Source: Pyrenophora tritici-repentis
Taxonomy: Eukaryota > Ascomycota > Dothideomycetes > Pleosporales > Pleosporaceae
Assembly (NCBI RefSeq): GCF_003171515.1
Contig: NC_089393.1
Coordinates: 248,001 to 312,000 of the forward strand
Length of the DNA stretch: 64,000 nt
Reading direction: 5' to 3'
A program made the translations under genes and the position numbers. Positions 1-64,000 of this stretch are shown piece by piece. The notes beneath the pieces are model-generated. The model did no database searches and was not told the origin of the DNA. It saw nothing but the letters and a program-made list of their open reading frames with translations. Numbering within the stretch: position 1 is the stretch's first letter; every line of letters begins with the position of its first letter.

Positions 1-1650
1 TCTTGGCTACAAATTGAACTCGTGATCGTGGAAGAGTGCGAATCACCGAGTCTTCGAAAGAGCCATCCTGAGATATCTACAATAATTCCCGCAAAGGCAC
101 AGACAGAAGGCGATACGGTACTGAGCAGTCAACCATAAAACTGCGCGTTTGCACCGCACGCGGGCGCATGCTCGTGTGGAGGAGATTTGTGTTGTCGGAT
201 GCTGATGCGAAAAGATTGGAAAGAAGAAAAGTAACAAAGACGCGCTAACTGTATCCGGGCCGATGATGTTCCGAAAGGCGCTTCCCGCTTGCAGATTACT
301 CCAACGACCGCGTTTACAACACCAGATTTGCGCATTCTGCATGAAACAGGTTGCCAAGACGGTATTACCCATGGATGCCTACTGTTTGTTCTACGTTATA
401 TTGCGCAAACGCTTTTGCATGACGAAGCTAATCTTGTGGACTCTCATTTGCGCCGTAGAAACTTTCTGTGGTAGGGATGTGTGTTGCACTAGTTGGTGCA
501 CGTAGCCACCACAACAGGCCTAAAGTATGTCTAAGATTGATGTTGCTTCTTCTTTATTGACTTGCAAGTGAATGCTCAACGCATATTTACTTTGTAAACT
601 TACGTATAGTAGGGTATAGGTATGATGCTCTCATCATGATTTCATCCAAACTACGCTTCCAGCAAGTGCGAGAGATTTTATAGGTTCAACACTTGCTCGC
701 GTGGTCAAGCGTACCTAGGGACGAAGACTTGGCAACCCCCAAGATTGATTGTATCATGCGAGGACGACACCGTCATGCTTACAGTTTATAAATGAATCTT
801 ACTACAAGGCTGCGTGCCGTATTGGCACTGCTTGTACATGTCTCGAGAGGCGAATCTCACCCTAAGTTCCAAGTTCGCTAGGCAAGGCTGTCACGGGTGC
901 ATGTCAGTCGTCAGACCGGCCCAGGTTCTAACGGGATAGCGGAAGCTTCTCGGGTAAGAGTTGACACATTGACAGTCCGTCCTCAACAGCCGAGGGAACA
1001 ACAACAGCCGTTGGAGGCATGCTGACGCGCGGCCGAGTTCTGTAACCACGGGACTTTAAGATTGCTGCGACCACTCCTTGTCTATAATCAGCTGAGTTTC
1101 GGGGTGGTATGCTTTGGACGGCGAAGACACAGCCTATGATACTTCCCTAGCAACGCCGTTGACGGCTCTCCGCGGCAGTCCTGACTCTGGGGAGATCGTA
1201 TTCTACAAAGGATGTCCCGGCTTCTCGTAGGGTAACGGCACATGGGACGCCCCTCGGTGCTACTTCGTATCCAGTCGTTCGCAGCTGCTGTGCACCGTGC
1301 AGGAAATTCCCCGAGTCTGCACAGTCACAGTCACAATCAGGCCCTTTGTCACTCCTTTTCCATCTCTGGGAAGCGTTGAAGAGATGGTGTTTGGCAGCCA
1401 GTGCGACATTCCCGTCTTACTGGACATTTTTCTCGCCATTCCCCGTATCCGCATGAATGGTTTAAGTTTGGCCGGTCCGAAGACGGTTCAGAACCCATTA
1501 AAGGAATCATATCCAGCAAATTGGGTCGCTTATAGTGTGCAGTGATCGCACGCAGGCAATCTTGTCCCTGCCCTGCGGACGGGAAGGCTGACTGGCGGTT
1601 GAATAGAGTTCAGGAGACGTCTGGAAACGCGAGGAGAAACACACAATCGG
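1..1650. other. No supportable gene
   Basis: Short open frames here show no recognisable domain and no convincing exon chain. I see no tRNA, LTR or inverted repeat. It is probably intergenic DNA, or the flank of a gene outside the window. Confidence 0.5.
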
Positions 1651-2016
1651 CTAGTTGCTCGTCTCCGATTGCCTGTTGGTGGTGTGTGCCCCTAATGGGT
1701 GCAGAAACGACGGCATGTCCGACAGCGATGATGTCTCTGCAAGTTTTGGGTTGGGCAGCTGTGCCACCCAGGCCATGTAGGAAATCGATGCAGCTACCCC
1801 GCAAAGCCCCAGCGTAGCCCAAAGCCACCAAGCACACTTGCGAAGATCCAGCCGTGGCAGTTGACTCGAAGCGGACAAAACATCGGGACATGAGACAGCC
1901 TCACTGACAGGCCGTGCAGTGTTTGCCAACAAGCGCCCAAAGCGAGGGTCGGGGTTCGGTGAGATTGGACCGGACAAGCGCTGTGACGAAATGGCGTCCT
2001 TCTCCACACGGTTCAT
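1651..2016 (-). CDS. Possible small single-helix membrane protein (weak)
   Basis: This open frame of about 121 codons starts at an internal ATG. It has one hydrophobic stretch of about 20 residues rich in W, L, G and A near residues 62-83, which could be a membrane helix, and polar low-complexity ends. No family is recognised. It lies divergently, 416 bp from the start of the rhodopsin-MFS fusion gene. The frame stays open for 68 codons upstream of the chosen Met, so the start is arbitrary. It may be a chance ORF. Conservation in related genomes or RNA reads would decide. Confidence 0.2.
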   Translation of the reverse strand: MNRVEKDAISSQRLSGPISPNPDPRFGRLLANTARPVSEAVSCPDVLSASSQLPRLDLRKCAWWLWATLGLCGVAASISYMAWVAQLPNPKLAETSSLSDMPSFLHPLGAHTTNRQSETSN

Positions 2017-2432
2017 AGATCCCCCTCCCAATGGCGATCCAAGGATTCCTGCACCAGCAAAAGTCCGCCTTATTCGTGGACAAGTCGCGCATTTCGCAAT
2101 GCAAACTCCACTTGGATCGACGCACCTGGCTTGTCCGGTTTTTCTGGGGTTGCTGGTCCCTTCACCGCATCTCGCGTAGCCCTGCATCGACTCTGTTTCC
2201 AACCCGTCCGCCTCTTGCAATCGCTCTGTTGCTCACCTGTCCTCTGTCGCTTTCGCAAATCTCACGAGCACCGCCAAATTCCCATCTCGTCGACGAGGCA
2301 GCCGCCTGATAATGCCGTGGCCCAAATACCGGCTTCCCAGACGTCCGCGACCGCGATAGGACCCCGTGCAACTGTTCCACTTGAGCGCCTTCTCTATGGC
2401 AGTGGTGTCTACTCTCTAATCCAGCGCACGAC
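2017..2432. other. Upstream region of the rhodopsin-MFS gene
   Basis: This is the presumed promoter and 5' leader of the gene that follows. I can assign no specific site in it. Confidence 0.35.
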
Positions 2433-5190
2433 ATGGCGACAACCGACTTCACTGGCGATTTTCCGACCAGAGGGCCAGTGGTACTGGGCGTCTCGGCCAG
2501 TACGCTAGCGCTATGTTCGGTATTCGTTGGTTTTCGTCTGATTTCCAGATTCTTAGTGGTCCGGAGACCAGGATGGGACGACTATACCATGCTTCTCGCC
2601 TGGGTGCTGGCTTTTGGCGCTTCCTTTTCCATATGCTACGGAACGACAAAAGGCTTGGGACGAAAGCAGGAAAACATACCGTTGGAGTGGCAGGCACAGA
2701 TGAAGCAGTCGTCCTACGCTTTCTCGGTACTCTATGTATGTTGAAGGTCCGCAAAACTCAAGTCAATGTACTGAGACCTCACAGAACCCAGCTTTAATGG
2801 CAACCAAGACGTCGATACTGCTTTTCTATCTCACCCTATCCACGACTCACAAAGTCTTTCGCTGGGCCACCATCGCAACCCTTGTCGTCGTCAATGTTGG
2901 CGGACTGGCCCTGACCATTCTGAACATGCTCCAATGTAATCCTCTCAGTGCTGCATGGGCTTCGCCTGTCCCCGATTCAGCGCATTGCACAAACATCGTC
3001 ACCATATACCTATCTTCGGCGCCTCTTAACATCATCAGCGATCTGGCCATCTTGTTTCTACCAATGCCCATACTTACTAGCATGCGGCTACCAAAGAAGC
3101 AGAAAATTATTCTGGTTGTCACCTTCGGGTTTGGTATATTTGTTGCAGTCGTCGATGTTGTACGCATCGCATATCTTCAAGCCGCTCAACGCAACACCCT
3201 CCAGGCAGCCCAGCAGCAGACGCACGAATCCGGCAACGACCAGCGAAACACCAACGACTTTGCGTGGTTCTCATCCTTGTCCTTCATGTGGAGCACTGTC
3301 GAAATCAACCTGGGTATCATGTGTGGTTGTGTTCCTGCGTTGAAGCCACTCGTTAGGAGATTTCTTCCTCACTGGATCATCGATCATACAATCCGGGATG
3401 CAACACGCACGAGCGATGAGACTCCTGTCCTGCATACCGAGATTCTTGACTCTCGGAGGCAATCAGATGTTTTGACACCCCCTGCATCTCCGTTCAGCAA
3501 ACCTCCGCAAGCGCGTAGAAGCGGTGGCGATGCACCTATTGGTATGATGGATTTCTTGACCACACCGGACATGACTGAGCTCCCGCGGATACGGCCCATG
3601 AACACCAACGTTACCTACGCGACTACCGTGCGTACCCACCACCGCCCACCGTCGACTTTCTTCGACTTTGTCAACACGGGACAGAAGAAGAATATTACTT
3701 TACGCAGCAACCGCGAGTCTGTGTACCCTGTCATCATGGTCACCATCCTCTTCTTCGTCTGGGGCATTGCTTACGGTTTTCTCGACGCACTCAATTCACG
3801 ATTCCAGGAAGTTGCTCAGACGAGCGATTGGCAAACCGTCGGCCAACATACTGCATATTTCGCAGGTTATGTCGTTGGACCCCTGACGTTTGGTAGGATT
3901 GTATTCAAGCGTTGGGGCTTCAAAGCCTGCTACATGGTTGGTCTGTCGGTCTACGCTTGCGGGTGTCTTGTCTTCTGGCCCTCGGCCGTACTCAACTCCT
4001 TTCCATCGTTCCTGATTTCCAACTTCATCACAGGTGCTGGACTATCGACACTGGAGCTCAGCGCAAATCCCTTTATAGCGCTTTGCGGACCGCCCGAGTA
4101 TGCTGAGGCACGATTGACCCTGTCGCAGGCCATGCAAGCTATTGGCACTATCGTCTCCCCACTCTTGGCCAAGAAGGTCCTCTTCCCTGCCAATGCCGCG
4201 AGCCTGATAGACGTTCAATGGACGTACCTCGGCATATCTTTCTTCAACATCACCCTGGCCATAATTTACTTCTACGTACCGCTTCCTGAAGCCACCGACG
4301 AAGAGCTCGAAGCCGCAAGTCTACGAACTGTACCTATTGCCAGGCAAGCCACTGTCAACATCGGATCAAAACCCATCAAGGTCATCTGGATAAGCCTAGG
4401 CCTGGCAGTATTTTCGCAATTCTGCTACGTCGGAGGCCAGGAGTCCACGTCTACATCGTTCCAGGAATACATCAGCCGTGTCACGCCTGGTGTGGATCCT
4501 GTATCACAGCTAGCATACGGGCACACGGCATTCGCCGTATCCCGATTCCTGGCTGCTTTCATTGACATATGGGTCAAGCCGCGGTACAGTTTGCTGTTCT
4601 TCTACCTCGGAGCCATCGTCTTCAGCGCAGCGGCAATGCACACGACAGGCAACGCCGGCGCAGCAGTCATCACCATGGTCATGTTCTTCGAAGGCCCAAT
4701 ATTCCCCAAGATCTTCGCTCAAGGCATACGCGGCATGGGCAAGCACACCAAAGACGCCTCGGTACTAATCACAGCCGCCATCGGCGGCGGCGCCGTCTTC
4801 CCACCTATCATGTTCGCCGCCCTCAAGACAAACAACGCACAATATGCCTTTTGTGTCATCGTCGCTGCCTACACGCTCGGCTCCCTATACCCTGTCTACC
4901 TCAACCTACTCCCTGCAGCGCGTCGCCTCTCCGACCCCGTCCGCGACGAAAAAACGCGCCGCGAATCCGAAATGGAGCATCGCTGTCGCGGCTCCGCTAC
5001 CGACAAGCTGCGCAAATGGAGTAAAGGCAAAAAGGGTCATCATTGGAATGACGCGTTGCCTTCGGTGGAGCACAGAGAAAGGCGGTCTTGGCCAGAGGGC
5101 CTTGCGCCAAGGAGCCATAATAGCATGGCTATTGAGGCTGTGCATACGCGCACGCCCAGCCCCGCCAGTTATGCCTCGAGTAGGACATGA
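2433..5190 (+). CDS. Fusion of SAT4/PTH11-type rhodopsin-domain protein and fucose-permease-like MFS transporter
   Basis: Exons are 2433-2735 and 2785-5190. The 49-bp intron is phase 0 (GTATGT...ACAG), giving about 902 aa. Residues ~15-292 are a fungal rhodopsin-type seven-helix domain. The hallmark GWDDY after helix 1-2 and the final segment ending in a basic RRF are visible. Residues ~293-405 are a polar, Pro/Ser/Thr-rich linker with no stop codon. From ~410 an MFS domain of the L-fucose/hexose:proton symporter type begins with RESVYPVIMVTILFFVWG and continues with about 12 hydrophobic segments. The last ~90 residues are a basic cytosolic tail. Rhodopsin-domain proteins of this group are thought to act as membrane receptors, and FucP-like MFS proteins import sugars. 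A joint sensor-transporter is inference. The exon chain and continuous frame are seen directly. Two separate genes would need an unannotated stop or start in the linker. Confidence 0.85.
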
Positions 5191-5850
5191 AGGAACATTT
5201 GCGTGTTAGTAGTTAGCACAAACGCGTTGTTGCAGCGCATGAGTTTAATGATTATGTACCCCATGTATAGCGTGGGTTTTTTTGGCGTTTTTTTTTGGAG
5301 ATGGGACATGATACCACGGGTACGTTTTGCATATCTTTTTATGGGCTATGTAGCTAGATACTGGGCCTATACAGGGTGGATTTCTTTGTATTATGGATGT
5401 ATATGCTGGCTTGGATTTCTGATTTTCTCTCGTTTCGGTAGGAGGAGCAGGGAGGAGAGTATAGTAATAGATAGGTTAGGTAGATGTATGTAGTTTATGT
5501 AGTGACGGGTCGGGTATCGCATACCCAATAGATAAAGGGGTAGCCTTCCTAATCTAGGGTTAGGCTATCTGTATATCTATTGGGTGTGCGATAGGTCCTC
5601 GCTGGTTGCTTGGATAGAAAGATGTAATAGAATAGCGACTGGTATGTTACTATGAGACTTCTGCATACTTGGACCTACGTCCTGCAAGCGCTATTTGAGA
5701 AGGGTGTAATATAAGTTTATTAGAATGGTGTTGTTATGCTGTATATAAGCAATGCTCTGATCTTACTCTCTCCTTAGAAACTAACACGTGCTCAGTACCT
5801 TAATCTATATCAGCATACTTTAGGCTATAGATTCAACATAAAATCTGGCT
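5191..5850. other. Intergenic, 3' flank of the fusion gene
   Basis: This is T-rich sequence with no supported gene. A 96-codon frame at 5203-5493 is most likely 3' UTR read by chance. The stretch holds one hairpin-forming inverted repeat, listed separately. Confidence 0.5.
5515..5593. repeat. Near-perfect 79-bp palindrome (foldback/MITE-like)
   Basis: The left arm at 5515-5534 reads TATCGCATACCCAATAGATA and pairs with 5574-5593 with one mismatch. An inner pair (TAGCCT at 5541-5546, AGGCTA at 5562-5567) extends the hairpin. Its size and structure suggest a tiny foldback or MITE remnant. No clear target duplication is seen. Confidence 0.55.
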
Positions 5851-5855
5851 ATAGC
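5851..5855. repeat. Target-site duplication, left copy
   Basis: ATAGC lies directly before the left LTR. The same five bases follow the right LTR at 12625-12629. A 5-bp duplication is typical of Ty3/Gypsy integration and fixes the element borders. Confidence 0.92.
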
Positions 5856-6050
5856 TGTGAAGGTCGTCCGAAGATGATCTTGGGTTGGTTCTCGGGGATG
5901 GAGTGATGCGATGGACACGAGGTTGTATAGCACGATTGGTAGATCGATGTAATATACGGGGAGTTGAGAATCAAGTACTAATCCTTAGATTTCGAAGTTG
6001 AACACAATGAACCGTAAGGGCTCATTGCCTACTGTTATATAATAAGCGTG

Positions 6051-6122
6051 CCCTCCATTGTGGCCTTTCCCTCCATGGAGGTCGCACCCTCCGTGGAGGT
6101 CATGCCCTCCATGGCGGTCATG
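6051..6122. repeat. Four 18-bp tandem repeats in the U3 of the left LTR
   Basis: CCCTCC recurs at 6051, 6069, 6087 and 6105, exactly 18 bp apart, and a decayed fifth unit follows. Units 2 and 3 carry the palindromes CCTCCATGGAGG and CCTCCGTGGAGG. The array lies immediately upstream of the LTR TATA box (leftward transcription) and about 190-260 bp upstream of the TATA box of the rightward antisense gene. It looks like an enhancer for a dimeric DNA-binding protein; that role is inferred. Confidence 0.8.
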
Positions 6123-6139
6123 CCAAGGTTGGAGGGCAG

Positions 6140-6149
6140 GTCACGTGAC
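6140..6149. promoter_or_regulatory. Palindromic E-box-like site GTCACGTGAC in U3
   Basis: This perfect 10-bp palindrome around CACGTG is present in both LTRs (right copy 12531-12540). CACGTG is the core bound by bHLH factors of the Cbf1/Pho4 type. Use by the element is inferred. Confidence 0.45.
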
Positions 6150-6233
6150 TGCGCGGCACAAGCTTACCCGCTGTGCCCCGCCTTCAACGTTGTCCTGCCG
6201 TTGTTGCTTGTCCTTCTCCTTGCAATCGTAACA

Positions 6234-6248
6234 CTACCTCCCCCTTCC
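6234..6248 (-). other. Polypurine tract (PPT)
   Basis: On the minus strand a 15-base, nearly all-purine stretch (GGAAGGGGGAGGTAG) directly abuts the 3' LTR. This is the expected primer site for plus-strand DNA synthesis. Confidence 0.85.
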
Positions 6249-6308
6249 AGCGTATCGTCCCTGATACGTAGATTATCCGTGCCGTGGGGTCGCATAAGAG
6301 GTCCTGTG

Positions 6309-6316
6309 TATAAATA
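6309..6316 (+). promoter_or_regulatory. TATA box of the antisense Zn2Cys6 gene
   Basis: TATAAATA lies 48 bp before the ATG of the plus-strand ORF, in the only internal segment of the element not used by gag-pol. A short pyrimidine-rich leader follows. This suggests the ORF has its own promoter facing away from the LTR. Confidence 0.55.
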
Positions 6317-6364
6317 CTCGTGGTGGGTCGTCTTGTTTTCTGAATCCTTACAGCCTCCCTGACC

Positions 6365-6955
6365 ATGCCTAAAGAACCGAGGACCCGTGCGTCTCGCAAG
6401 AAGACAACCACCGAAGAGCGTTACGAACGCCTCCGTCGTGTCGAGCTTTCTGGACGAGAAATGCCGTTTCGCTGTGAGCGTTGCGAAAAGAATAACCTGC
6501 GGTGTTTTGTGGATACGGTGTCTGGTCGTTGTGCGGGTTGCATCTCAGCGCGATGCGACTGTGAGTTGTTTGTTCCTGAAGAGGAGTGGGAAAAGGTGGA
6601 ACAAGAAAAGCGCGATAAGGAGCTCGCGTTGCTACGTTTGGAAGAAGAGGTTGCCCGGGCTCGTCGTGAGCTGGCTGAGATAAGAAATCGTGAGCTGGCG
6701 TTTGCTCGTCGCGATCGAAAATTGTTGGATGCCTCGGAGCGGGCTCAGTCGTCGGAAAGTGGCAGTACTGTCGCCGCGTCTTCTTCTATCGGTTCTACCG
6801 CTGATCCGGGCTGGTCACAGGCCAACAACCTTCTTGATCCTTCGCTTGATCAAATTCTTAATGACTTCTTCCTTGAGGCCTCTGCCTCTGATCTCGATCC
6901 GTTTTCCTCGGCTGGTTCTTCTGGTATTGCGCCAGGAGTTGCCGACAGTTTGTGA
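6365..6955 (+). CDS. Antisense-encoded small Zn2Cys6 (Gal4-type) protein of the retrotransposon
   Basis: The protein is 196 aa and intronless. A basic N-terminus (residues 1-30) leads into cysteines 37, 40, 47, 56, 59 and 66, spaced C-x2-C-x6-C-x8-C-x2-C-x6-C. This is the fungal binuclear zinc cluster pattern. There is one extra Cys at 64. Residues ~72-125 are a charged Leu/Glu/Arg heptad region likely to form a coiled coil, as in dimeric Gal4-type factors. The C-terminus (~150-190) is Ser-rich and acidic with bulky hydrophobics (DQILNDFFLE), like an activation domain. No fungal middle-homology region is present, so it is far smaller than normal family members. It runs opposite to gag-pol, and its last 98 bp overlap the 3' end of pol. 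Transcription factor activity is inferred; a nucleocapsid-like or silencing-suppressor role is possible. Confidence 0.8.
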   Translation: MPKEPRTRASRKKTTTEERYERLRRVELSGREMPFRCERCEKNNLRCFVDTVSGRCAGCISARCDCELFVPEEEWEKVEQEKRDKELALLRLEEEVARARRELAEIRNRELAFARRDRKLLDASERAQSSESGSTVAASSSIGSTADPGWSQANNLLDPSLDQILNDFFLEASASDLDPFSSAGSSGIAPGVADSL

Positions 6956-7499
6956 GATTGGTATCTGGTTCCCATGTATTTTCGCTGTCTGGGTATCCTA
7001 ACCATTTGACTAGGTATTCCATGCCGTTGTCCACAACTCGATGTGTGACAATGTTCTCGACTTCAAATTCGTTTTCTTCTTCCGTTTCGTAGTGGAAGGT
7101 TTTCTGTAATGGCGTGTCTGGGTGTGCTGGTTCCAAGAGGCTTACGTGGAACCTAGGATGTATTCTAGCGTCTGGTGGAAGGTCAAGTGTGTATGTAACT
7201 GGCCCTTTCCGGTTAAGAATCAAAAATGGTCCGACTTTGACGTTGTCGAGTCCTTTGCTTGGTCGCTTCGTGCGAAGATTCTTTGTGCGTAGATAAACTT
7301 TATCCCCCCTCTTTAGCTGAGGTGCCATTTTTCGTTTCTTGTTGACATATGAAATGCTTTGACGTTGTGCTGTCTCGAGTTTGCTCTGTAGCAACTCATG
7401 TACTGCCTTCAGCTCCTCGGCTGTGGCGATAGCTGCTTTCCGTTTTCTGACTTGGAAGTGTGCGTGTAAAGAGATTTGGGTGTCTCCCGTGGTTTGCAT
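6858..7499 (-). pseudogene. pol fragment: integrase C-terminus with GPY/F segment and chromodomain
   Basis: This frame holds the end of integrase, offset from the core by one base. The GPY/F-type segment (KVGPFLILNRKGPVTYTLDLP) is followed by the linker HPRFHVSLLEPAHP. A chromodomain comes next with the aromatic positions of the fold (EYLVKWLGYP, ENTWEP). Chromodomains in such elements steer integration to histone-H3-marked chromatin. The only defect is the frame offset from the preceding fragment at about 7437-7446, which cuts this part off from translation unless corrected. The true junction lies near 7440, and codons upstream of that in this frame are shadow sequence. Confidence 0.9.
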
Positions 7500-8496
7500 A
7501 GAACGGAGTCTGTCCCGTAGACTCTGAAAGCTTGTTATTGTATGCCATTTGTGCCATTGGCAGAAGCGAAACCCAGTTGGTTTGCTGATGGTTGACGTAT
7601 ATCCTGAGATATGCTTTCATGGTTCTGTTCGTTCTTTCTGTCTGTCCGTCCGTCTGCGGATGAAACGCTGTTGATAGCTTGCGTTTTGTACCAATTGCGG
7701 CCAAAAGTGTCGTCCAAAAGTTTGAAGTGAAGAGCTTGTCTCTGTCGCTTATGATTGACTTTGGTATGCCGTGATGTCTGATGATTCGATCGTTGATGAT
7801 GTGAGCCAGATGTACTGCCGTGAAATCGTTTCTGAACGGGATGTACTCTGCTTGCTTGGTGAATCGATCGATTACAACGAGTATTGCGTTGTATCCTGTG
7901 TTTGTCGCTGGGTCTCTTGAGACTGGTAGACCTGTGACAAAGTCCATAGAGATGTCTGCCCAAGGTTCCGTGGGTAGTTCTAGTGCTTGCATCTCACCGT
8001 AAGGTGCATGCGTGTCGTGTTTGTTCTTCTGACAGTCTGCACATTTTGTGATGAATGAGGTAACCTTTTCCTTCATTCCTGGGAACTCGTAGTTGCGTCT
8101 GATGAGTTCCATTGTTCTGGTAATGCCCGGGTGACCGTGTACAGGGTCGTCGTGGTGTTGTTGAATAATTGCCTCTTGCAATTCTTCCGGTACATTGTTT
8201 CCGATGTGGAGGATGGCGTTCAGCGTTTTTGTTGGTCCTAGCGATCCGTCCTTGTTAACCTTGAGTATCGCGGTGTCGATGACTTCCTTGGTGCCTGCGA
8301 TATCTGGTCTTCGGCTGAGAGCGTCTGCTCTGCCGTTCTCTTTTCCTGGTGTATACACAATCTTGAACTTGTATTGTCCGAGTAGTTCTGACCATCTTAC
8401 TTGTCTGCGGTTGAGTACTTTGGTGGTCGTAAAGTTCACTAGATTTTTGTGATCTACATAAACTTTCCATAGCTTGTACAATACAACCTCAGTCAA
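7396..8496 (-). pseudogene. pol fragment: end of RNase H and integrase core
   Basis: The fragment begins with the last RNase H aspartate (VYVDHKNL). The chromovirus connection follows, then integrase. The zinc-binding HHCC region is visible (HHDDPVHGHPG and KCADCQKNK). The DDE core has D in MDFVTGLP, D in IISDRDKLF and E in DGQTERTNRTM. No ATG begins the frame; it is the same frame as the upstream RT fragment after the stop codons. It ends where the one-base frameshift near 7440 brings a stop. Confidence 0.9.
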
Positions 8497-8511
8497 TCCT
8501 CAACTTCTTCC

Positions 8512-10383
8512 CTATGCGTACGGTTCACCCACTCCAACACTCCAGTGTTGTAAGCATGCGACAATAGCTAGTAGCTCCTTGTCGTGAACGTCGTATCGTT
8601 CTTCTGGTCCTGAGAATTTGCGAGAGTAGTAGGCGATGGGGTGCCATTTGCCTTCGTGCAATTGACTTGCGCATCCGCCTAGCGCGAGATCCGATGCGTC
8701 GGTCTCAAAGCGTAATGGGTGTCCTGCTTGGAATATTCGAAAGCATGGTGGTTCTATGCTTGCTTTCTTAAGCGTTTGGAATGCGTTTTCTGCTTCCTTG
8801 CTCCACTTAAAGGGTACGTCCTTTCTTGTGAGTTTTGTCAAAGGGATGGCGATGTCTGAGAAGTCCTTGATGAACTGTCGGTTGAAGTTCAAGAATCCTA
8901 AGAAGGACTGTATCTGTACAACTGTTGTCGGTGTTGGCCAATCCTTGATAACCTGAATCTTTTCTTCGCTCATTTGTACTCCGTCCGCTCCTACTACATA
9001 GCCTAAGAAGTTGACCTTAGTCTTGTGAAATTCACACTTCTCTGGTTTGAGTCGGAGGTTGAACTGCTCAAGGGCCCTTAGTACCGTCTTGACATGTTCA
9101 ACATGGTCCTCTAAAGTCTCGGAGTAGACGAGAATGTCGTCTAGGTAAGCTATGACAAAGATGTCTAGATGTGCTCTCAACACGTTGTTGATGAGTTCCT
9201 GAAATGTGGCTGGGGCATTCGTGAGCCCAAACGGCATAACTGTGTATTCGTAGTGTCCGTATCTTGATCGGAACGCCGTTTTCCGCTCCTCACCTTTCGC
9301 TATGCGAATCAGGTGGTATCCATCTCGAAGATCTAATGCTGTAAAGATCTTTGCGCGAGATAATCGATCCCGTAGTTCTGTAATGTTCGGTAAGGGGTAT
9401 CGATTCTTGATTGTGATGTCGTTGAGCTTGCGATAGTCTACACATAGTCGTAGTTTTCCGTCTTTCTTCGGGACAAACATGATTGGATATCCTGCTGGTG
9501 ACTGCGATGGTCGGATATATTTCTTTGCTAGACTTGTCTTGATGTAGTCGCGTAACGTGCTCAATTCTTTTTCCGATAGTCCGTATATTGGGCCGAAAGT
9601 CGGTTTCTTTCCTTCCTGTAGGACAATCTTGTGGTCCCAGGGTTGGTGCTTTGGCAATGCTTGTTCATCTGCCACTTCCCGGAATAGATGTTCGAATTCT
9701 TTGTATTCTTCGGGAATCTCAGGAGTTGCGCGTTTCTCCAAAACTCTAGTCTGTCGACCCGGTGGCTCCGTTCCGGCGTCTGCTGAGTCGGACCCTTGTT
9801 TCTTAAGGCCGTCCTTTGTCGAGGCTCGCTTTTTCTTTGCGATGTTATTCAGTTTCCTCTCATCTACCATCGTACTCTGACAATGCGTAGGCTGGCTTGT
9901 GGTTGCGTCCGTTCCACAGCACTCAAATGAGAACGTCTTCGACTTCCAGTCGATCCGTGGGTTGTGTTCTCGTAACCAGGGAAGTCCTAATATGATGTCG
10001 TGGGTAGCTAGTCCGAAGACATCTAGGTCTATCTTCTCTTGGTGTCCTTGGATGTTGAGCGTCACTTGTCTGACCTCATGGGTGATCTCTTGTTCACCTG
10101 GCATTGGCTCTCCGTTGGCCACATGTAGTGGGTAAGCTTCTTGTTTCCGTAGTGGCTTCAGTCCGGCTGAAGACGCTGCGTGCGCTGAAACGTAGTTGGC
10201 TTGTGATCCCGAATCTACTAATGCCTTCATCCACCTCCCTTCAAGCTTCACCTGGAGCTTGATGAGGTCTAAGGAGTTTACTGAGTTAATCTCCTTGCCG
10301 GGCCGTTCTGGGCCGGGCGCTGGTCTAAAAAAGCCTGATTTCCAAATCCATGGAATCCTTTGGCTATCGCATGAAGGTCGCAT
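8512..10383 (-). pseudogene. pol fragment: protease, reverse transcriptase and start of RNase H
   Basis: This is the -1 frame relative to gag, entered by frameshifting at 10326-10332 rather than by its own start. The protease has the catalytic DSG (ALVDSGSQ, codon 57 of the open frame). RT shows conserved blocks from the LRLCVDYRKLN motif through VMPFGLTNAPATFQ to YLDD near codons 411-414. RNase H begins with FETDASDLALGG and has the Glu of DKELLAIVAC. The frame then meets TAG at 8512-8514 and TGA at 8500-8502 and resumes in the same frame. The segment between the Glu and the final Asp of RNase H is thus interrupted. Confidence 0.92.
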
Positions 10384-12230
10384 TCTTTGCTAAGGCACGT
10401 TTGCCAGTTGGGTTGTTGACATTCCCAAGCGTCTCCTTCATCGTATTCTTTTAGCCATACTGTTTGCATCTGATCAATTTCTTCGGGGTTGTCGTGACCT
10501 GGGAAGTATGTTTTTTCCCTTTTGTCCCATAGGTGTATTGGGCATAGGTCGTTTTTGCAGTCGAAGAATTGCCACTTGCAGCGGTACGATCGTTTGGTTT
10601 CTTCTGGGAACCATCCTGATCCGGACTTATCCGAGTAGTGTACTCTGCAATGGTCGTGAATGCATGTGACCCATGATAACTTCTCATGTTCTGGGTTCCT
10701 AGGGTCCATCCAGTAGTCGTATTCCTTTGATCTACTGATGTCCTTGGCCTTTCTCTTGTGGCCGTGTTGGAAGGTCTTCCAATCGTTCCTGGTCTGGCAG
10801 AGTTCGTCGTAGATCTCTTGCTTCTCTTCTTCCGAGATTGGCAACGTTGGTTCTTCCCATGATCGGATTGCGTCTTCGATCCAGCTTAGTTCCCATGTTG
10901 TTGGTAGGAACTCCAATATTTCGGTTGAAACGTTTTCCTTGTTTCGTTGTACTTCTAGTGACAATCGGTAGAAGTCCTGTCGCATAGCAGCCATGATGCT
11001 AGGTTCCTCGTAGGCGTACTCGATATCAGCCTTGTTGAGGTGTCGTAGTAGCTGGTTGATCTGTCCTGCGAGCTTGTAGAACTCTTCTTCCTGTACATAA
11101 GGTGTGGATGGCCTGTTGACTTCTTCGAATGTGGCCATCTTGCCGAATTTGGTCTGGTCGATTTCCGTAGCCTCTAAGTTCTTGGACTCATCTTCGAGCA
11201 TATCGTACTCCGAAGTGGGCTCTTCTTCTGAGTCTGATTCCACGAGTGTGAGGTTATCCAATCCCAAAACGCTTTCCTGCGTGTTGATTTCGATGGTTGG
11301 TTTGGATATGACATTCCATGTCTCGTGTCGCTCAGTGGGTACTGCTTTGTGGATAACGTTGAGTTGTCTAACCACTTTGTTCTTGCTGTGGCAGTCCCTA
11401 GCCATGTGACCTTTCTTGTCACAATTATAACAAGTGATCTCCTTCTTGTTATATGGCTTCTTCTTGTCATTCCTTCCGAAACTCTTGCCTTTGTTGATGT
11501 TGTCCAGTTGCATTGCATCAGGGTCATGCCAGTTGTTACCGGCGGAGGGTACAACACCTCCGGGTGTCATCCGATATCCTGGTTTCTTCTTGAAGAATCG
11601 TCCCTTTGTGCGTTGCACTGACTGGTTGGCTCTAACCGGTCGGATTTCCTGCTGCAATTCGTAGAGTGCGTTGTCGATACGAATTGATTCTCGGATGAGA
11701 TCCTGTAGGTTGTTGATTGCGACGCCGCTTCGCATAAGCTCTTCTTTGACTCTTTCCTTGAGTCCTTGTCTGTACATAACCCTTAATGCCTTGTCGTCCC
11801 AGTCGGTCTTCAGGGCGTGTCCCTGGAAGACACTGGCGTAGTCGGCGACTGATTGGGTTTGTTTGAGCTGTTGGATTGCACGATCTGCCTTGGATTCTTC
11901 GTTGATGACTCCGAATTGCTGTCTAAGCTTGTCTTTGAAGGTTGGGTGGTCTTCAAACATTCGTTCAATATCGTCGTCGTCATCGTTGTCGTCCATGTAT
12001 TTGTTGAGGTAAGGCTTGATCCAGGTGGCGGCAGTTCCTCGCATGTAACTTGCCATGAGCAGTCCACGATCAGTAGGGTCGACCTTCTCATCTTCAAACC
12101 TGAAGAAGAGATCGAACTGGAGAATCCAGTCTTCGAGCTTGTGTCGATCGCCGTGAAATAGATCGGGTCTGGCCACCTTGGTGCGGCTTGACGAAGTTTC
12201 GTTAGGTGTGTTCATCGGGGTGTCACTCAT
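10278..12230 (-). CDS. Gag polyprotein with CCHC knuckle and triple C-x4-C-x2-H repeat
   Basis: The protein is about 650 aa. The start chosen is the first ATG in frame (MSDTPMN), eight bases after the putative primer-binding site; the frame upstream has no ATG. A retrotransposon-gag (capsid) domain covers ~25-200 (FHGDRHKLEDWILQFD... TWIKPYL). A CCHC zinc knuckle (CYNCDKKGHMARDC) lies near 265-279. An acidic region follows, and at ~515-630 there are three copies of C-x4-C-x2-H, each preceded by a Trp. The 3' end overlaps pol by 106 bp. A slippery heptamer in the gag frame explains Pol expression. Gag is intact, so this copy could still supply particles. Confidence 0.93.
   Translation of the reverse strand: MSDTPMNTPNETSSSRTKVARPDLFHGDRHKLEDWILQFDLFFRFEDEKVDPTDRGLLMASYMRGTAATWIKPYLNKYMDDNDDDDDIERMFEDHPTFKDKLRQQFGVINEESKADRAIQQLKQTQSVADYASVFQGHALKTDWDDKALRVMYRQGLKERVKEELMRSGVAINNLQDLIRESIRIDNALYELQQEIRPVRANQSVQRTKGRFFKKKPGYRMTPGGVVPSAGNNWHDPDAMQLDNINKGKSFGRNDKKKPYNKKEITCYNCDKKGHMARDCHSKNKVVRQLNVIHKAVPTERHETWNVISKPTIEINTQESVLGLDNLTLVESDSEEEPTSEYDMLEDESKNLEATEIDQTKFGKMATFEEVNRPSTPYVQEEEFYKLAGQINQLLRHLNKADIEYAYEEPSIMAAMRQDFYRLSLEVQRNKENVSTEILEFLPTTWELSWIEDAIRSWEEPTLPISEEEKQEIYDELCQTRNDWKTFQHGHKRKAKDISRSKEYDYWMDPRNPEHEKLSWVTCIHDHCRVHYSDKSGSGWFPEETKRSYRCKWQFFDCKNDLCPIHLWDKREKTYFPGHDNPEEIDQMQTVWLKEYDEGDAWECQQPNWQTCLSKECDLHAIAKGFHGFGNQAFLDQRPAQNGPARRLTQ
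10326..10332 (-). promoter_or_regulatory. -1 ribosomal frameshift site T TTT TTA (gag-pol)
   Basis: On the minus strand the gag frame reads GCT TTT TTA GAC, an exact X XXY YYZ heptamer. Slipping back one base continues directly into the protease-RT frame. The following 30 bases are GC-rich and can form short stems, but no structure was modelled. It is the only such heptamer I noticed in the 106-bp overlap. Confidence 0.8.
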
Positions 12231-12237
12231 CTTGAGG

Positions 12238-12247
12238 GTGTTCAAAG
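12238..12247 (-). other. Primer-binding site, probably for self-priming
   Basis: The minus strand just inside the 5' LTR reads CTTTGAACAC. Its last eight bases are complementary to GTGTTCAA, the predicted 5' end of the element RNA (12396 to 12389). This is the arrangement of Tf1/sushi-type self-primed elements. The two-base offset from the LTR end and the short pairing leave a tRNA primer possible. Confidence 0.5.
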
Positions 12248-12425
12248 TGTGAAGGTCGTCCGAAGATGATCTTGGGTTGGTTCTCGGGATGGAGTGATGC
12301 GATGGACACGAGGTTGTATAGCACGATTGGTAGATCGATGTAATATACGGGGAGTTGAGAATCAAGTACTAATCCTTAGATTTCGAAGTTGAACACAATG
12401 AACCGTAAGGGCTCATTGCCTACTG

Positions 12426-12432
12426 TTATATA
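12426..12432 (-). promoter_or_regulatory. LTR TATA box
   Basis: TATATAA on the minus strand, directly downstream of the repeat array. About 30 bases further is GTGTTCAA (from 12396), the predicted transcript start that could pair with the PBS. Confidence 0.65.
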
Positions 12433-12441
12433 ATAAGCGTG

Positions 12442-12513
12442 CCCTCCATTGTGGCCTTTCCCTCCATGGAGGTCGCACCCTCCGTGGAGGTCATGCCCTC
12501 CATGGCGGTCATG
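12442..12513. repeat. Four 18-bp tandem repeats in the U3 of the right LTR
   Basis: Same array as in the left LTR, with CCCTCC at 12442, 12460, 12478 and 12496. It sits immediately upstream of the promoter that drives gag-pol. Confidence 0.8.
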
Positions 12514-12624
12514 CCAAGGTTGGAGGGCAGGTCACGTGACTGCGCGGCACAAGCTTACCCGCTGTGCCCCGCCTTCAACGTTGTCCTGCCGTTGTTGCTT
12601 GTCCTTCTCCTTGCAATCGTAACA

Positions 12625-12629
12625 ATAGC
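12625..12629. repeat. Target-site duplication, right copy
   Basis: ATAGC, identical to the five bases before the left LTR. Confidence 0.92.
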
Positions 12630-13558
12630 TCTAGCAGTCTAATCATATATAATTCCTCCATTTCCAAGGATTATATATCTGCTCCGCGAAACTTTCTACT
12701 ACCCATCTACCCCAGCAGCAACCCCCCCCCCTAAAACACAGCCTCGTTTATACAAAAACCCGGTCGCGGGATTAGCACCTCACCCACTTCCTAACTGTTG
12801 ATACGGCAAAGGTGAGGTTGAATCAAGTAACGGTCGTTGCAACGAGTTGAAGTAGATGGTTATGATTGATTGGAGGAGGTGGGCTGCAGCTCGCGTACGA
12901 ACTGAATCCCACCCCACGGCACGGGCCACGCACGTAGTCACGTGCTCGCCACGTACGTACGGTGGCTCGAAACTAAGAGCAACCAACACTAACACTGTTA
13001 CTACAACAAAACCACTGCGTTATAAAAAGAACTCCTACCACGAAGGATCCTTAATTACTTACATTCCTCCTTTCTTCACAAAACCGCTTCCCTCCATCCG
13101 CATCTCAACTCAAACCTAAGGATTTATACTCAAACCCCTATCCCCAACCTTTATAGCCGCAGCAGCAGCCCAAGTTGGTGGAAAATGCAGCTGCCAGCTG
13201 TGTGTTTGGGGGTTAGGTCAGGACTAAGATGAGGATTTTGTAGCCAAGTAGGACATAATCAACGTAGCACTCAGCAGCGAACATAATATCAAAAAAACCA
13301 TAACACATCTGCATTGGGTAACCGCATCATAAAAGTGGACTACACCTATTTCTATAACCAAAACGGGTAAAAAAATTCCTTTTCCCGAACACCATTCAAG
13401 ATGACAGAACGCTATCATTATATATATGAAAGAAAAGGCCATTAAAAGTGACAAATAGCCAAAACGCCTGCAGATGCGCGCTGTTTGCATGTAAACCAGA
13501 CTTTCTCTCACCATCTTGTGATGGCATCGGCCGACACTAAAAGGAAATCATTTGTAGC
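12630..13558. other. Intergenic between retrotransposon and PLC-like gene
   Basis: AT-rich, with a run of C near 12721-12731 and a TATAAAA near 13021, but no coding frame follows it. A hydrophobic 96-codon minus-strand frame at 13224-13514 is probably 3' UTR of the PLC-like gene. Nothing else is supported. Confidence 0.45.
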
Positions 13559-14966
13559 TTATAGCATTAGCGCCACGGTAATCGTGACGATGAAGCCAAA
13601 GTATGCGGCACTGGGTTGAAGTAGCATGTTGCCCAGTGATTTGGTACCACAGCACTTGCGGTTGTATGTGACGTTGTTGGCGCGCGCGGCGACTTCGAAG
13701 ACGGAGCCCTCGAAGGAACCGTCGTCGTAGAAGTCGACGAGGAGGAAGTTCGGGGGACGGTCCCAGTTGCCTGTGAGATTTTGTTAGAAATTTTGTTTCG
13801 AAAAAAAGGGGTGTCTAAATGAAGGGGAAAGACATACTGATGCATGTGTTTGTCATAAGACCCAGACTACCAGTTCCGTTTAGTCCGTTGGTCTGGTTGA
13901 TCTGAGCGACGTTGGGGACTAGAAGGTTCAGGCCAGCGAAAGCGATTTGAGCGTTCAGGTTGTGGTTCGCCATGTACATAATCTCCCTCATCTTGTTTTC
14001 TGACATGCCCTCCGGTCTGCCAAGCGTGCAGGGGAACTGAACGTCAGTAGGCGAGAAGGGCGTCTCCCACATGTTGTAGAACTCCCACAGCATGTACGGC
14101 ACTGCCTCGGTATCAAAGTTGTAGTCGATAAAGGTGATGACGCGGTCGTTGTTCAGAATCAGCTCGGCAAGTGTGGGCCAGTCATTCAGTTCCATGGCGG
14201 TCTTGGGTGGTTGGTAGACGTATTTGAGGAGACCGGAGTTTTTGACAGGTTCGGCGAAGTTGACTGAAGTGACGAGGGGTTTGCCGCTGCCGTCCATTTT
14301 ATCCCAATCCGAGTTTCCAAAAATAATGGTGATGACGTCGAAAGGATGGGCTTCCACCCATTCTGTAACTTCACGGAGGTAATCTTCGACGGTACCAGCA
14401 TTGAGCAGGTCGCACGAGGTATGGCAGAAGTACAGCGTGCCATTGACATAGTGAGCAGATCCTTGTAGCACGCGGATTCCATCATTGAGTTGTTGTGTTA
14501 CGCTGTACTCTTGGTTGCGCGCAATGTTATTCTTTCGCGTGTACGGCGAGTTGTGGGCGGCTACTTCAGTGATGTTAGAGTACTTGCGAGTGCAAAACTC
14601 GAGGTAGTTGTTGCACGGTTGTGTGTTTGATGGAAGAGCTGGGGCCGTTTCGGTACCAGTTGGTGTCGTCATGGTCTTGTTGCTACCTCCGATCTTGGTG
14701 ACAGGGTCCTCGGTGCTTGTGACGGAAGCAGTTGCATTTGACGACATTCGGCTACCACTCGATGCCGATGCATAAGACGAAGTTATTGTTGCGAATGTGC
14801 TGCCCTCAAAATCCGAGGGTACAGTTGGCTTGGGCGCATTGTCGTTGGAGAAACTTCGTAGCGATCCAGTTAAAGTGATGACGGACGCTGACCCGGAGCT
14901 GCTCTGGCCTGCGGCGAGGCCCGTAAGCCATACGAGGGAGAGTATTGCCGTCTTCATGATCGTCAC
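13559..14966 (-). CDS. Secreted, GPI-anchored PI-PLC X-like phosphodiesterase
   Basis: Exons are 14966-13838 and 13770-13559, with a 67-bp intron (GTATGTC...CACAG), giving 446 aa. A second Met three codons in (14957) gives a tighter signal peptide (MKTAILSLVWLTGLAAG). A Ser/Thr-rich stalk covers ~21-115. The X-domain-like barrel follows, with the first catalytic His in EVAAHNSPY (His138) and the second in LYFCHTSCD. The GIRVLQG and VDFYDDG blocks are typical of PLC-like phosphodiesterases. The C-terminus has a small-residue site followed by a hydrophobic tail, as in GPI-anchored wall proteins. No Y or C2 domain is present, so it resembles bacterial-type PI-PLC. The substrate is unknown; phosphoinositide or GPI cleavage is family inference. 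Confidence 0.88.
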
Positions 14967-15744
14967 AGGGATACAATGTTCTGTCAGCCTTGCGTCCGGA
15001 TGCTGCGTTCACGAAGCGGGATCCTGGATCGACTTTGTGGTTCCAACACGAGCGACAGTGAAAAGCGTGCAGTCGACGAAGAATGGCGAGTGAACGTGCT
15101 AGCGAGTTTCGTAGCCGTTTGAGCCGATTAGGGGGCGAATCAAATATATTGGCTACGACGTGGCACAACCGTATGCAGAAACAAACATGAACAGTGTAGA
15201 AGAGAAAGATGTGGTAAAGGCAAGCAATGTCAAGCACTGCGTATCGAAAAGGAAAAGCACAGCCACTGTTGAGGCTTCGAGAAGGGTGAGGCATTGTTTT
15301 CCAAGGCCCGAACGGGCCTTTCGAAACATCCTAGTTAACCATGACATCATCTTTGACGTTAAGCTTTTCGGCCCTTTTCTCTCACCCAACGATCTGCAAT
15401 AGTCGCGCAACCAATGTAGCGCGACACGTCATGCAAAAGAGGCTGGAACCACGAGGCTGTTGGCCTAACACTAGCTAGCACGCCCATCGCACATATCACG
15501 AGCCGCCAGCAGTAGTGAAGGCTCTTTGACAAGACTCGTGGTGCCGTTTCTTGCGGTGTGATGTGGCTATGCTATAGGTACTAGGTCCGTTGCTAGGACG
15601 ACATTGGTATAAGAAACGCGTGTAAAGGGCCTTCCAAGGATATGCAGACTATGCAAATGCAAATTACGATTGTCTGATATTTGTCGATATCTTCAGCTTC
15701 AGCCACTCAATCATTGCAGAACGGCCGTTTTAAGAACCAGACCC
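14967..15744. other. Intergenic, promoter side of the PLC-like gene
   Basis: No gene is supported. It lies between the 5' end of the PLC-like gene and the 3' end of the next minus-strand gene. Confidence 0.5.
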
Positions 15745-16347
15745 TCAAGAAGAAAAGAAATCCTCAATCCTGCTTTTGCCTTTCAACGCCTTGATTTCAC
15801 TCTCCAAAACATCGATTCGATAGTTCTTGAACGCCTTCTCAATCCTCTGCCTGCTCTCTGGGTTCTTTGTGATCGTCCGCGAAGCACTGGCCGTGCCCGT
15901 CAATAGACCCAATTCGCCGCCCAAAAACAGTCCGCCGATGGTGAAGAAGAAGTATGTTGCCGCATCACCCCAGCGCGAAGGGCCAGAAATATGCGCTGAG
16001 ATGTCGGGAATAGGCTCCGTGCGCCCGTCTGCGAAACGGACCTCTACGGGCTTCTCCACGGCTCGGAAGGCCCTGAAATAGGCCAGGCGCATGTTACGCA
16101 GCTTGAATGCTGTGTAGATGCCCAGCCCCATTCCAACTGCTGATGCGAAGCCGGCGTGTCTCGACACTTTTCCAGCTGCACTCTTCAGGATATCGCGATC
16201 TTCCTGATTCAAGCTACACACCATTAGCAGGTGCGAGATAAAGTCTCTGCAATCAATCGCAACTTACTCATGTTGGAAATGTTCTTCGGCAAGTTTACGG
16301 AGGTCCTTGGACCGTCGGTCACGGAACGCTGCTAGTGACTCGGCCAT
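15745..16347 (-). CDS. Conserved-looking two-helix membrane protein, function unknown
   Basis: Exons are 16347-16268 and 16213-15745, with a 54-bp intron (GTAAGT...TGTAG), giving 182 aa. I do not recognise the family. The N-terminus is charged and amphipathic (MAESLAAFRDRRSKDLRKLA). A Gly/Ala-rich hydrophobic segment lies near 48-66. A second one around 112-135 contains a GGLFLGGELGLLTG glycine pattern. The C-terminus is a charged helix ending in FFSS. Both segments and the Gly motifs suggest a small inner-membrane protein, possibly mitochondrial, but no targeting motif is decisive. Splicing removes an out-of-frame Met start and keeps the phase, which supports the model. Confidence 0.75.
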
Positions 16348-16793
16348 GTTATAATTTGCGTGTGGTCTTGGATGAAATCAATTGATCAAGCTGTGTAGTT
16401 ACGAGACAGCAGCTGTCAGGTACTAGGGCGGTATTTAACTTTGACAGTTACCCGTATTTCGTTCATGATGATTCTAGTCGCTGCCATGACATCATGCGGA
16501 GATCACGGAACCTAACCACACTGAGAGTATACACACACGAGCACATGCAAGTATATCAAAAATCCAGTCGCTAGGGGTGATTGGCAGACGATTCTTTTTT
16601 CATTTGGGTCCGAGACCAAAGCTATGCTAGCAATTGTTTCAAACGAAGACTGCCACCTGTGTTATGCTCCCATCAACGCCATGCTCAGAAGAGCCCATAA
16701 ACGCCATTGTGCGTGTTAAGGCGCCCAGAGTAGAAGCAAGCATGGATATACACTCATCCATGAAAAAATCATGACGATGAACAGCAAGACACT
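16348..16793. other. Intergenic
   Basis: Short spacer between two minus-strand genes; no feature seen. Confidence 0.4.
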
Positions 16794-18729
16794 CTACAGC
16801 TTGGGCTTGACCTCGGGTTCCGCAGCGCTCGCCTCCTTGTTCAGAGTGACGTTTCCTGTGCCAGCACCTTCGCCAAAGAAAATCACCTCGACAGTCAGGT
16901 CGTCCCTGTACCGTCGCGAGAAAGGGCTCGGGAGGGTAAGGAGGGCACTTAGTTGATCCTGATCCTTTCCTCCGAGCGCGTTGCGAACAAGATGGGTTGC
17001 TGCGTTTTTGTCTTCTACTACGAAGCGCTCGTTCAAGCTTGTCTTTGTACCCCATTGTTGCTGACGGATCGGCGCTCGCTGTCCTTCTCCGCTCTCGCCT
17101 GTCTTTTGCTCTACAGGGAGTTGCTTCTGAGTGGACCACCAGCTTGTGAGCCAGGAGTGCGTTTGTGAGCCTTGGCTACCGGGATTGCCCTGAGCATCAA
17201 GCCACTGGCCTACTAAGCCTACGACCTCTTCGTTAGTGAGCATCTCCCACAAGCCATCCGTAGCCATGACGACAAAGTCACCCTTCTCGGGCTCCACTTT
17301 GGTCGTAGTGATGACGGGCTCGGCAGTAACGTAAGGAGGGGTCTTGAGTAGTGATGACGGTGTCCGCGCAAAGTAGGACTTCTTTAGTTCAGCATTGGTT
17401 TCGAGCGACCATTTGTAGTATGCGTCACCAAAAGCACGAGATGGCTCTAGTCCGCCCAGAATGCGGCCATTCCTGACTACATTGGGTTCACCCGGGTGCT
17501 CTTTGCGAAGTCGCTCCGCCTCGCTTGTTGTTCCACCAGTCTGATCTTCTGACAGAGGAGTCACTGTCCATTTGCCGTTGGGGCCTCGCCGACCAAGGAT
17601 GGCGCGAGAGTCACCAGTGCAGGCCACGCGAAGTAGCTTCGATCGGCTGTCGTAGAAAGATAGGAGTGCGCATGAACCAGAGAGGGCGGGTGCAAGGAGC
17701 TCAGCAGCCGCCACCTTGGATTGTGCCTTTCGCACCTTTTTAACAGACTCGTGCACGATTTCGTTATCTAGCTTAGTGAAGCCTGTCTTGATTGCTCTAT
17801 CGATGGCGTCAGGGGTCGGGAATTGCAGCTTGGGGTCTTCGACGGCAGATTTGTAGGTCGTGTTGAGCTCGCGAGCTACATAGGAGATGAGCGTTTGGCG
17901 GAGTTTGGCAGACGTGACCCAGCCGCTGTACACGTTAGCAGTGGCTCATCACTCAAAGAAGCCCAAGTGTCTTCACATACCTGTGTCCGTCGAAAACACC
18001 CCAGAACATCCAATCGCTCGCCGTGGCACCATTGTCGGTAGCCGCCAGATTCGATGGCACCTCGATAATCTTCTCTGCGTGATCGTCTTCTATTGGATCA
18101 TTGCTTGGGCCTGACTATGTTAGCCAGAAAGCACTTGGTAGTCTCCAAGACATGCTGTGAGGGTGCATATCATGGATGGTAAAACGTGTTGTAGTAGGCA
18201 AAGACTACCTACACTGTACCACATCGTAGCGCACCACGCCTTGTCCCCGTCCAACAAGCCATGACTCCTCATTCTTCCTCAGCTTAGCCGTGGCTTGGTC
18301 CGGATCCAGCATCTCGAGAACCTTCCTGCCGTAATCATCCGTCTCTTTGGAGATGGGACCACTTCCGGTAATGGTTCCAGTATATAGCTCGCTAGGGCCA
18401 ACGACCAGGGCTTTCCTAGTGGGCTCCTCGCTCAGAGCGCTGGACAGATTCCTGGCTTGGTCGGCGGGAGAGTGGGTATGACCTGTCGTGCGGTTACCGT
18501 TGTAAGCGTAGAAGGCACCGGAAGCGACGGCGGCAGCTACCAGCGCACCTGTAAGAGCACGGAACTGCATCGACGACGCGAGGACGATGGAGGGTGCGCG
18601 CTGGCGCAGGTGGTGATGAGTCCGGATCGTTAGTCCATTGCTCGGCGCAAAGCCGCCGACACGGCCGCGAGTGAGCTTTCGCAAGCACGGTCGACGCGCA
18701 GAGCGGAGCACTTGAAAGGCAGCCCGCAT
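16794..18729 (-). CDS. PTC5: Mitochondrial pyruvate dehydrogenase phosphatase (PP2C family)
   Basis: Exons are 18729-18213, 18110-17981 and 17925-16794 (introns 102 and 55 bp), giving 592 aa. The N-terminus is Arg-rich with few acidic residues, like a mitochondrial presequence, and is followed by a hydrophobic segment (LTGALVAAAVASGAFYAY) that may anchor it in the inner membrane. PP2C motifs run in order: NDPIEDDH (metal Asp), VFDGHSGW, ACTGDSRAILG, GLEPSRAFGDAYYKW, VMATDGLWE and RDDLTVEVIFF. The first two are created by splicing. This motif set fits the PDP/Ptc5 branch, which dephosphorylates the E1 subunit and reactivates the complex in the matrix. It starts 203 bp from the divergent RQC1 homologue. 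Confidence 0.92.
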
Positions 18730-18932
18730 CTGGCAGGTGGAGTGAATGATCGTGGGGTGATGTCGCTTGGGTCCGGCCGTGGTTTCATGCGAGGCTTGCT
18801 TAACGAACGCCTAAGTTAGTGTGGGGTCCATCCAGTCAGACCCTGTAGTATAAAATCGACACACGACAACGACGTCATAACTTCAACACCACCACCCATT
18901 TTCCAGCTCATCGACTTCTCCCGCACGTCGAC
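18730..18932. promoter_or_regulatory. Bidirectional promoter, PDP and RQC1
   Basis: These 203 bp separate the start codons of two divergent genes, so both core promoters must lie here. TATA-like TATAAAA occurs on the plus strand near 18850. Confidence 0.55.
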
Positions 18933-21036
18933 ATGTCTTCACGAGCATTGCGGAGGGCGCAAAAGGAGCTGGAAGAGAAACAAATCCAGGAAAGACTTGC
19001 ACAGGACCAAGAAGATGAGGAAGAGTCGGAACCCGAGGAGGCCCCAAACACAAAGGCGAAACCCAGTTTGTTCGCTCTGTTAGGAGACAGTGGCGGTGTT
19101 GAAGATGAGGATGAGGACGAGGACGAGCCACAGGGAGATCGTGGGCCAAGCGCAGATGCTTCCGACGATCACGCACACGTTACGTCAAAACCTTCAAAGA
19201 AGAGTAAGAAGAAGAAAAAGAAGGCAAAGAACAAGGGAAAGGAAAAGGCTACAGACACTGCTGAAAGTGCTGCTGTGGCCAAGGGTCGATCAGATCTTGA
19301 TGAAATTGATCAGGCACTTCTTGCCCTCAACTTGAGCGCAAGGGGTCAAGCCGTCACTGGTTCGGACGAGCAAGATGCGGCCGTCAGCGAGGAGAAGAAG
19401 CAACTTTTCTCCGTCCTCAGCGTCGAAAGCCCAAATTTGCATGATGCCAACGAGATGAAGAAGTTGTTCGGCCGGGCTACTCTGCAAAATACCGAGGATG
19501 AAGGGCGAAATCGACGTGGCCAGCAGGGCGGCATCGCAGCTGCGATTGCAGGACGTAACGGTCCCGGCGCTCGCAATCTTGCTTCCTTGGGTCTCCGTAG
19601 GAACATCTTCATACAAGGCAAAGAGGAGTGGCCGCGTGCTACATCTGGCGGTCTTGGAATGGAAATTGTCGAGAAGCGAGCAGATGGCTCTGTTGAATAC
19701 AAGTTTGTGCACAACCGCATGTATCAAGATGTCCAGCGACAGTTCCAGCTATGCGTTGCAAGTATGGATCCTGAGCGCATGGTTCAACTTCTCCACCACA
19801 ATCGTAAGTCTGACCACGCCCTATCAATGTATACTGCTAACACTACTCTTAGCCTACCACATCTCTACACTGCTTCAGGTGTCTGAAATCGCAAAGCAAC
19901 AACGAGAGGGTGCTGCTGCCGCAGATATGCTAGAGCGTGCTCTGTTCACATTTGGGCGCTCAGTACACTCCACCTTTGCTGCTAACATGGCTGCTGGAAA
20001 AGCTCGATTAGACTTCCGCCGTCCTGAGAACCGGGAATTCTGGCTCGCTGTATGGCGCTACATTGCCACACTAGGAGTTCGCGCAACATGGCGAACGTCT
20101 TTCGAATGGGCTAAGCTGCTACTCTCCATGGACCCTGAACAAGATCCTTATTGTCTCCGACTACTTATTGACCAGCTAGCTCTGAGAGGTCGAGAACCTG
20201 AGGCTCTGATCAATTTAGTCGAAGCAGATTATCTACAGCGACAGTGGAAGGTACCACCGAACCTCGCTTTCAGTGTTGCACTTGCGTATGATCGTATCAA
20301 GGAACCTCAGAAAGCACGCTCGGCGCTGCGTAATGCTGTCAAGGAGTACCCATGGATAGCAGCCCGGCTGTGCAAGGAGCTCGACATCTCCCCGATACCG
20401 AAGCCAGTGTGGGCCAAGGAACCAAATAACGACTACCAAGAGGTGCTATGTCAACTGTATGTGCCAAAGGCCAAGGACTTGTGGAATACTACAGAAGGCA
20501 CTACCTTGCTAGTAGAGATTTGCTACTCTTTCGAAGAGGAGCTGGGGGCAGGGGAAGACCCATACTGGCTTGCCCAGATACCAGAAAATGATCTAGCTAG
20601 GCATGTTATTCTCTCAGATAACCAGGCGCTCCTGTCACTCCTTGAAGTTCGGGTCAAGTCCAGATATACGTCAGTATCGGACCCCTTGCCGCCTGATGAC
20701 AGCATCGAATCTTACGACACTTCAACAGCGACAGCTGCAGCATTTTCTGGACGTCCCAGGAATGCCGCTCTATTACAGGAACTACTAGCCGATCTCGAAA
20801 TGTGCCGGGACTATTTCGAGAGAATAGGAATCGATAGGCTGACGCAGCAAGATGTGAATGATGAGGATTTATTGCGGGCGTTGGAAGAGGCAAACAGCAG
20901 TTTGGAAGAATTGAGGAGCTACACAGAACGCTTCCAGCTTGTGCAGGAGAGGCTCCACGTAGAAGGTGTACAGGTGGTATTGAACGAGCCTCCTGAGGTG
21001 CGGGGCATTGACACTGGCTCAGATACAGATGAGTAG
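18933..21036 (+). CDS. RQC1: Rqc1/TCF25-family ribosome quality control subunit
   Basis: Exons are 18933-19803 and 19853-21036 (49-bp intron), giving 684 aa. The N-terminus starts SSRALRRAQKELEE and has acidic blocks and a Lys-rich tract (~85-100), as in TCF25/Nulp1. The central and C-terminal part is helical (YHISTLLQVSEIAKQQRE, ADMLERALFTFGRSVH, LDFRRPENREFWLAVWRYI). These are signature stretches of the TCF25 domain. In yeast, Rqc1 joins the 60S-bound complex with Ltn1 and Cdc48 to ubiquitinate stalled nascent chains. The second exon also opens in another frame upstream, which could mislead a gene caller. Length fits the family. Confidence 0.92.
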
Positions 21037-21614
21037 GTAGCGGTGGTCAGGTTGCGCCATGTGCGAGCTGATGGAGGCGTCTCCCGAGAACGCGTCACAG
21101 AGCGTAGAATGACGGCCACTTATAAAAAGTAACGGTATTGCCACACAGGCGAAATATTAAGCCCAGTTTCAGCGCATCCATGGATGTCTGGTCTTTTCTG
21201 CAAGGTGTGATATCACATTTGGCCCCCCCCCCACACGTCTTGCCCAGGGCGGATCCCGACTGCGCGACCCACTTTAGGATGCCGCACCGCACTTGACACG
21301 GTTGTAACAAGCACAGCGTACAGGCAAAGCACAAGGAAGTCGGGAGTTGCAGGTGAGAATGACAGGCAAACACGTCCGTGCAACTTGCGCTAAGGACAGC
21401 TGAAAGACCCTGTTGTCGCTCACGATTGTGACGTACGGCCAGGTTTGTTTATAGCTGGGCTCCGCATAAGCCGCACCGCCTCTGACCTACATCCAAGCCC
21501 CAGATATCAATCCGCACGTGCTCATATACTGCTTGCGCTCGACGCTCCAACATACCATACCATTCTCGACACCCGCCCCGCTACTGAAGTTTACCCGCTC
21601 TCCTACCCGTCGCC
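21037..21614. other. Intergenic
   Basis: 3' flank of RQC1 and promoter of the RhoGAP gene. It contains a run of C at about 21224-21233. No gene seen. Confidence 0.45.
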
Positions 21615-24205
21615 ATGAGCGGCGTGCGTGCTCACATCGCCAACCGGCTGCGCAGCTCGTCACTCTCAGCCGTCCCCCCGCCACAGCACAGTTCAAACTA
21701 CTCACCAGATCTCGCCAAAATCGCCGCTTCTATCCTCTACCGCTCGCCGCTTCCCTCTCCGGAAGGCAGGCCCGTCTTCATCCTCAACGCTGCTGCCCTC
21801 CCTGACTCTCACGAGGCCGATTACGACTCGCTCCTCCCCTATGTCCTGGCACGCCTACCGGAAGAAGACGAGCTCCTGAAGGGATTCGAATATGAAGTCG
21901 TCTTTTTTGCCGGCGACGGCGACGGCTCAGTCACAAGCAAGAAACATCGCCCAGGCTGGGGCTGGTTCCTGCAGGCGTACCATGTCTTATCCAGGGCCAT
22001 GCGCAAGCGACTACAGAGGCTGTATATCGTGCACGAGAAGGCCTGGGTTAGGATTCTGACTGAGATCTTCTCCACCATTGTTAGTCCAAAGTTCAGGCGA
22101 AAAATTTACCATTGTACGCTTCCCCCCTGAACTGCTTACACGTGTGCTGACTCCCGACAGTATCCAGTCTGACGCAACTTGGCCGTGAGATTCCCATCGA
22201 GGATCTCCTGATACCCCCGTCGACATACCTCGCTGACCGCCGCGTGTCTGAACACATCTCCGCATCCAACGACAGCGGCAAACGAGCATTCGGCACTCGC
22301 AATCCATTCCCTACAAGCGTCAATGGCAAGACCCGCTTCCCCCGCGTTCTTAGGGAGACGACAAGCTTCGTGCTGATGGAACAGAATATCGTGTCAGAAG
22401 GCCTGTTCCGGGTGCCACCACACTCGAGACTGCGTGACTCACTAAAGGAAGCCTACGACAGGGGCCAGAAGTACATCATCTGGAAAGACAATGAAGTAAC
22501 GCTACCAGTACCACCCTATGCACATGCAGAGCACCAGGATGAGATCATAGCCGAGGTCGTCCCTACAGATGCATACTCAGTCTACATGGCCGCTGCTATG
22601 ATCAAGGCCTGGTACGCCTCCTTGCGAATTCCCATCTTCCCGACAGAGTCATACAGGGACCTACGCAGGCTATATGGTGACAGCCAAGAGGTCCTTGAAC
22701 TAGAAAAGCTGACCGACCTATTCTCGCCCACATCCGAATGGTCTCTGCTGCCAGGTCAATCTCGCGAAATCCTATGCAGGCATCTTCTCCCTCTTATGAG
22801 TGCGATATCAGCGCGGAGAGAGCAGAACAAGATGAACGCTGAGAACCTAGCCGTTTGCTTTGCGCCAGGACTGCTACGCGGGCCTGATCAACTTGAAGAT
22901 GCGAAGATGTCTTCCATTATAAGGAGGATTTTCACCCAAGCTGTCAGGATGTGGTCTGAGGGGCTAAGGGAGGCTTGTGGTCAGACGGACGACGCATTCT
23001 ACGAAGGACTAAAGCTGCCCTACAATGAGCACGACTGGGAAGACCCGCCGGATGCAACGAGGAATTCAATGGATAGTGATGGGTCGCTGGAAGATCAGAT
23101 CAGCGGCATAACCTTGCTGGATAACGAGAAGCTGCCCACTTTCCGCGAGCCACGTCAAGAGCAAGGCGATGAAATGCCACCTCCGCTGCCACCACGCACC
23201 CGTGCCCCATCTACTAAATCGTCCACCGACTCGATCCAGAGGAAACCCGCGCCGCCCCTTGCAGTGCCTCCTCGCTACTCCACCGTCATATCAGACGCCC
23301 CGGAGGACGTGGCTGAATCACCCATTGCCTACGCCGCGACCATGGACGGCTTCTCCCCACGCCGAAACGACGAATGCAGCATGGGAAAAGCGCCTGCTGT
23401 GCCGCCGCGATGGAACGGCCCGTCGGATGAGAAGAAGTCTGGTACGAGCAGCCCAGTCCTTCCTATGTCAGCTTCTACTCGCGTGCAAGATGATACGCCT
23501 GTACAAATTTCCACTCCTCTTACGCCTCAACTCAATATTCCTAAGAGGAAGACCCTGACTGCGATGCAGATTGACAATGTCTCCAAGGCCGTCGTCGCGC
23601 AGGATGAAGCGTACAAAACCCAACCCATGGGCGGTATGGCACTTCCTGGGCTCACAGGTAATACACCCATCAAACGGGGTCCGTCATCCGTATACAGCGG
23701 AAACAGCGAGAATGCAACCTCGCCGCTTCTGACATCGCCTCAAAGCGCCGTCTCAGCACCTGCAACAGAACCTGCTTTCCGCCGCCCAAGCATTCCCTTT
23801 TCCGCAACAACGCCACCAAGCCGCAGCCCCAGCATCACCTCGCTCGCTCGCCCCGTATACCCAAAGCCACCCCACGTCCCCATCATAAGGCACCCTTCCC
23901 CTCCAAAAGCAACAACCACGACGCTTCCCGTCCCCACGGCAGCACCTCGACTCCGCACTCCCAGCCCAGGCCTCATGCACCGTATGCCGAGTTTCGAAAA
24001 ATTCAACGCCGCCGCAAAAGACCAAGGCAACAAGTCTGCTGCTGCTGATGGCGACCAAGAGAGTGGGGTCGATAGGGGTAGCACGCTGAAGCCCAAGAAG
24101 ATGAATTTGAAGAAACAGTCCGTCGAGGATTTGAGGCGGTTGTATGAGGAGAGGGCGGGCACGGCGAGTGTGCTTGTGCAGGCGGGTAAGCAGAGGAATG
24201 TTTGA
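21615..24205 (+). CDS. BCH/CRAL-TRIO-like plus RhoGAP protein (Ecm25-like)
   Basis: Exons are 21615-22113 and 22161-24205 (47-bp intron GTACGC...GACAG), giving 847 aa. Residues ~35-175 resemble a divergent Sec14/BCH lobe (FILNAAALP, YVLARLPEEDELL, LQRLYIVHEKAWVRIL). A RhoGAP domain follows at ~215-430; the arginine finger is in SEGLFRVPP near residue 250 and the helix NKMNAENLAVCFAPGLLR is intact. The second half is disordered and rich in Pro/Ser with PPLPPR-type SH3-binding motifs. The order matches fungal Ecm25-type proteins, linked in yeast to Cdc42 control of polarity and endocytosis. Which Rho GTPase it acts on cannot be read from sequence. Confidence 0.9.
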
Positions 24206-24891
24206 GTCGCCCTTTATTTACTTCCATCCGTTTATTGATAATATCATGGAGTGAGAGGGGGAGGGGTGACGGGGTTGGGGGGTTACTCGACAATTTTTTC
24301 TTTTCTTCTCTTCTTTCCTTTGTTATGTGTATATATTATTTATACCCACCCTAGTAGTGTCTTTATTTATTTACATACCTATCTGATACTAACCAGCAAC
24401 TACTTAATATACTTTTTTTCTTTCTTATTATTTGCATGTGCTGCGGATATCATGATTCTCTCGATGCGTGTGTGCCTTTTCGTGGGGACTCAAAGTCACA
24501 GCTGACGTGGGCAACCAATTTGGGAATCACAGTTAATGAATTCTTCCGTATATGGATTAAGACTGAACATGCCGAAACTTTACACAACATTCCTCTCTCT
24601 CTCTCTCTTGTTCCTTGCATCTCATTCACCCATTCATCCTCTCTCACATTAGCCGTATAGCAACGACAACCGTGTATACAAGGCTCATTGTCCGCTCAAC
24701 AAGATGAATTGGCCCTGATTGAATCCAAGGGGGTCTTAGTTTCCAGATGCATCGGCTTTGTAAGCCATACCCTACGCGCGCCTATGGCACGACACATGCC
24801 CGACACAACCAAACCATCCAGACCTTTGTGCTTCTATTCAGAAACTTCAACTCCAAATCATGATTTACTTGACCAAGTTATATGCCAAGTG
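24206..24891. other. Convergent 3' intergenic region
   Basis: Pyrimidine-rich 3' flanks of two convergent genes, with a CT microsatellite near 24592-24608. No gene seen. Confidence 0.5.
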
Positions 24892-27825
24892 TCAGCTTAT
24901 GGGCCCAGAGCTACCATTCGGACTTTGCCACCATCCCGCGTCGTAACTCTCTTGTGCATGTCCATCATGCGCGCCTTGTGTGTACGCCGTGTTATCCTGC
25001 GGCGGTGCAAAGTTATTCGGGTGGGTATACCCTCTGTTGCCACCGTGGTTGTTGGAGCCGTCGTATACGCCGCCTTGAACGCCCGGGTAGTTGTTCATGT
25101 GGCTGGATTGCCAATCGTCGACGAACTTGAAGCCTTGGCGGTTGATTCGGTCTTCGGGGTCGGTTGTGTGTAGTACGGTTTCCAGTCCCATGGGGCTCAT
25201 TTGCTGGTAGCTGTGGCGTGGTAGTATCGGCCCTGGCAAGCCTGGTATTGCTGGGAGACCATGTCAGTAGATGTCCTTGGTGAGATATGAGGAGATTAAA
25301 CTTACGATTCCAAAATATGCCTTCACCTGTGTCTGGGGTGGGCGATGTCATTGTCGTGGGTATGTTGGCTGATGTGGAGACGGACTGCGGGTACTGGTAG
25401 TTTGATATTGGCAAGCTATTGTAGACGTCTTGGATGGGAGTGTGGCCAACAACAGGGGACTGGTGGCTTTGGTTGGAGACTACACTGCTGGGTCGCGAGT
25501 TTGCAAGGTGGGTGGCTAATTGCAACCGGTTCTGAGAAGCAAACATCGTCAAGCTCTCCCTCCTTTGAGGCGGTAGTGGATGGATGCGCCCAGGTCCTAT
25601 GCGATTCCCAGTTATGGTCCGAGAATTTGGCGCCATTAGAAGAGGGTCTGCCGGAGGACTGACTGTGCCAACTGGTTTATCTGGGTCGCTCTTTGGTATC
25701 AATTGAGAATTGCGCAACTCGTCAGGGAAAGGTAGATTCCACGTGTTAGCCAAAGTGTATATTATCCGGAAGCTTCTTGCACCAAAGTAGTGACATTCGT
25801 GAAGATCCTCCAGGCCTTGCAAGCTCTCAACAAGATTCTTTCGAGAGGTCTCATTGTCTTTGGAATACAGCAAGTGTACAACGCTGACGGTGAGAAGAAT
25901 GTGTGGTATGAGTAGATGTGCTGTTCGGAAGCTATATAATTTTCGGTAGAGCCTCACTAATTCTGAAACTTCATTGGCTGCATTGATGCAGATGGCCCGA
26001 GGTTGCACATCCGAGTGGATGAGGTCGACTTTGAGTAGCGGGCGAAAGAGGTGGACAACGATGTTATAGTATAGCATGCTATATGAGGATTTAGTGTTGC
26101 AATCAACGCAAGAGGGGTCGTTGTACATACTGTAGCACTATGATATGTGGTTCGGGTTGCCTCTTGCCCTCTAACCTCATTGGAAGTGGTAGCTTCTTGT
26201 ACCAGTTCTGATACTTGCGGTAACAGTCCAACAATTTTAGGCTGGTTAGTTGATCTTTTGGCGCAAAGAACATGTAGTTGTTGTCATTTACGAGCTCTGA
26301 AAGCGAAGAAAACTCTTGCAGAAACAAGCGGGTAGTCACTATACCAGCTGGAGCATGTGAAGCGTTGGGGTATGCCTCAGGAGGGCTGGGAGCCTCTTCA
26401 AGTATGGGCTTGTCGAGAGTAATGGCGGCTCGGGGAAGTTGGGAAATACGACCCATGACAATAGTCCAGATTCTGCGTCGCGTTAGCCAACTGTATAACA
26501 CCATGTGGCTTAGCACCTACGTATCTACGGTAAAACAGCCCCAAAAGGTAACCTTTCGGACTTCGACTTCGCTCGGAGTCAAGTTGAGAGTGGCATCAGC
26601 ACCATATTTTAGATGTAACCCAAGTTCGACACACATGCGGATACATCTTCCCATGTAGCCAAAGCCTGAACTGTCCCTTCCTTTGCTCGGCTCCCGCATT
26701 GACATGATACATAGCGCCTGGACCGTCGTGAGACTCGGGGTTTCATCGTCAAATAGCATGCGTCTAGCCTCAGCAAAGAAGTGGTCGCCCGCCGTGCGGA
26801 AGTTGTTCGGGTCGGTACGGCCTGCAAGATCGTCTGTAAGGTGACAGGCGTATGCGCATATGGCGTTGACAAGCAATGAGCAGCAGTACTTGTCCCGACC
26901 GGCTTTGAAATCTTTATAAAAGCACTCTCGGCTGAATAGGACGTAGAATGGATGACTCCAGGTAAAATAGAGATCAAGCAGCTTCTCAACGAATTCAATG
27001 TCGTCGGTTACATTCGTCCATGTCGAACCTTGACGCTCAGGCTTTACCATGTTCGTGCGCAGACGACCGCCACTGAAGTTTTCTTCTTCAGGAACGAGAC
27101 CTAGGCTAGCAGAGTGTCCAAAGTGTCTACTTTGGCCGGTGATAGTCACAGTCGGCTTTCCAAGTAGCACACTTAGCTCGGACTCGAGGCTTTGCACGTC
27201 GACGGGCGTGTTAGGAGACAGTGTCTCGTTCTTGCGCCATTGCTCGGCCAGGGCGTGGGTGTCAAGGCTCGGGTCCTTTCGAATGTGCTGAATAAATTCG
27301 TATACATTTTCTTCGGGCAGTTTCCTCAACGAATTGATCATGTACTCTGCGCTGGAGACATCTTCGGGGCCAGAGGTAGCGGCGCGGGAAGCATCACGCT
27401 TGGTACCTGCATTGTTTGTGGTAGTGAGGCCGGATTTTGTGCGGCGACTCTCGCTCTCAGCATCGTAATGGCATTCAGTCTTGTAAACAGCCGTGCAGGT
27501 TGCGCAGACGGGAGTGCCGCCATCACACTGTGGGGTCGAGTGTCAGCAAGGAAGCGTCCCCCAGTCTCGGGAAAACGACCCGAGCAAATGTTATGGGTAA
27601 GTATATGGCAATGAGTCGTCCGCGGAGGCGAAGATGCAACATCAGACCATATACCTATCTTGGTACGCCATTATGCACTGAGAATATACTTACTTTGGAC
27701 TTGCGTTTGCGGCATGGGACACAGGCTGATTGAACACAACGCCGCTTACTCGCCTTGGCATCCTGAGCATATGAGTTGTCCTGTTCGTCGGGGTTGGAAG
27801 AGGGGGCAGCAGCGCTACGGGCCAT
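24892..27825 (-). CDS. Zn2Cys6 transcription factor with fungal-specific domain (NirA-like)
   Basis: There are five exons: 27825-27694, 27527-26521, 26472-26131, 26078-25306 and 25250-24892, giving 870 aa. Introns are 166, 48, 52 and 55 bp and all phases close. The zinc cluster is Cys35-x2-Cys38-x6-Cys45-x6-Cys52-x2-Cys55-x7-Cys63, with the basic loop RKRKSK. The first intron falls between Lys44 and Cys45. The middle is a fungal_trans domain (LLDLYFTWSHPFYVLFSRECF, YMGRCIRMCVELGLHLKYG, FWGCFTVDTIWTIVMGR). The C-terminus is Asn/Gly/Gln-rich. The cluster sequence resembles NirA/NIT-4 factors; whether it controls nitrate use is uncertain, and no nitrate genes are nearby. The 1.4-kb upstream region is long for this window. 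Confidence 0.9.
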
Positions 27826-29214
27826 GGTTGATGATCACCAGCAGAGTGAGGGACAGTCTAGGTAGGCTCCGTGGGGAACTGGTTATGGCATTGTGAACTG
27901 GATAGAAATGTAGCACGGGCAATTAGCCACCGCTAGGGGAAGTGGCAGAGCGAGTTCGGATTAGGTAGCTGTGACGTTGGTGCCAACCTCCAACGGGCCT
28001 GCCTTAGTTGGGGTTCGGTAAGAATGGAATACAAAGGACATGGATTTTGGGCAGGGTGGCGAACGGGAATCTTGTCCAACACCACAAGCTTCGAGTAAGT
28101 CGCGAACAAATCTCGATTGGCCGCGCCAACCGCTGATCTATGGATGGGGGTCCAACGCGTACTGCAGTAGCTGCAGGGTCGAATCGAAGATGGTGCCCAT
28201 ATGTGGAAATTCGCATCGAGATCTGAGGTGCCATGTGTCAGTTATTCCGCGGCGGCCATGTCCGCGAGACGTTCCCGTGTAACGTGAGGCGAGGCCTGCC
28301 TTGCTTCCTTTTCACCGAGCCTGGCCCAAGCTGGTGGCGGAGCCCTCAGCGTTCCATGGCCATACTGTCCAAGCAGAATTTTCAATCTTGTCCAGCAAAC
28401 AGTGGCAGCAAGCACTGCTAGCTTCGGCATGGTGCACCGAGCCATCTGCCAAGCACTGCTACATGTGGGTAGTGCGAGCCAGAGGAGAAGCTTGCCCTGT
28501 CATCTCTCCGTGTGGGGGAACAGCTTGTTAACCGGTTGCATGCACCAAGATAAACTCAAAGTGTCGTTGATTCAAGGCCCGTCTAGGCCATGTTCGCAGT
28601 TGGCGGCTGCAAGCGAATGATCTCCAGGGGAGCTTTCTTTCGTGGAGGAAGGCCCGATAACATGACCGCCCACCCACATCTGCCACCCTGCCGCTGTGGG
28701 TTGTGCGCTCCGTTAGCCGCTTCCGATGCGGCTCGACGGTACATGCTTCATGCTTCGTCCCGATGCCGACGGCCTCGTGGACCAGCAAGTTCGGTACATG
28801 CGTGGGTATACGTGGCAGTACCATTACCGCTCTGCTGGGAGCTTGGAACGATGCCGGGACGGCATGCACGGCATTTACTACTGGAAACACCAGACATGGC
28901 ATGATTGGATCGCATCACATGCACCTATTCCACCATAGCTCTGAACCCGAGGCCTAGATTTGAGTCGACACCGGCTTCGCTCCGTCGCCGTCACCTTTTA
29001 TGCCTCATGCGGAGTGGCACACCGAATCCCACCCACTGAGTTTGCTTATCAGGAAAATCTCACATGCACCGCTCCTACGGTGCAGGATGCAACTTGATGG
29101 CATCAATGATGATACAAGTCTAATAACTTCTATTCGTCTCGAGCGTGGTGGCGTTAGAGCCTCGTAACCCCAACACCTAAACTCCTTTTCGTTTTCAACC
29201 GTGGCGAGTTCCCC
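27826..29214. other. Promoter-side region of the Zn2Cys6 factor, no gene
   Basis: 1.39 kb with only short overlapping frames that lack domains or consistent splice sites. It probably holds the promoter of the regulator and the 3' flank of chorismate synthase. Confidence 0.45.
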
Positions 29215-30556
29215 CTACTCTTGGGTGCCATTAACAGGCACCACGCCCTTCAACGGTGGCAACAGACTCCTCGCTCCTTGCCTCGCCTGCTGCGCCAGAA
29301 CTGCATCCATGATTACCAAAGCAGCCATGGTCTCGACAATGGGCACCGCACGTGGGACCACACAGGGATCGTGCCTACCCTTGGCCTCGAGCACGCCATC
29401 TTCCTGATCGTACGTCACAGTTGACTGAGCTTGTCCAATCGTTGCAGCGGGCTTGAATGCTACGTTGAAGTAAATGGGCGCGCCGTTTGTGATACCACCC
29501 TGGATTCCGCCAGAGTTGTTCGTCTTGGTCGTGAGCTTGGGCTTGGAGCGGTAGACATGCGCAGACGGGTTTTCGCCTGCGGGGACAGCAGGCGCCTTGA
29601 TGAAGGCATCGTTGTGGATGGAGCCAGGCAGTTGCGCGCCGCCAAAGCCAGAGCCAATCTCGAAGCCTTTTGTTGCCGGAATGGACAACATGGCATGTCC
29701 CAGCTTCGCCTCCAGCTTGTCAAAGCATGGCTCTCCCAACCCTGTCGGGCAGTTCCGGATGACGCATGTCACTGTGCCGCCTATGCTGTCGTGCGCGTCC
29801 CGGTATTTTGCAATCAAATCCTCCATGCGCTTGGTAACGTCGTCGCTAGGACACCGCACTGGCAGAAACTCGTCTACCTTTTCGCGTGTGATGGAGTCGA
29901 TCAACTTGAGGTATTCTGGGTTGGTCGAGGCCGTAGGGTGTTCGGCTGTGGGAGGGAAGAGGAACTCGTTTCCGATCGAGTTTGTGAATGCGACGATTTC
30001 GATGCCGTAGGCTTCGCGGAGGTACTTCTCAGCGATTGCGCCAGCAGCCACCCTTCCTGTGTCCTGTTAGTGCTTCTGTGACAGTCGTGCGTACTGGACC
30101 ACGTACCAATGGTCTCACGAGCACTACTCCGGCCACCGCCTGAGCTCGCCTTCACACCGTACTTCTCCAGGTATGTCCAGTCGGCATGGCTGGGCCTTGG
30201 GTACTTGTCCATAGTCTGGTTGCCATAGTCCTGCTTGCGCTGGTTCTCGTTCATGACCCTGATGCCAATCGGCGTGCCCAGTGTGATTCCAAACTCTGTA
30301 CCGGACTGGATTTCGACGCGATCCTTCTCATTGCGGGGTGTTGTGATGGCTGACTGGCCAGGTCGACGGCGCGTCATCTGGGGTTGGATGTCACTCTCGG
30401 TGAGAGCCATGCCTGGCGGGCAGCCGTCGATGATGGCGCCAACGGAGAGACAGTGGGATTCGCCATAGCTACGACTATTAGTATGCGCGAGCGCGATCAA
30501 AAAAGGCCATTGTGTGCATACGTGGTGACCCTGAAGTGTGTGCCGAATGTAGACAT
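29215..30556 (-). CDS. ARO2: Chorismate synthase
   Basis: Exons are 30556-30522, 30468-30107 and 30056-29215 (introns 53 and 50 bp), giving 412 aa. It makes chorismate from EPSP in the last common step of the shikimate pathway, using reduced FMN. Signature motifs are [20 protein letters not shown] across the first splice junction, the [14 protein letters not shown] region, [20 protein letters not shown] across the second junction, and [10 protein letters not shown] with [13 protein letters not shown] near the end. All conserved signature blocks of the family are present. Fungal enzymes also carry an NADPH-flavin reductase activity. The second intron has an earlier AG (ACTAACAG) seven bases before the used acceptor; only the later one keeps the GR of the motif. 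Confidence 0.96.
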
Positions 30557-31949
30557 GGTGGTCGTGCTGGTGTAGTGGGAACTCGGTTCTTGGAACTTGA
30601 GTAGCGAATTTGGTCAAAGGAACGTGCAATTCTTCTATATGGCAACAATTTCTTAAATCTATAATTTCATGAAGCAATGTGTCTCGTGAAAAGGGCCAGA
30701 CGCGTGCACTAGAGTAATCAACGTCAGAGTCACTCTAGGAGTTTTATTTATTTAGCGGGGCGCGGAGCTGACCTAGGACCCCGATCTCGGTCGCCGATGG
30801 TAGGGCTGACATGAGCATACCATCTCCCTCACCGTATCGAATCTCTCAACGCTACACCACAATCTATCACCCAGGAGTCATAAAGTACTGGATATACCGG
30901 TGTAAAAAACTCACTGTAGTCGCCAGACACGTCCATTGGGTGCAATATCACTTGGATTGTCGGTGCTTTGCAGAGAACATTAGTTGAGCTTCTGGATGAT
31001 AAGATTTCGATTTCCGCCACATCCCGGCCATGGACGACAAATCATATGCATAGAGTAGATATGACACCAGCGGTGGTCATGGTAGAGATTGCGGGTAAGT
31101 ACCTAATGAGATGGTCGTAGCACTGGAAGAGAACGTGGCCGAGAAGCATAGTGTCGGATTCTCCCGCAACTAAAGGTAAATTCGGTCATTCAAGAACATG
31201 TCCAACGCGAATCAGATCCTTGGGGCCAATACCTGGGGATTATCGGAAGATGACTACATATGATCAAGAGATCCAATTCAAAGAAGGTAGGCCTCATTGA
31301 AGATGTTCCTGGGTATGGTACCAGGATCTTGGAACTGCATCATCCTCAGTCCCGAGAGAGCGCGACTGACCATTTTCAACCAACTGCCAGGCCTCAGACA
31401 AGAGTTGTGTTGTAAAGAAGGCAATCGCGGGGTTAGCAGCGCCCAGTGTCGCCGAGAAGAAGATGCAACAACCCCGCGCCAAATCGACGTCGTATGCGTT
31501 GTTCTTGCGCTGTACAAAGTTGATCGATTGGCAGTCGCAAAGACGTGGGCAAGTGGGCCGAACAACTGGAAGGCGATCCCGCGCAAGATGAGTCCTCCAG
31601 ATGAACAACCTCCTGGTTGAGAGGGAGGAGTGACAGGCGTGACAGTCGGTCTAGGTTCAGACTAGGGTGATACGGAGCAACACGACCATGAATGCAGAAT
31701 GCGCAACCCGTCCGCAAAGTCAAACATGAGAAAGAAGGAAATCGATGTTGCCATTGATGGGTGAATGGAAAAGCCACAAATGTGCGCACGTTGCAGATGC
31801 CGACCAACTGGCAGCAAGCACGAAGATCGCCCGGGATTACTAGCGCGGACCCTTGCCGTGACCTCTCAAGAAGTTTTGCTTCTAGACAGCAACACTACCC
31901 CCCCAAACACCCCTCAATTTCTCTATCAACATCCGCCTAAACCGCCATC
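30557..31949. other. Divergent intergenic region, chorismate synthase and porin
   Basis: 1.39 kb between two divergent genes. It includes one copy of the 75-bp dispersed repeat, listed separately. No gene is supported. Confidence 0.45.
30868..30942 (-). repeat. Dispersed miniature element, copy A (inverted)
   Basis: Its reverse complement shares the core GACGTGTCTGGCGACTACAG with copies at 60055-60130 and 61985-62060. All three end in CACC/GGTG-type termini. It is more diverged than the other two. Confidence 0.65.
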
Positions 31950-33225
31950 ATGACTGAATACGTCAAAGTTGAGAAGATCGTCCCCAAGTTCCCGCCGCCG
32001 GCCTTCAGCGACATCGCCAAGGCCTCCAACGACGTATGTTTTGGCTCCCCGCGACGAGCTTGACCATTGCGCCATTGCTAACCTGGCCGCCCTCTAGCTC
32101 ATCAACAAGGACTTTTACCACACCGCCGCAGGTCTGCAACATCAATTGGCTTGTCGGCGTATGTACTGACGCGGCTATAGCTGCTCTCGAGGTCAAGCTC
32201 AAGGCGCCCAACGGTGTCAACTTTACCGCCAAGGGCACATCTGCTCACGATGGCCCCGTCACCTCTTCTGTATGTTCAAGGCCGGTGCGGGCCCAAGTCC
32301 AATGGCTGACATGTTGGACAGCTCGAAGGAAAGAAGTCGCTCTCCAACGGTACGGCACAGCGTTTATTTCTCCCTCGCTCTATCCATCTCGTAATTCCTT
32401 TTCATTCATCGCGACACTGTACTTCGTATATATATCACATGGCGCAGCCTCCTGGAAAAAGGGGCGCGACTATGACGGGTTACGGAATCAGTCTGCTGAC
32501 GACAAAACGCGCAGGCATCAGCATCACCCAGTCATGGAACACTGCCAACTTGCTTGCTACCAAGGTTGAGCTCAACGACACCTTTGCTAGCGGCTTGAAG
32601 ACCGAGGTTCTCTCCAACTTCAACCCCGCCGCGGGTAACAAGGGCCAGAAGGTCAACCTTCACTTCAAGCAGCCCGCTTTCCACGGCCGCGCCTTTGTTG
32701 ACTACTCGGCCGCTGGTGCCATTGGCACCATCGCTGATGCCGTCGTTAGCCACGAGGGTATGGTCGTCGGTGGAGAAGTTGGTTACGATGTGCAGAAGGC
32801 TGCCATCACCAAGTACTCGGCCGCCGTTGGATACACGACTCCTCTTTACAACGCCGCTGTCACTGCTACCAACTCCCTGAGCGTTTTCACTGCTTCGTAC
32901 TACCAGCGCGTCAACCCCGCTGTCGAGGCTGGTGCTCGCGCCGTCTGGGACTCAAAGTCTGGCAACAATGTCGGTCTTGAAATCGCGGCCAAGTACAAGC
33001 TTGACCCTGCGTCTTTCGCTAAGGTAGGTGACAGTCCCTGACATGCACGAGGGCTGTTATGTTAAACCCCTATAGGCCAAGATCAACAACCTCGGCATTG
33101 CTTCCCTCGCCTACAACACCAAGGTCAACAGCGGCTTGACCTTTGGTATTGGCGGCTCTTTCGATACCCAGAAGCTGAACGAGGCCGGCCACAAGCTCGG
33201 CACCAGCTTCACCTTTGAGGGTTAA
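31950..33225 (+). CDS. POR1: Mitochondrial outer membrane porin (VDAC)
   Basis: Six exons: 31950-32033, 32098-32131, 32181-32269, 32322-32349, 32515-33023 and 33076-33225, giving 297 aa; all phases close. Exons 2 and 4 are only 34 and 28 bp. The N-terminal helix (PPAFSDIAKASNDLINKDFYH) and the beta-strand pattern of alternating polar and hydrophobic residues are typical. Strands near the C-terminus (LGIASLAYNTKVNSGLTFGIGGSFDTQKL and a final KLGTSFTFEG) match fungal porins. The protein forms the 19-strand channel for ATP and metabolites. Intron 4 is 165 bp, longer than its neighbours, and its 3' part is open in frame with exon 5, so an alternative start there could be predicted wrongly. Confidence 0.94.
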
Positions 33226-33696
33226 GCGTCTTGGTTAAAAGACATTTGTGGATAGCAACGAGTGTAGGAGAGGTTTTAGATTCCCTTGATTCTCGCCTCG
33301 CGGATTCATAAATCTAGAAGAAAAGAAGACGTATATTATTGTTGCTCCGGCATATACAAGAATTGTCTCCATGCAGGCTTTGAAGACTAGATGGTTTCGT
33401 ATGGCATGCATTGCAACTGTGAGCACTGTGTTATATATGTTGTCCATGTAAGCCAGAAGTGTCTATGATTCGTTGGGTTTCCTAGACATGGTCAGGATCA
33501 AGCCCTTGTCCACTCGTATGACCTGAAATGATGAATATCCCCTGCGCGTGGAGAAGACATGTGGAGAAAGTAAGTAATGTCGTGCATGACATGCACATGC
33601 ACGTAATCACTTCAGGGTGCGTGCCTATTGTGGGTATACTCTGCCAGGGTATGAGAAGGCGCGAGGTTGCACGTCGTATTGCCACATGATGACAGA
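33226..33696. other. Convergent 3' intergenic region
   Basis: 3' flanks of porin and J-protein genes; nothing else seen. Confidence 0.45.
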
Positions 33697-34599
33697 TCAA
33701 GCCTTCTCATGCCCCTCATGTCGATCCCCAAACAGTTTGACCGTAATCCCACATATGCCGATGACACTCGACATGACGATAAAGTTGACCACCATGTTTC
33801 CCTTTTCCCATTCCTCTTCCACCTTGACTGTGCTTCGCATCTTTCTCCGCCTAGCCCATATATGCTCATTAATGCTATCATGCGTCGCTTTATGTCGTCT
33901 ATTGTCAAAGTGAGGAACCTCGTTGCCTTGTCTCTGTTGCCCGGGACCAAAACCACCCCATTCACCATAACTTTCCCGTCCGGCTTCTTTACCCTCGGCC
34001 TCGGGATGGGGGTTGGAATGTGCGTGTTCGGCTCGCTTGGCGCCATGTTTTCCGTAGCCGCCAGACTTGTAGAATGAGGGCGGTGGACCGCGGAAGGTGC
34101 TGCGCTTCTTGTTCAGTCCACTCGCTGGGCGCGACCCGTATGCAGCTGAACTGTAACTTCCTTGTGGGGCTTCATTCCCGCTTCTGCCCCATCGCGACTG
34201 CCTTGCAGAGTGCTCCAGTTGTGCGTCGTATTGTGCACGCTTCTCAGGGACGGATAGAATGTGGTAGGCTTCGCTGATTGCAACGAAGCGGGTCGAGGCG
34301 TCGGGGTCGTTGCGGTTGTGGTCTGGGTGATTTTTCTTGGAGAGGGTGTAGAATTGGCGCTTGATTTCCGACGGCGTCGCTGTGTGGTTTATTTGAAGGG
34401 TTTCATAGTGATTAACTAGAGCATCTGCATATTGTGGCGTCGAAGTATGAAAGTGCGAGACTTGTGCTATGCGCCGCGGAGGCGCAGGTATAGTGCGTTG
34501 GAGACATGAGTGACACACGTATGGTGCGTGGAAGCTTGGTGTTCGCGAAGATGAGGTCTGGGCGATTGACCGCAGGAGATTAGGTGCGCGGGGTGGCAT
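33697..34599 (-). CDS. Mitochondrial J-domain protein with C-terminal membrane helix
   Basis: Single exon, 300 aa from the chosen Met (MPPRAPNLLRS). The frame is open for 31 more codons upstream, but starting here gives a clean presequence rich in Arg, Ser and Ala. Two cysteines (CHSC) lie near residue 29. The J-domain at ~60-130 has YETLQINHTATPSEIKRQF, the catalytic HPD (KKNHPDHNRN) and ISEAYHILSVPEKRAQYD. A Gly/Ser/Arg-rich linker follows, then a charged helix and a membrane segment (MVVNFIVMSSVIGICGITV). The layout resembles Jid1/DNAJC30-type mitochondrial J-proteins that recruit Hsp70. It is head-to-head with MAP2. Confidence 0.85.
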   Translation of the reverse strand: MPPRAPNLLRSIAQTSSSRTPSFHAPYVCHSCLQRTIPAPPRRIAQVSHFHTSTPQYADALVNHYETLQINHTATPSEIKRQFYTLSKKNHPDHNRNDPDASTRFVAISEAYHILSVPEKRAQYDAQLEHSARQSRWGRSGNEAPQGSYSSAAYGSRPASGLNKKRSTFRGPPPSFYKSGGYGKHGAKRAEHAHSNPHPEAEGKEAGRESYGEWGGFGPGQQRQGNEVPHFDNRRHKATHDSINEHIWARRRKMRSTVKVEEEWEKGNMVVNFIVMSSVIGICGITVKLFGDRHEGHEKA

Positions 34600-34836
34600 T
34601 GCCCATATATACAGAGAGTGCGGTGTACATGGAAAGGTTGGATGAATGTTTGGTCGCATGTAGAACGTCATCGGCGCCGCTAACACGGCCATGGCCTAGC
34701 CGGAGGACAGACCGAGCCGATGGTGGCACTTCGAGGTATCTCCGACGTCTATTAGCGGGGCGTTTCACGACCCTCGTAATTTTGTAGATTCGCCCACGAG
34801 ACCTTTACCTACTCAACGCCCGGTTGCATAATCAAC
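34600..34836. promoter_or_regulatory. Bidirectional promoter, J-protein and MAP2
   Basis: 237 bp between the two start codons. Confidence 0.5.
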
Positions 34837-37329
<2,493 letters not shown>

Positions 37330-38353
37330 TTACAACACAAGCATTACCGCCGTCACCACACCAGCCGCCCATCCCACCATCCTAGCACTAATACCAGCCC
37401 CGGCACTCTTCCACGGCGTCACTTGCTCCGGCACACGACTTCCTTCCACTGTCTTGTTCGCAGTCAAACACACAAACTCGACGCTGCTTTGCACTAAATT
37501 CGATTCTGGGTCAGCAAATCGTCCCAGTAGGACGACTGGGATCGTCTGGCGCGTCATGAGATCATAAATCTGGTCCGTAGTGACATTTTCGTCAATGTTA
37601 CTCGCCACTTCAACGGATGTTGCTGTCCGGAACGTGTTGTAATTGTCCGGGATCTGCACCTCGGGCATGTCGGTGTAGGCGCACGTGCTGTTGGCCATGT
37701 CGACGAAGTAGAGGCCTGTGCGAAGTCATTTAGCTACATGTACAAAAGCTGCAGATTCCCGAGTCGCAAGTCAAATAGTCTCTGTTCTGTGCGAGAGAAA
37801 AAGAAAGAAAGAAAGAGCATAAGGGGGGACCTCATACAGGGGACAACCGAAGTAACGTACTGTGTGAACCGCCACTCAACATTGGACACGCCTTTTTGAA
37901 CTCTTCTGATGTGGACCCAGTATCGGAGCTGGGACAGTAAAATGCCGGACTTAGTAGTGCCTTATTCAAGTGATCCATGCAGTCCGAGCTGATCACGCCG
38001 CTACAGCTGTTCTCCCCTCCGGATTCCAACGTCGCATTGATGCTTTGGTATCGGTAGTTGCAGATTTTGGTGTTGTTGGGCACGTTTCCAGGTACCGAGA
38101 TGTAGGCATTTCCTCGGATATCGAACCTATCATCAAATTTGGGCCCTGGAGGTCCGACGAGGACAGAGACATACCACGGGTCGTCGCCGGCGTAGGAGGA
38201 ATTCCAAGTGAATTCTTGCTGGCCAGTTGAGTTCACGGCTCTGAATTCCTGGCGCTGGCTTCCGCAGGAGGAATTTTGCGCATTGACAAACGCCGTGGTG
38301 AGGAGTCCTGATATTGTAAAGAGCAGCAACTTTGGGTTGTTAGACGTCCACAT
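37330..38353 (-). CDS. Secreted, probably GPI-anchored protein of unknown function
   Basis: Exons are 38353-37861 and 37715-37330, separated by a 145-bp intron with a long pyrimidine tract, giving 292 aa. I do not recognise the family. A signal peptide (KLLLFTISGLLTTAFVNA) is followed by a mature part with many N-glycosylation sites (NSS, NST, NTT-type) and several Cys (CGSQ, ICNYR, NSCSG, DCMD, YCPS, ACPM, TCAY, FVCLT). It ends in a hydrophobic tail (VGWAAGVVTAVMLVL) after small residues, as in GPI proteins. It could be a cell-wall protein or a candidate effector; only the secretion and anchoring signals are visible. Confidence 0.78.
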
Positions 38354-39626
38354 ATTGACTTGGCCTAAGGGTAAAGCCTTGGGCGATTATTCCTTTAGAC
38401 TTGCGAGAATACATCTTTATGTACCATTTCAGTGTATGTGGCGGTTAGGCACCCTATTGGAATGACGCACGCCAAGAGCATTACCGTGCATAGTAACTCT
38501 GATTTGCCAATTTCTATGGTGTTGAGGTTAAAATCCACCCGATCGACAAAGTTCGGCATTCCGTACCCGTCTAAATGAATATGATCTACAGTTAGGTGCG
38601 CTGCGCCGTCCCGTAAGCGCTGGGAGCTGACTCGGTTCGCTACCGACGGCGCAGTTGACTGTGCCGTACTACGGTATTGAGGCACACATCCATGTAGACA
38701 AGGGTGATCTTCCTTGACTGCAAGCGCAACGAAGGAGCGACGATATCTACCGTAGTTGGCCTGGCAACAAGTACTTGGCCTTTGTTAGTAGGATTCATTT
38801 TCCTCCAAAGAACGCTGTGCGTAGGAAACTATGCGTAAGACGGGATTCATTCAACGCAGGCGCCACTTTGGCAGGAAGTTCTATGTTAGTGCCCATAGTA
38901 ATCTTGTCTCGCTGAGGGAATGAGGCTTCGAACAAGTCCGAAGAGAGAGAGAATATACAAAATCTAAAAAGGGTGGTGGTGGTTGTTTTCATTCTGCGCA
39001 GTAGAGGCAATGAGTTATCAAAGGGGGAGTGCGTGCATCCCTTCGCACTCATTACATTAGTCAAAAAAGGCTGCCATTCCGAGGAGGGTACTAAGTACTA
39101 GAAACGAGAGAAGGGAGCCCTAAAAATAGACCTACCTAAACGAATTGCTAATCTTATATTTCCGATCGGTAGATGTAGATCATCTTATTTTGCCGGATAG
39201 TGTTCACGGCTCGAATGATTTAAACTGGGGTACCTTCAGTCGTAGACTTGAATCTGTTTGGCAATTGTGAGATGGAGTCGTAGCGACGATACATGCCAGC
39301 GGCAGAATCATCAAAGCGTACCGCAAGAAGAGACGTTACGAGTGTTGTTCTGGCGATAATTCCGGCAAGAGAATGTTGGATCTTCCGCTTAGGACCGCAG
39401 TTGAGTCGTCACAGCCCGTTGACGGCTTTCTCATGCGTTTAGGCTGCAGTGTTGGAACCGGTTGCTGTTCTCTTCAAATCCTACATCCTTCAGAGTCGAC
39501 CGCAGAGCCTCTTGAATCGCCCACTTGCGGGCTAGCGAACCACATGCTCCATCAATCAAGCGCTCTTCTTTGTGATTCGATAGCTGAACCTATTAGCCTA
39601 ATCCTATCGAAACCTTCGTATGCCGC
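38354..39626. other. Intergenic, no gene supported
   Basis: Between two minus-strand genes. A 96-codon frame at 38395-38685 and a 128-codon plus frame at 39373-39759 show no domain; the latter overlaps the methyltransferase gene antisense. Confidence 0.45.
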
Positions 39627-40292
39627 TTACAGAAACAGCTTCTCCCTAGAATACACCTCCTTATCCGGATCATCGTCCTCCTCTTTCACGTCGAACATTT
39701 TCCGCGCCGTCTTCATAAACGTCAGATCCGCGCGTCTCCTCCTCTTAAAGCAAAAATAGCACACGGTATTCTCGCCAATAAGATCCTTGAGCGTATGCTG
39801 CAGCAGCGGAAACGCAGGTTCAAAGTACACACAATCCGCAGCGAGGATGATATCCGGGTGAGCCGGTAATTCCGACGGCGTAGGCTCACCCCAATCGTAT
39901 ATGGATGCACTGACACGATCTTGCAGATTGTTCAGCGCTATGTTGCGCTTCATGAGCTCGAACATTGGCTCTTGATCCGTGATATGTAGTGTCGTGTCCA
40001 CCTTGCAGCCTATTGCCACTGCCAGCCCCACGAGCCCGCCCCCAGCACCAAGCTCGACTATAGTTTTTCCAGCAACGTCCTCACGATGTTTGCGTAGCAT
40101 GTACTTGCTCAGCACCATGCCTGCCGGCCACAACTGTCCACCACAGCCATTCTTCAAATCTTCCTCGAGCCTGAGTGGGGGTGAGAGTAGGCCATCGAAA
40201 TCCACCTCTGAGACACCCGCCGACTTTATGGGCGCAGGAGGCACGAGATCCTGGCTTACACCAAAGAAATCGTTTTCTTCGCTATCGAGCAT
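39627..40292 (-). CDS. EFM6: EFM6/METTL21-type protein lysine methyltransferase
   Basis: Single exon, 221 aa from MLDSEENDFFG. The frame is open for 35 codons upstream with Met at 40397, but that part looks like 5' leader. The seven-strand methyltransferase fold has motif I VELGAGGGLVGLA (SAM binding), the acidic end of strand 2 (HITDQEP), and ADCVYFEPAF, the DxxY-type motif of the METTL21/EFM group. A GGQLWPAGMVLSKYM stretch before motif I is also typical. Yeast Efm6 methylates translation elongation factor 1A. Assignment to EFM6 rather than a sister is moderately sure. Confidence 0.85.
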   Translation of the reverse strand: MLDSEENDFFGVSQDLVPPAPIKSAGVSEVDFDGLLSPPLRLEEDLKNGCGGQLWPAGMVLSKYMLRKHREDVAGKTIVELGAGGGLVGLAVAIGCKVDTTLHITDQEPMFELMKRNIALNNLQDRVSASIYDWGEPTPSELPAHPDIILAADCVYFEPAFPLLQHTLKDLIGENTVCYFCFKRRRRADLTFMKTARKMFDVKEEDDDPDKEVYSREKLFL

Positions 40293-40859
40293 ACTTCGTT
40301 TGGGGTAAGGCCGGGGAGGAATGGGTGTGAGGTTCGGTTTGTGGAGGCAGTAGACGAAGGTTAGTGTGCGATTATGGTGGGGCCTTGTCAGACTCAAGCC
40401 AACGAGCCTAGGCCCGCCGTTCTACGTTTGTTCGCATCCAATTGCTAGTTAGACTGGTAAAAGGACCGCTTTTTCGTATCTGGTGTCACGAAAGCGGGTT
40501 CGTGATAGCATAAGAGCTAGACGTTGAAGTTGCCGTATTTGGCATCGGGTAGTTCTCCTGGCTGTCATCCGGCATGCCGTCATCAACCTGGTATGCTTGC
40601 TTATCTTATCGATGTACCGGGATCTACATCGGCCGCTCCAATCGTGTGTACGGTTGAGATGGACTACGATGCCTATCATGCGCCTTAATCCTGGGCATTC
40701 TCAAACATAGTGAGGGATTTGGATGGGAGCATGCATCCGAGGAAGCTTGCTAGTTGTACCTGCGGTGCTTATTTCATGGTCTTCCAATATAAGCCGGTCT
40801 TGTCTTCTGGAATTGCATCGCCTTACAGCCGAGTGTTTTAGTTAAATTCGTCAATCATC
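40293..40859. promoter_or_regulatory. Divergent intergenic region, EFM6 and ammonium transporter
   Basis: 567 bp between two divergent start codons. GATA motifs occur here as expected by chance or for nitrogen control; no site can be singled out. Confidence 0.3.
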
Positions 40860-42428
40860 ATGGGCCTTCCTACAGAGGTACTGCAAGCCTGGGAGGCTTG
40901 CGACCGTACTGACACACTTTTTGTTCTGGTCTGTTCTGTCTTTTGTGAGCACATGCCCTATGTCTTTGTATCAGACCGCTAATTAGACAAGGCTGGGGGA
41001 TCGTACCAGCAGTAGGCGTCGTAAGAAGTCCTGGTACATGAGACAGGTGTAACACAGACTGACCATGTATATCATTATCTAGGCCTACTCGGGCTATACC
41101 ACACGCTCCAACTCACTAGCAGCAATCATGCCAGCCATCCTTTCAGTAATCGTTTGCTCGATACAATGGTTCCTCATCGGCTACACGTTGACCTACGGTG
41201 AAGGAGGTGCAATCTTTGGTGACTTCGAGTATGCTTTCCACAGGAACGTGTTAGCAGAGCCCGTTGGTACGATTCCTGCAGTACTGTTCAGTTTCTTCCA
41301 ATTGGTCTTCCAAGCTACTGTATGCGCCATCGCCGTAGGAGGTGCATGTGAAAGAGGCCGCATACTACCCCTGATACCCTTCATCTTCGTAGGTCGAACA
41401 ACTAGCTCGTGAATCTTCAATTATGCTAACAACAGTAGTTATGGTCAACTTTTGTGTACAACCCCCTAGCCCATATGGTCTGGGGTGGAGGCTTCCTCAT
41501 GGACCTAGGCGTTCTTGATTTCGCAGGCGGTACGCCGGTACACATAAACTCAGGGGCAACAGCAACAGCCATGTCAGTATATCTATCGTACCCGTTGTTC
41601 CGCTCACAAAAGTCTTCAACACGCACCCCATCGCACTTAGTCATTCACCGACCGGTCAACTCGCTCTGCCAACTCCTCGCCATGATCAGTATCTGGGGCT
41701 CCTGGCTCGCCTTTGACGCCGGCACCACCCTAGCTTTCAACTTCAAATCCGTAATGGCGCTCTGCGTTACGAATCTTTGTGCGGCTTCTGGAGCGTTGAC
41801 GTGGATGTTGTACACATACGTTGAGGTCGGCCGCTGGAGTCTGGACTCGTGCTTTATGGGTGCCATCTCTGGGCTTATCATGATCACTCCTTCAGCAGGC
41901 TTCATCGATCTACCCACATCTTTCTTCTTTGGCATTCTAGGTGCATTGTTCTGTCGGCAAGCTCTGAGGATCAAGTTCAGCGCCTTTGCTCAACGCTGGC
42001 GCTGGGTTGATCATGGAGATACCTTTGCAACGCACTGTCTTGGAGGCATTCTAGCCACAATTGCAACTGGCTGCTTTGCACAAAAAGAAGTCGCAGGTTA
42101 CGATGGTGTGACCGAGATCACTGGAGGCGTCTTCTTCGATGGAAACGTTCGTCAACTTGGTATACAAGTTCTAGAAGCACTTGTCGGATTCACGTGGTCG
42201 TTTGTCATAAGCTACGTCATGTATGCTCTAATTGACTGCGTACCGGGTTTTGAGGTGTTGGCCGAAGACAAGTAAGTCACATCACAGGTTGATTGGGTAG
42301 AGCTAAAGCTTGTTAGGGATATTATCGCGGGCCTGGACGCAAGTCAAATGGATGAGGAGACGCTTTGGACTGAGACACAAAAGTACTATCCCTATGCCGA
42401 TCGTGAGGGCGAGTTACATCTCGATTGA
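40860..42428 (+). CDS. Ammonium transporter (Mep/Amt/Rh family)
   Basis: Five exons: 40860-40944, 40992-41020, 41083-41388, 41439-42271 and 42317-42428, giving 454 aa. The first two exons (85 and 29 bp) rebuild helix 1 and the VGVAYSGYTTRSNSL loop found in all Amt proteins, which supports them. About eleven hydrophobic helices follow. The pore twin histidines appear in NPLAHMVWGGGF and in HGDTFATHCLGGILATIATG. It imports ammonium across the plasma membrane. The C-terminal tail is short (about 45 residues), unlike Mep2-type sensors with long tails. The extracellular N-terminus is also short. Confidence 0.9.
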
Positions 42429-43117
42429 TGGACAGGAAATATGTGTAATGTTGTTTGGCATAATAGGCGCCAAAGACAGATAGATTCTATATCGACTAGA
42501 CAGATCTGCTTGTTTGATTCATGTCGAAGGTGCGGATTTTAGCCAGTTTAATTGCGAACAAGAACAGGCGCGTACTATGCGGTGAAACGACATCCATGTT
42601 GTGCTGATTCCCAATTGATAGCATCCCATAAGTATGAAGAAGATACCCATAAACAGCATCTCATCGACCCTGACCCGCCTCATCTTGTCCCAAAGTCGAA
42701 ACTCCTAACATCGCAATCTTTCAGCAAAGTCCATTCTTCCCCTTCTTGGGGTATCATCAACTCCCACTTCCAAAAGGCTTTGGAATAAGAACCTGCTCGA
42801 CACGGATATAAACAACGTGCATGGATGTATCCCAATGATAGATCTATGCACGTAGCTTATATCTGCGTCGAGCAAGTCCATACTCCCAAGTCCAAAGGCT
42901 CGATATTCGCCCAACACGGCTGTCGACCTTGATCCCGTCGTAGAGTATCCCCCTCGTGTCTCTGTATTATTTCCGCGCTTCTCACTCCCCTCGATCCGTC
43001 CCACAAAAGAAATCTTGAGTACCACGATCTCTCACCCCTCCAAAGCCTTCAACCCCTCCACCAACGCCCCAAAACTCTTAACCCTCTTATGCTTCTCCCC
43101 CTCGCCCTGCCCCTTCC
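42429..43117. other. Convergent 3' intergenic region
   Basis: Ends in a C-rich tract around 43030-43150 that belongs partly to the rhodanese gene. No other feature seen. Confidence 0.45.
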
Positions 43118-43474
43118 CTACCCCACCCCCACCTCCCCATCCAACCCCAACTGCCTCTCCACAACCTCCCAATCCAGCACCCTCCTCGCCTCCTCCAAAC
43201 CCCCAATATCCCTCACATTCGCATACCCCAACTGCTTCAACTCGCGACACGCGATATCCGAGCGGCGCCCACTGCGGCAATACAGCGTGATGCGATCGTT
43301 CTTGTCAACGGTAATGTTGTGTGTTGTAGCGTAGACATCAACGAGGGTGGATATGTCTTGGTATGGTATGTTTAGTGTGGGGGAGAGGTCAGAGGTCAGA
43401 TGGCCAGTGGCGTATTCGGCGGGCGTGCGCACGTCGATGAGGAGGTCGCGGGACATTGTGGACGGGGGGTACAA
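43118..43474 (-). CDS. Single-domain rhodanese (sulfurtransferase)
   Basis: 118 aa, single exon; an alternative start six codons in (MSRDLLID) fits the domain better. Motifs are LLIDVRTPAEYATGHL, then NIPYQDI, and the active-site loop CRSGRRS with Cys66. The last helix contains LGYANVRDIGGLEEAR. This is the compact PspE/GlpE-like form, which moves sulfane sulfur to thiols or cyanide. There is no targeting signal, so it is probably cytosolic. The C-terminus runs into a G/V-rich end coded by a C-rich strand. Confidence 0.88.
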   Translation of the reverse strand: MYPPSTMSRDLLIDVRTPAEYATGHLTSDLSPTLNIPYQDISTLVDVYATTHNITVDKNDRITLYCRSGRRSDIACRELKQLGYANVRDIGGLEEARRVLDWEVVERQLGLDGEVGVG

Positions 43475-44426
43475 TGGTGTCGTGTGTGGGTTTGTACGGC
43501 GTGTGTGTGTGTGTGTGTGTATTACGCAGTCTTATATGTTGCGCGGTATGTGGCTTCGGGGTTTAAACTGTTATTTCGGGATTTAGGGCTTGGAGGGGTC
43601 GCCGATTACCCCACTATCGTCACCGACCGGCTTGTTTTTACCTTCCTGGGAAACTTGTTAGTGATGATTTACTCGCTCGGCCTCTGTGCAACTTGTCTGT
43701 GCTTGTAGCAGTTATAGACGCTAGTGTATGCTTGCTGTATGCCCTGATAATAGATCATATATGTGTTAGCTCGTTTTGGCTGTGGATCCCGAGAACAATC
43801 TTCAAGACTGCAAAACTCGATGCTTCCGCCGTCATATCGTCCAAAAAATCACAGGTCAAGTCATGATAAAGTAGCACATTGATGTGTGAATTCTTTCATT
43901 CGCACATGTGTCAATCTAGTTGACTTTGCATGTCCAATGGTATACAACAAGGAACAACTTTTCTTCTCTCGCACCCATCTTGTTGAGAAGCCTTTTCCCG
44001 CTGCCACAGCAATGATCCTTTTGCCGTGAAAGCAGATTCCCTTCTCCTTCTTACAAACGCCGAGCCCACTAAATGTAGGCCTCCAACAGCCCCATTGGCT
44101 ATGCAAAACATAATAGATGATCGACCAGATGGCTGCGATGTGCCGAAGCAAACAGCGCATTTTGCAAGTAAAGAAATAGGAAAAGTATGCTCCTGCCCCC
44201 CCAATAATAAATCGCTGAAGTGGTATCAAAAAACAAACAAAGGAGACTCTGGCATTGGTATCGTAAGTGTCCGTGACATGATGGACAAAGTGATGCAGGG
44301 GAAACGCAAACATTAATATGTGGATGGCCGGGCGCCATGCAGTATATGTGCAATGCCGGCCTCTCTGGGTATCCTCCAGTGAGTGCGGCCGATGGTGAAG
44401 GGCGCAATGAAGCGCTATGTGAAAGT
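43475..44426. other. Intergenic with GT microsatellite
   Basis: A GT repeat of about nine units lies at 43500-43520 in the rhodanese promoter. The rest is the 3' flank of the Ras GEF gene. Frames here lack domains. Confidence 0.5.
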
Positions 44427-47400
44427 CTATGTGCCCTTCAGGTTGGAAGTCGAGAAGTTGAAGTTGAGAAACTCAAATTTGTCCTTTGAATTGACTCGGG
44501 TGTCTACTGAGAAGGTGCTCGCGTTGCTGTTGTCAATAGATGGTGAGCCCCTCACGGAGTGAGGCTGCTCTCGTGGCTCAAGGAGCAGTGATCGACGGTA
44601 ATAACTTTGGACGTTGGCTTGGTCGCTGGCGTGCATCCTCGAAATCTGGGCCTCCATCCAGTCCTGCATCTCTGGGATGGCAGCTAACCGATAGGGAACC
44701 TGGAACGATTGCAGTTGGCCGATGATCTTGGCCGTCTTCATGTGCTTGTCAAAGTTGATGACGGAGAGACCGTCAGAGCCGGATTCACCGGGAAGCTGTC
44801 GTGTGGTGCCGTTGCCGACGTCGATGAACGTGAGGTCAGTAAGGTAGATTCCTACAAATGGAATGCATGGCGCGATGTGGTTCTGGAGACGCTGACGAAG
44901 CACGGCGTAGTTTCGGCCTACGTCAGTGACCGACTTCAGCTCATCCAGGCGAGCCTTTGTCTTCGCTGACACAAGCTCCCAGGTTCGCTTGAGGCGCATA
45001 ACCATGGAAGAGTTGAGCGAGCAGATGATGGCCATGAGCGAGTCATAGTTGTGCAGCTCCAGACACTTGGCCGCAACCTTGACCCATTGCTTGATTATGA
45101 CCGCACGCTTCTTTGCGTCCTCAAGCTGAAGGATGGTGTCAGCCACCAAGTTGGCCAAGTCAGTCGATAGAGTGGACATGGCTTTGACGTTGTGCGCCTT
45201 TGAATCCTTCTTCTTGGTCCACTCGAGAGCAAGGAGCTCTTCTGGCTGAATGGCACAGAAGAGCTTAGACTCGATGATGGTAAACTGCCTGGCGAGCTCT
45301 AGGGGATCAAAGTCCAAGATGCTGCATTGAGCCCTACCCTCCTTACTAGCTCGTAGTGCGTTGAGTTGGCTCTTGGTAACAATGGGAGAGGGAACGTTGC
45401 TATCGCCCTGGGTGAAGGCAGTGCTAGTGCCAGTTGCCTTTCCAATCGACGACACCAAGCGAGGCACAAGAGCACCAGCTCTCACTTCCGTGACCTTGGA
45501 CGTAAGCTCTGCAAGACGCTTGCCAGCAGCAGGCATAGCTGTCCTCAGTTTGCCAGTGGCGAACGCCAGGATAACACCTAGGGCAACTGAATCACTCTCG
45601 CCGACCCAGTGGCTTTCGAGCCAACCCTTGAACACATTGTAGACCCTGAGACGTACAGGAACTCCGACTTTCTGACTGCCGCCAATGTAGTCGAATCGGT
45701 CGATCAGGCACTGCGCAAGTTCGACAGGTGTGGTGAAGAGACGGAAGGTAAGATAGAAGGCGTTTACAAAGACAATATCGGGAGTTGACTCGAAGGTGGT
45801 GAGCTGCTCCACCAAGGCGGGGAGAGATCCACCCGATATTTGACCATCCTTGTTGTAGATCAACTCGTGCACATAGGTAGTCTCCAAGAGGTGCTCTTCG
45901 CCGTCGGCAATATCTTCGCTTGCTAAAGAGCGAAGCTCTGATGAACTGCCAAAGCTGCTGATCAACGTCTGGGAACTACGCTTCTTTGTTGGTGATTGAT
46001 CTGGCGTGGTAGCACGCGTGGACGTGTGTGAAACGACGCTTGCAGCATCACCCCGCCCGTTGTAGCCATGGGTGCTGCTCAGGTCATTGACAGAAGCGTT
46101 GACACTCTCGGTGTTGACAGACTCCGCAATGCTTCCTTGTGTCATGCTTGCAGGACTTTCAAGAATCTCAGATGCGCTCGGTAGTGGGAGTATGGGAGTA
46201 GGCACCGCGTTGAGTGGAGGCAATGACGAGCGAGATGACCTAAAGGACACGGCAGTTGGGCTTTCGACGATGACAGCCTGGGATGGCTGGAGGCTAAGCC
46301 TGTTGTTGTCGAGAGGCGAAGGCTGAGGTACCTCGGGCAAAGGCTTCGACTCGGAAATGGTGAGTGGTGGAGGCATCTCGCGTTCCTCAACTGGCGGCGC
46401 AGGTAGTGGTTTGTTTGTCTCCATGACGTTTTCGGCAGGTTTGGATGAAACGGCGCTGGCGACAGATTCTCTGTTACTCGAGGGGGTAGGTTCCTGGACC
46501 ATGGATTCGTCGGATAGACCCAAGCCAACAGCAGGCTCGGTGTCAAATTCAAAGTCGCCTATCCTCTCGATCACAAGCCTAGCCTTGGTAACGCAGTCAC
46601 CAGCAGCCCTGACACAACTTGTAGCAGCCGTCACGATTTGCTTTCCTGCCTCTGGCGCTACCACCTCTTCAACGTCCGCGTCAGCATTCGTAAACATATC
46701 CTTGGTCGCTTGGACCAGTTCGGTGAGACGGGTGTACATGGTGTCTCGTGCTTCTTCCAGTGGGTTGGACCTTCGTGAGTCTCGTTCCCATACTTCCTCA
46801 ACAACCTTGAGGAGCTGGCGGCACGCGACGACGGAGTGTTGGGTGATTTGGGCTAGCTCGTCGGAAGAGCGAGATTGTAGGTGCAAACCAATAAACGAGC
46901 CAATAAAGCCCAAAAAAGCGTCATGAGCAGTGTTCAGCCGCTCGGTGGCAAGGCTTCCTTTGCGTGCGCTGGATGACTTGGCCGTGTACGACAACCGATG
47001 GGTAACGGAAGTGCGTTTTGACTGGAACGTGGGTTGGGATATGATGATCGGGGAAGCAAGAGAATCTGGCTCCGACGGCAGAGAAAAGGCAACTGACAGG
47101 CGGTTCAAGTTTCGTGGCTGTTGCGTCGTGGCGGAGTACCAGTCGTCGTGGGCCGATTGTGTAACCGGAGAGTCGTATTCATTCGCCGACAAACTGCCCT
47201 CTACCGATGGCGCTGATGTTACTGGCTGTTGCACAGCACCGTCGGTCGAGTCAGACGGTGGGGTCAGTGGTCTATGACTGCTTGCGTCGCCAAGCTCGAA
47301 CAGTGACAGCGACACTGCGTCCGTGGCCCAGATGTCGAGGAAACGCACAGCCCTCGTTACAAGCTTAAACGATTTGAACACGAGCTCGTCCATGTGCTCG

Positions 47401-48199
47401 AACACGGGTACGAGCAGCTCGCCCGATTGTAACGCTTCTTGCAGGGTTTTGGCAGCCTTTACGAGCGTAGAGAGATCACCCAATAGAGCTTTACGCATGC
47501 GACGCAGACCTACGTGTGCAAGGATAAGTCGCGAGTCCTTTTGTAAGCACTCTGTCCGTTCCTGACCACAGTTAGCAACATTGCAAAGAAACACATTAGA
47601 ATGTTACTTACCAGGAACAGTCGTACGCCAACAATCATGCCTTTGACGTAGTCCTGCCGTGAGAAGGCAACTAGTTCGCCATTCTCACCGTCACGAACCA
47701 GATCCCATAGATATGTCAATGCATTGAGCAAATTCCGTATTATGGGGTGGTCGTAGGGCTCGCAGTAGTTGGTAGGAAGCCATCCACGGGCTCCAGAGGC
47801 CAACAGAGTGCCATCTGCCCAGCCATTGGGATGTACAGAGTGAACAAGAATGACGTCGCCTTGGTTAATGGCAACGGTAATTGAGGACTCGTCCGAAGTA
47901 GATGATACAGTCGAAGTAGGGCTGTAATGGTAGAAGGCGCGGAGGTAGTTGTGGAAAATGGGCTGGGCAAGTTGCTGCTCTTGAACCATGGCTTCGTTGG
48001 AAACTGTAGGCGTCAGGGGAGGAGATATCTGCGATCGCGAGCGACTGGAGTGGGTCCCTCTTGACGAAGACTGGCGAGTGTGACCGAAAACGCCCATTTG
48101 TGATCGCGACCTGCTCGGAGACTTTTGAATGTTCAAGGGCGCCACTAGGGCGCTGGACCGTTTGTCCATATCTCCCTGGCCTGAGCCGAAGGAGGCCAT
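44427..48199 (-). CDS. CDC25: Ras guanine-nucleotide exchange factor (Cdc25-like, SH3 plus RasGEF)
   Basis: Exons are 48199-47612 and 47561-44427 (50-bp intron, phase 0), giving 1240 aa. The Met chosen starts MASFGSGQGD; the frame is open further upstream. An SH3 domain lies around 75-150 (LRAFYHYSPTS...WADGTL...GWLPTNYCEPY). A long Ser/Pro-rich middle follows. RasGEF_N starts near 757 (ELIYNKDGQISGGS... FLTFRLF-like). The catalytic CDC25 domain is at ~940-1180 (DFDPLELARQFTIIESKLF, KQWVKVAAKCLELHNYDSLMAIICSLNSS, PCIPFVGIYLTDLTFID). It activates Ras for cAMP or MAPK signalling at the membrane. The order matches fungal Cdc25 proteins. Confidence 0.94.
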
Positions 48200-51100
48200 T
48201 GGTACAGTGGTTAAGACAGGGACAGAGGAGAGAGAGGTCAGAAGAGTAATGGTCCTAGGATGACGGGCTAATTGGACGTTGCACTTTGGCCGGTACGTGT
48301 AGCAAGCATCTGGCAGATGAGGTATGCAGCAAAGCAAGATGGTTGGTTAATGGCACACACGAAGTGGGGATAGATGGTCGTTGCAGTAATCCGAGCTTTC
48401 TTGTCGAGTGCACGTTGCAGTAAAGCGAGATTTGTGTCGAGTGCAGGTTCCTGCAGTGGCTTTGTTATTATTATGATGTCGAGAGAGAGAGAGAGTGAGG
48501 AATGACAAGATGACGGCTAGGGCTAGTCCAGCAAGAATGTGGAGCAGAAGGCGCGACAAACGGAGAGGGACCTACCCGGCGTGACAATGACTAGTGGATG
48601 TAAAAGCGAATGGCGGCCAGATGGTGCAGCAGGTGACAGATACGGCAGTGAAGGTAATTAAGCAGTGTGGAGCCTCGTGGTGAATTCGGACCTGTCGTGG
48701 GAGTGTTTGTGGTGAAACACAGCACTGGATTGGCGGTGCGTGGGGAAGCTGGGACGGGCGGCGTTTCCGTTACACAGAGATGAGCCGTCAAGGCGGTGCT
48801 TGGACGGGGCGGGACGACGGGTCCAGACACGTTCTGTCTGTGTCGAAAATGCGACAGGTGGACGTGTTTGAGGGTGAAGGTCGGTGGGGGAAGCACACTG
48901 GGGGTGCAAGGCTGTCTTGTAACGGCGATAGCAGGGCAGGAAAGAACTAGAGTGCTGCAAGGGCCGGACCTGCCTGTGCAGAGCAGGGGAGCGTGGGATG
49001 GCTTCCAAGTTCCAACGGTTCTAGAGGAGGCAGTCGCGGCCCAAAGCGAGGGAAGAAGCGAGCGACGGTGGGCGGGCTACTACAGTAGCTATACGGGCCA
49101 GTCGACGGTGAAAGTCGACTTGTGGCGGCCGGAGAGTTGATGGCAGTGGCAGCCAGGCTCGGGTAGGGCAAGGAAGACCTTGGGAGGGACAGAGGGTCGA
49201 CTACCTAGGAACTCGGACTCCACCTGCGCGGACGGACGGCCATGTTAATATCACATCGCGATGCAGCAGCATCCTTTGCCGGCCTACTCGAGCAAAAGCC
49301 TCACGAACTGAACAGGGGCCCTGCTGTCAGGCGTGGCAGGGGGGGTGTGCAAGCCAGGGCCAAGGGAGCGTTGGGTCCTGATTCGCGCCTGTGAGCCCGT
49401 GCCAGCGACGGTGGAGATGCAACCAGAGGGCTTTTCCCCGGTATTTCGCCCTGTCCCCTGTGGGTTGTGGCCATTGCCATGGTGGTTGAGCGCATGCGCA
49501 TGCGCGGTATGCAGTGCAGTGCGCGGTGCAGTGCATTCACCCAGCCGAAGCTTGCACTCGCACTGCACCACTGCACCACTTGGGCATTGAAGGCCCAGCA
49601 CTGGCAAAACACGCAATACTGGCGGCGGCGAAAGAAGAAGAAGCTAAAGAGACATTGGACGACCAGGGCCGCTTCCGCCATGGCGACCACGACTCGAGGG
49701 GCCGGCAGCGTCTAGGGAGCTTCCACGCTGGCCTACGTGTGTGCCCATGTGCCTGACTACGTGCTGTGCAGTCTGTCACGGTCAAGTCAGCACAAACCGG
49801 TGCCGTCTTGCATGCGACCTGCAGCTCCAGCTGCAGCTGCAAGCCAGAAGCCAGAAGCCAGACGCAGTCCGACCCACTGCGAACCTTCGCCCCGGTCCAA
49901 GCCAGCAGGCCAAGCACGGCAACGATCAACTGGCGTGAGTAGCAGCCCTCTAGCCACACCAGGCAACTTCCGCCGGCTCGTCCTCCCCGTCTGCCACGGC
50001 CGCCTTCGCCAACCAATCCACCTTCACCTCCAAAGCGCCCGCCTCGATTGGCTGACTGCTCGAATTTATCAGAGCGAATATCCTGGCTTCAATGGCTAAT
50101 GGCTGTTCCATGGTAAACCTACTGGAGCCTACTGCAAGCCTCCGCTCTCTATCCCCCGAACGGTCGGAGTTGGACGAAATATCTATTCAACAGTCGGCCC
50201 TTCACATGCCGTCATTCGAGTCCGTCAAGCACTGCCCATTGCCCACTGCCCACTGCCCACTGCCATACGCGGCTACACCCTCAGTTCAGCCATCACCACG
50301 AGTCCCGCTCCCATCCCGCGGTGCCGTGCCATGTTCCTAAACCTAACATTGACCCACCTGGTGACGCGCTAGTCATCAATCGCTCAGCACCTGTGACGAC
50401 GACTACGTACGATTTCTTTCGCCCTGCGGCCAACGACGGCGACCTTGCTCTACCCAAGTCTTCATATCATTTAACTATATATGCCGTCACATGCCCGCGC
50501 GCTCACGTGCCAAGAGTGTGTATGGACGGGCGCCCCAGTTGACAGTATCGATATCAAGTCATCCTAAGCAGGCCGCATCATCCAACTTCGCAACACCACC
50601 TTAACCAGCGAGCAGTACCCGGGCAGACAGGCTGCAGGCTGTAGCGAACAACGGTTGCTACGGAGCAACAGACTGTGTTTCCGCGGCCCCTAGCTACTCC
50701 CTAATTCTCTTAGCAGACGCCAGGAAGGCCAGTGGAAGCCGCCCGTCCTAGACTCGGTTCAAACAGCATGCACTAGCTCTTGACCGGGCCTCAGCTGCCC
50801 AACTGTCGACCCTCTACGCAGCTTTTTCTTATTGTCTCATATCTCAACCTCCACCAGCTGGACCACCCACACATCCCCACGCCGTGAGTTCCGTTCAAAG
50901 GTGCGCTCCACCCTTACGTCGATCATATATTGACTGCCCGCCTTCGAAGCGCCCACCCCTGTCGGCACATGCGAAAACGGCTGCTTCTTCCAGCGTAGCA
51001 CTGAAGCAGCTGGGGATCTGCATCGTGTACAGGATCCGCATCGTGCATTGCCAAAATAAGAGCTGTCTATATTCCCGCTATGCGCTTTCTCTCTCGGTAC

Positions 51101-54100
51101 TGGTGTTCACCGCGCATTATCCAACTTTGCCATGTCGGTACTGGATTCCATCCAGTCGATGCCATCCACCACTGCCGTGATAACTTGTTTGTTACCACGG
51201 CATAGTCGTCGAATCAACGCTCTAAGCGCAGCCGTTGTTGACTGACCGGTCAGCTATTGAAATAGTGAAGCTACTCACACTACACTCCGCCCAGCCAGGC
51301 AGGTTATTGTCTACGCCACATGACCATATACCGGTGTAGCTACACTAGAATTCGGTCAATGATATTCCGACATGCGACAGGCCCTGCCATCCTTCATTGA
51401 CAACCCTTCATCTCAGCCACGGACAGCGGCCGACTGCCAACCAATGAGTCACGCATCTGCCAACTGGGGTTTCGCATCAGGTAGGCCGGGTAGCAAAACC
51501 TTAATGGATTGCCTTTTCACATAGCTTGGTGTCATCAAAATCTTGCTTCGTCGGTGCGAGAGCCCTATCGCTCTAGCATCGGGGTAGCTGAAGATCGTTT
51601 GTGGACCACTGACCTCATGCTGCGAGCATATCTTATTTCCTGGCACTATCTAGTTTCACCAAAACGGACAACTAACTGTAGTGGCGCCAAGATGGCGCAG
51701 ACCGTATTCTCCCGTTCGCACGTTCTGAACGACAGTTCGACTTTTGCAAACTTTCTCAACGAGTTACTCGGCCCTTCTGCTAGCTATTACAAGCCTATCA
51801 TCGGCGACCCGTTCGGCAGCCTCATACACCGAAGCTAGCTCGGACGCTACTGAAGCTACCCACCGCGGGGTGTCGTTAGCTGCCGACAGCCCAATGGCCC
51901 ACCCTTCACGATGCAGTGCATAAGTCTACAGACGAATCGTTATATCGAATGTCTAGATTTATCAAAGATTCTGCGACAGTAGCACATTGACATCAGGCCG
52001 ACTTTTTTTTTGGCAACGGCGAATCGCAACCATGCGGTATTGCAGTGGCTGTTGCGATGATCCTTCCAACTCGGAAAGAGCGCATTTCTGCAGGTACGCC
52101 GCAGACCAAGTCTCCTCACCCGCGCCACAATCCATCAAAAGCGACCCGGGAGCGCGGTCACCATGGTGCATCAGTCGCAGAACGGACATCCCTCCGCTGC
52201 AACAGTGCCGAGGCCCGGGAATTTCATCCCTTCCAAAGGGCTGTCACAAGTCATGTGAGGGGATTTGTGTGCGTCTTTACGGCGTGGTCGGCAGAGACAA
52301 TGCGGCGCCGCAACTTCGCTTCAAGCCCATGCGAGCCAACAATGCCATTGTCACCATCCTCTGCACAAATTTCAGATCCTTCTTACACTTGCCCTACTCT
52401 GAGTCGGACAAACGACGATAGATGGTGCCCAACTAGAAGAGCGATAGTACCAACGGGTGTCGATCAGGCCTGAAGAAAACGTGTTTCGCGAGATCACGTG
52501 GACCATTACCCATGAAAATTACTTCTGGCCGGCGATGCGCCTAGTCAATCGTTCTTACACAAAACATAGCCGGGGTTAGGGCATCATCTATTTATTCTCC
52601 AACACCCTGCAGCTGCATCTCACCATGTCTCTGACCACCTGTCCCAAGCTCTCAGCGCTTATTGTCTTTGATTGGCGCAACGCGGCAATGGCGTCATAGT
52701 CAATGCACGACGGCTAGAGATCTCAAGATTACGTGAGGACCGGCATCAGCCTTCCATGTGAACAGCATGGAAACAGCGACTCCAACCGTAGGTACAGCAT
52801 AGTGCCTTGGGAGACCTCTGTACGGAAACGTTCTTTGAAGCCGTCGTTTCGGACACAGCTGAGCTGCCAGTGTAATGATTCGGCCGAGGCTCCGAAAGTT
52901 ATTGTCACATCGCGCATCTCCGAGACACACATCTCTTCAAGGTCGGTAGACTTGGCAAATCAACTCATTTCAGTAAGATTTCTCAGCTTGAGCGCCACTA
53001 CAAGCCTTTCGTGCGATTCCGTCAGCAGGGTCCCGCTTCTTCCCCGTGTTCCCACAACGCAGTATCCATGTTCAAAGCCAAGCGATTGCCGCGCTTGCAG
53101 CTTACGAGGTGAAATCCGATTCATCTCCGTCAGCACACAGCATGAGAGTCCGAGAACTAGAATGTTACACAGTCGTGCCGGTTTAGATATGTCAGGAGGC
53201 TGCCGAGCCGTTGCCATATCATGTACCTGCATTATCGTATATGCAACTGCAAGGTTGGTACGTCACTTCCATACACTTCCGTAACGAGAATGTGACACAA
53301 GACAATGCTGTGCTTTCTATAGCGCAACACAAGAGATAGCTTCGACTCTACGCCTATGGGATTTGTCCGCTTTAGAGGCATAGCCTCGAACCCGTTGACC
53401 CCTCATCACTTCCTCGCCTCTCCTGCCTCTCCAAGACTCTTCTCAGACTCAACAAGGCCGAGCGAGATACGAACACGAGCCTTCCCGCAATCACATCTTA
53501 CCCGCGCACCAGGTCCTTGTTTCACAATCAGCTCCAACCAGACAATCCAGGAACCGGATCCGCAGCATTCCTATTGGCGGGAAAATAAAGATCTGCTCGA
53601 TATTTACTTCCTGGGAACGAATACGATGAAGCATCAAATCTGCATCCTCCAACTTGCCGACTTCCACGCGCTGGGGCCTTGCTCAAGCTGGTGGTAGATC
53701 GACGAAAAGTGTCAGCTTCCGGTCGATTTGCTTCTTTTTGATCACGGTACCTTGCTACATAGAGTAAGTTAATCAGATCCTGTCGATGGCTGATATTGCC
53801 CCCCTTGTAGATTATTGCAGCGATACGATGGTGGTAGGAACGGCCATGGGTGTTCCGTGAGTGATCTGCGTCGATGATACTGATATTGGTGTTGAAAGGT
53901 GAGCAGCATTTTGAGATCTCAAGGCCACCAGATCAACACGGATGCTTCAGCAAAAGAAACAGCTAGACCCGGAACGTGGCAGCGCACCCTTCGGGGCGTA
54001 GATCACCACTTCTAGCACTTGGCTATGCATAACGGTCCGCTTTCGGGAAGAAGCAACTGCCTCCAATTCATGGTTATCATGCGCGTGTCGCGGGGAATGG

Positions 54101-56990
54101 GGGTGTGACCATCGGGCTTTGTTTTCGCCTAGCCGCTGGATCCGTTGTCTCTATTCATGCGATAGGGCTATCGGGATTGTTTGCATACCGAGCAGGTGGT
54201 ATGTTCAACACTGTGGCAAACATTGGATTCGCTTGACCAAAATAATACTAGACACTGCTTACGAACAGACCTGACAAGGATCCATCTGAGCGAACACGTG
54301 CGTTTCTCACGACGCATACCAGGTGCTATCCTGTCACCACGTGCCGCAACTACCGTCCAGCTCGACTCCCTCCCGCGATGTAAGAACTGTGATTCATTTC
54401 TTGATGATCAATAATTTGTCACATGCTGGTCAGAGGCACTCAAAATAGCGTCAGTTTTGTCCATTCAAATCCCTTTCTCGACGATTCCGGGACGAAAACC
54501 ATGACGTTACAAGAAAGATTAGCATCGTCAATCTCTGTTCTGTTCGTCCAGTGAGATATCTTACATTGCTTGCTCCCTTACCTCCCCTTCGTGTTCCCAA
54601 ACGATGTCACTTTCCCTTTCGCGGGATGTAGTAAGCCGAGTGGCGGGGTATTTCAAATACTGACCTGGTCGGCCAAGTTAAACCAAGTCGCCAACTCCTT
54701 TCTTTGTCTCTCTGCATACGCAACCCTTCCTTCATACTATGATGGCACAACTCCACAGTCTTACACGCTCCGACAGCGAGCACGTCAATCTTATTATTGG
54801 GTCTTGGCCCATTCGCCACTACCCCAAATTGTCACGACACCTCCAACTTATGTTCGTGACGAGTAGCAATCGGCCCACCAACCTCCTCCAAAACACCGAG
54901 ATCCCCGTTGCCCGATTTCCAGGGCGAATGGTGACAGCGTGTCGTCACACGGATGATCCCCACGTTCTAAGAAATCCCTGGGTTATGGTTTCTGGGTCTG
55001 GGGGGTCTGGGATCTCGTTTCCTTTTTGGTCATGTCTATCAGAGCACAGACGGCAACCACCATGGTTGTCACCTCCAAGCTGAGGGCACATTTCACCACC
55101 ATCCTCGCTATGTTACGTGCTATGTGTTTATCTTGACCTCCTTACTTGGCGCAGACTATGCGCGCTGAAACAACACACTCTTTTCCTTTTGGCCTTTTCT
55201 CTCAATGGCCAATAGTCCCATTTCTATTCCTTTTGCTTTTGCGCGTCTCTTCTCATCTCCTTCCTTTTCTCGGGCACAAACACCAAGTGTGTATACTACA
55301 CAAGTGATTCCCACGCAATTCCACGATGACACTGCCACAGTCAGCTTAACGCTGACCCTAGGCCCTTGTTTTTGCCTCACTCCAGCTGTCGGCTTACCGG
55401 AATCAGTGTCGGTTTCGTTGGTACCTTTGGCCGCTGGACTTGCTGACGGTATTCGTTTTTTCCCCATCTTACTGTACCGAACAAACCACGATTCACAATC
55501 CCTCCCCCTCCACTTTCCCGCGAGTCGCATCCATCATGCACGGGCACTGATCGGGAAGTTACACTGTTACATGCATATCCCAAATGCATGTCGAGGGGGT
55601 GGCATCGCGCACACGTGGTACACTACATATCGCTTTTGGTTGTTCGCTGCTTCATGGGCGGCACCTGGTGTTGGACGGATGGATGGCTACTCGACGCACG
55701 TGTCGGCCAGTCCTGCAGTTGCGCCTCACGACGCCGCTCGCTCAGCTGGGGTATGTGGAGCCGATACCCGACTGTTGCCAGGGTACGAAAGGAGGATGTG
55801 CCATTAAGCCAGAAAAGCAAGCAACAACATGATCATCTTGGCCACGTGTCGGCGGCGGGTGTAAAGGCGTCAGTGTTTATGAGCATCACAGGCCACACAT
55901 GTCGTTTCCGTGACCTCACAATGTCACATCAACCCTTCATCCAATATTGATTTGCACATAGCCAGCACAACTACCCACGGTGACAGCGATGGTGCGCTGA
56001 CGCACAACGCTCGAATTTCCCTTTCGCAGGTGCCGAACTACCACCGGTAGTTCCTGAATCAGTAACGTTGTGACCGGTCGGTAGATGATCGACTCTGACA
56101 CACACACGCACACAACCACATGAAAGCACTCCATCAGTCCTCGTATCTTCACCCTATTTCTGTCTCGCAAATTTTCAAACTGACTTGTCTCCATGTAGTG
56201 AGCGAGTGGCGAGCAGGGATATGCGTCCAGACCGTGTGTTGCGGCGAAAGAAGTTTCTAGTTTATCGGAAGCATTCATCGGCGGTACTGTGAGTGAGAAA
56301 AGAAGCTTTGATGCCCAAGTGCACAGATGACACACGACCACCATGCCATTCTCGACCTTTCCGAATTGCCTCCAAATCGCGTGCAAGGTTACGTTGTGGG
56401 CCAGGGCAGGAAAAAAAAGGGAAAACACGGCATCCCGGTGACAACGAAGAACAATGACAAACAACGAAGACGACGGATGTTCCGGATATCTTGTGGCCCA
56501 GAAATAGAGGGCCAGACTCGATAGGAGAGGAAGGATAAGTCAAGGGACACCGTTCTTGAAAGGCAACGCGCGTGCTATAATATGTTTACAACATTCAAGG
56601 CGAGACCATGCCATTAATCGTACGACTTATCGGTTGTTGGTAGTGGCGTCTGTCGCAAAAGTTTATTAGGTGGGGCCCGACCAACGGCCCTGAGCACGCT
56701 ATTCTCCAAGGTTACCCCCTGGTTTCCCAGTTCGGCAATATCGCTGCGATGACTTGAATATATCATGCAATTGTAGGCATAACCTTGACCTTGGGGGACA
56801 CGCAACAGGATATAACGTGGGGAAGGGTCCTGTTGCGGGGGATATGCTTTATGGGTGTTCGGACGGAGTGGCTCTTTGGGGAGCGCGATGCGCGTAGCCA
56901 AGATGGATGAAGTTTGTCTGAGTCGGCAGTTGCACAACAAGAAATGAGATAAGCCTCCAGTCTCACTGGGCGAGTATTCAAGGCGAGCAA
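48200..56990. other. 8.8-kb region without a supportable gene
   Basis: Only short, overlapping, domain-free frames occur (largest about 200 codons at 55205-55807 and 183 at 52733-53284). No LTR, TIR, tRNA or clear exon chain was found by eye. Simple-sequence patches include GA repeats near 48480, AGCCAGA repeats near 49840 and GCCCACT repeats near 50228-50262. Base composition looks ordinary, not the AT-rich pattern of RIP-degraded repeats. It may hold the long leader of the Ras GEF gene or non-coding transcripts. Confidence 0.5.
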
Positions 56991-57881
56991 TCATTGCATG
57001 TCCATCTCGTCATCGTCGTAATCAGCCGCGCCCGAATCCATCTCTTCTCGGTCTCGGTCTTTGCGCTGCTGTTCTCGTGAAGCCGAAATCTTTCTGCTGA
57101 GTGTTAGTAAAAAACATTGTAGTCAGACTGACAGTAGTTCCAGTGGATAGACATGCCTTAATCCATCAATGACACCCGTGATGAATGATCTACCCTCGCC
57201 TACTTCCATGCCTCCAATACCGTTCATCTTGAATCCACCTCCCGCGTCCAGCACCTCAACACCACTTCTCAGCTTTGCCATTCGCACTTCCCGCAGCCCT
57301 CTCAGCAGTTTCCGTACATTATCCGGCTCTTCAAAGTCGTCAGAGGCTGCCTCTAGCAGCATTTCGCCTAGCTCAAGCCAGTGATATGGTAGGGCGTCTG
57401 GGGCCGCATCTACCGTCGAATTCGATAGGAACGGTGGCGAGATGGGAAACGTATTCTGCGAAGGCTGTGGGGGTAATCGTGGAGGAGGAGAGAATGTCTC
57501 CGCATGGTCTGTTTCGTGGTCGAGGATAGCGGTAAGAGAGTGTGTATTGAGCCAGGCTGGCGGGAGGATATTGGCACGGCGTTGGCGCTTCAGCAAGAGG
57601 GCAAGCCAGAGGGGGATATTTGCTCTATGAGGTGGATTGAGAGGTCCCACGGGTCCCTAATTCTAGTCATTAGAACCGCCAACCAAAGAAAAATCCACAT
57701 ATAATCTTCCAATCGTAAGAGAAAGAGAGTGTTATATGGCGGGGTGTGTTTGGAGGGGCACGCGTACTCCAAGAAGCTCAAGTCCCTCGAGTTTTTGACG
57801 TGGTATCACTGTGACGAGCTCCATTTCGCACAGAAAAGCAATTTCCGGGGGCGTCAGGCCCGGCGGGAGAGGCAATGCCAT
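56991..57881 (-). CDS. PSF2: GINS complex subunit Psf2
   Basis: Exons are 57881-57768, 57656-57157 and 57093-56991, giving 238 aa. The N-terminus [31 protein letters not shown] is the hallmark of Psf2. [21 protein letters not shown] sequence and [20 protein letters not shown] follow. Psf2 with Sld5, Psf1 and Psf3 forms GINS, part of the CMG replicative helicase. The second intron (63 bp) starts with GC instead of GT (AAG|GCATGT) and ends at a tandem acceptor CAGCAG. The downstream AG gives [12 protein letters not shown]; the upstream one adds one residue. The acidic tail ([10 protein letters not shown]) is typical of filamentous fungi. It shares a promoter with ALG10. Confidence 0.92.
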
Positions 57882-58100
57882 GGTTGGATGTGTAGGTGTG
57901 GCGCCTTGAATTGTATGTTCAAGTTCGCGGGCTGTGAAGCTGCCATGTCGGAAGACGCGCTCCAGGGTTTCGGTACGTAGCCGCATTGGGCCTAGCTTCT
58001 TGTTCAGTACCCGCATTGCCCATCCTTCTGCGCGCCATGTCTGATATCATCTCTTTCGTCCAAACAGTCGTTCCTCTTTCCTTGCATCTGAGAAGATTCA
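57882..58100. promoter_or_regulatory. Bidirectional promoter, PSF2 and ALG10
   Basis: 219 bp between divergent start codons. An upstream ATG for ALG10 lies at 58037 in another frame. Confidence 0.55.
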
Positions 58101-59952
58101 ATGGTTTCCGTACTCGAATCATTGTCTTTGCCGGGTGCTCTCGCGTTTCTTGTGTCCGTTACGGCTACGTGGTCTAATTATGTATCGAATATCGTACCGG
58201 ACGCCTATCTCGTGAGTTCATATACTCCTCGCTATTCCAGATACTAATAGAGACAGGATGAGTTCTTTCATGTTCCTCAGGCCAAGAAGTACTGCGAAGG
58301 GGATTACTCTTGGGATCCAAAGATAACCACTCCACCAGGCCTGTAAGAGCATCTTACATCTATGATATGTGCCGCGATACTGACTGTCATTTTAGATATG
58401 TGGTGTCCAAAATTCTCAAGCCCTTATTGGGCTGTGATACTCGCGCTTTGCGTCTCTTGAATGCTCAGGCAATTTGTCTCATTTTCATCATGAGCTATGC
58501 AATCCAACGCTTACTTCGAGTGCGCAATAACCCATCCCTGCGTTCTCAGAGCAAATCTGGAGAAGGCTCTCTTACTTCTGATCCTACGTTTCTCCCTTAT
58601 GTTCATTCTGCTCTCAATATTGCGTTGTTCCCGCCTCTCTTCTTTTTCTCTGCGTTGTATTACACTGATGTAATGTCGACTTTGACTGTATTGTTTTCTT
58701 ATGCCGCGTATCTGGAAAGTTCCAGGTCAAACTGGAGTCTCCTGAGAAACTTGGGGTTTGTTCTTCTTGGTATCGTTGCACTTTTCTTTCGACAGACAAA
58801 CATCTTCTGGGTAGCTGTTTTCCCGGCCGGACTTGCGGTGGTAGATGTATTGAAGAAAGATGCACCACCAGCTACTTCAAACAGTCATGATATAACGTCA
58901 GTGCTGCAAGACAGCTGGTCTGAAGGGAAGGTTGTCGATTGTCCGGTGCAAGATGCTGGTCCTCAAGGTGCGTGACACATCATGTTATACAAAATCTGAT
59001 GCTAACTGACGATTGTTAGACGTTGCCATGTTTGTAATTTCGGTAGTGGTTGCAGCAATCAGGAAGCCTCTGATAGTGCTCAAGGTTATTGTACCATACG
59101 TAATACTCCTCGTTCTCTTCGCTGGTTTCGTTTTCTGGAACGGGAGTGTTGTTCTTGGTAAGCCCTGACATCATATCAGCCACGATAGTGCTAATATTAG
59201 CAGGCGACAAATCGGCACATACAGCTACCATTCATCTTCCACAAATGCTGTACATCTGGCCATACTTTGCATTCTTCTCGGCTCCGCTCCTACTAGGACC
59301 GCTCCTTAGACCCGTTGTGCCGTTGATGCCAGAACGGTACCAAAAGATCTTTGACGAGCATCTCAACGTCTCGACCTATGGATTTCCGTCTCTTCTCGTA
59401 TTTTTGCTCGCAATTTCCTGCGACTTTCTCGTCGTTCACTTCAACACCATTATCCACCCGTATACCTTGGCCGACAACCGACACTACGTCTTCTACGTTT
59501 TCAAGATGATCCGACTATATCCAGCACTGAAGTATCTGGCAGTCCCAGTATACTGCATATGTGGGTGGTTAGTCATCCAGACTCTTGCTTCACCACTGGT
59601 GAATGCACCACCAAAGACCAAGGACATATCGAAGGACACGGTCAATCACCACTCCTGCCAGATCAGCTTCGTACTCATATGGCTAATTACCACTACTCTC
59701 TCCGTTATCACAGCCCCACTAGTGGAGCCCCGTTACTTCATCATTCCCTGGATAATGTGGCGGTCGCATGTCCCATGCAATACGGCTTCACTTCCGACAG
59801 GTCAATCGAGCCGCAAAACAATGTTTGATGTGCGAATGGTCTTGGAAACGGTCTGGCTGCTCGCGATCAATGTGCTTGTGGCATACACTTTTCTGTATCG
59901 AACGTTTACATGGCCTAACGAGCCTGGTAATCTACAACGCTTCATTTGGTAG
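58101..59952 (+). CDS. ALG10: Dolichyl-P-Glc alpha-1,2-glucosyltransferase Alg10
   Basis: Five exons: 58101-58211, 58257-58342, 58396-58967, 59020-59157 and 59204-59952 (introns 45-53 bp), giving 551 aa. It adds the last glucose to the lipid-linked oligosaccharide for N-glycosylation in the ER membrane. The signature [19 protein letters not shown]...[13 protein letters not shown] is assembled across two splice junctions. About a dozen hydrophobic segments follow ([31 protein letters not shown]). Near the end come [10 protein letters not shown] and [10 protein letters not shown], the family C-terminus. Intron 4 uses the AG of TTAGCAG that keeps GDKSAH in frame. Confidence 0.95.
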
Positions 59953-60015
59953 TGTGCGATACCTTGCTCAGATGGCAAGATTGTTATTACAGCAGATATG
60001 GTGATGGAACAGAAA

Positions 60016-60130
60016 GTGTCATCGAATATAACTTCCACATGTACAATATCCATAGCACCTAATAGACGTGTCTGGCGACTACAGTGGCTTTTGTACACTA
60101 GTATGTCCAGTATTTTATGACACCCGGGTG
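60016..60130 (+). repeat. Dispersed miniature element, copy B
   Basis: 60055-60130 matches 61985-62060 almost base for base (core GACGTGTCTGGCGACTACAG, then AGTATGTCCAGTATTTTATG). The left part (from GTGTCATCGAATAT) is a decayed inverted copy of the right end, so the full unit is about 115 bp. It lies in the 3' flank of ALG10. Confidence 0.7.
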
Positions 60131-60652
60131 AGATGCATATGATTATGTGAATTACACGATAACAGAAAGACCAAAAGAGTATACCAATCTCACTTTGTCT
60201 ATATCAAGGATCTGTGCATGTATCTCAGAACTACACAAGGTAAGTTGTACCCCCAGGAAACCTCTCATGGTTCTTCTGTTTGGGATTCTCGAGAACAGGC
60301 AATTGTCACCGTGAAATATATCTTTGTAACATGGTAAACCTCTTATACATGGACGGCGTTACTATGTGCCCTCTGTTATGTGAAAGAGGAGGTATGGTGA
60401 TAAGCTGGTAATTGAGAAGCCATGCAGCTCGGGGGTTGTAAGATGGCACTACGTTGAAGAGGTACTTGAGTTAGATACGTTTTGAAGTTGGAGGGTTTGA
60501 TGTTTTCATGTGGGTGGACATTTCTAGGTTGGTGTGACGAATGTATAGCAGGGAGTGGTACAGCGAGGTACCAGTACGGTATTCGTTCAGAGAAAGCCAT
60601 GTAGATACCTCCCGCTTATTCCGATATCGAAAACCAATTCTTATGCTAAAGT

Positions 60653-60813
60653 AGACTCCGCAACAATCAATTCAATCCGGTCACTCTCCTAGACCCACTT
60701 ACCTATCTAGGTAGGGCTTAAACTCCTATAGGTAACTACTAGGCTTAAAGCGGTAATCAATCAATCCAATCTGAACCTTCTAGGACCCACTTAATTGATT
60801 GTTGCGGACTGTG
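60653..60813. mobile_element. Non-autonomous MITE, possibly hAT-type
   Basis: Perfect 16-bp inverted repeats, TCCGCAACAATCAATT at 60657-60672 and its complement at 60793-60808. They lie inside a 9-bp direct repeat TGCTAAAGT (60644-60652 and 60814-60822). Near-terminal GTCCGC-like ends and an 8-9 bp duplication suggest hAT. The ~160-bp interior has no coding capacity. Confidence 0.7.
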
Positions 60814-61138
60814 TGCTAAAGTTAGTGAACGGTAATAATCAATCTGATACGAAGAGAACGTAGAACCTAGCGGGATGGACACAATGAAAAAAACACTATT
60901 GCATTCAGCCATATTGATACGTAGTCGTACAGTAATGTGCATGTGCCAACATATTCCCCTGAAGCAACCGTAACGCCCTACCAACCCATCGAAAAGGTCT
61001 TACAAAACACACCATTTTTCACAGCGCATGCCTATATTTTCCCTCTACCCGTTCAACAGTACTCAACGCGCATGTCTCGACCGCTGCGCATCCATCCATC
61101 ATCTCGACACCGCCGTTGTCAGATCTCTCGTACCCAAC

Positions 61139-61607
61139 TTAGTTCTTGGCATGCTCATCGCTTCCCATGGTCATCCTCAGGGCAAAGTTGACAATGACAG
61201 CAGCGAAGAGGGCAATGGTAAGAATGGTGGGACCCAGCCTGTCGTCGAAGCCGCCCTGGCCCCTCATCCGTATGCTCCGCGCGCGCCAGTGGAAGGTAAA
61301 CAAGGCGTAGATCATAGCCATCATAGCAACGAGGGTGAAGAGACCAGCGGAGATCTTTCCGATTTTGTCGCCAAAGTTAAGGAGACCGATAGCGAGGCCG
61401 CCGAGAATGACGGTGAAGTTGAGCCATGAGAGGAAGGTGCGCTCGTTGGCGAAGAAGACTTTCGGTTCGACGCGGGTTGGGAGGGCGATGCGCTTGCCTA
61501 GTGAAGAATGTTAGTAAGGAGCTCGAGGAGCTTAAAAAGGGAGTAGCGTTGCGAAGGGGGGGGCTTGACGAACCTGGCGCGGTCTGAAGGAGCGGTTGGG
61601 TAGACAT
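61139..61607 (-). CDS. VTC1: Vacuolar transporter chaperone subunit Vtc1
   Basis: Exons are 61607-61574 and 61497-61139 (76-bp intron GTTCGT...ACTAG), giving 130 aa, the usual family length. It is a DUF202/VTC1-type protein with [43 protein letters not shown] (Arg and Lys face the polyphosphate channel). Three transmembrane helices follow ([39 protein letters not shown]). With Vtc4 it forms the polyphosphate polymerase of the vacuole and ER. The first exon codes only 11 residues before the conserved block. Its donor GTTCGT is weak, but the splice is required by the conserved N-terminus. Confidence 0.93.
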
Positions 61608-61881
61608 GGCGATGACGATGTGATGATAGCCCCACTGATGGTGTAGTAGCACGTCGCGTTCTTGGGAAACTGCTGAGGTTGTACAGCGGTGAGCTTGGCG
61701 GTACAACGATGGGAAAAAGCAAAGTGAGGGCGGGTCAAAAGGCGCGGAAGCTTTTCGCAGTCAGCAGTAGATATACTAGTAAGAAGTCAGGAAACTTGCG
61801 ACACCCAAATAAAAGCTTCCTCGTCCTTGCGGGTCGCGATGGCCCATACAATCTGCGACCAATCATGGCGACATGGGTGAC

Positions 61882-61920
61882 CACGTGACAGGGGTAACCC
61901 GGGTGCACGCCTATTGGCTC
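61882..61920. repeat. Direct repeat 1 flanking the miniature element
   Basis: CACGTGACAGGG through CCCGGGTGCACGCCTATTGG recurs at 62067-62104, 185 bp away, with three differences. Confidence 0.8.
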
Positions 61921-61939
61921 GCGCCTGGCTTCTGGGGGC

Positions 61940-62060
61940 ACCTGGGTGACATGGAATACTCTATGTACTGGACAGTGTGGGCAAGCACCTAATAGACGTA
62001 TCTGGCGACTACAGTGGCTTTTTTCCACAAGTATGTCCAGTATTTTATGACACCTGGGTG
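61940..62060 (+). repeat. Dispersed miniature element, copy C (palindromic ends)
   Basis: Best preserved copy, about 121 bp. Left end CACCTGGGTGACATGGAATA (61940 on) pairs with right end TATTTTATGACACCTGGGTG (62041-62060). The inner GTACTGGACA pairs with TGTCCAGTAT. Non-coding and MITE-like. Confidence 0.75.
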
Positions 62061-62066
62061 GGTGAG

Positions 62067-62104
62067 CACGTGACAGGGATTGCCCGGGTGCACGCCTATT
62101 GGCT
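62067..62104. repeat. Direct repeat 2 flanking the miniature element
   Basis: Second copy of the CACGTGACAGGG...CACGCCTATTGG repeat. The pair may be remains of a larger element or a local duplication. Confidence 0.8.
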
Positions 62105-62315
62105 CGTCTGGTGGCCTCTGGGGGTGGCCCGGTCCTCTTTGCTCCTGCCCTGCAACCACGTCGGCAGTCACGCCAGACGCTAACCCCCCAAAAGCCAAAC
62201 ACGTAAACACCCAGCTTGAAAGCCTCATCACACAACACTTATCGCTGATTCCCCGAAACGTCCCACAACCTACCCAGACTGCAACCCTGCTGCATTACTA
62301 CACAACATCATCACA

Positions 62316-62897
62316 ATGGCCGTCAGTACTCTGGAGCTTCCAGGGGGGGTTTAAGGTTTGCTAACAAGAACACAGTCTCAGTCACCGCTTCCTACTGCCG
62401 AGCTGCAAGAGATTGCTCAGACCGTAAGTTATGAGAGACCCTCTTTTTCTCAATGTTCCTGGTACTGACATCATCTTGTAGGCTTGCGAACAGGCCATCG
62501 GTGCCGCAGAAGCATACGACCACGCCCAAGTAGGAGACTGGAACAGCAAGATCATCGTGAGTTTCCATCGCATGTTTAACCACAATGTCATTGTCCAGCT
62601 CCTGACTCCTCTTCTCTCTAGCAATACATCCTCCAGACCCTCATCAAGAAAACCAGCACTTCCGAAGCCACGCCCGATACTCCGTCGCAACCCCCTTACA
62701 AGTACATCGCCAACAGCACCGTAATCCAACACATTGGCTCTCCTGCGGAACCTGAGAAGCACGGCCGTCGCGGCATGCACAGCGCTGTCGGCGCCTTCTG
62801 GAACAACGAGAAGGATGGCACATACAGCTACAAGTGGGAGGCGGCCGAGAAGAAGGGCATGGACATTGTCATCACCATCACATGGATTGCTATCTAG
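62316..62897 (+). CDS. Dynein light chain Tctex1 (DYNLT) family
   Basis: Four exons: 62316-62321, 62376-62423, 62482-62556 and 62622-62897 (introns 54, 58 and 65 bp), giving 134 aa. The first coding exon is only ATGGCC; its donor GTCAGT and a CTAAC branch site support it, and all phases close. The Tctex1 fold is seen in TPTAELQEIAQTACEQAIG, WNSKIIQYILQTLIKK, KYIANSTVIQHIG and the C-terminal TYSYKWEAAEKKGMDIVITITWIAI. It binds the dynein intermediate chain and links cargo to the motor in the cytoplasm. A Ser/Thr/Pro insertion (~61-72) lies between the helices and the strands. An intronless search misses this gene. Confidence 0.92.
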
Positions 62898-63527
62898 AAT
62901 AATAGCGTCCGCAACGCTGAGGGATGGGCGCATTTGCCGAGCAGGCGTTTGACAAATGCGCCGGGTGCGAGGGCGCAGACTTTTGCGAAGAAGGAGGGCG
63001 CGAGCGAGAGTTATGTCAACAGCTTGTTGAGTGATGGTGAGAAGTGATGGCGAGTTGGCTTGGATACCGTTTGAGTGCTGTCTCTATTCTTCTCCTCACG
63101 GTAATTGGCGTTTGAAACCTGCATGGGCATAGTCTTGCGCTTCTTCATGTCAATATGGCGAATTGATACCTAGTATTTTGTGACTTTATCCATGAACAAG
63201 GCGCAACTGCACTTCGCATGTAACTGCAGTATGTACAAGGGTTGACGTGTTCTCGTCTTCTGGACTTTGGCTACCTGGTCCATGACAGGCATGTCCTGTC
63301 GTCAAGCGCACATCACATCCAGGCCGCAATCGTGAAGCAAACGAATCTTGATACATTTGAACAGACTTGCAATATATGTCGGACCTTGGTATATACGCCT
63401 ACTCTCTCCACGCCATAAAATCATCATCGCATACTTGGACTAGCCACCTCGTGACAACAACCACTCAGCCTTTTGAAGCAGTGCAGTAGTAAACATCAAT
63501 TCAAAACAGACAAGCAGAGAAGAGAAT
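62898..63527. other. Convergent 3' intergenic region
   Basis: 3' flanks of the dynein light chain and bZIP genes; nothing else seen. Confidence 0.5.
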
Positions 63528-64000
63528 TTAGGCATCCACCTTTGGCTTCTCTGCCTTGGTACCCACGCCATCTGTGTGCGTAGAGCTACTCCGTTCGCTG
63601 ACAGCGTTCTCGCGCTTGTTGATGAGTGCCTTGAGTTCGTCCGTGGTGCTCTTGCCCCCGTTCTTCTCCGTGATCAGACCCTTGAGCCATGCGTTCTCCG
63701 TCTGTAGTTGCTGGATAGTGGCCTCTAGCTTGGCCACCTTCTCTTGCGCCTCCTTTTGCGACTGCTCGAGCGCTTGCTCGCGCTGCTTCTTCTTGATGCG
63801 GAAGCGGGCGCTTGCGGCCGTATTACGGCGACGCTTGTCCTCCTCTGCGGCAATGCGAGCGTTCTCGTCAAGCGACTGCTGTGGCATGACTGGAGCGACA
63901 TTGTCAAGCTTGCGCTTCTTCGAGGCCTGGTCAAAGCCTTGCGCGATCGGAGACAAAGATGATGTCGGCGACCCGTAGTTGTGTGCGATTGGGTAGTGGC
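63528..64000 (-). CDS. bZIP transcription factor, Cys-3/MetR-like (partial, 5' end outside)
   Basis: The frame runs to the window edge without an ATG, so the gene continues beyond 64000; at least 156 residues are visible. A basic region EEDKRRRNTAASARFRIKKKQREQ is followed by a leucine zipper with heptad Leu and others (LEQSQKEAQEKVAKLEATIQQL, ENAWLKGLITEK). The NTAASARFRIKKKQRE block is characteristic of Cys-3/MetR/Met4-like sulfur regulators and related fungal bZIPs such as Zip1. The preceding YGSPTSSLSPIAQ segment and the nuclear signal KKRKLDN also fit. Control of sulfur assimilation is family inference. Confidence 0.88.
   Translation of the reverse strand, partial: HYPIAHNYGSPTSSLSPIAQGFDQASKKRKLDNVAPVMPQQSLDENARIAAEEDKRRRNTAASARFRIKKKQREQALEQSQKEAQEKVAKLEATIQQLQTENAWLKGLITEKNGGKSTTDELKALINKRENAVSERSSSTHTDGVGTKAEKPKVDA

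What the first reader, a model, noticed from the sequence alone, without database searches (positions are those of the whole stretch)
6365..6955. LTR retrotransposon carries an antisense Gal4-type (Zn2Cys6) gene
Between integrase and the 3' LTR, on the strand opposite to gag-pol, an intact 196-codon ORF has a textbook C-x2-C-x6-C-x8-C-x2-C-x6-C cluster, a coiled coil, an acidic-hydrophobic tail and its own TATA box. It is intact while pol is broken. An element-borne, separately promoted DNA-binding protein would give the element its own transcriptional control or a way to act on host genes.
Basis: partly seen in the sequence, partly recalled or inferred. Interest (0 to 1): 0.88.

Follow-up and report, generated by a model that had tools for sequence, protein, structure and literature searches.

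The report
Antisense zinc-cluster genes in fungal retrotransposons
A family of fungal jumping genes carries, backwards between its last gene and its end repeat, a small gene for a DNA-binding-type protein that has been swapped between elements together with a matching array of repeated sites in the element's own promoter, which suggests that each element carries its own private on/off control.

Summary
In detail: 6365-6955 (+) is an intact 196-codon Zn2Cys6 / coiled-coil / acidic-tail ORF, antisense to gag-pol and next to the 3' LTR of a Ty3/gypsy chromovirus (5856-12624). It is not a private ORF: five identical copies in the genome and at least 145 relatives, those named being Dothideomycetes, mostly Pleosporales. 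"Intact while pol is broken" holds for this copy only; three of the other four A copies have an uninterrupted pol frame.

The main result lies outside the given coordinates. Two sister groups in the same genome have near-identical gag-pol and R/U5, but the antisense gene AND the adjoining U3 (upstream of the TATA box) are replaced. All three cassettes encode Zn2Cys6-type proteins. Each U3 carries its own half-site array: A CCTCC...GG[AC]GG at 18-bp period, B GTCCYA/TRGGAC at 10-bp steps, C TCCTCG-N12-CGAGGA four times. All 23 near-complete close relatives carry exactly one cassette.

Best explanation: the antisense protein is a dimeric regulator of its own element's U3, exchanged as a regulator-plus-operator module. 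Binding is untested. Antisense genes here are known (Boty brtn; plant gene23, TRP28); my searches found no report of paired, swapped operator arrays.

The parts
5851..12629 (-). Ty3/gypsy chromovirus-type LTR element with its 5-bp target-site duplications (ATAGC at 5851-5855 and 12625-12629); element 5856-12624
   Evidence: Terminal direct repeats and TSD; pol domains on the minus strand
5856..6045 (-). Part of the 3' LTR shared by element groups A, B and C: TATA-like box (TATATA at 6036) plus presumed R and U5
   Evidence: A vs B 97-98% over 190 nt, A vs C 95% over 186 nt; similarity stops at the TATA-like box
6046..6233 (-). Cassette-specific U3 part of the 3' LTR (upstream of the TATA box)
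   Evidence: About 0.38 identity to B in the global alignment; pairwise blastn between U3s finds only short islands
6052..6135 (.). Array of half-sites: CCTCC at 6052, 6070, 6088, 6106 and GGAGG/GGCGG at 6077, 6095, 6113, 6131 (CCTCC-N20-GG[AC]GG four times; also CCTCCATGGAGG-type palindromes at 6070, 6088, 6106)
   Evidence: 0 of 1000 dinucleotide shuffles reach it; at most 1 such pair in each of 28 gag-pol chunks
6142..6147 (.). CACGTG box just beyond the array; a CACGTG box lies at a like place in cassettes B and C
6234..6248 (-). Polypurine tract (GGAAGGGGGAGGTAG on the minus strand) next to the 3' LTR
   Evidence: Read directly from the sequence
6309..6316 (+). TATAAATA, candidate TATA box of the antisense gene
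   Evidence: no transcript data
6365..6955 (+). Antisense gene of cassette A, 196 aa
6473..6562 (+). Zn2Cys6-type cluster, residues 37-66
   Evidence: weak structural matches to Pho7, Gal4, Hap1, Ppr1
6578..6763 (+). Long predicted helix, residues 72-133, presumed dimerisation coiled coil
6788..6952 (+). Acidic, aromatic/Leu-containing C-terminal tail (last 55 residues), candidate activation region
   Evidence: net charge -8 in A, B and C alike
6046..6921 (.). The exchanged block: U3 upstream part, PPT, antisense gene; flanked on both sides by 96-98% identical sequence in group B
6858..8496 (-). pol, 3' portion (two overlapping ORFs 6858-7499 and 7396-8496: end of RNase H, IN, chromodomain)
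8512..10383 (-). pol, 5' portion (protease, RT, start of RNase H); frame interrupted near 8.5 kb in this copy
10278..12230 (-). gag ORF, 650 aa
12248..12624 (-). 5' LTR with the same U3 array, which would act on gag-pol

Best explanation
The ORF is the regulator gene of a self-contained control module of a Dothideomycete Ty3/gypsy chromovirus lineage. It encodes a small homodimeric (coiled-coil) Zn2Cys6-type DNA-binding protein with an acidic tail. The protein most likely binds the array of repeated half-sites in the U3 of its own LTR. From the 5' LTR it would control gag-pol; from the 3' LTR, whose U3 lies directly upstream of the antisense gene, it would control itself. Regulator gene and operator array lie side by side and are exchanged between elements as one block, so cognate pairs stay together; three such cassettes (A, B, C) ride on nearly the same gag-pol backbone. 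Shown here: gene, position, conservation, block exchange, cassette-specific arrays. Inferred: binding, dimerisation, autoregulation, and sign (activator rather than repressor, about 60:40, from the acidic tail).
For: (1) In the five B copies (of eight) that align in one piece, A and B are 96% identical over 5.5 kb of gag-pol; the 190-nt LTR part is 97-98% in all eight. In 200-bp bins against one B copy, identity is 0.32-0.42 across U3 and antisense gene and 0.93-1.00 in the gag-pol bins, save 0.69 at the rearranged place near 8.5 kb. The one C copy read over 1.4 kb shows the same pattern. (2) All three antisense ORFs hold Zn2Cys6-type clusters: third loop x8, x8, x12, last loop x6, x7, x6 in A, B, C, and a tail of charge -8. 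Profiles of A and B relatives match (HHalign probability 97, E 8e-11); A and B proteins share 27% over 78 residues; C matches weakly around the cluster (E 5e-5, probability 67, and E 7e-4, probability 27). (3) Arrays: C TCCTCG-N12-CGAGGA x4 with differing spacers, and A, are reached by 0 of 1000 shuffles; B has seven half-sites (two with one mismatch) at exact 10-bp steps, shuffles reach at most 4 in 300. Cross-counts: TCCTCG 8 in C, 0 in A and B; GTCCYA 8 in B, 0 in A and C; CCTCC 7 in A, 0 in B, 2 in C. The A R/U5 part, the distal U3s and one unrelated LTR show no such array. The C operator occurs 126 times in the genome against 0 for the reversed control. (4) 23 of 23 elements with a near-complete IN at 92% identity or more carry one cassette on the opposite strand: 5 A, 8 B, 10 C. 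(5) AlphaFold models: cluster followed by one long helix in A and B. All 9 Foldseek rows for A and 20 of 21 for B are Zn2Cys6 regulators by title, all weak.
Confidence: 0.62

Rival explanations
1. The block is swapped only because reverse transcription makes it easy (first-strand transfer in R between two co-packaged RNAs, then a switch back in pol). The U3 arrays bind unrelated host factors, and the antisense protein acts elsewhere (for example integration, nuclear import or host genes).
For: Breakpoints lie at the R/U3 side of the LTR and at the end of pol, as strand transfer would roughly give. U3-limited subfamilies with conserved R/U5 are described for crapaud of Podospora with this mechanism proposed, and a term search of that paper's main text for 'antisense' gave 0 hits. 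A CACGTG box in all three U3s suggests that host factors bind there too.
Against: It does not explain why each U3 carries a different high-copy array of repeated half-sites of the kind a dimeric zinc-cluster protein would use, just where the DNA-binding gene also changes. Similarity extends through the TATA-like box rather than ending inside R.
Confidence: 0.22
2. The arrays work as RNA: hairpins in the U3 part of the genomic RNA (packaging, 3' end formation, or a source of small RNAs), and the antisense ORF is mainly a source of antisense transcript or siRNA that limits the element.
For: The sense U3 arrays fold better than shuffles, z -5.0, -2.4 and -3.6. Antisense transcripts and siRNA control are discussed for plant elements (PMC7264820 passages).
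Against: The protein is conserved over many species with invariant Cys, which an RNA role does not need. Exact 10-bp phasing (B) and constant N12 between half-sites with differing spacers (C) are DNA-like.
Confidence: 0.1
3. A variant of the best explanation, overlapping with it: the protein is a repressor giving copy-number control or immunity to elements of the same cassette type, so that A, B and C are mutually blind and can invade the same genome.
For: Three cassettes coexist on one backbone in one genome, the pattern expected if specificity differences are selected; autoregulation fits the geometry.
Against: The acidic, aromatic tails look more like activation regions (recalled knowledge of Gal4-type activators). 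No expression data.
Confidence: 0.3

Closest known systems
Boty-like elements of Botrytis cinerea with the antisense gene brtn (Zhao et al. 2011, Virology; not held; known only through citing passages in PMC8365987, PMC7264820, PMC4227169 and PMC5987419)
   Same: Fungal LTR element with gag, RT, IN and a chromodomain; extra gene antisense between pol and the 3' LTR
Plant antisense aORFs: Grande gene23, RIRE2, Retand TRP28, PvRetro13 (PMC7264820, PMC11963269; passages)
   Same: Antisense gene between pol and 3' LTR, own promoter (Grande), nuclear protein or predicted DNA binding
   Different: No zinc cluster named in the passages seen; no cognate operator arrays or cassette swaps described there
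Foamy virus Tas (abstracts in a search listing only)
   Same: Element-encoded protein that binds and activates the element's own LTR
   Different: Vertebrate retrovirus, sense strand and unrelated protein (recalled)
HTLV HBZ (mentioned in PMC11963269 passages; rest recalled)
   Same: Nuclear regulator encoded antisense to gag-pol
   Different: bZIP protein (recalled); not known to me to be paired with swapped operators
crapaud of Podospora anserina (PMC10787394; abstract, sections 8 and 12, and a term search)
   Same: Subfamilies defined by divergent U3 on conserved R/U5 and a largely homologous interior
   Different: The term search found 0 'antisense' and 0 'palindrom' in the main text; no regulator gene is linked to the U3 types in the sections read
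Fungal Gal4-type regulators (Gal4, Put3, Ppr1, Hap1, Leu3)
   Same: Zn2Cys6 cluster, linker, coiled-coil dimer, inverted half-sites at fixed spacing (site rules recalled)
   Different: Here no CGG core is evident, the first loop of the window protein (EKNNLR) is poor in K/R, the protein is under 200 aa, and it is carried by a retrotransposon
Lambdoid phage immunity regions (recalled)
   Same: Regulator and operators swapped as one block between otherwise alike mobile genomes
   Different: Bacterial phage repressors; immunity is not shown here

Membership tests
Fungal Zn2Cys6 (Gal4-type) DNA-binding proteins | C-x2-C-x6-C-x5..12-C-x2-C-x6..8-C | tested here: met
   Regular-expression match in A, B and C; Cys conserved in 36 aligned A relatives
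Fungal Zn2Cys6 (Gal4-type) DNA-binding proteins | Pfam PF00172 match over cut-off | tested here: inconclusive
   Window protein: no hit at E<=1; B 12.6 bits and C 10.5 bits against a cut-off of 21; A relatives 28 of 36 at E<=1 but 2 of 36 at 1e-3, best 3.4e-6
Fungal Zn2Cys6 (Gal4-type) DNA-binding proteins | Binuclear cluster fold followed by coiled coil | tested here: inconclusive
Fungal Zn2Cys6 (Gal4-type) DNA-binding proteins | Binds DNA as a dimer at repeated half-sites | not testable with these tools
   Only the arrays were found
Ty3/gypsy chromovirus | LTRs, TSD, PPT, gag ORF, PR, RT, RNase H, IN and chromodomain in that order | tested here: met
   (gag by ORF and position only)
LTR elements with an antisense ORF between pol and 3' LTR (aORF-3R, brtn type) | Conserved antisense ORF at that place in most copies | tested here: met
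   23 of 23 close, near-complete relatives; absent in the one more distant gypsy element examined
brtn of Boty | Sequence homology to BRTN | not tested
   Sequence not available; paper not held; no row naming BRTN or Botrytis among those listed (120 of 145 listed)
Element-encoded LTR regulator (Tas-like in action) | Protein acts on its own U3 | not testable with these tools
   Inferred from co-exchange and arrays

The most novel reading that the evidence does not exclude
These retrotransposons carry exchangeable regulatory-specificity cassettes: an antisense Zn2Cys6 regulator plus its cognate U3 operator array, swapped as a unit between nearly identical gag-pol backbones, so that elements with different cassettes are regulated independently in one nucleus. 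This would be a eukaryotic retroelement counterpart of phage immunity regions and could explain U3-limited subfamilies such as those of crapaud.
Probability: 0.45. Interest if true: 0.87.

Novelty: new variant of a known kind. Interest (0 to 1): 0.76.

Why it matters
Antisense genes between pol and the 3' LTR have been described in plants and fungi with no known function. Here the function becomes directly testable: three natural regulator/operator pairs, each with a defined candidate site, sit on almost the same backbone. If the pairing holds, a retrotransposon can carry its own promoter-specific transcription factor and exchange it as a module. That would give a cause for U3-limited subfamily diversification and supply a set of small natural zinc-cluster regulators for studying how this fold changes its DNA specificity.

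Tried and rejected
Chance ORF or shadow of pol: rejected; only 98 of 591 bases overlap pol, and the protein has many relatives with invariant Cys.

Captured host gene private to one copy: rejected; identical in five elements, related genes in sister groups and other species.

General feature of gypsy elements in this genome: not so for the one more distant element read (IN 40% identical, L065, 901 bases): pol is followed within about 20 bases by a purine tract and a presumed LTR start. A Zn_clus search of the whole genome (150 of 184 candidates scored) gave no hit that I could place beside those IN matches by eye; I made no formal test, and A, B and C themselves are not in that list, so it is blind to genes of this kind.

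Relatives in IMG/VR: none with the A profile, the window IN or the B profile.

dN/dS: not done; the five A copies are identical in the ORF, relatives elsewhere are held as protein only. Transcription: no data.

Literature: 'no report found' rests (open-licence PMC only; Zhao 2011 not held). That is weak evidence of absence.

Rows left out: A1 uses 36 of the 44 proteins (eight short or odd ones dropped: P0003, P0020, P0023, P0027, P0030, P0032, P0036, P0039). A2 uses 35 of the 58; many A2 rows begin at a later Met and so lack the first three Cys. From, 26 of 112 IN matches are close; the 23 near-complete ones were counted, three partial ones were not (one belongs to a B element, two have no cassette match beside them). 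Two of the 10 B genes (on C1 and C10) lie in elements without a near-complete IN. L011 (around the weak match) gave no blastn match to the A element and was not pursued.

Full report
WHAT IS THERE. The window holds one Ty3/gypsy chromovirus on the minus strand, 5856-12624, with a 5-bp target-site duplication ATAGC and LTRs differing in one alignment column. Minus-strand ORFs carry a gag-sized 650-aa frame, aspartic protease, RT, RNase H, IN zinc-binding and core domains and a chromodomain. Next to the pol stop and the 3' LTR, on the plus strand, lies the 196-codon ORF of the finding, 6365-6955. Its cysteines are spaced C-x2-C-x6-C-x8-C-x2-C-x6-C; then comes a long helix predicted with high confidence (residues 72-133) and a tail of net charge -8. 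A TATAAA stands at 6309.

ONE CORRECTION. Pol is broken in this copy near 8.5 kb, but the change is private: the four other A copies differ from it there, and three of the four keep one uninterrupted pol ORF. So the contrast 'antisense gene intact, pol broken' is not evidence for selection. The antisense ORF is identical in all five copies, as expected for elements this young: the LTR pairs of the four copies that could be measured differ in 0, 1, 0 and 1 columns.

SISTER ELEMENTS WITH ANOTHER CASSETTE. Searching the genome with a relative of the window protein (P0005) led to a second group, B. Its IN is nearly the same as in the window, but its antisense protein (189 aa) shares only 27% over 78 residues with that of A. 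In the five B copies, of eight fetched, that align in one piece, A and B are 96% identical over 5.5 kb of gag-pol; in all eight the first 190 nt of the LTR in plus orientation, that is U5, R and the TATA-like box, are 97-98% identical. Between these lies one contiguous block without clear similarity: the U3 upstream of TATA, the PPT and the antisense gene (0.32-0.42 identity in 200-bp bins there; short islands remain in the U3s, same call). A third group, C, was read in one copy over 1.4 kb: again the same LTR part (95%) and pol end (89-92% over about 100 bases), again a different U3 and a different antisense ORF (171 aa, cysteines 27, 30, 37, 50, 53, 60). The A and B families are related by profile comparison (HHalign probability 97, E 8e-11); C resembles both weakly, around the cluster only. 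B relatives are also widespread (58 proteins). All 23 elements listed with a near-complete IN at 92% identity or more carry exactly one cassette on the opposite strand: 5 A, 8 B, 10 C (paired by coordinates). Two of the ten B genes have stops, and two of the ten C genes are split.

OPERATOR-LIKE ARRAYS THAT FOLLOW THE CASSETTE. Each U3 carries, directly upstream of the TATA-like box, an array of short half-sites in both orientations. A: CCTCC at 6052, 6070, 6088, 6106 and GG[AC]GG at 6077, 6095, 6113, 6131, an 18-bp period, giving CCTCC-N20-GG[AC]GG four times. C: TCCTCG-N12-CGAGGA four times, with differing spacers. B: GTCCYA then TRGGAC, seven sites (two of them with one mismatch) at exact 10-bp steps. 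Against 1000 dinucleotide shuffles, scored over all words and gaps up to 25, none reached A or C. B fails that test (990 of 1000), as its forward sites are mostly GTCCTA and its reverse sites TGGGAC. But its 10-bp run of seven was not approached by 300 shuffles (maximum 4) or 20 coding chunks (maximum 3). The commonest 5-mer of each U3 was reached by 0 of 500 shuffles, the commonest 6-mer by 0, 17 and 0 of 500 for A, B and C. Counting inverted 5-mer pairs more loosely gives 9, 57 and 0 of 1000. The half-sites are cassette-specific: TCCTCG 8/0/0 in C/A/B, GTCCYA 8/0/0 in B/A/C, CCTCC 7/0/2 in A/B/C. The R/U5 part of A, the distal U3s and the presumed LTR of one unrelated gypsy element have no such arrays. 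The C operator occurs 126 times in 40.9 Mb, the reversed control pattern 0 times. Of the places listed (about the first 50 sites), nearly all come in groups as LTRs would give, with at least one single site; two groups flank the C element read here. A CACGTG box follows the array in all three. A diverged A-type solo LTR (82% identical over 240 columns) keeps CCTCC/GGAGG half-sites amid rearranged spacers, though not the period.

HOW IT PROBABLY WORKS. The regulator gene starts right beside the U3 of the 3' LTR, and the same U3, copied by reverse transcription, drives gag-pol from the 5' LTR. A dimeric zinc-cluster protein binding the array would therefore control both. Because gene and array are adjacent and lie between two places where strand transfer is likely (R and the pol end), recombination between co-packaged RNAs would move them together and keep cognate pairs. 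Constant spacing with variable spacers is the kind of site that Gal4-type dimers use (recalled: Gal4, Put3, Ppr1). The acidic tail favours activation, but repression or element-specific immunity fits the coexistence of three cassettes nearly as well. Steps shown: architecture, conservation, block exchange, cassette-specific arrays. Steps inferred: binding, dimerisation, autoregulation, sign.

WHAT SPEAKS AGAINST. There is no experiment. Exchange of a block explains linkage without function. Three cassettes in one genome are few, and C rests on one sequenced copy plus protein-level matches. The zinc cluster is below Pfam's cut-off in A, B and C. The arrays fold as RNA better than shuffles (z -5.0, -2.4, -3.6), as inverted arrays would, so an RNA function is not excluded; exact 10-bp phasing and differing N12 spacers argue for DNA.

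WHAT IS KNOWN. Antisense genes at this place are known: brtn in Boty of Botrytis (Zhao 2011, known to me only through citing passages; paper not held), gene23 of Grande, Retand TRP28 and others (PMC7264820, PMC11963269; passages). Their functions are called unknown there, with regulatory roles suggested. U3-limited subfamilies on shared R/U5 are described in crapaud (PMC10787394; abstract and sections 8 and 12), with selection on promoter function proposed and 'antisense' absent from the main text (term search). Nine literature searches gave nothing that, in its listing, joins an antisense zinc-cluster gene with U3 operator arrays; the library holds open-licence papers only. I file it as a new variant of a known kind: a known class of antisense gene, with a concrete and testable target proposed.

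Noticed in passing
window 12236-12247 and 12248-12624: I recognised no tRNA-type primer-binding site after the 5' LTR (by eye, no search made); the sequence there (CTTTGAACACCC, sense) is complementary over 8 nt (TTGAACAC) to a stretch inside the LTR, which may point to self-priming as in Tf1 and sushi-type elements (recalled).
   Followed up: partly
window 8456-8536: A short stretch of pol differs from all four other A copies and interrupts the frame; its origin was not pursued.
   Followed up: no
window 6142-6147 (and U3 of L048, L064): A CACGTG box at a like place in three otherwise different U3s, a likely host-factor site common to all cassettes.
   Followed up: no
L010 (G000:C7:2491000-2499200): This A copy carries an extra stretch of about 1 kb within the gag region that the window copy and the other fetched A copies lack.
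   Followed up: no
window 6858-6955: The antisense gene and the 3' end of pol overlap tail to tail by 98 bases; the pol C-termini of A, B and C differ just after the chromodomain, where the exchanged block begins.
   Followed up: partly
C10:4067350-4067990 (L066): A diverged A-type solo LTR in which half-sites persist but spacers are rearranged, useful for tracing turnover of the array.
   Followed up: partly
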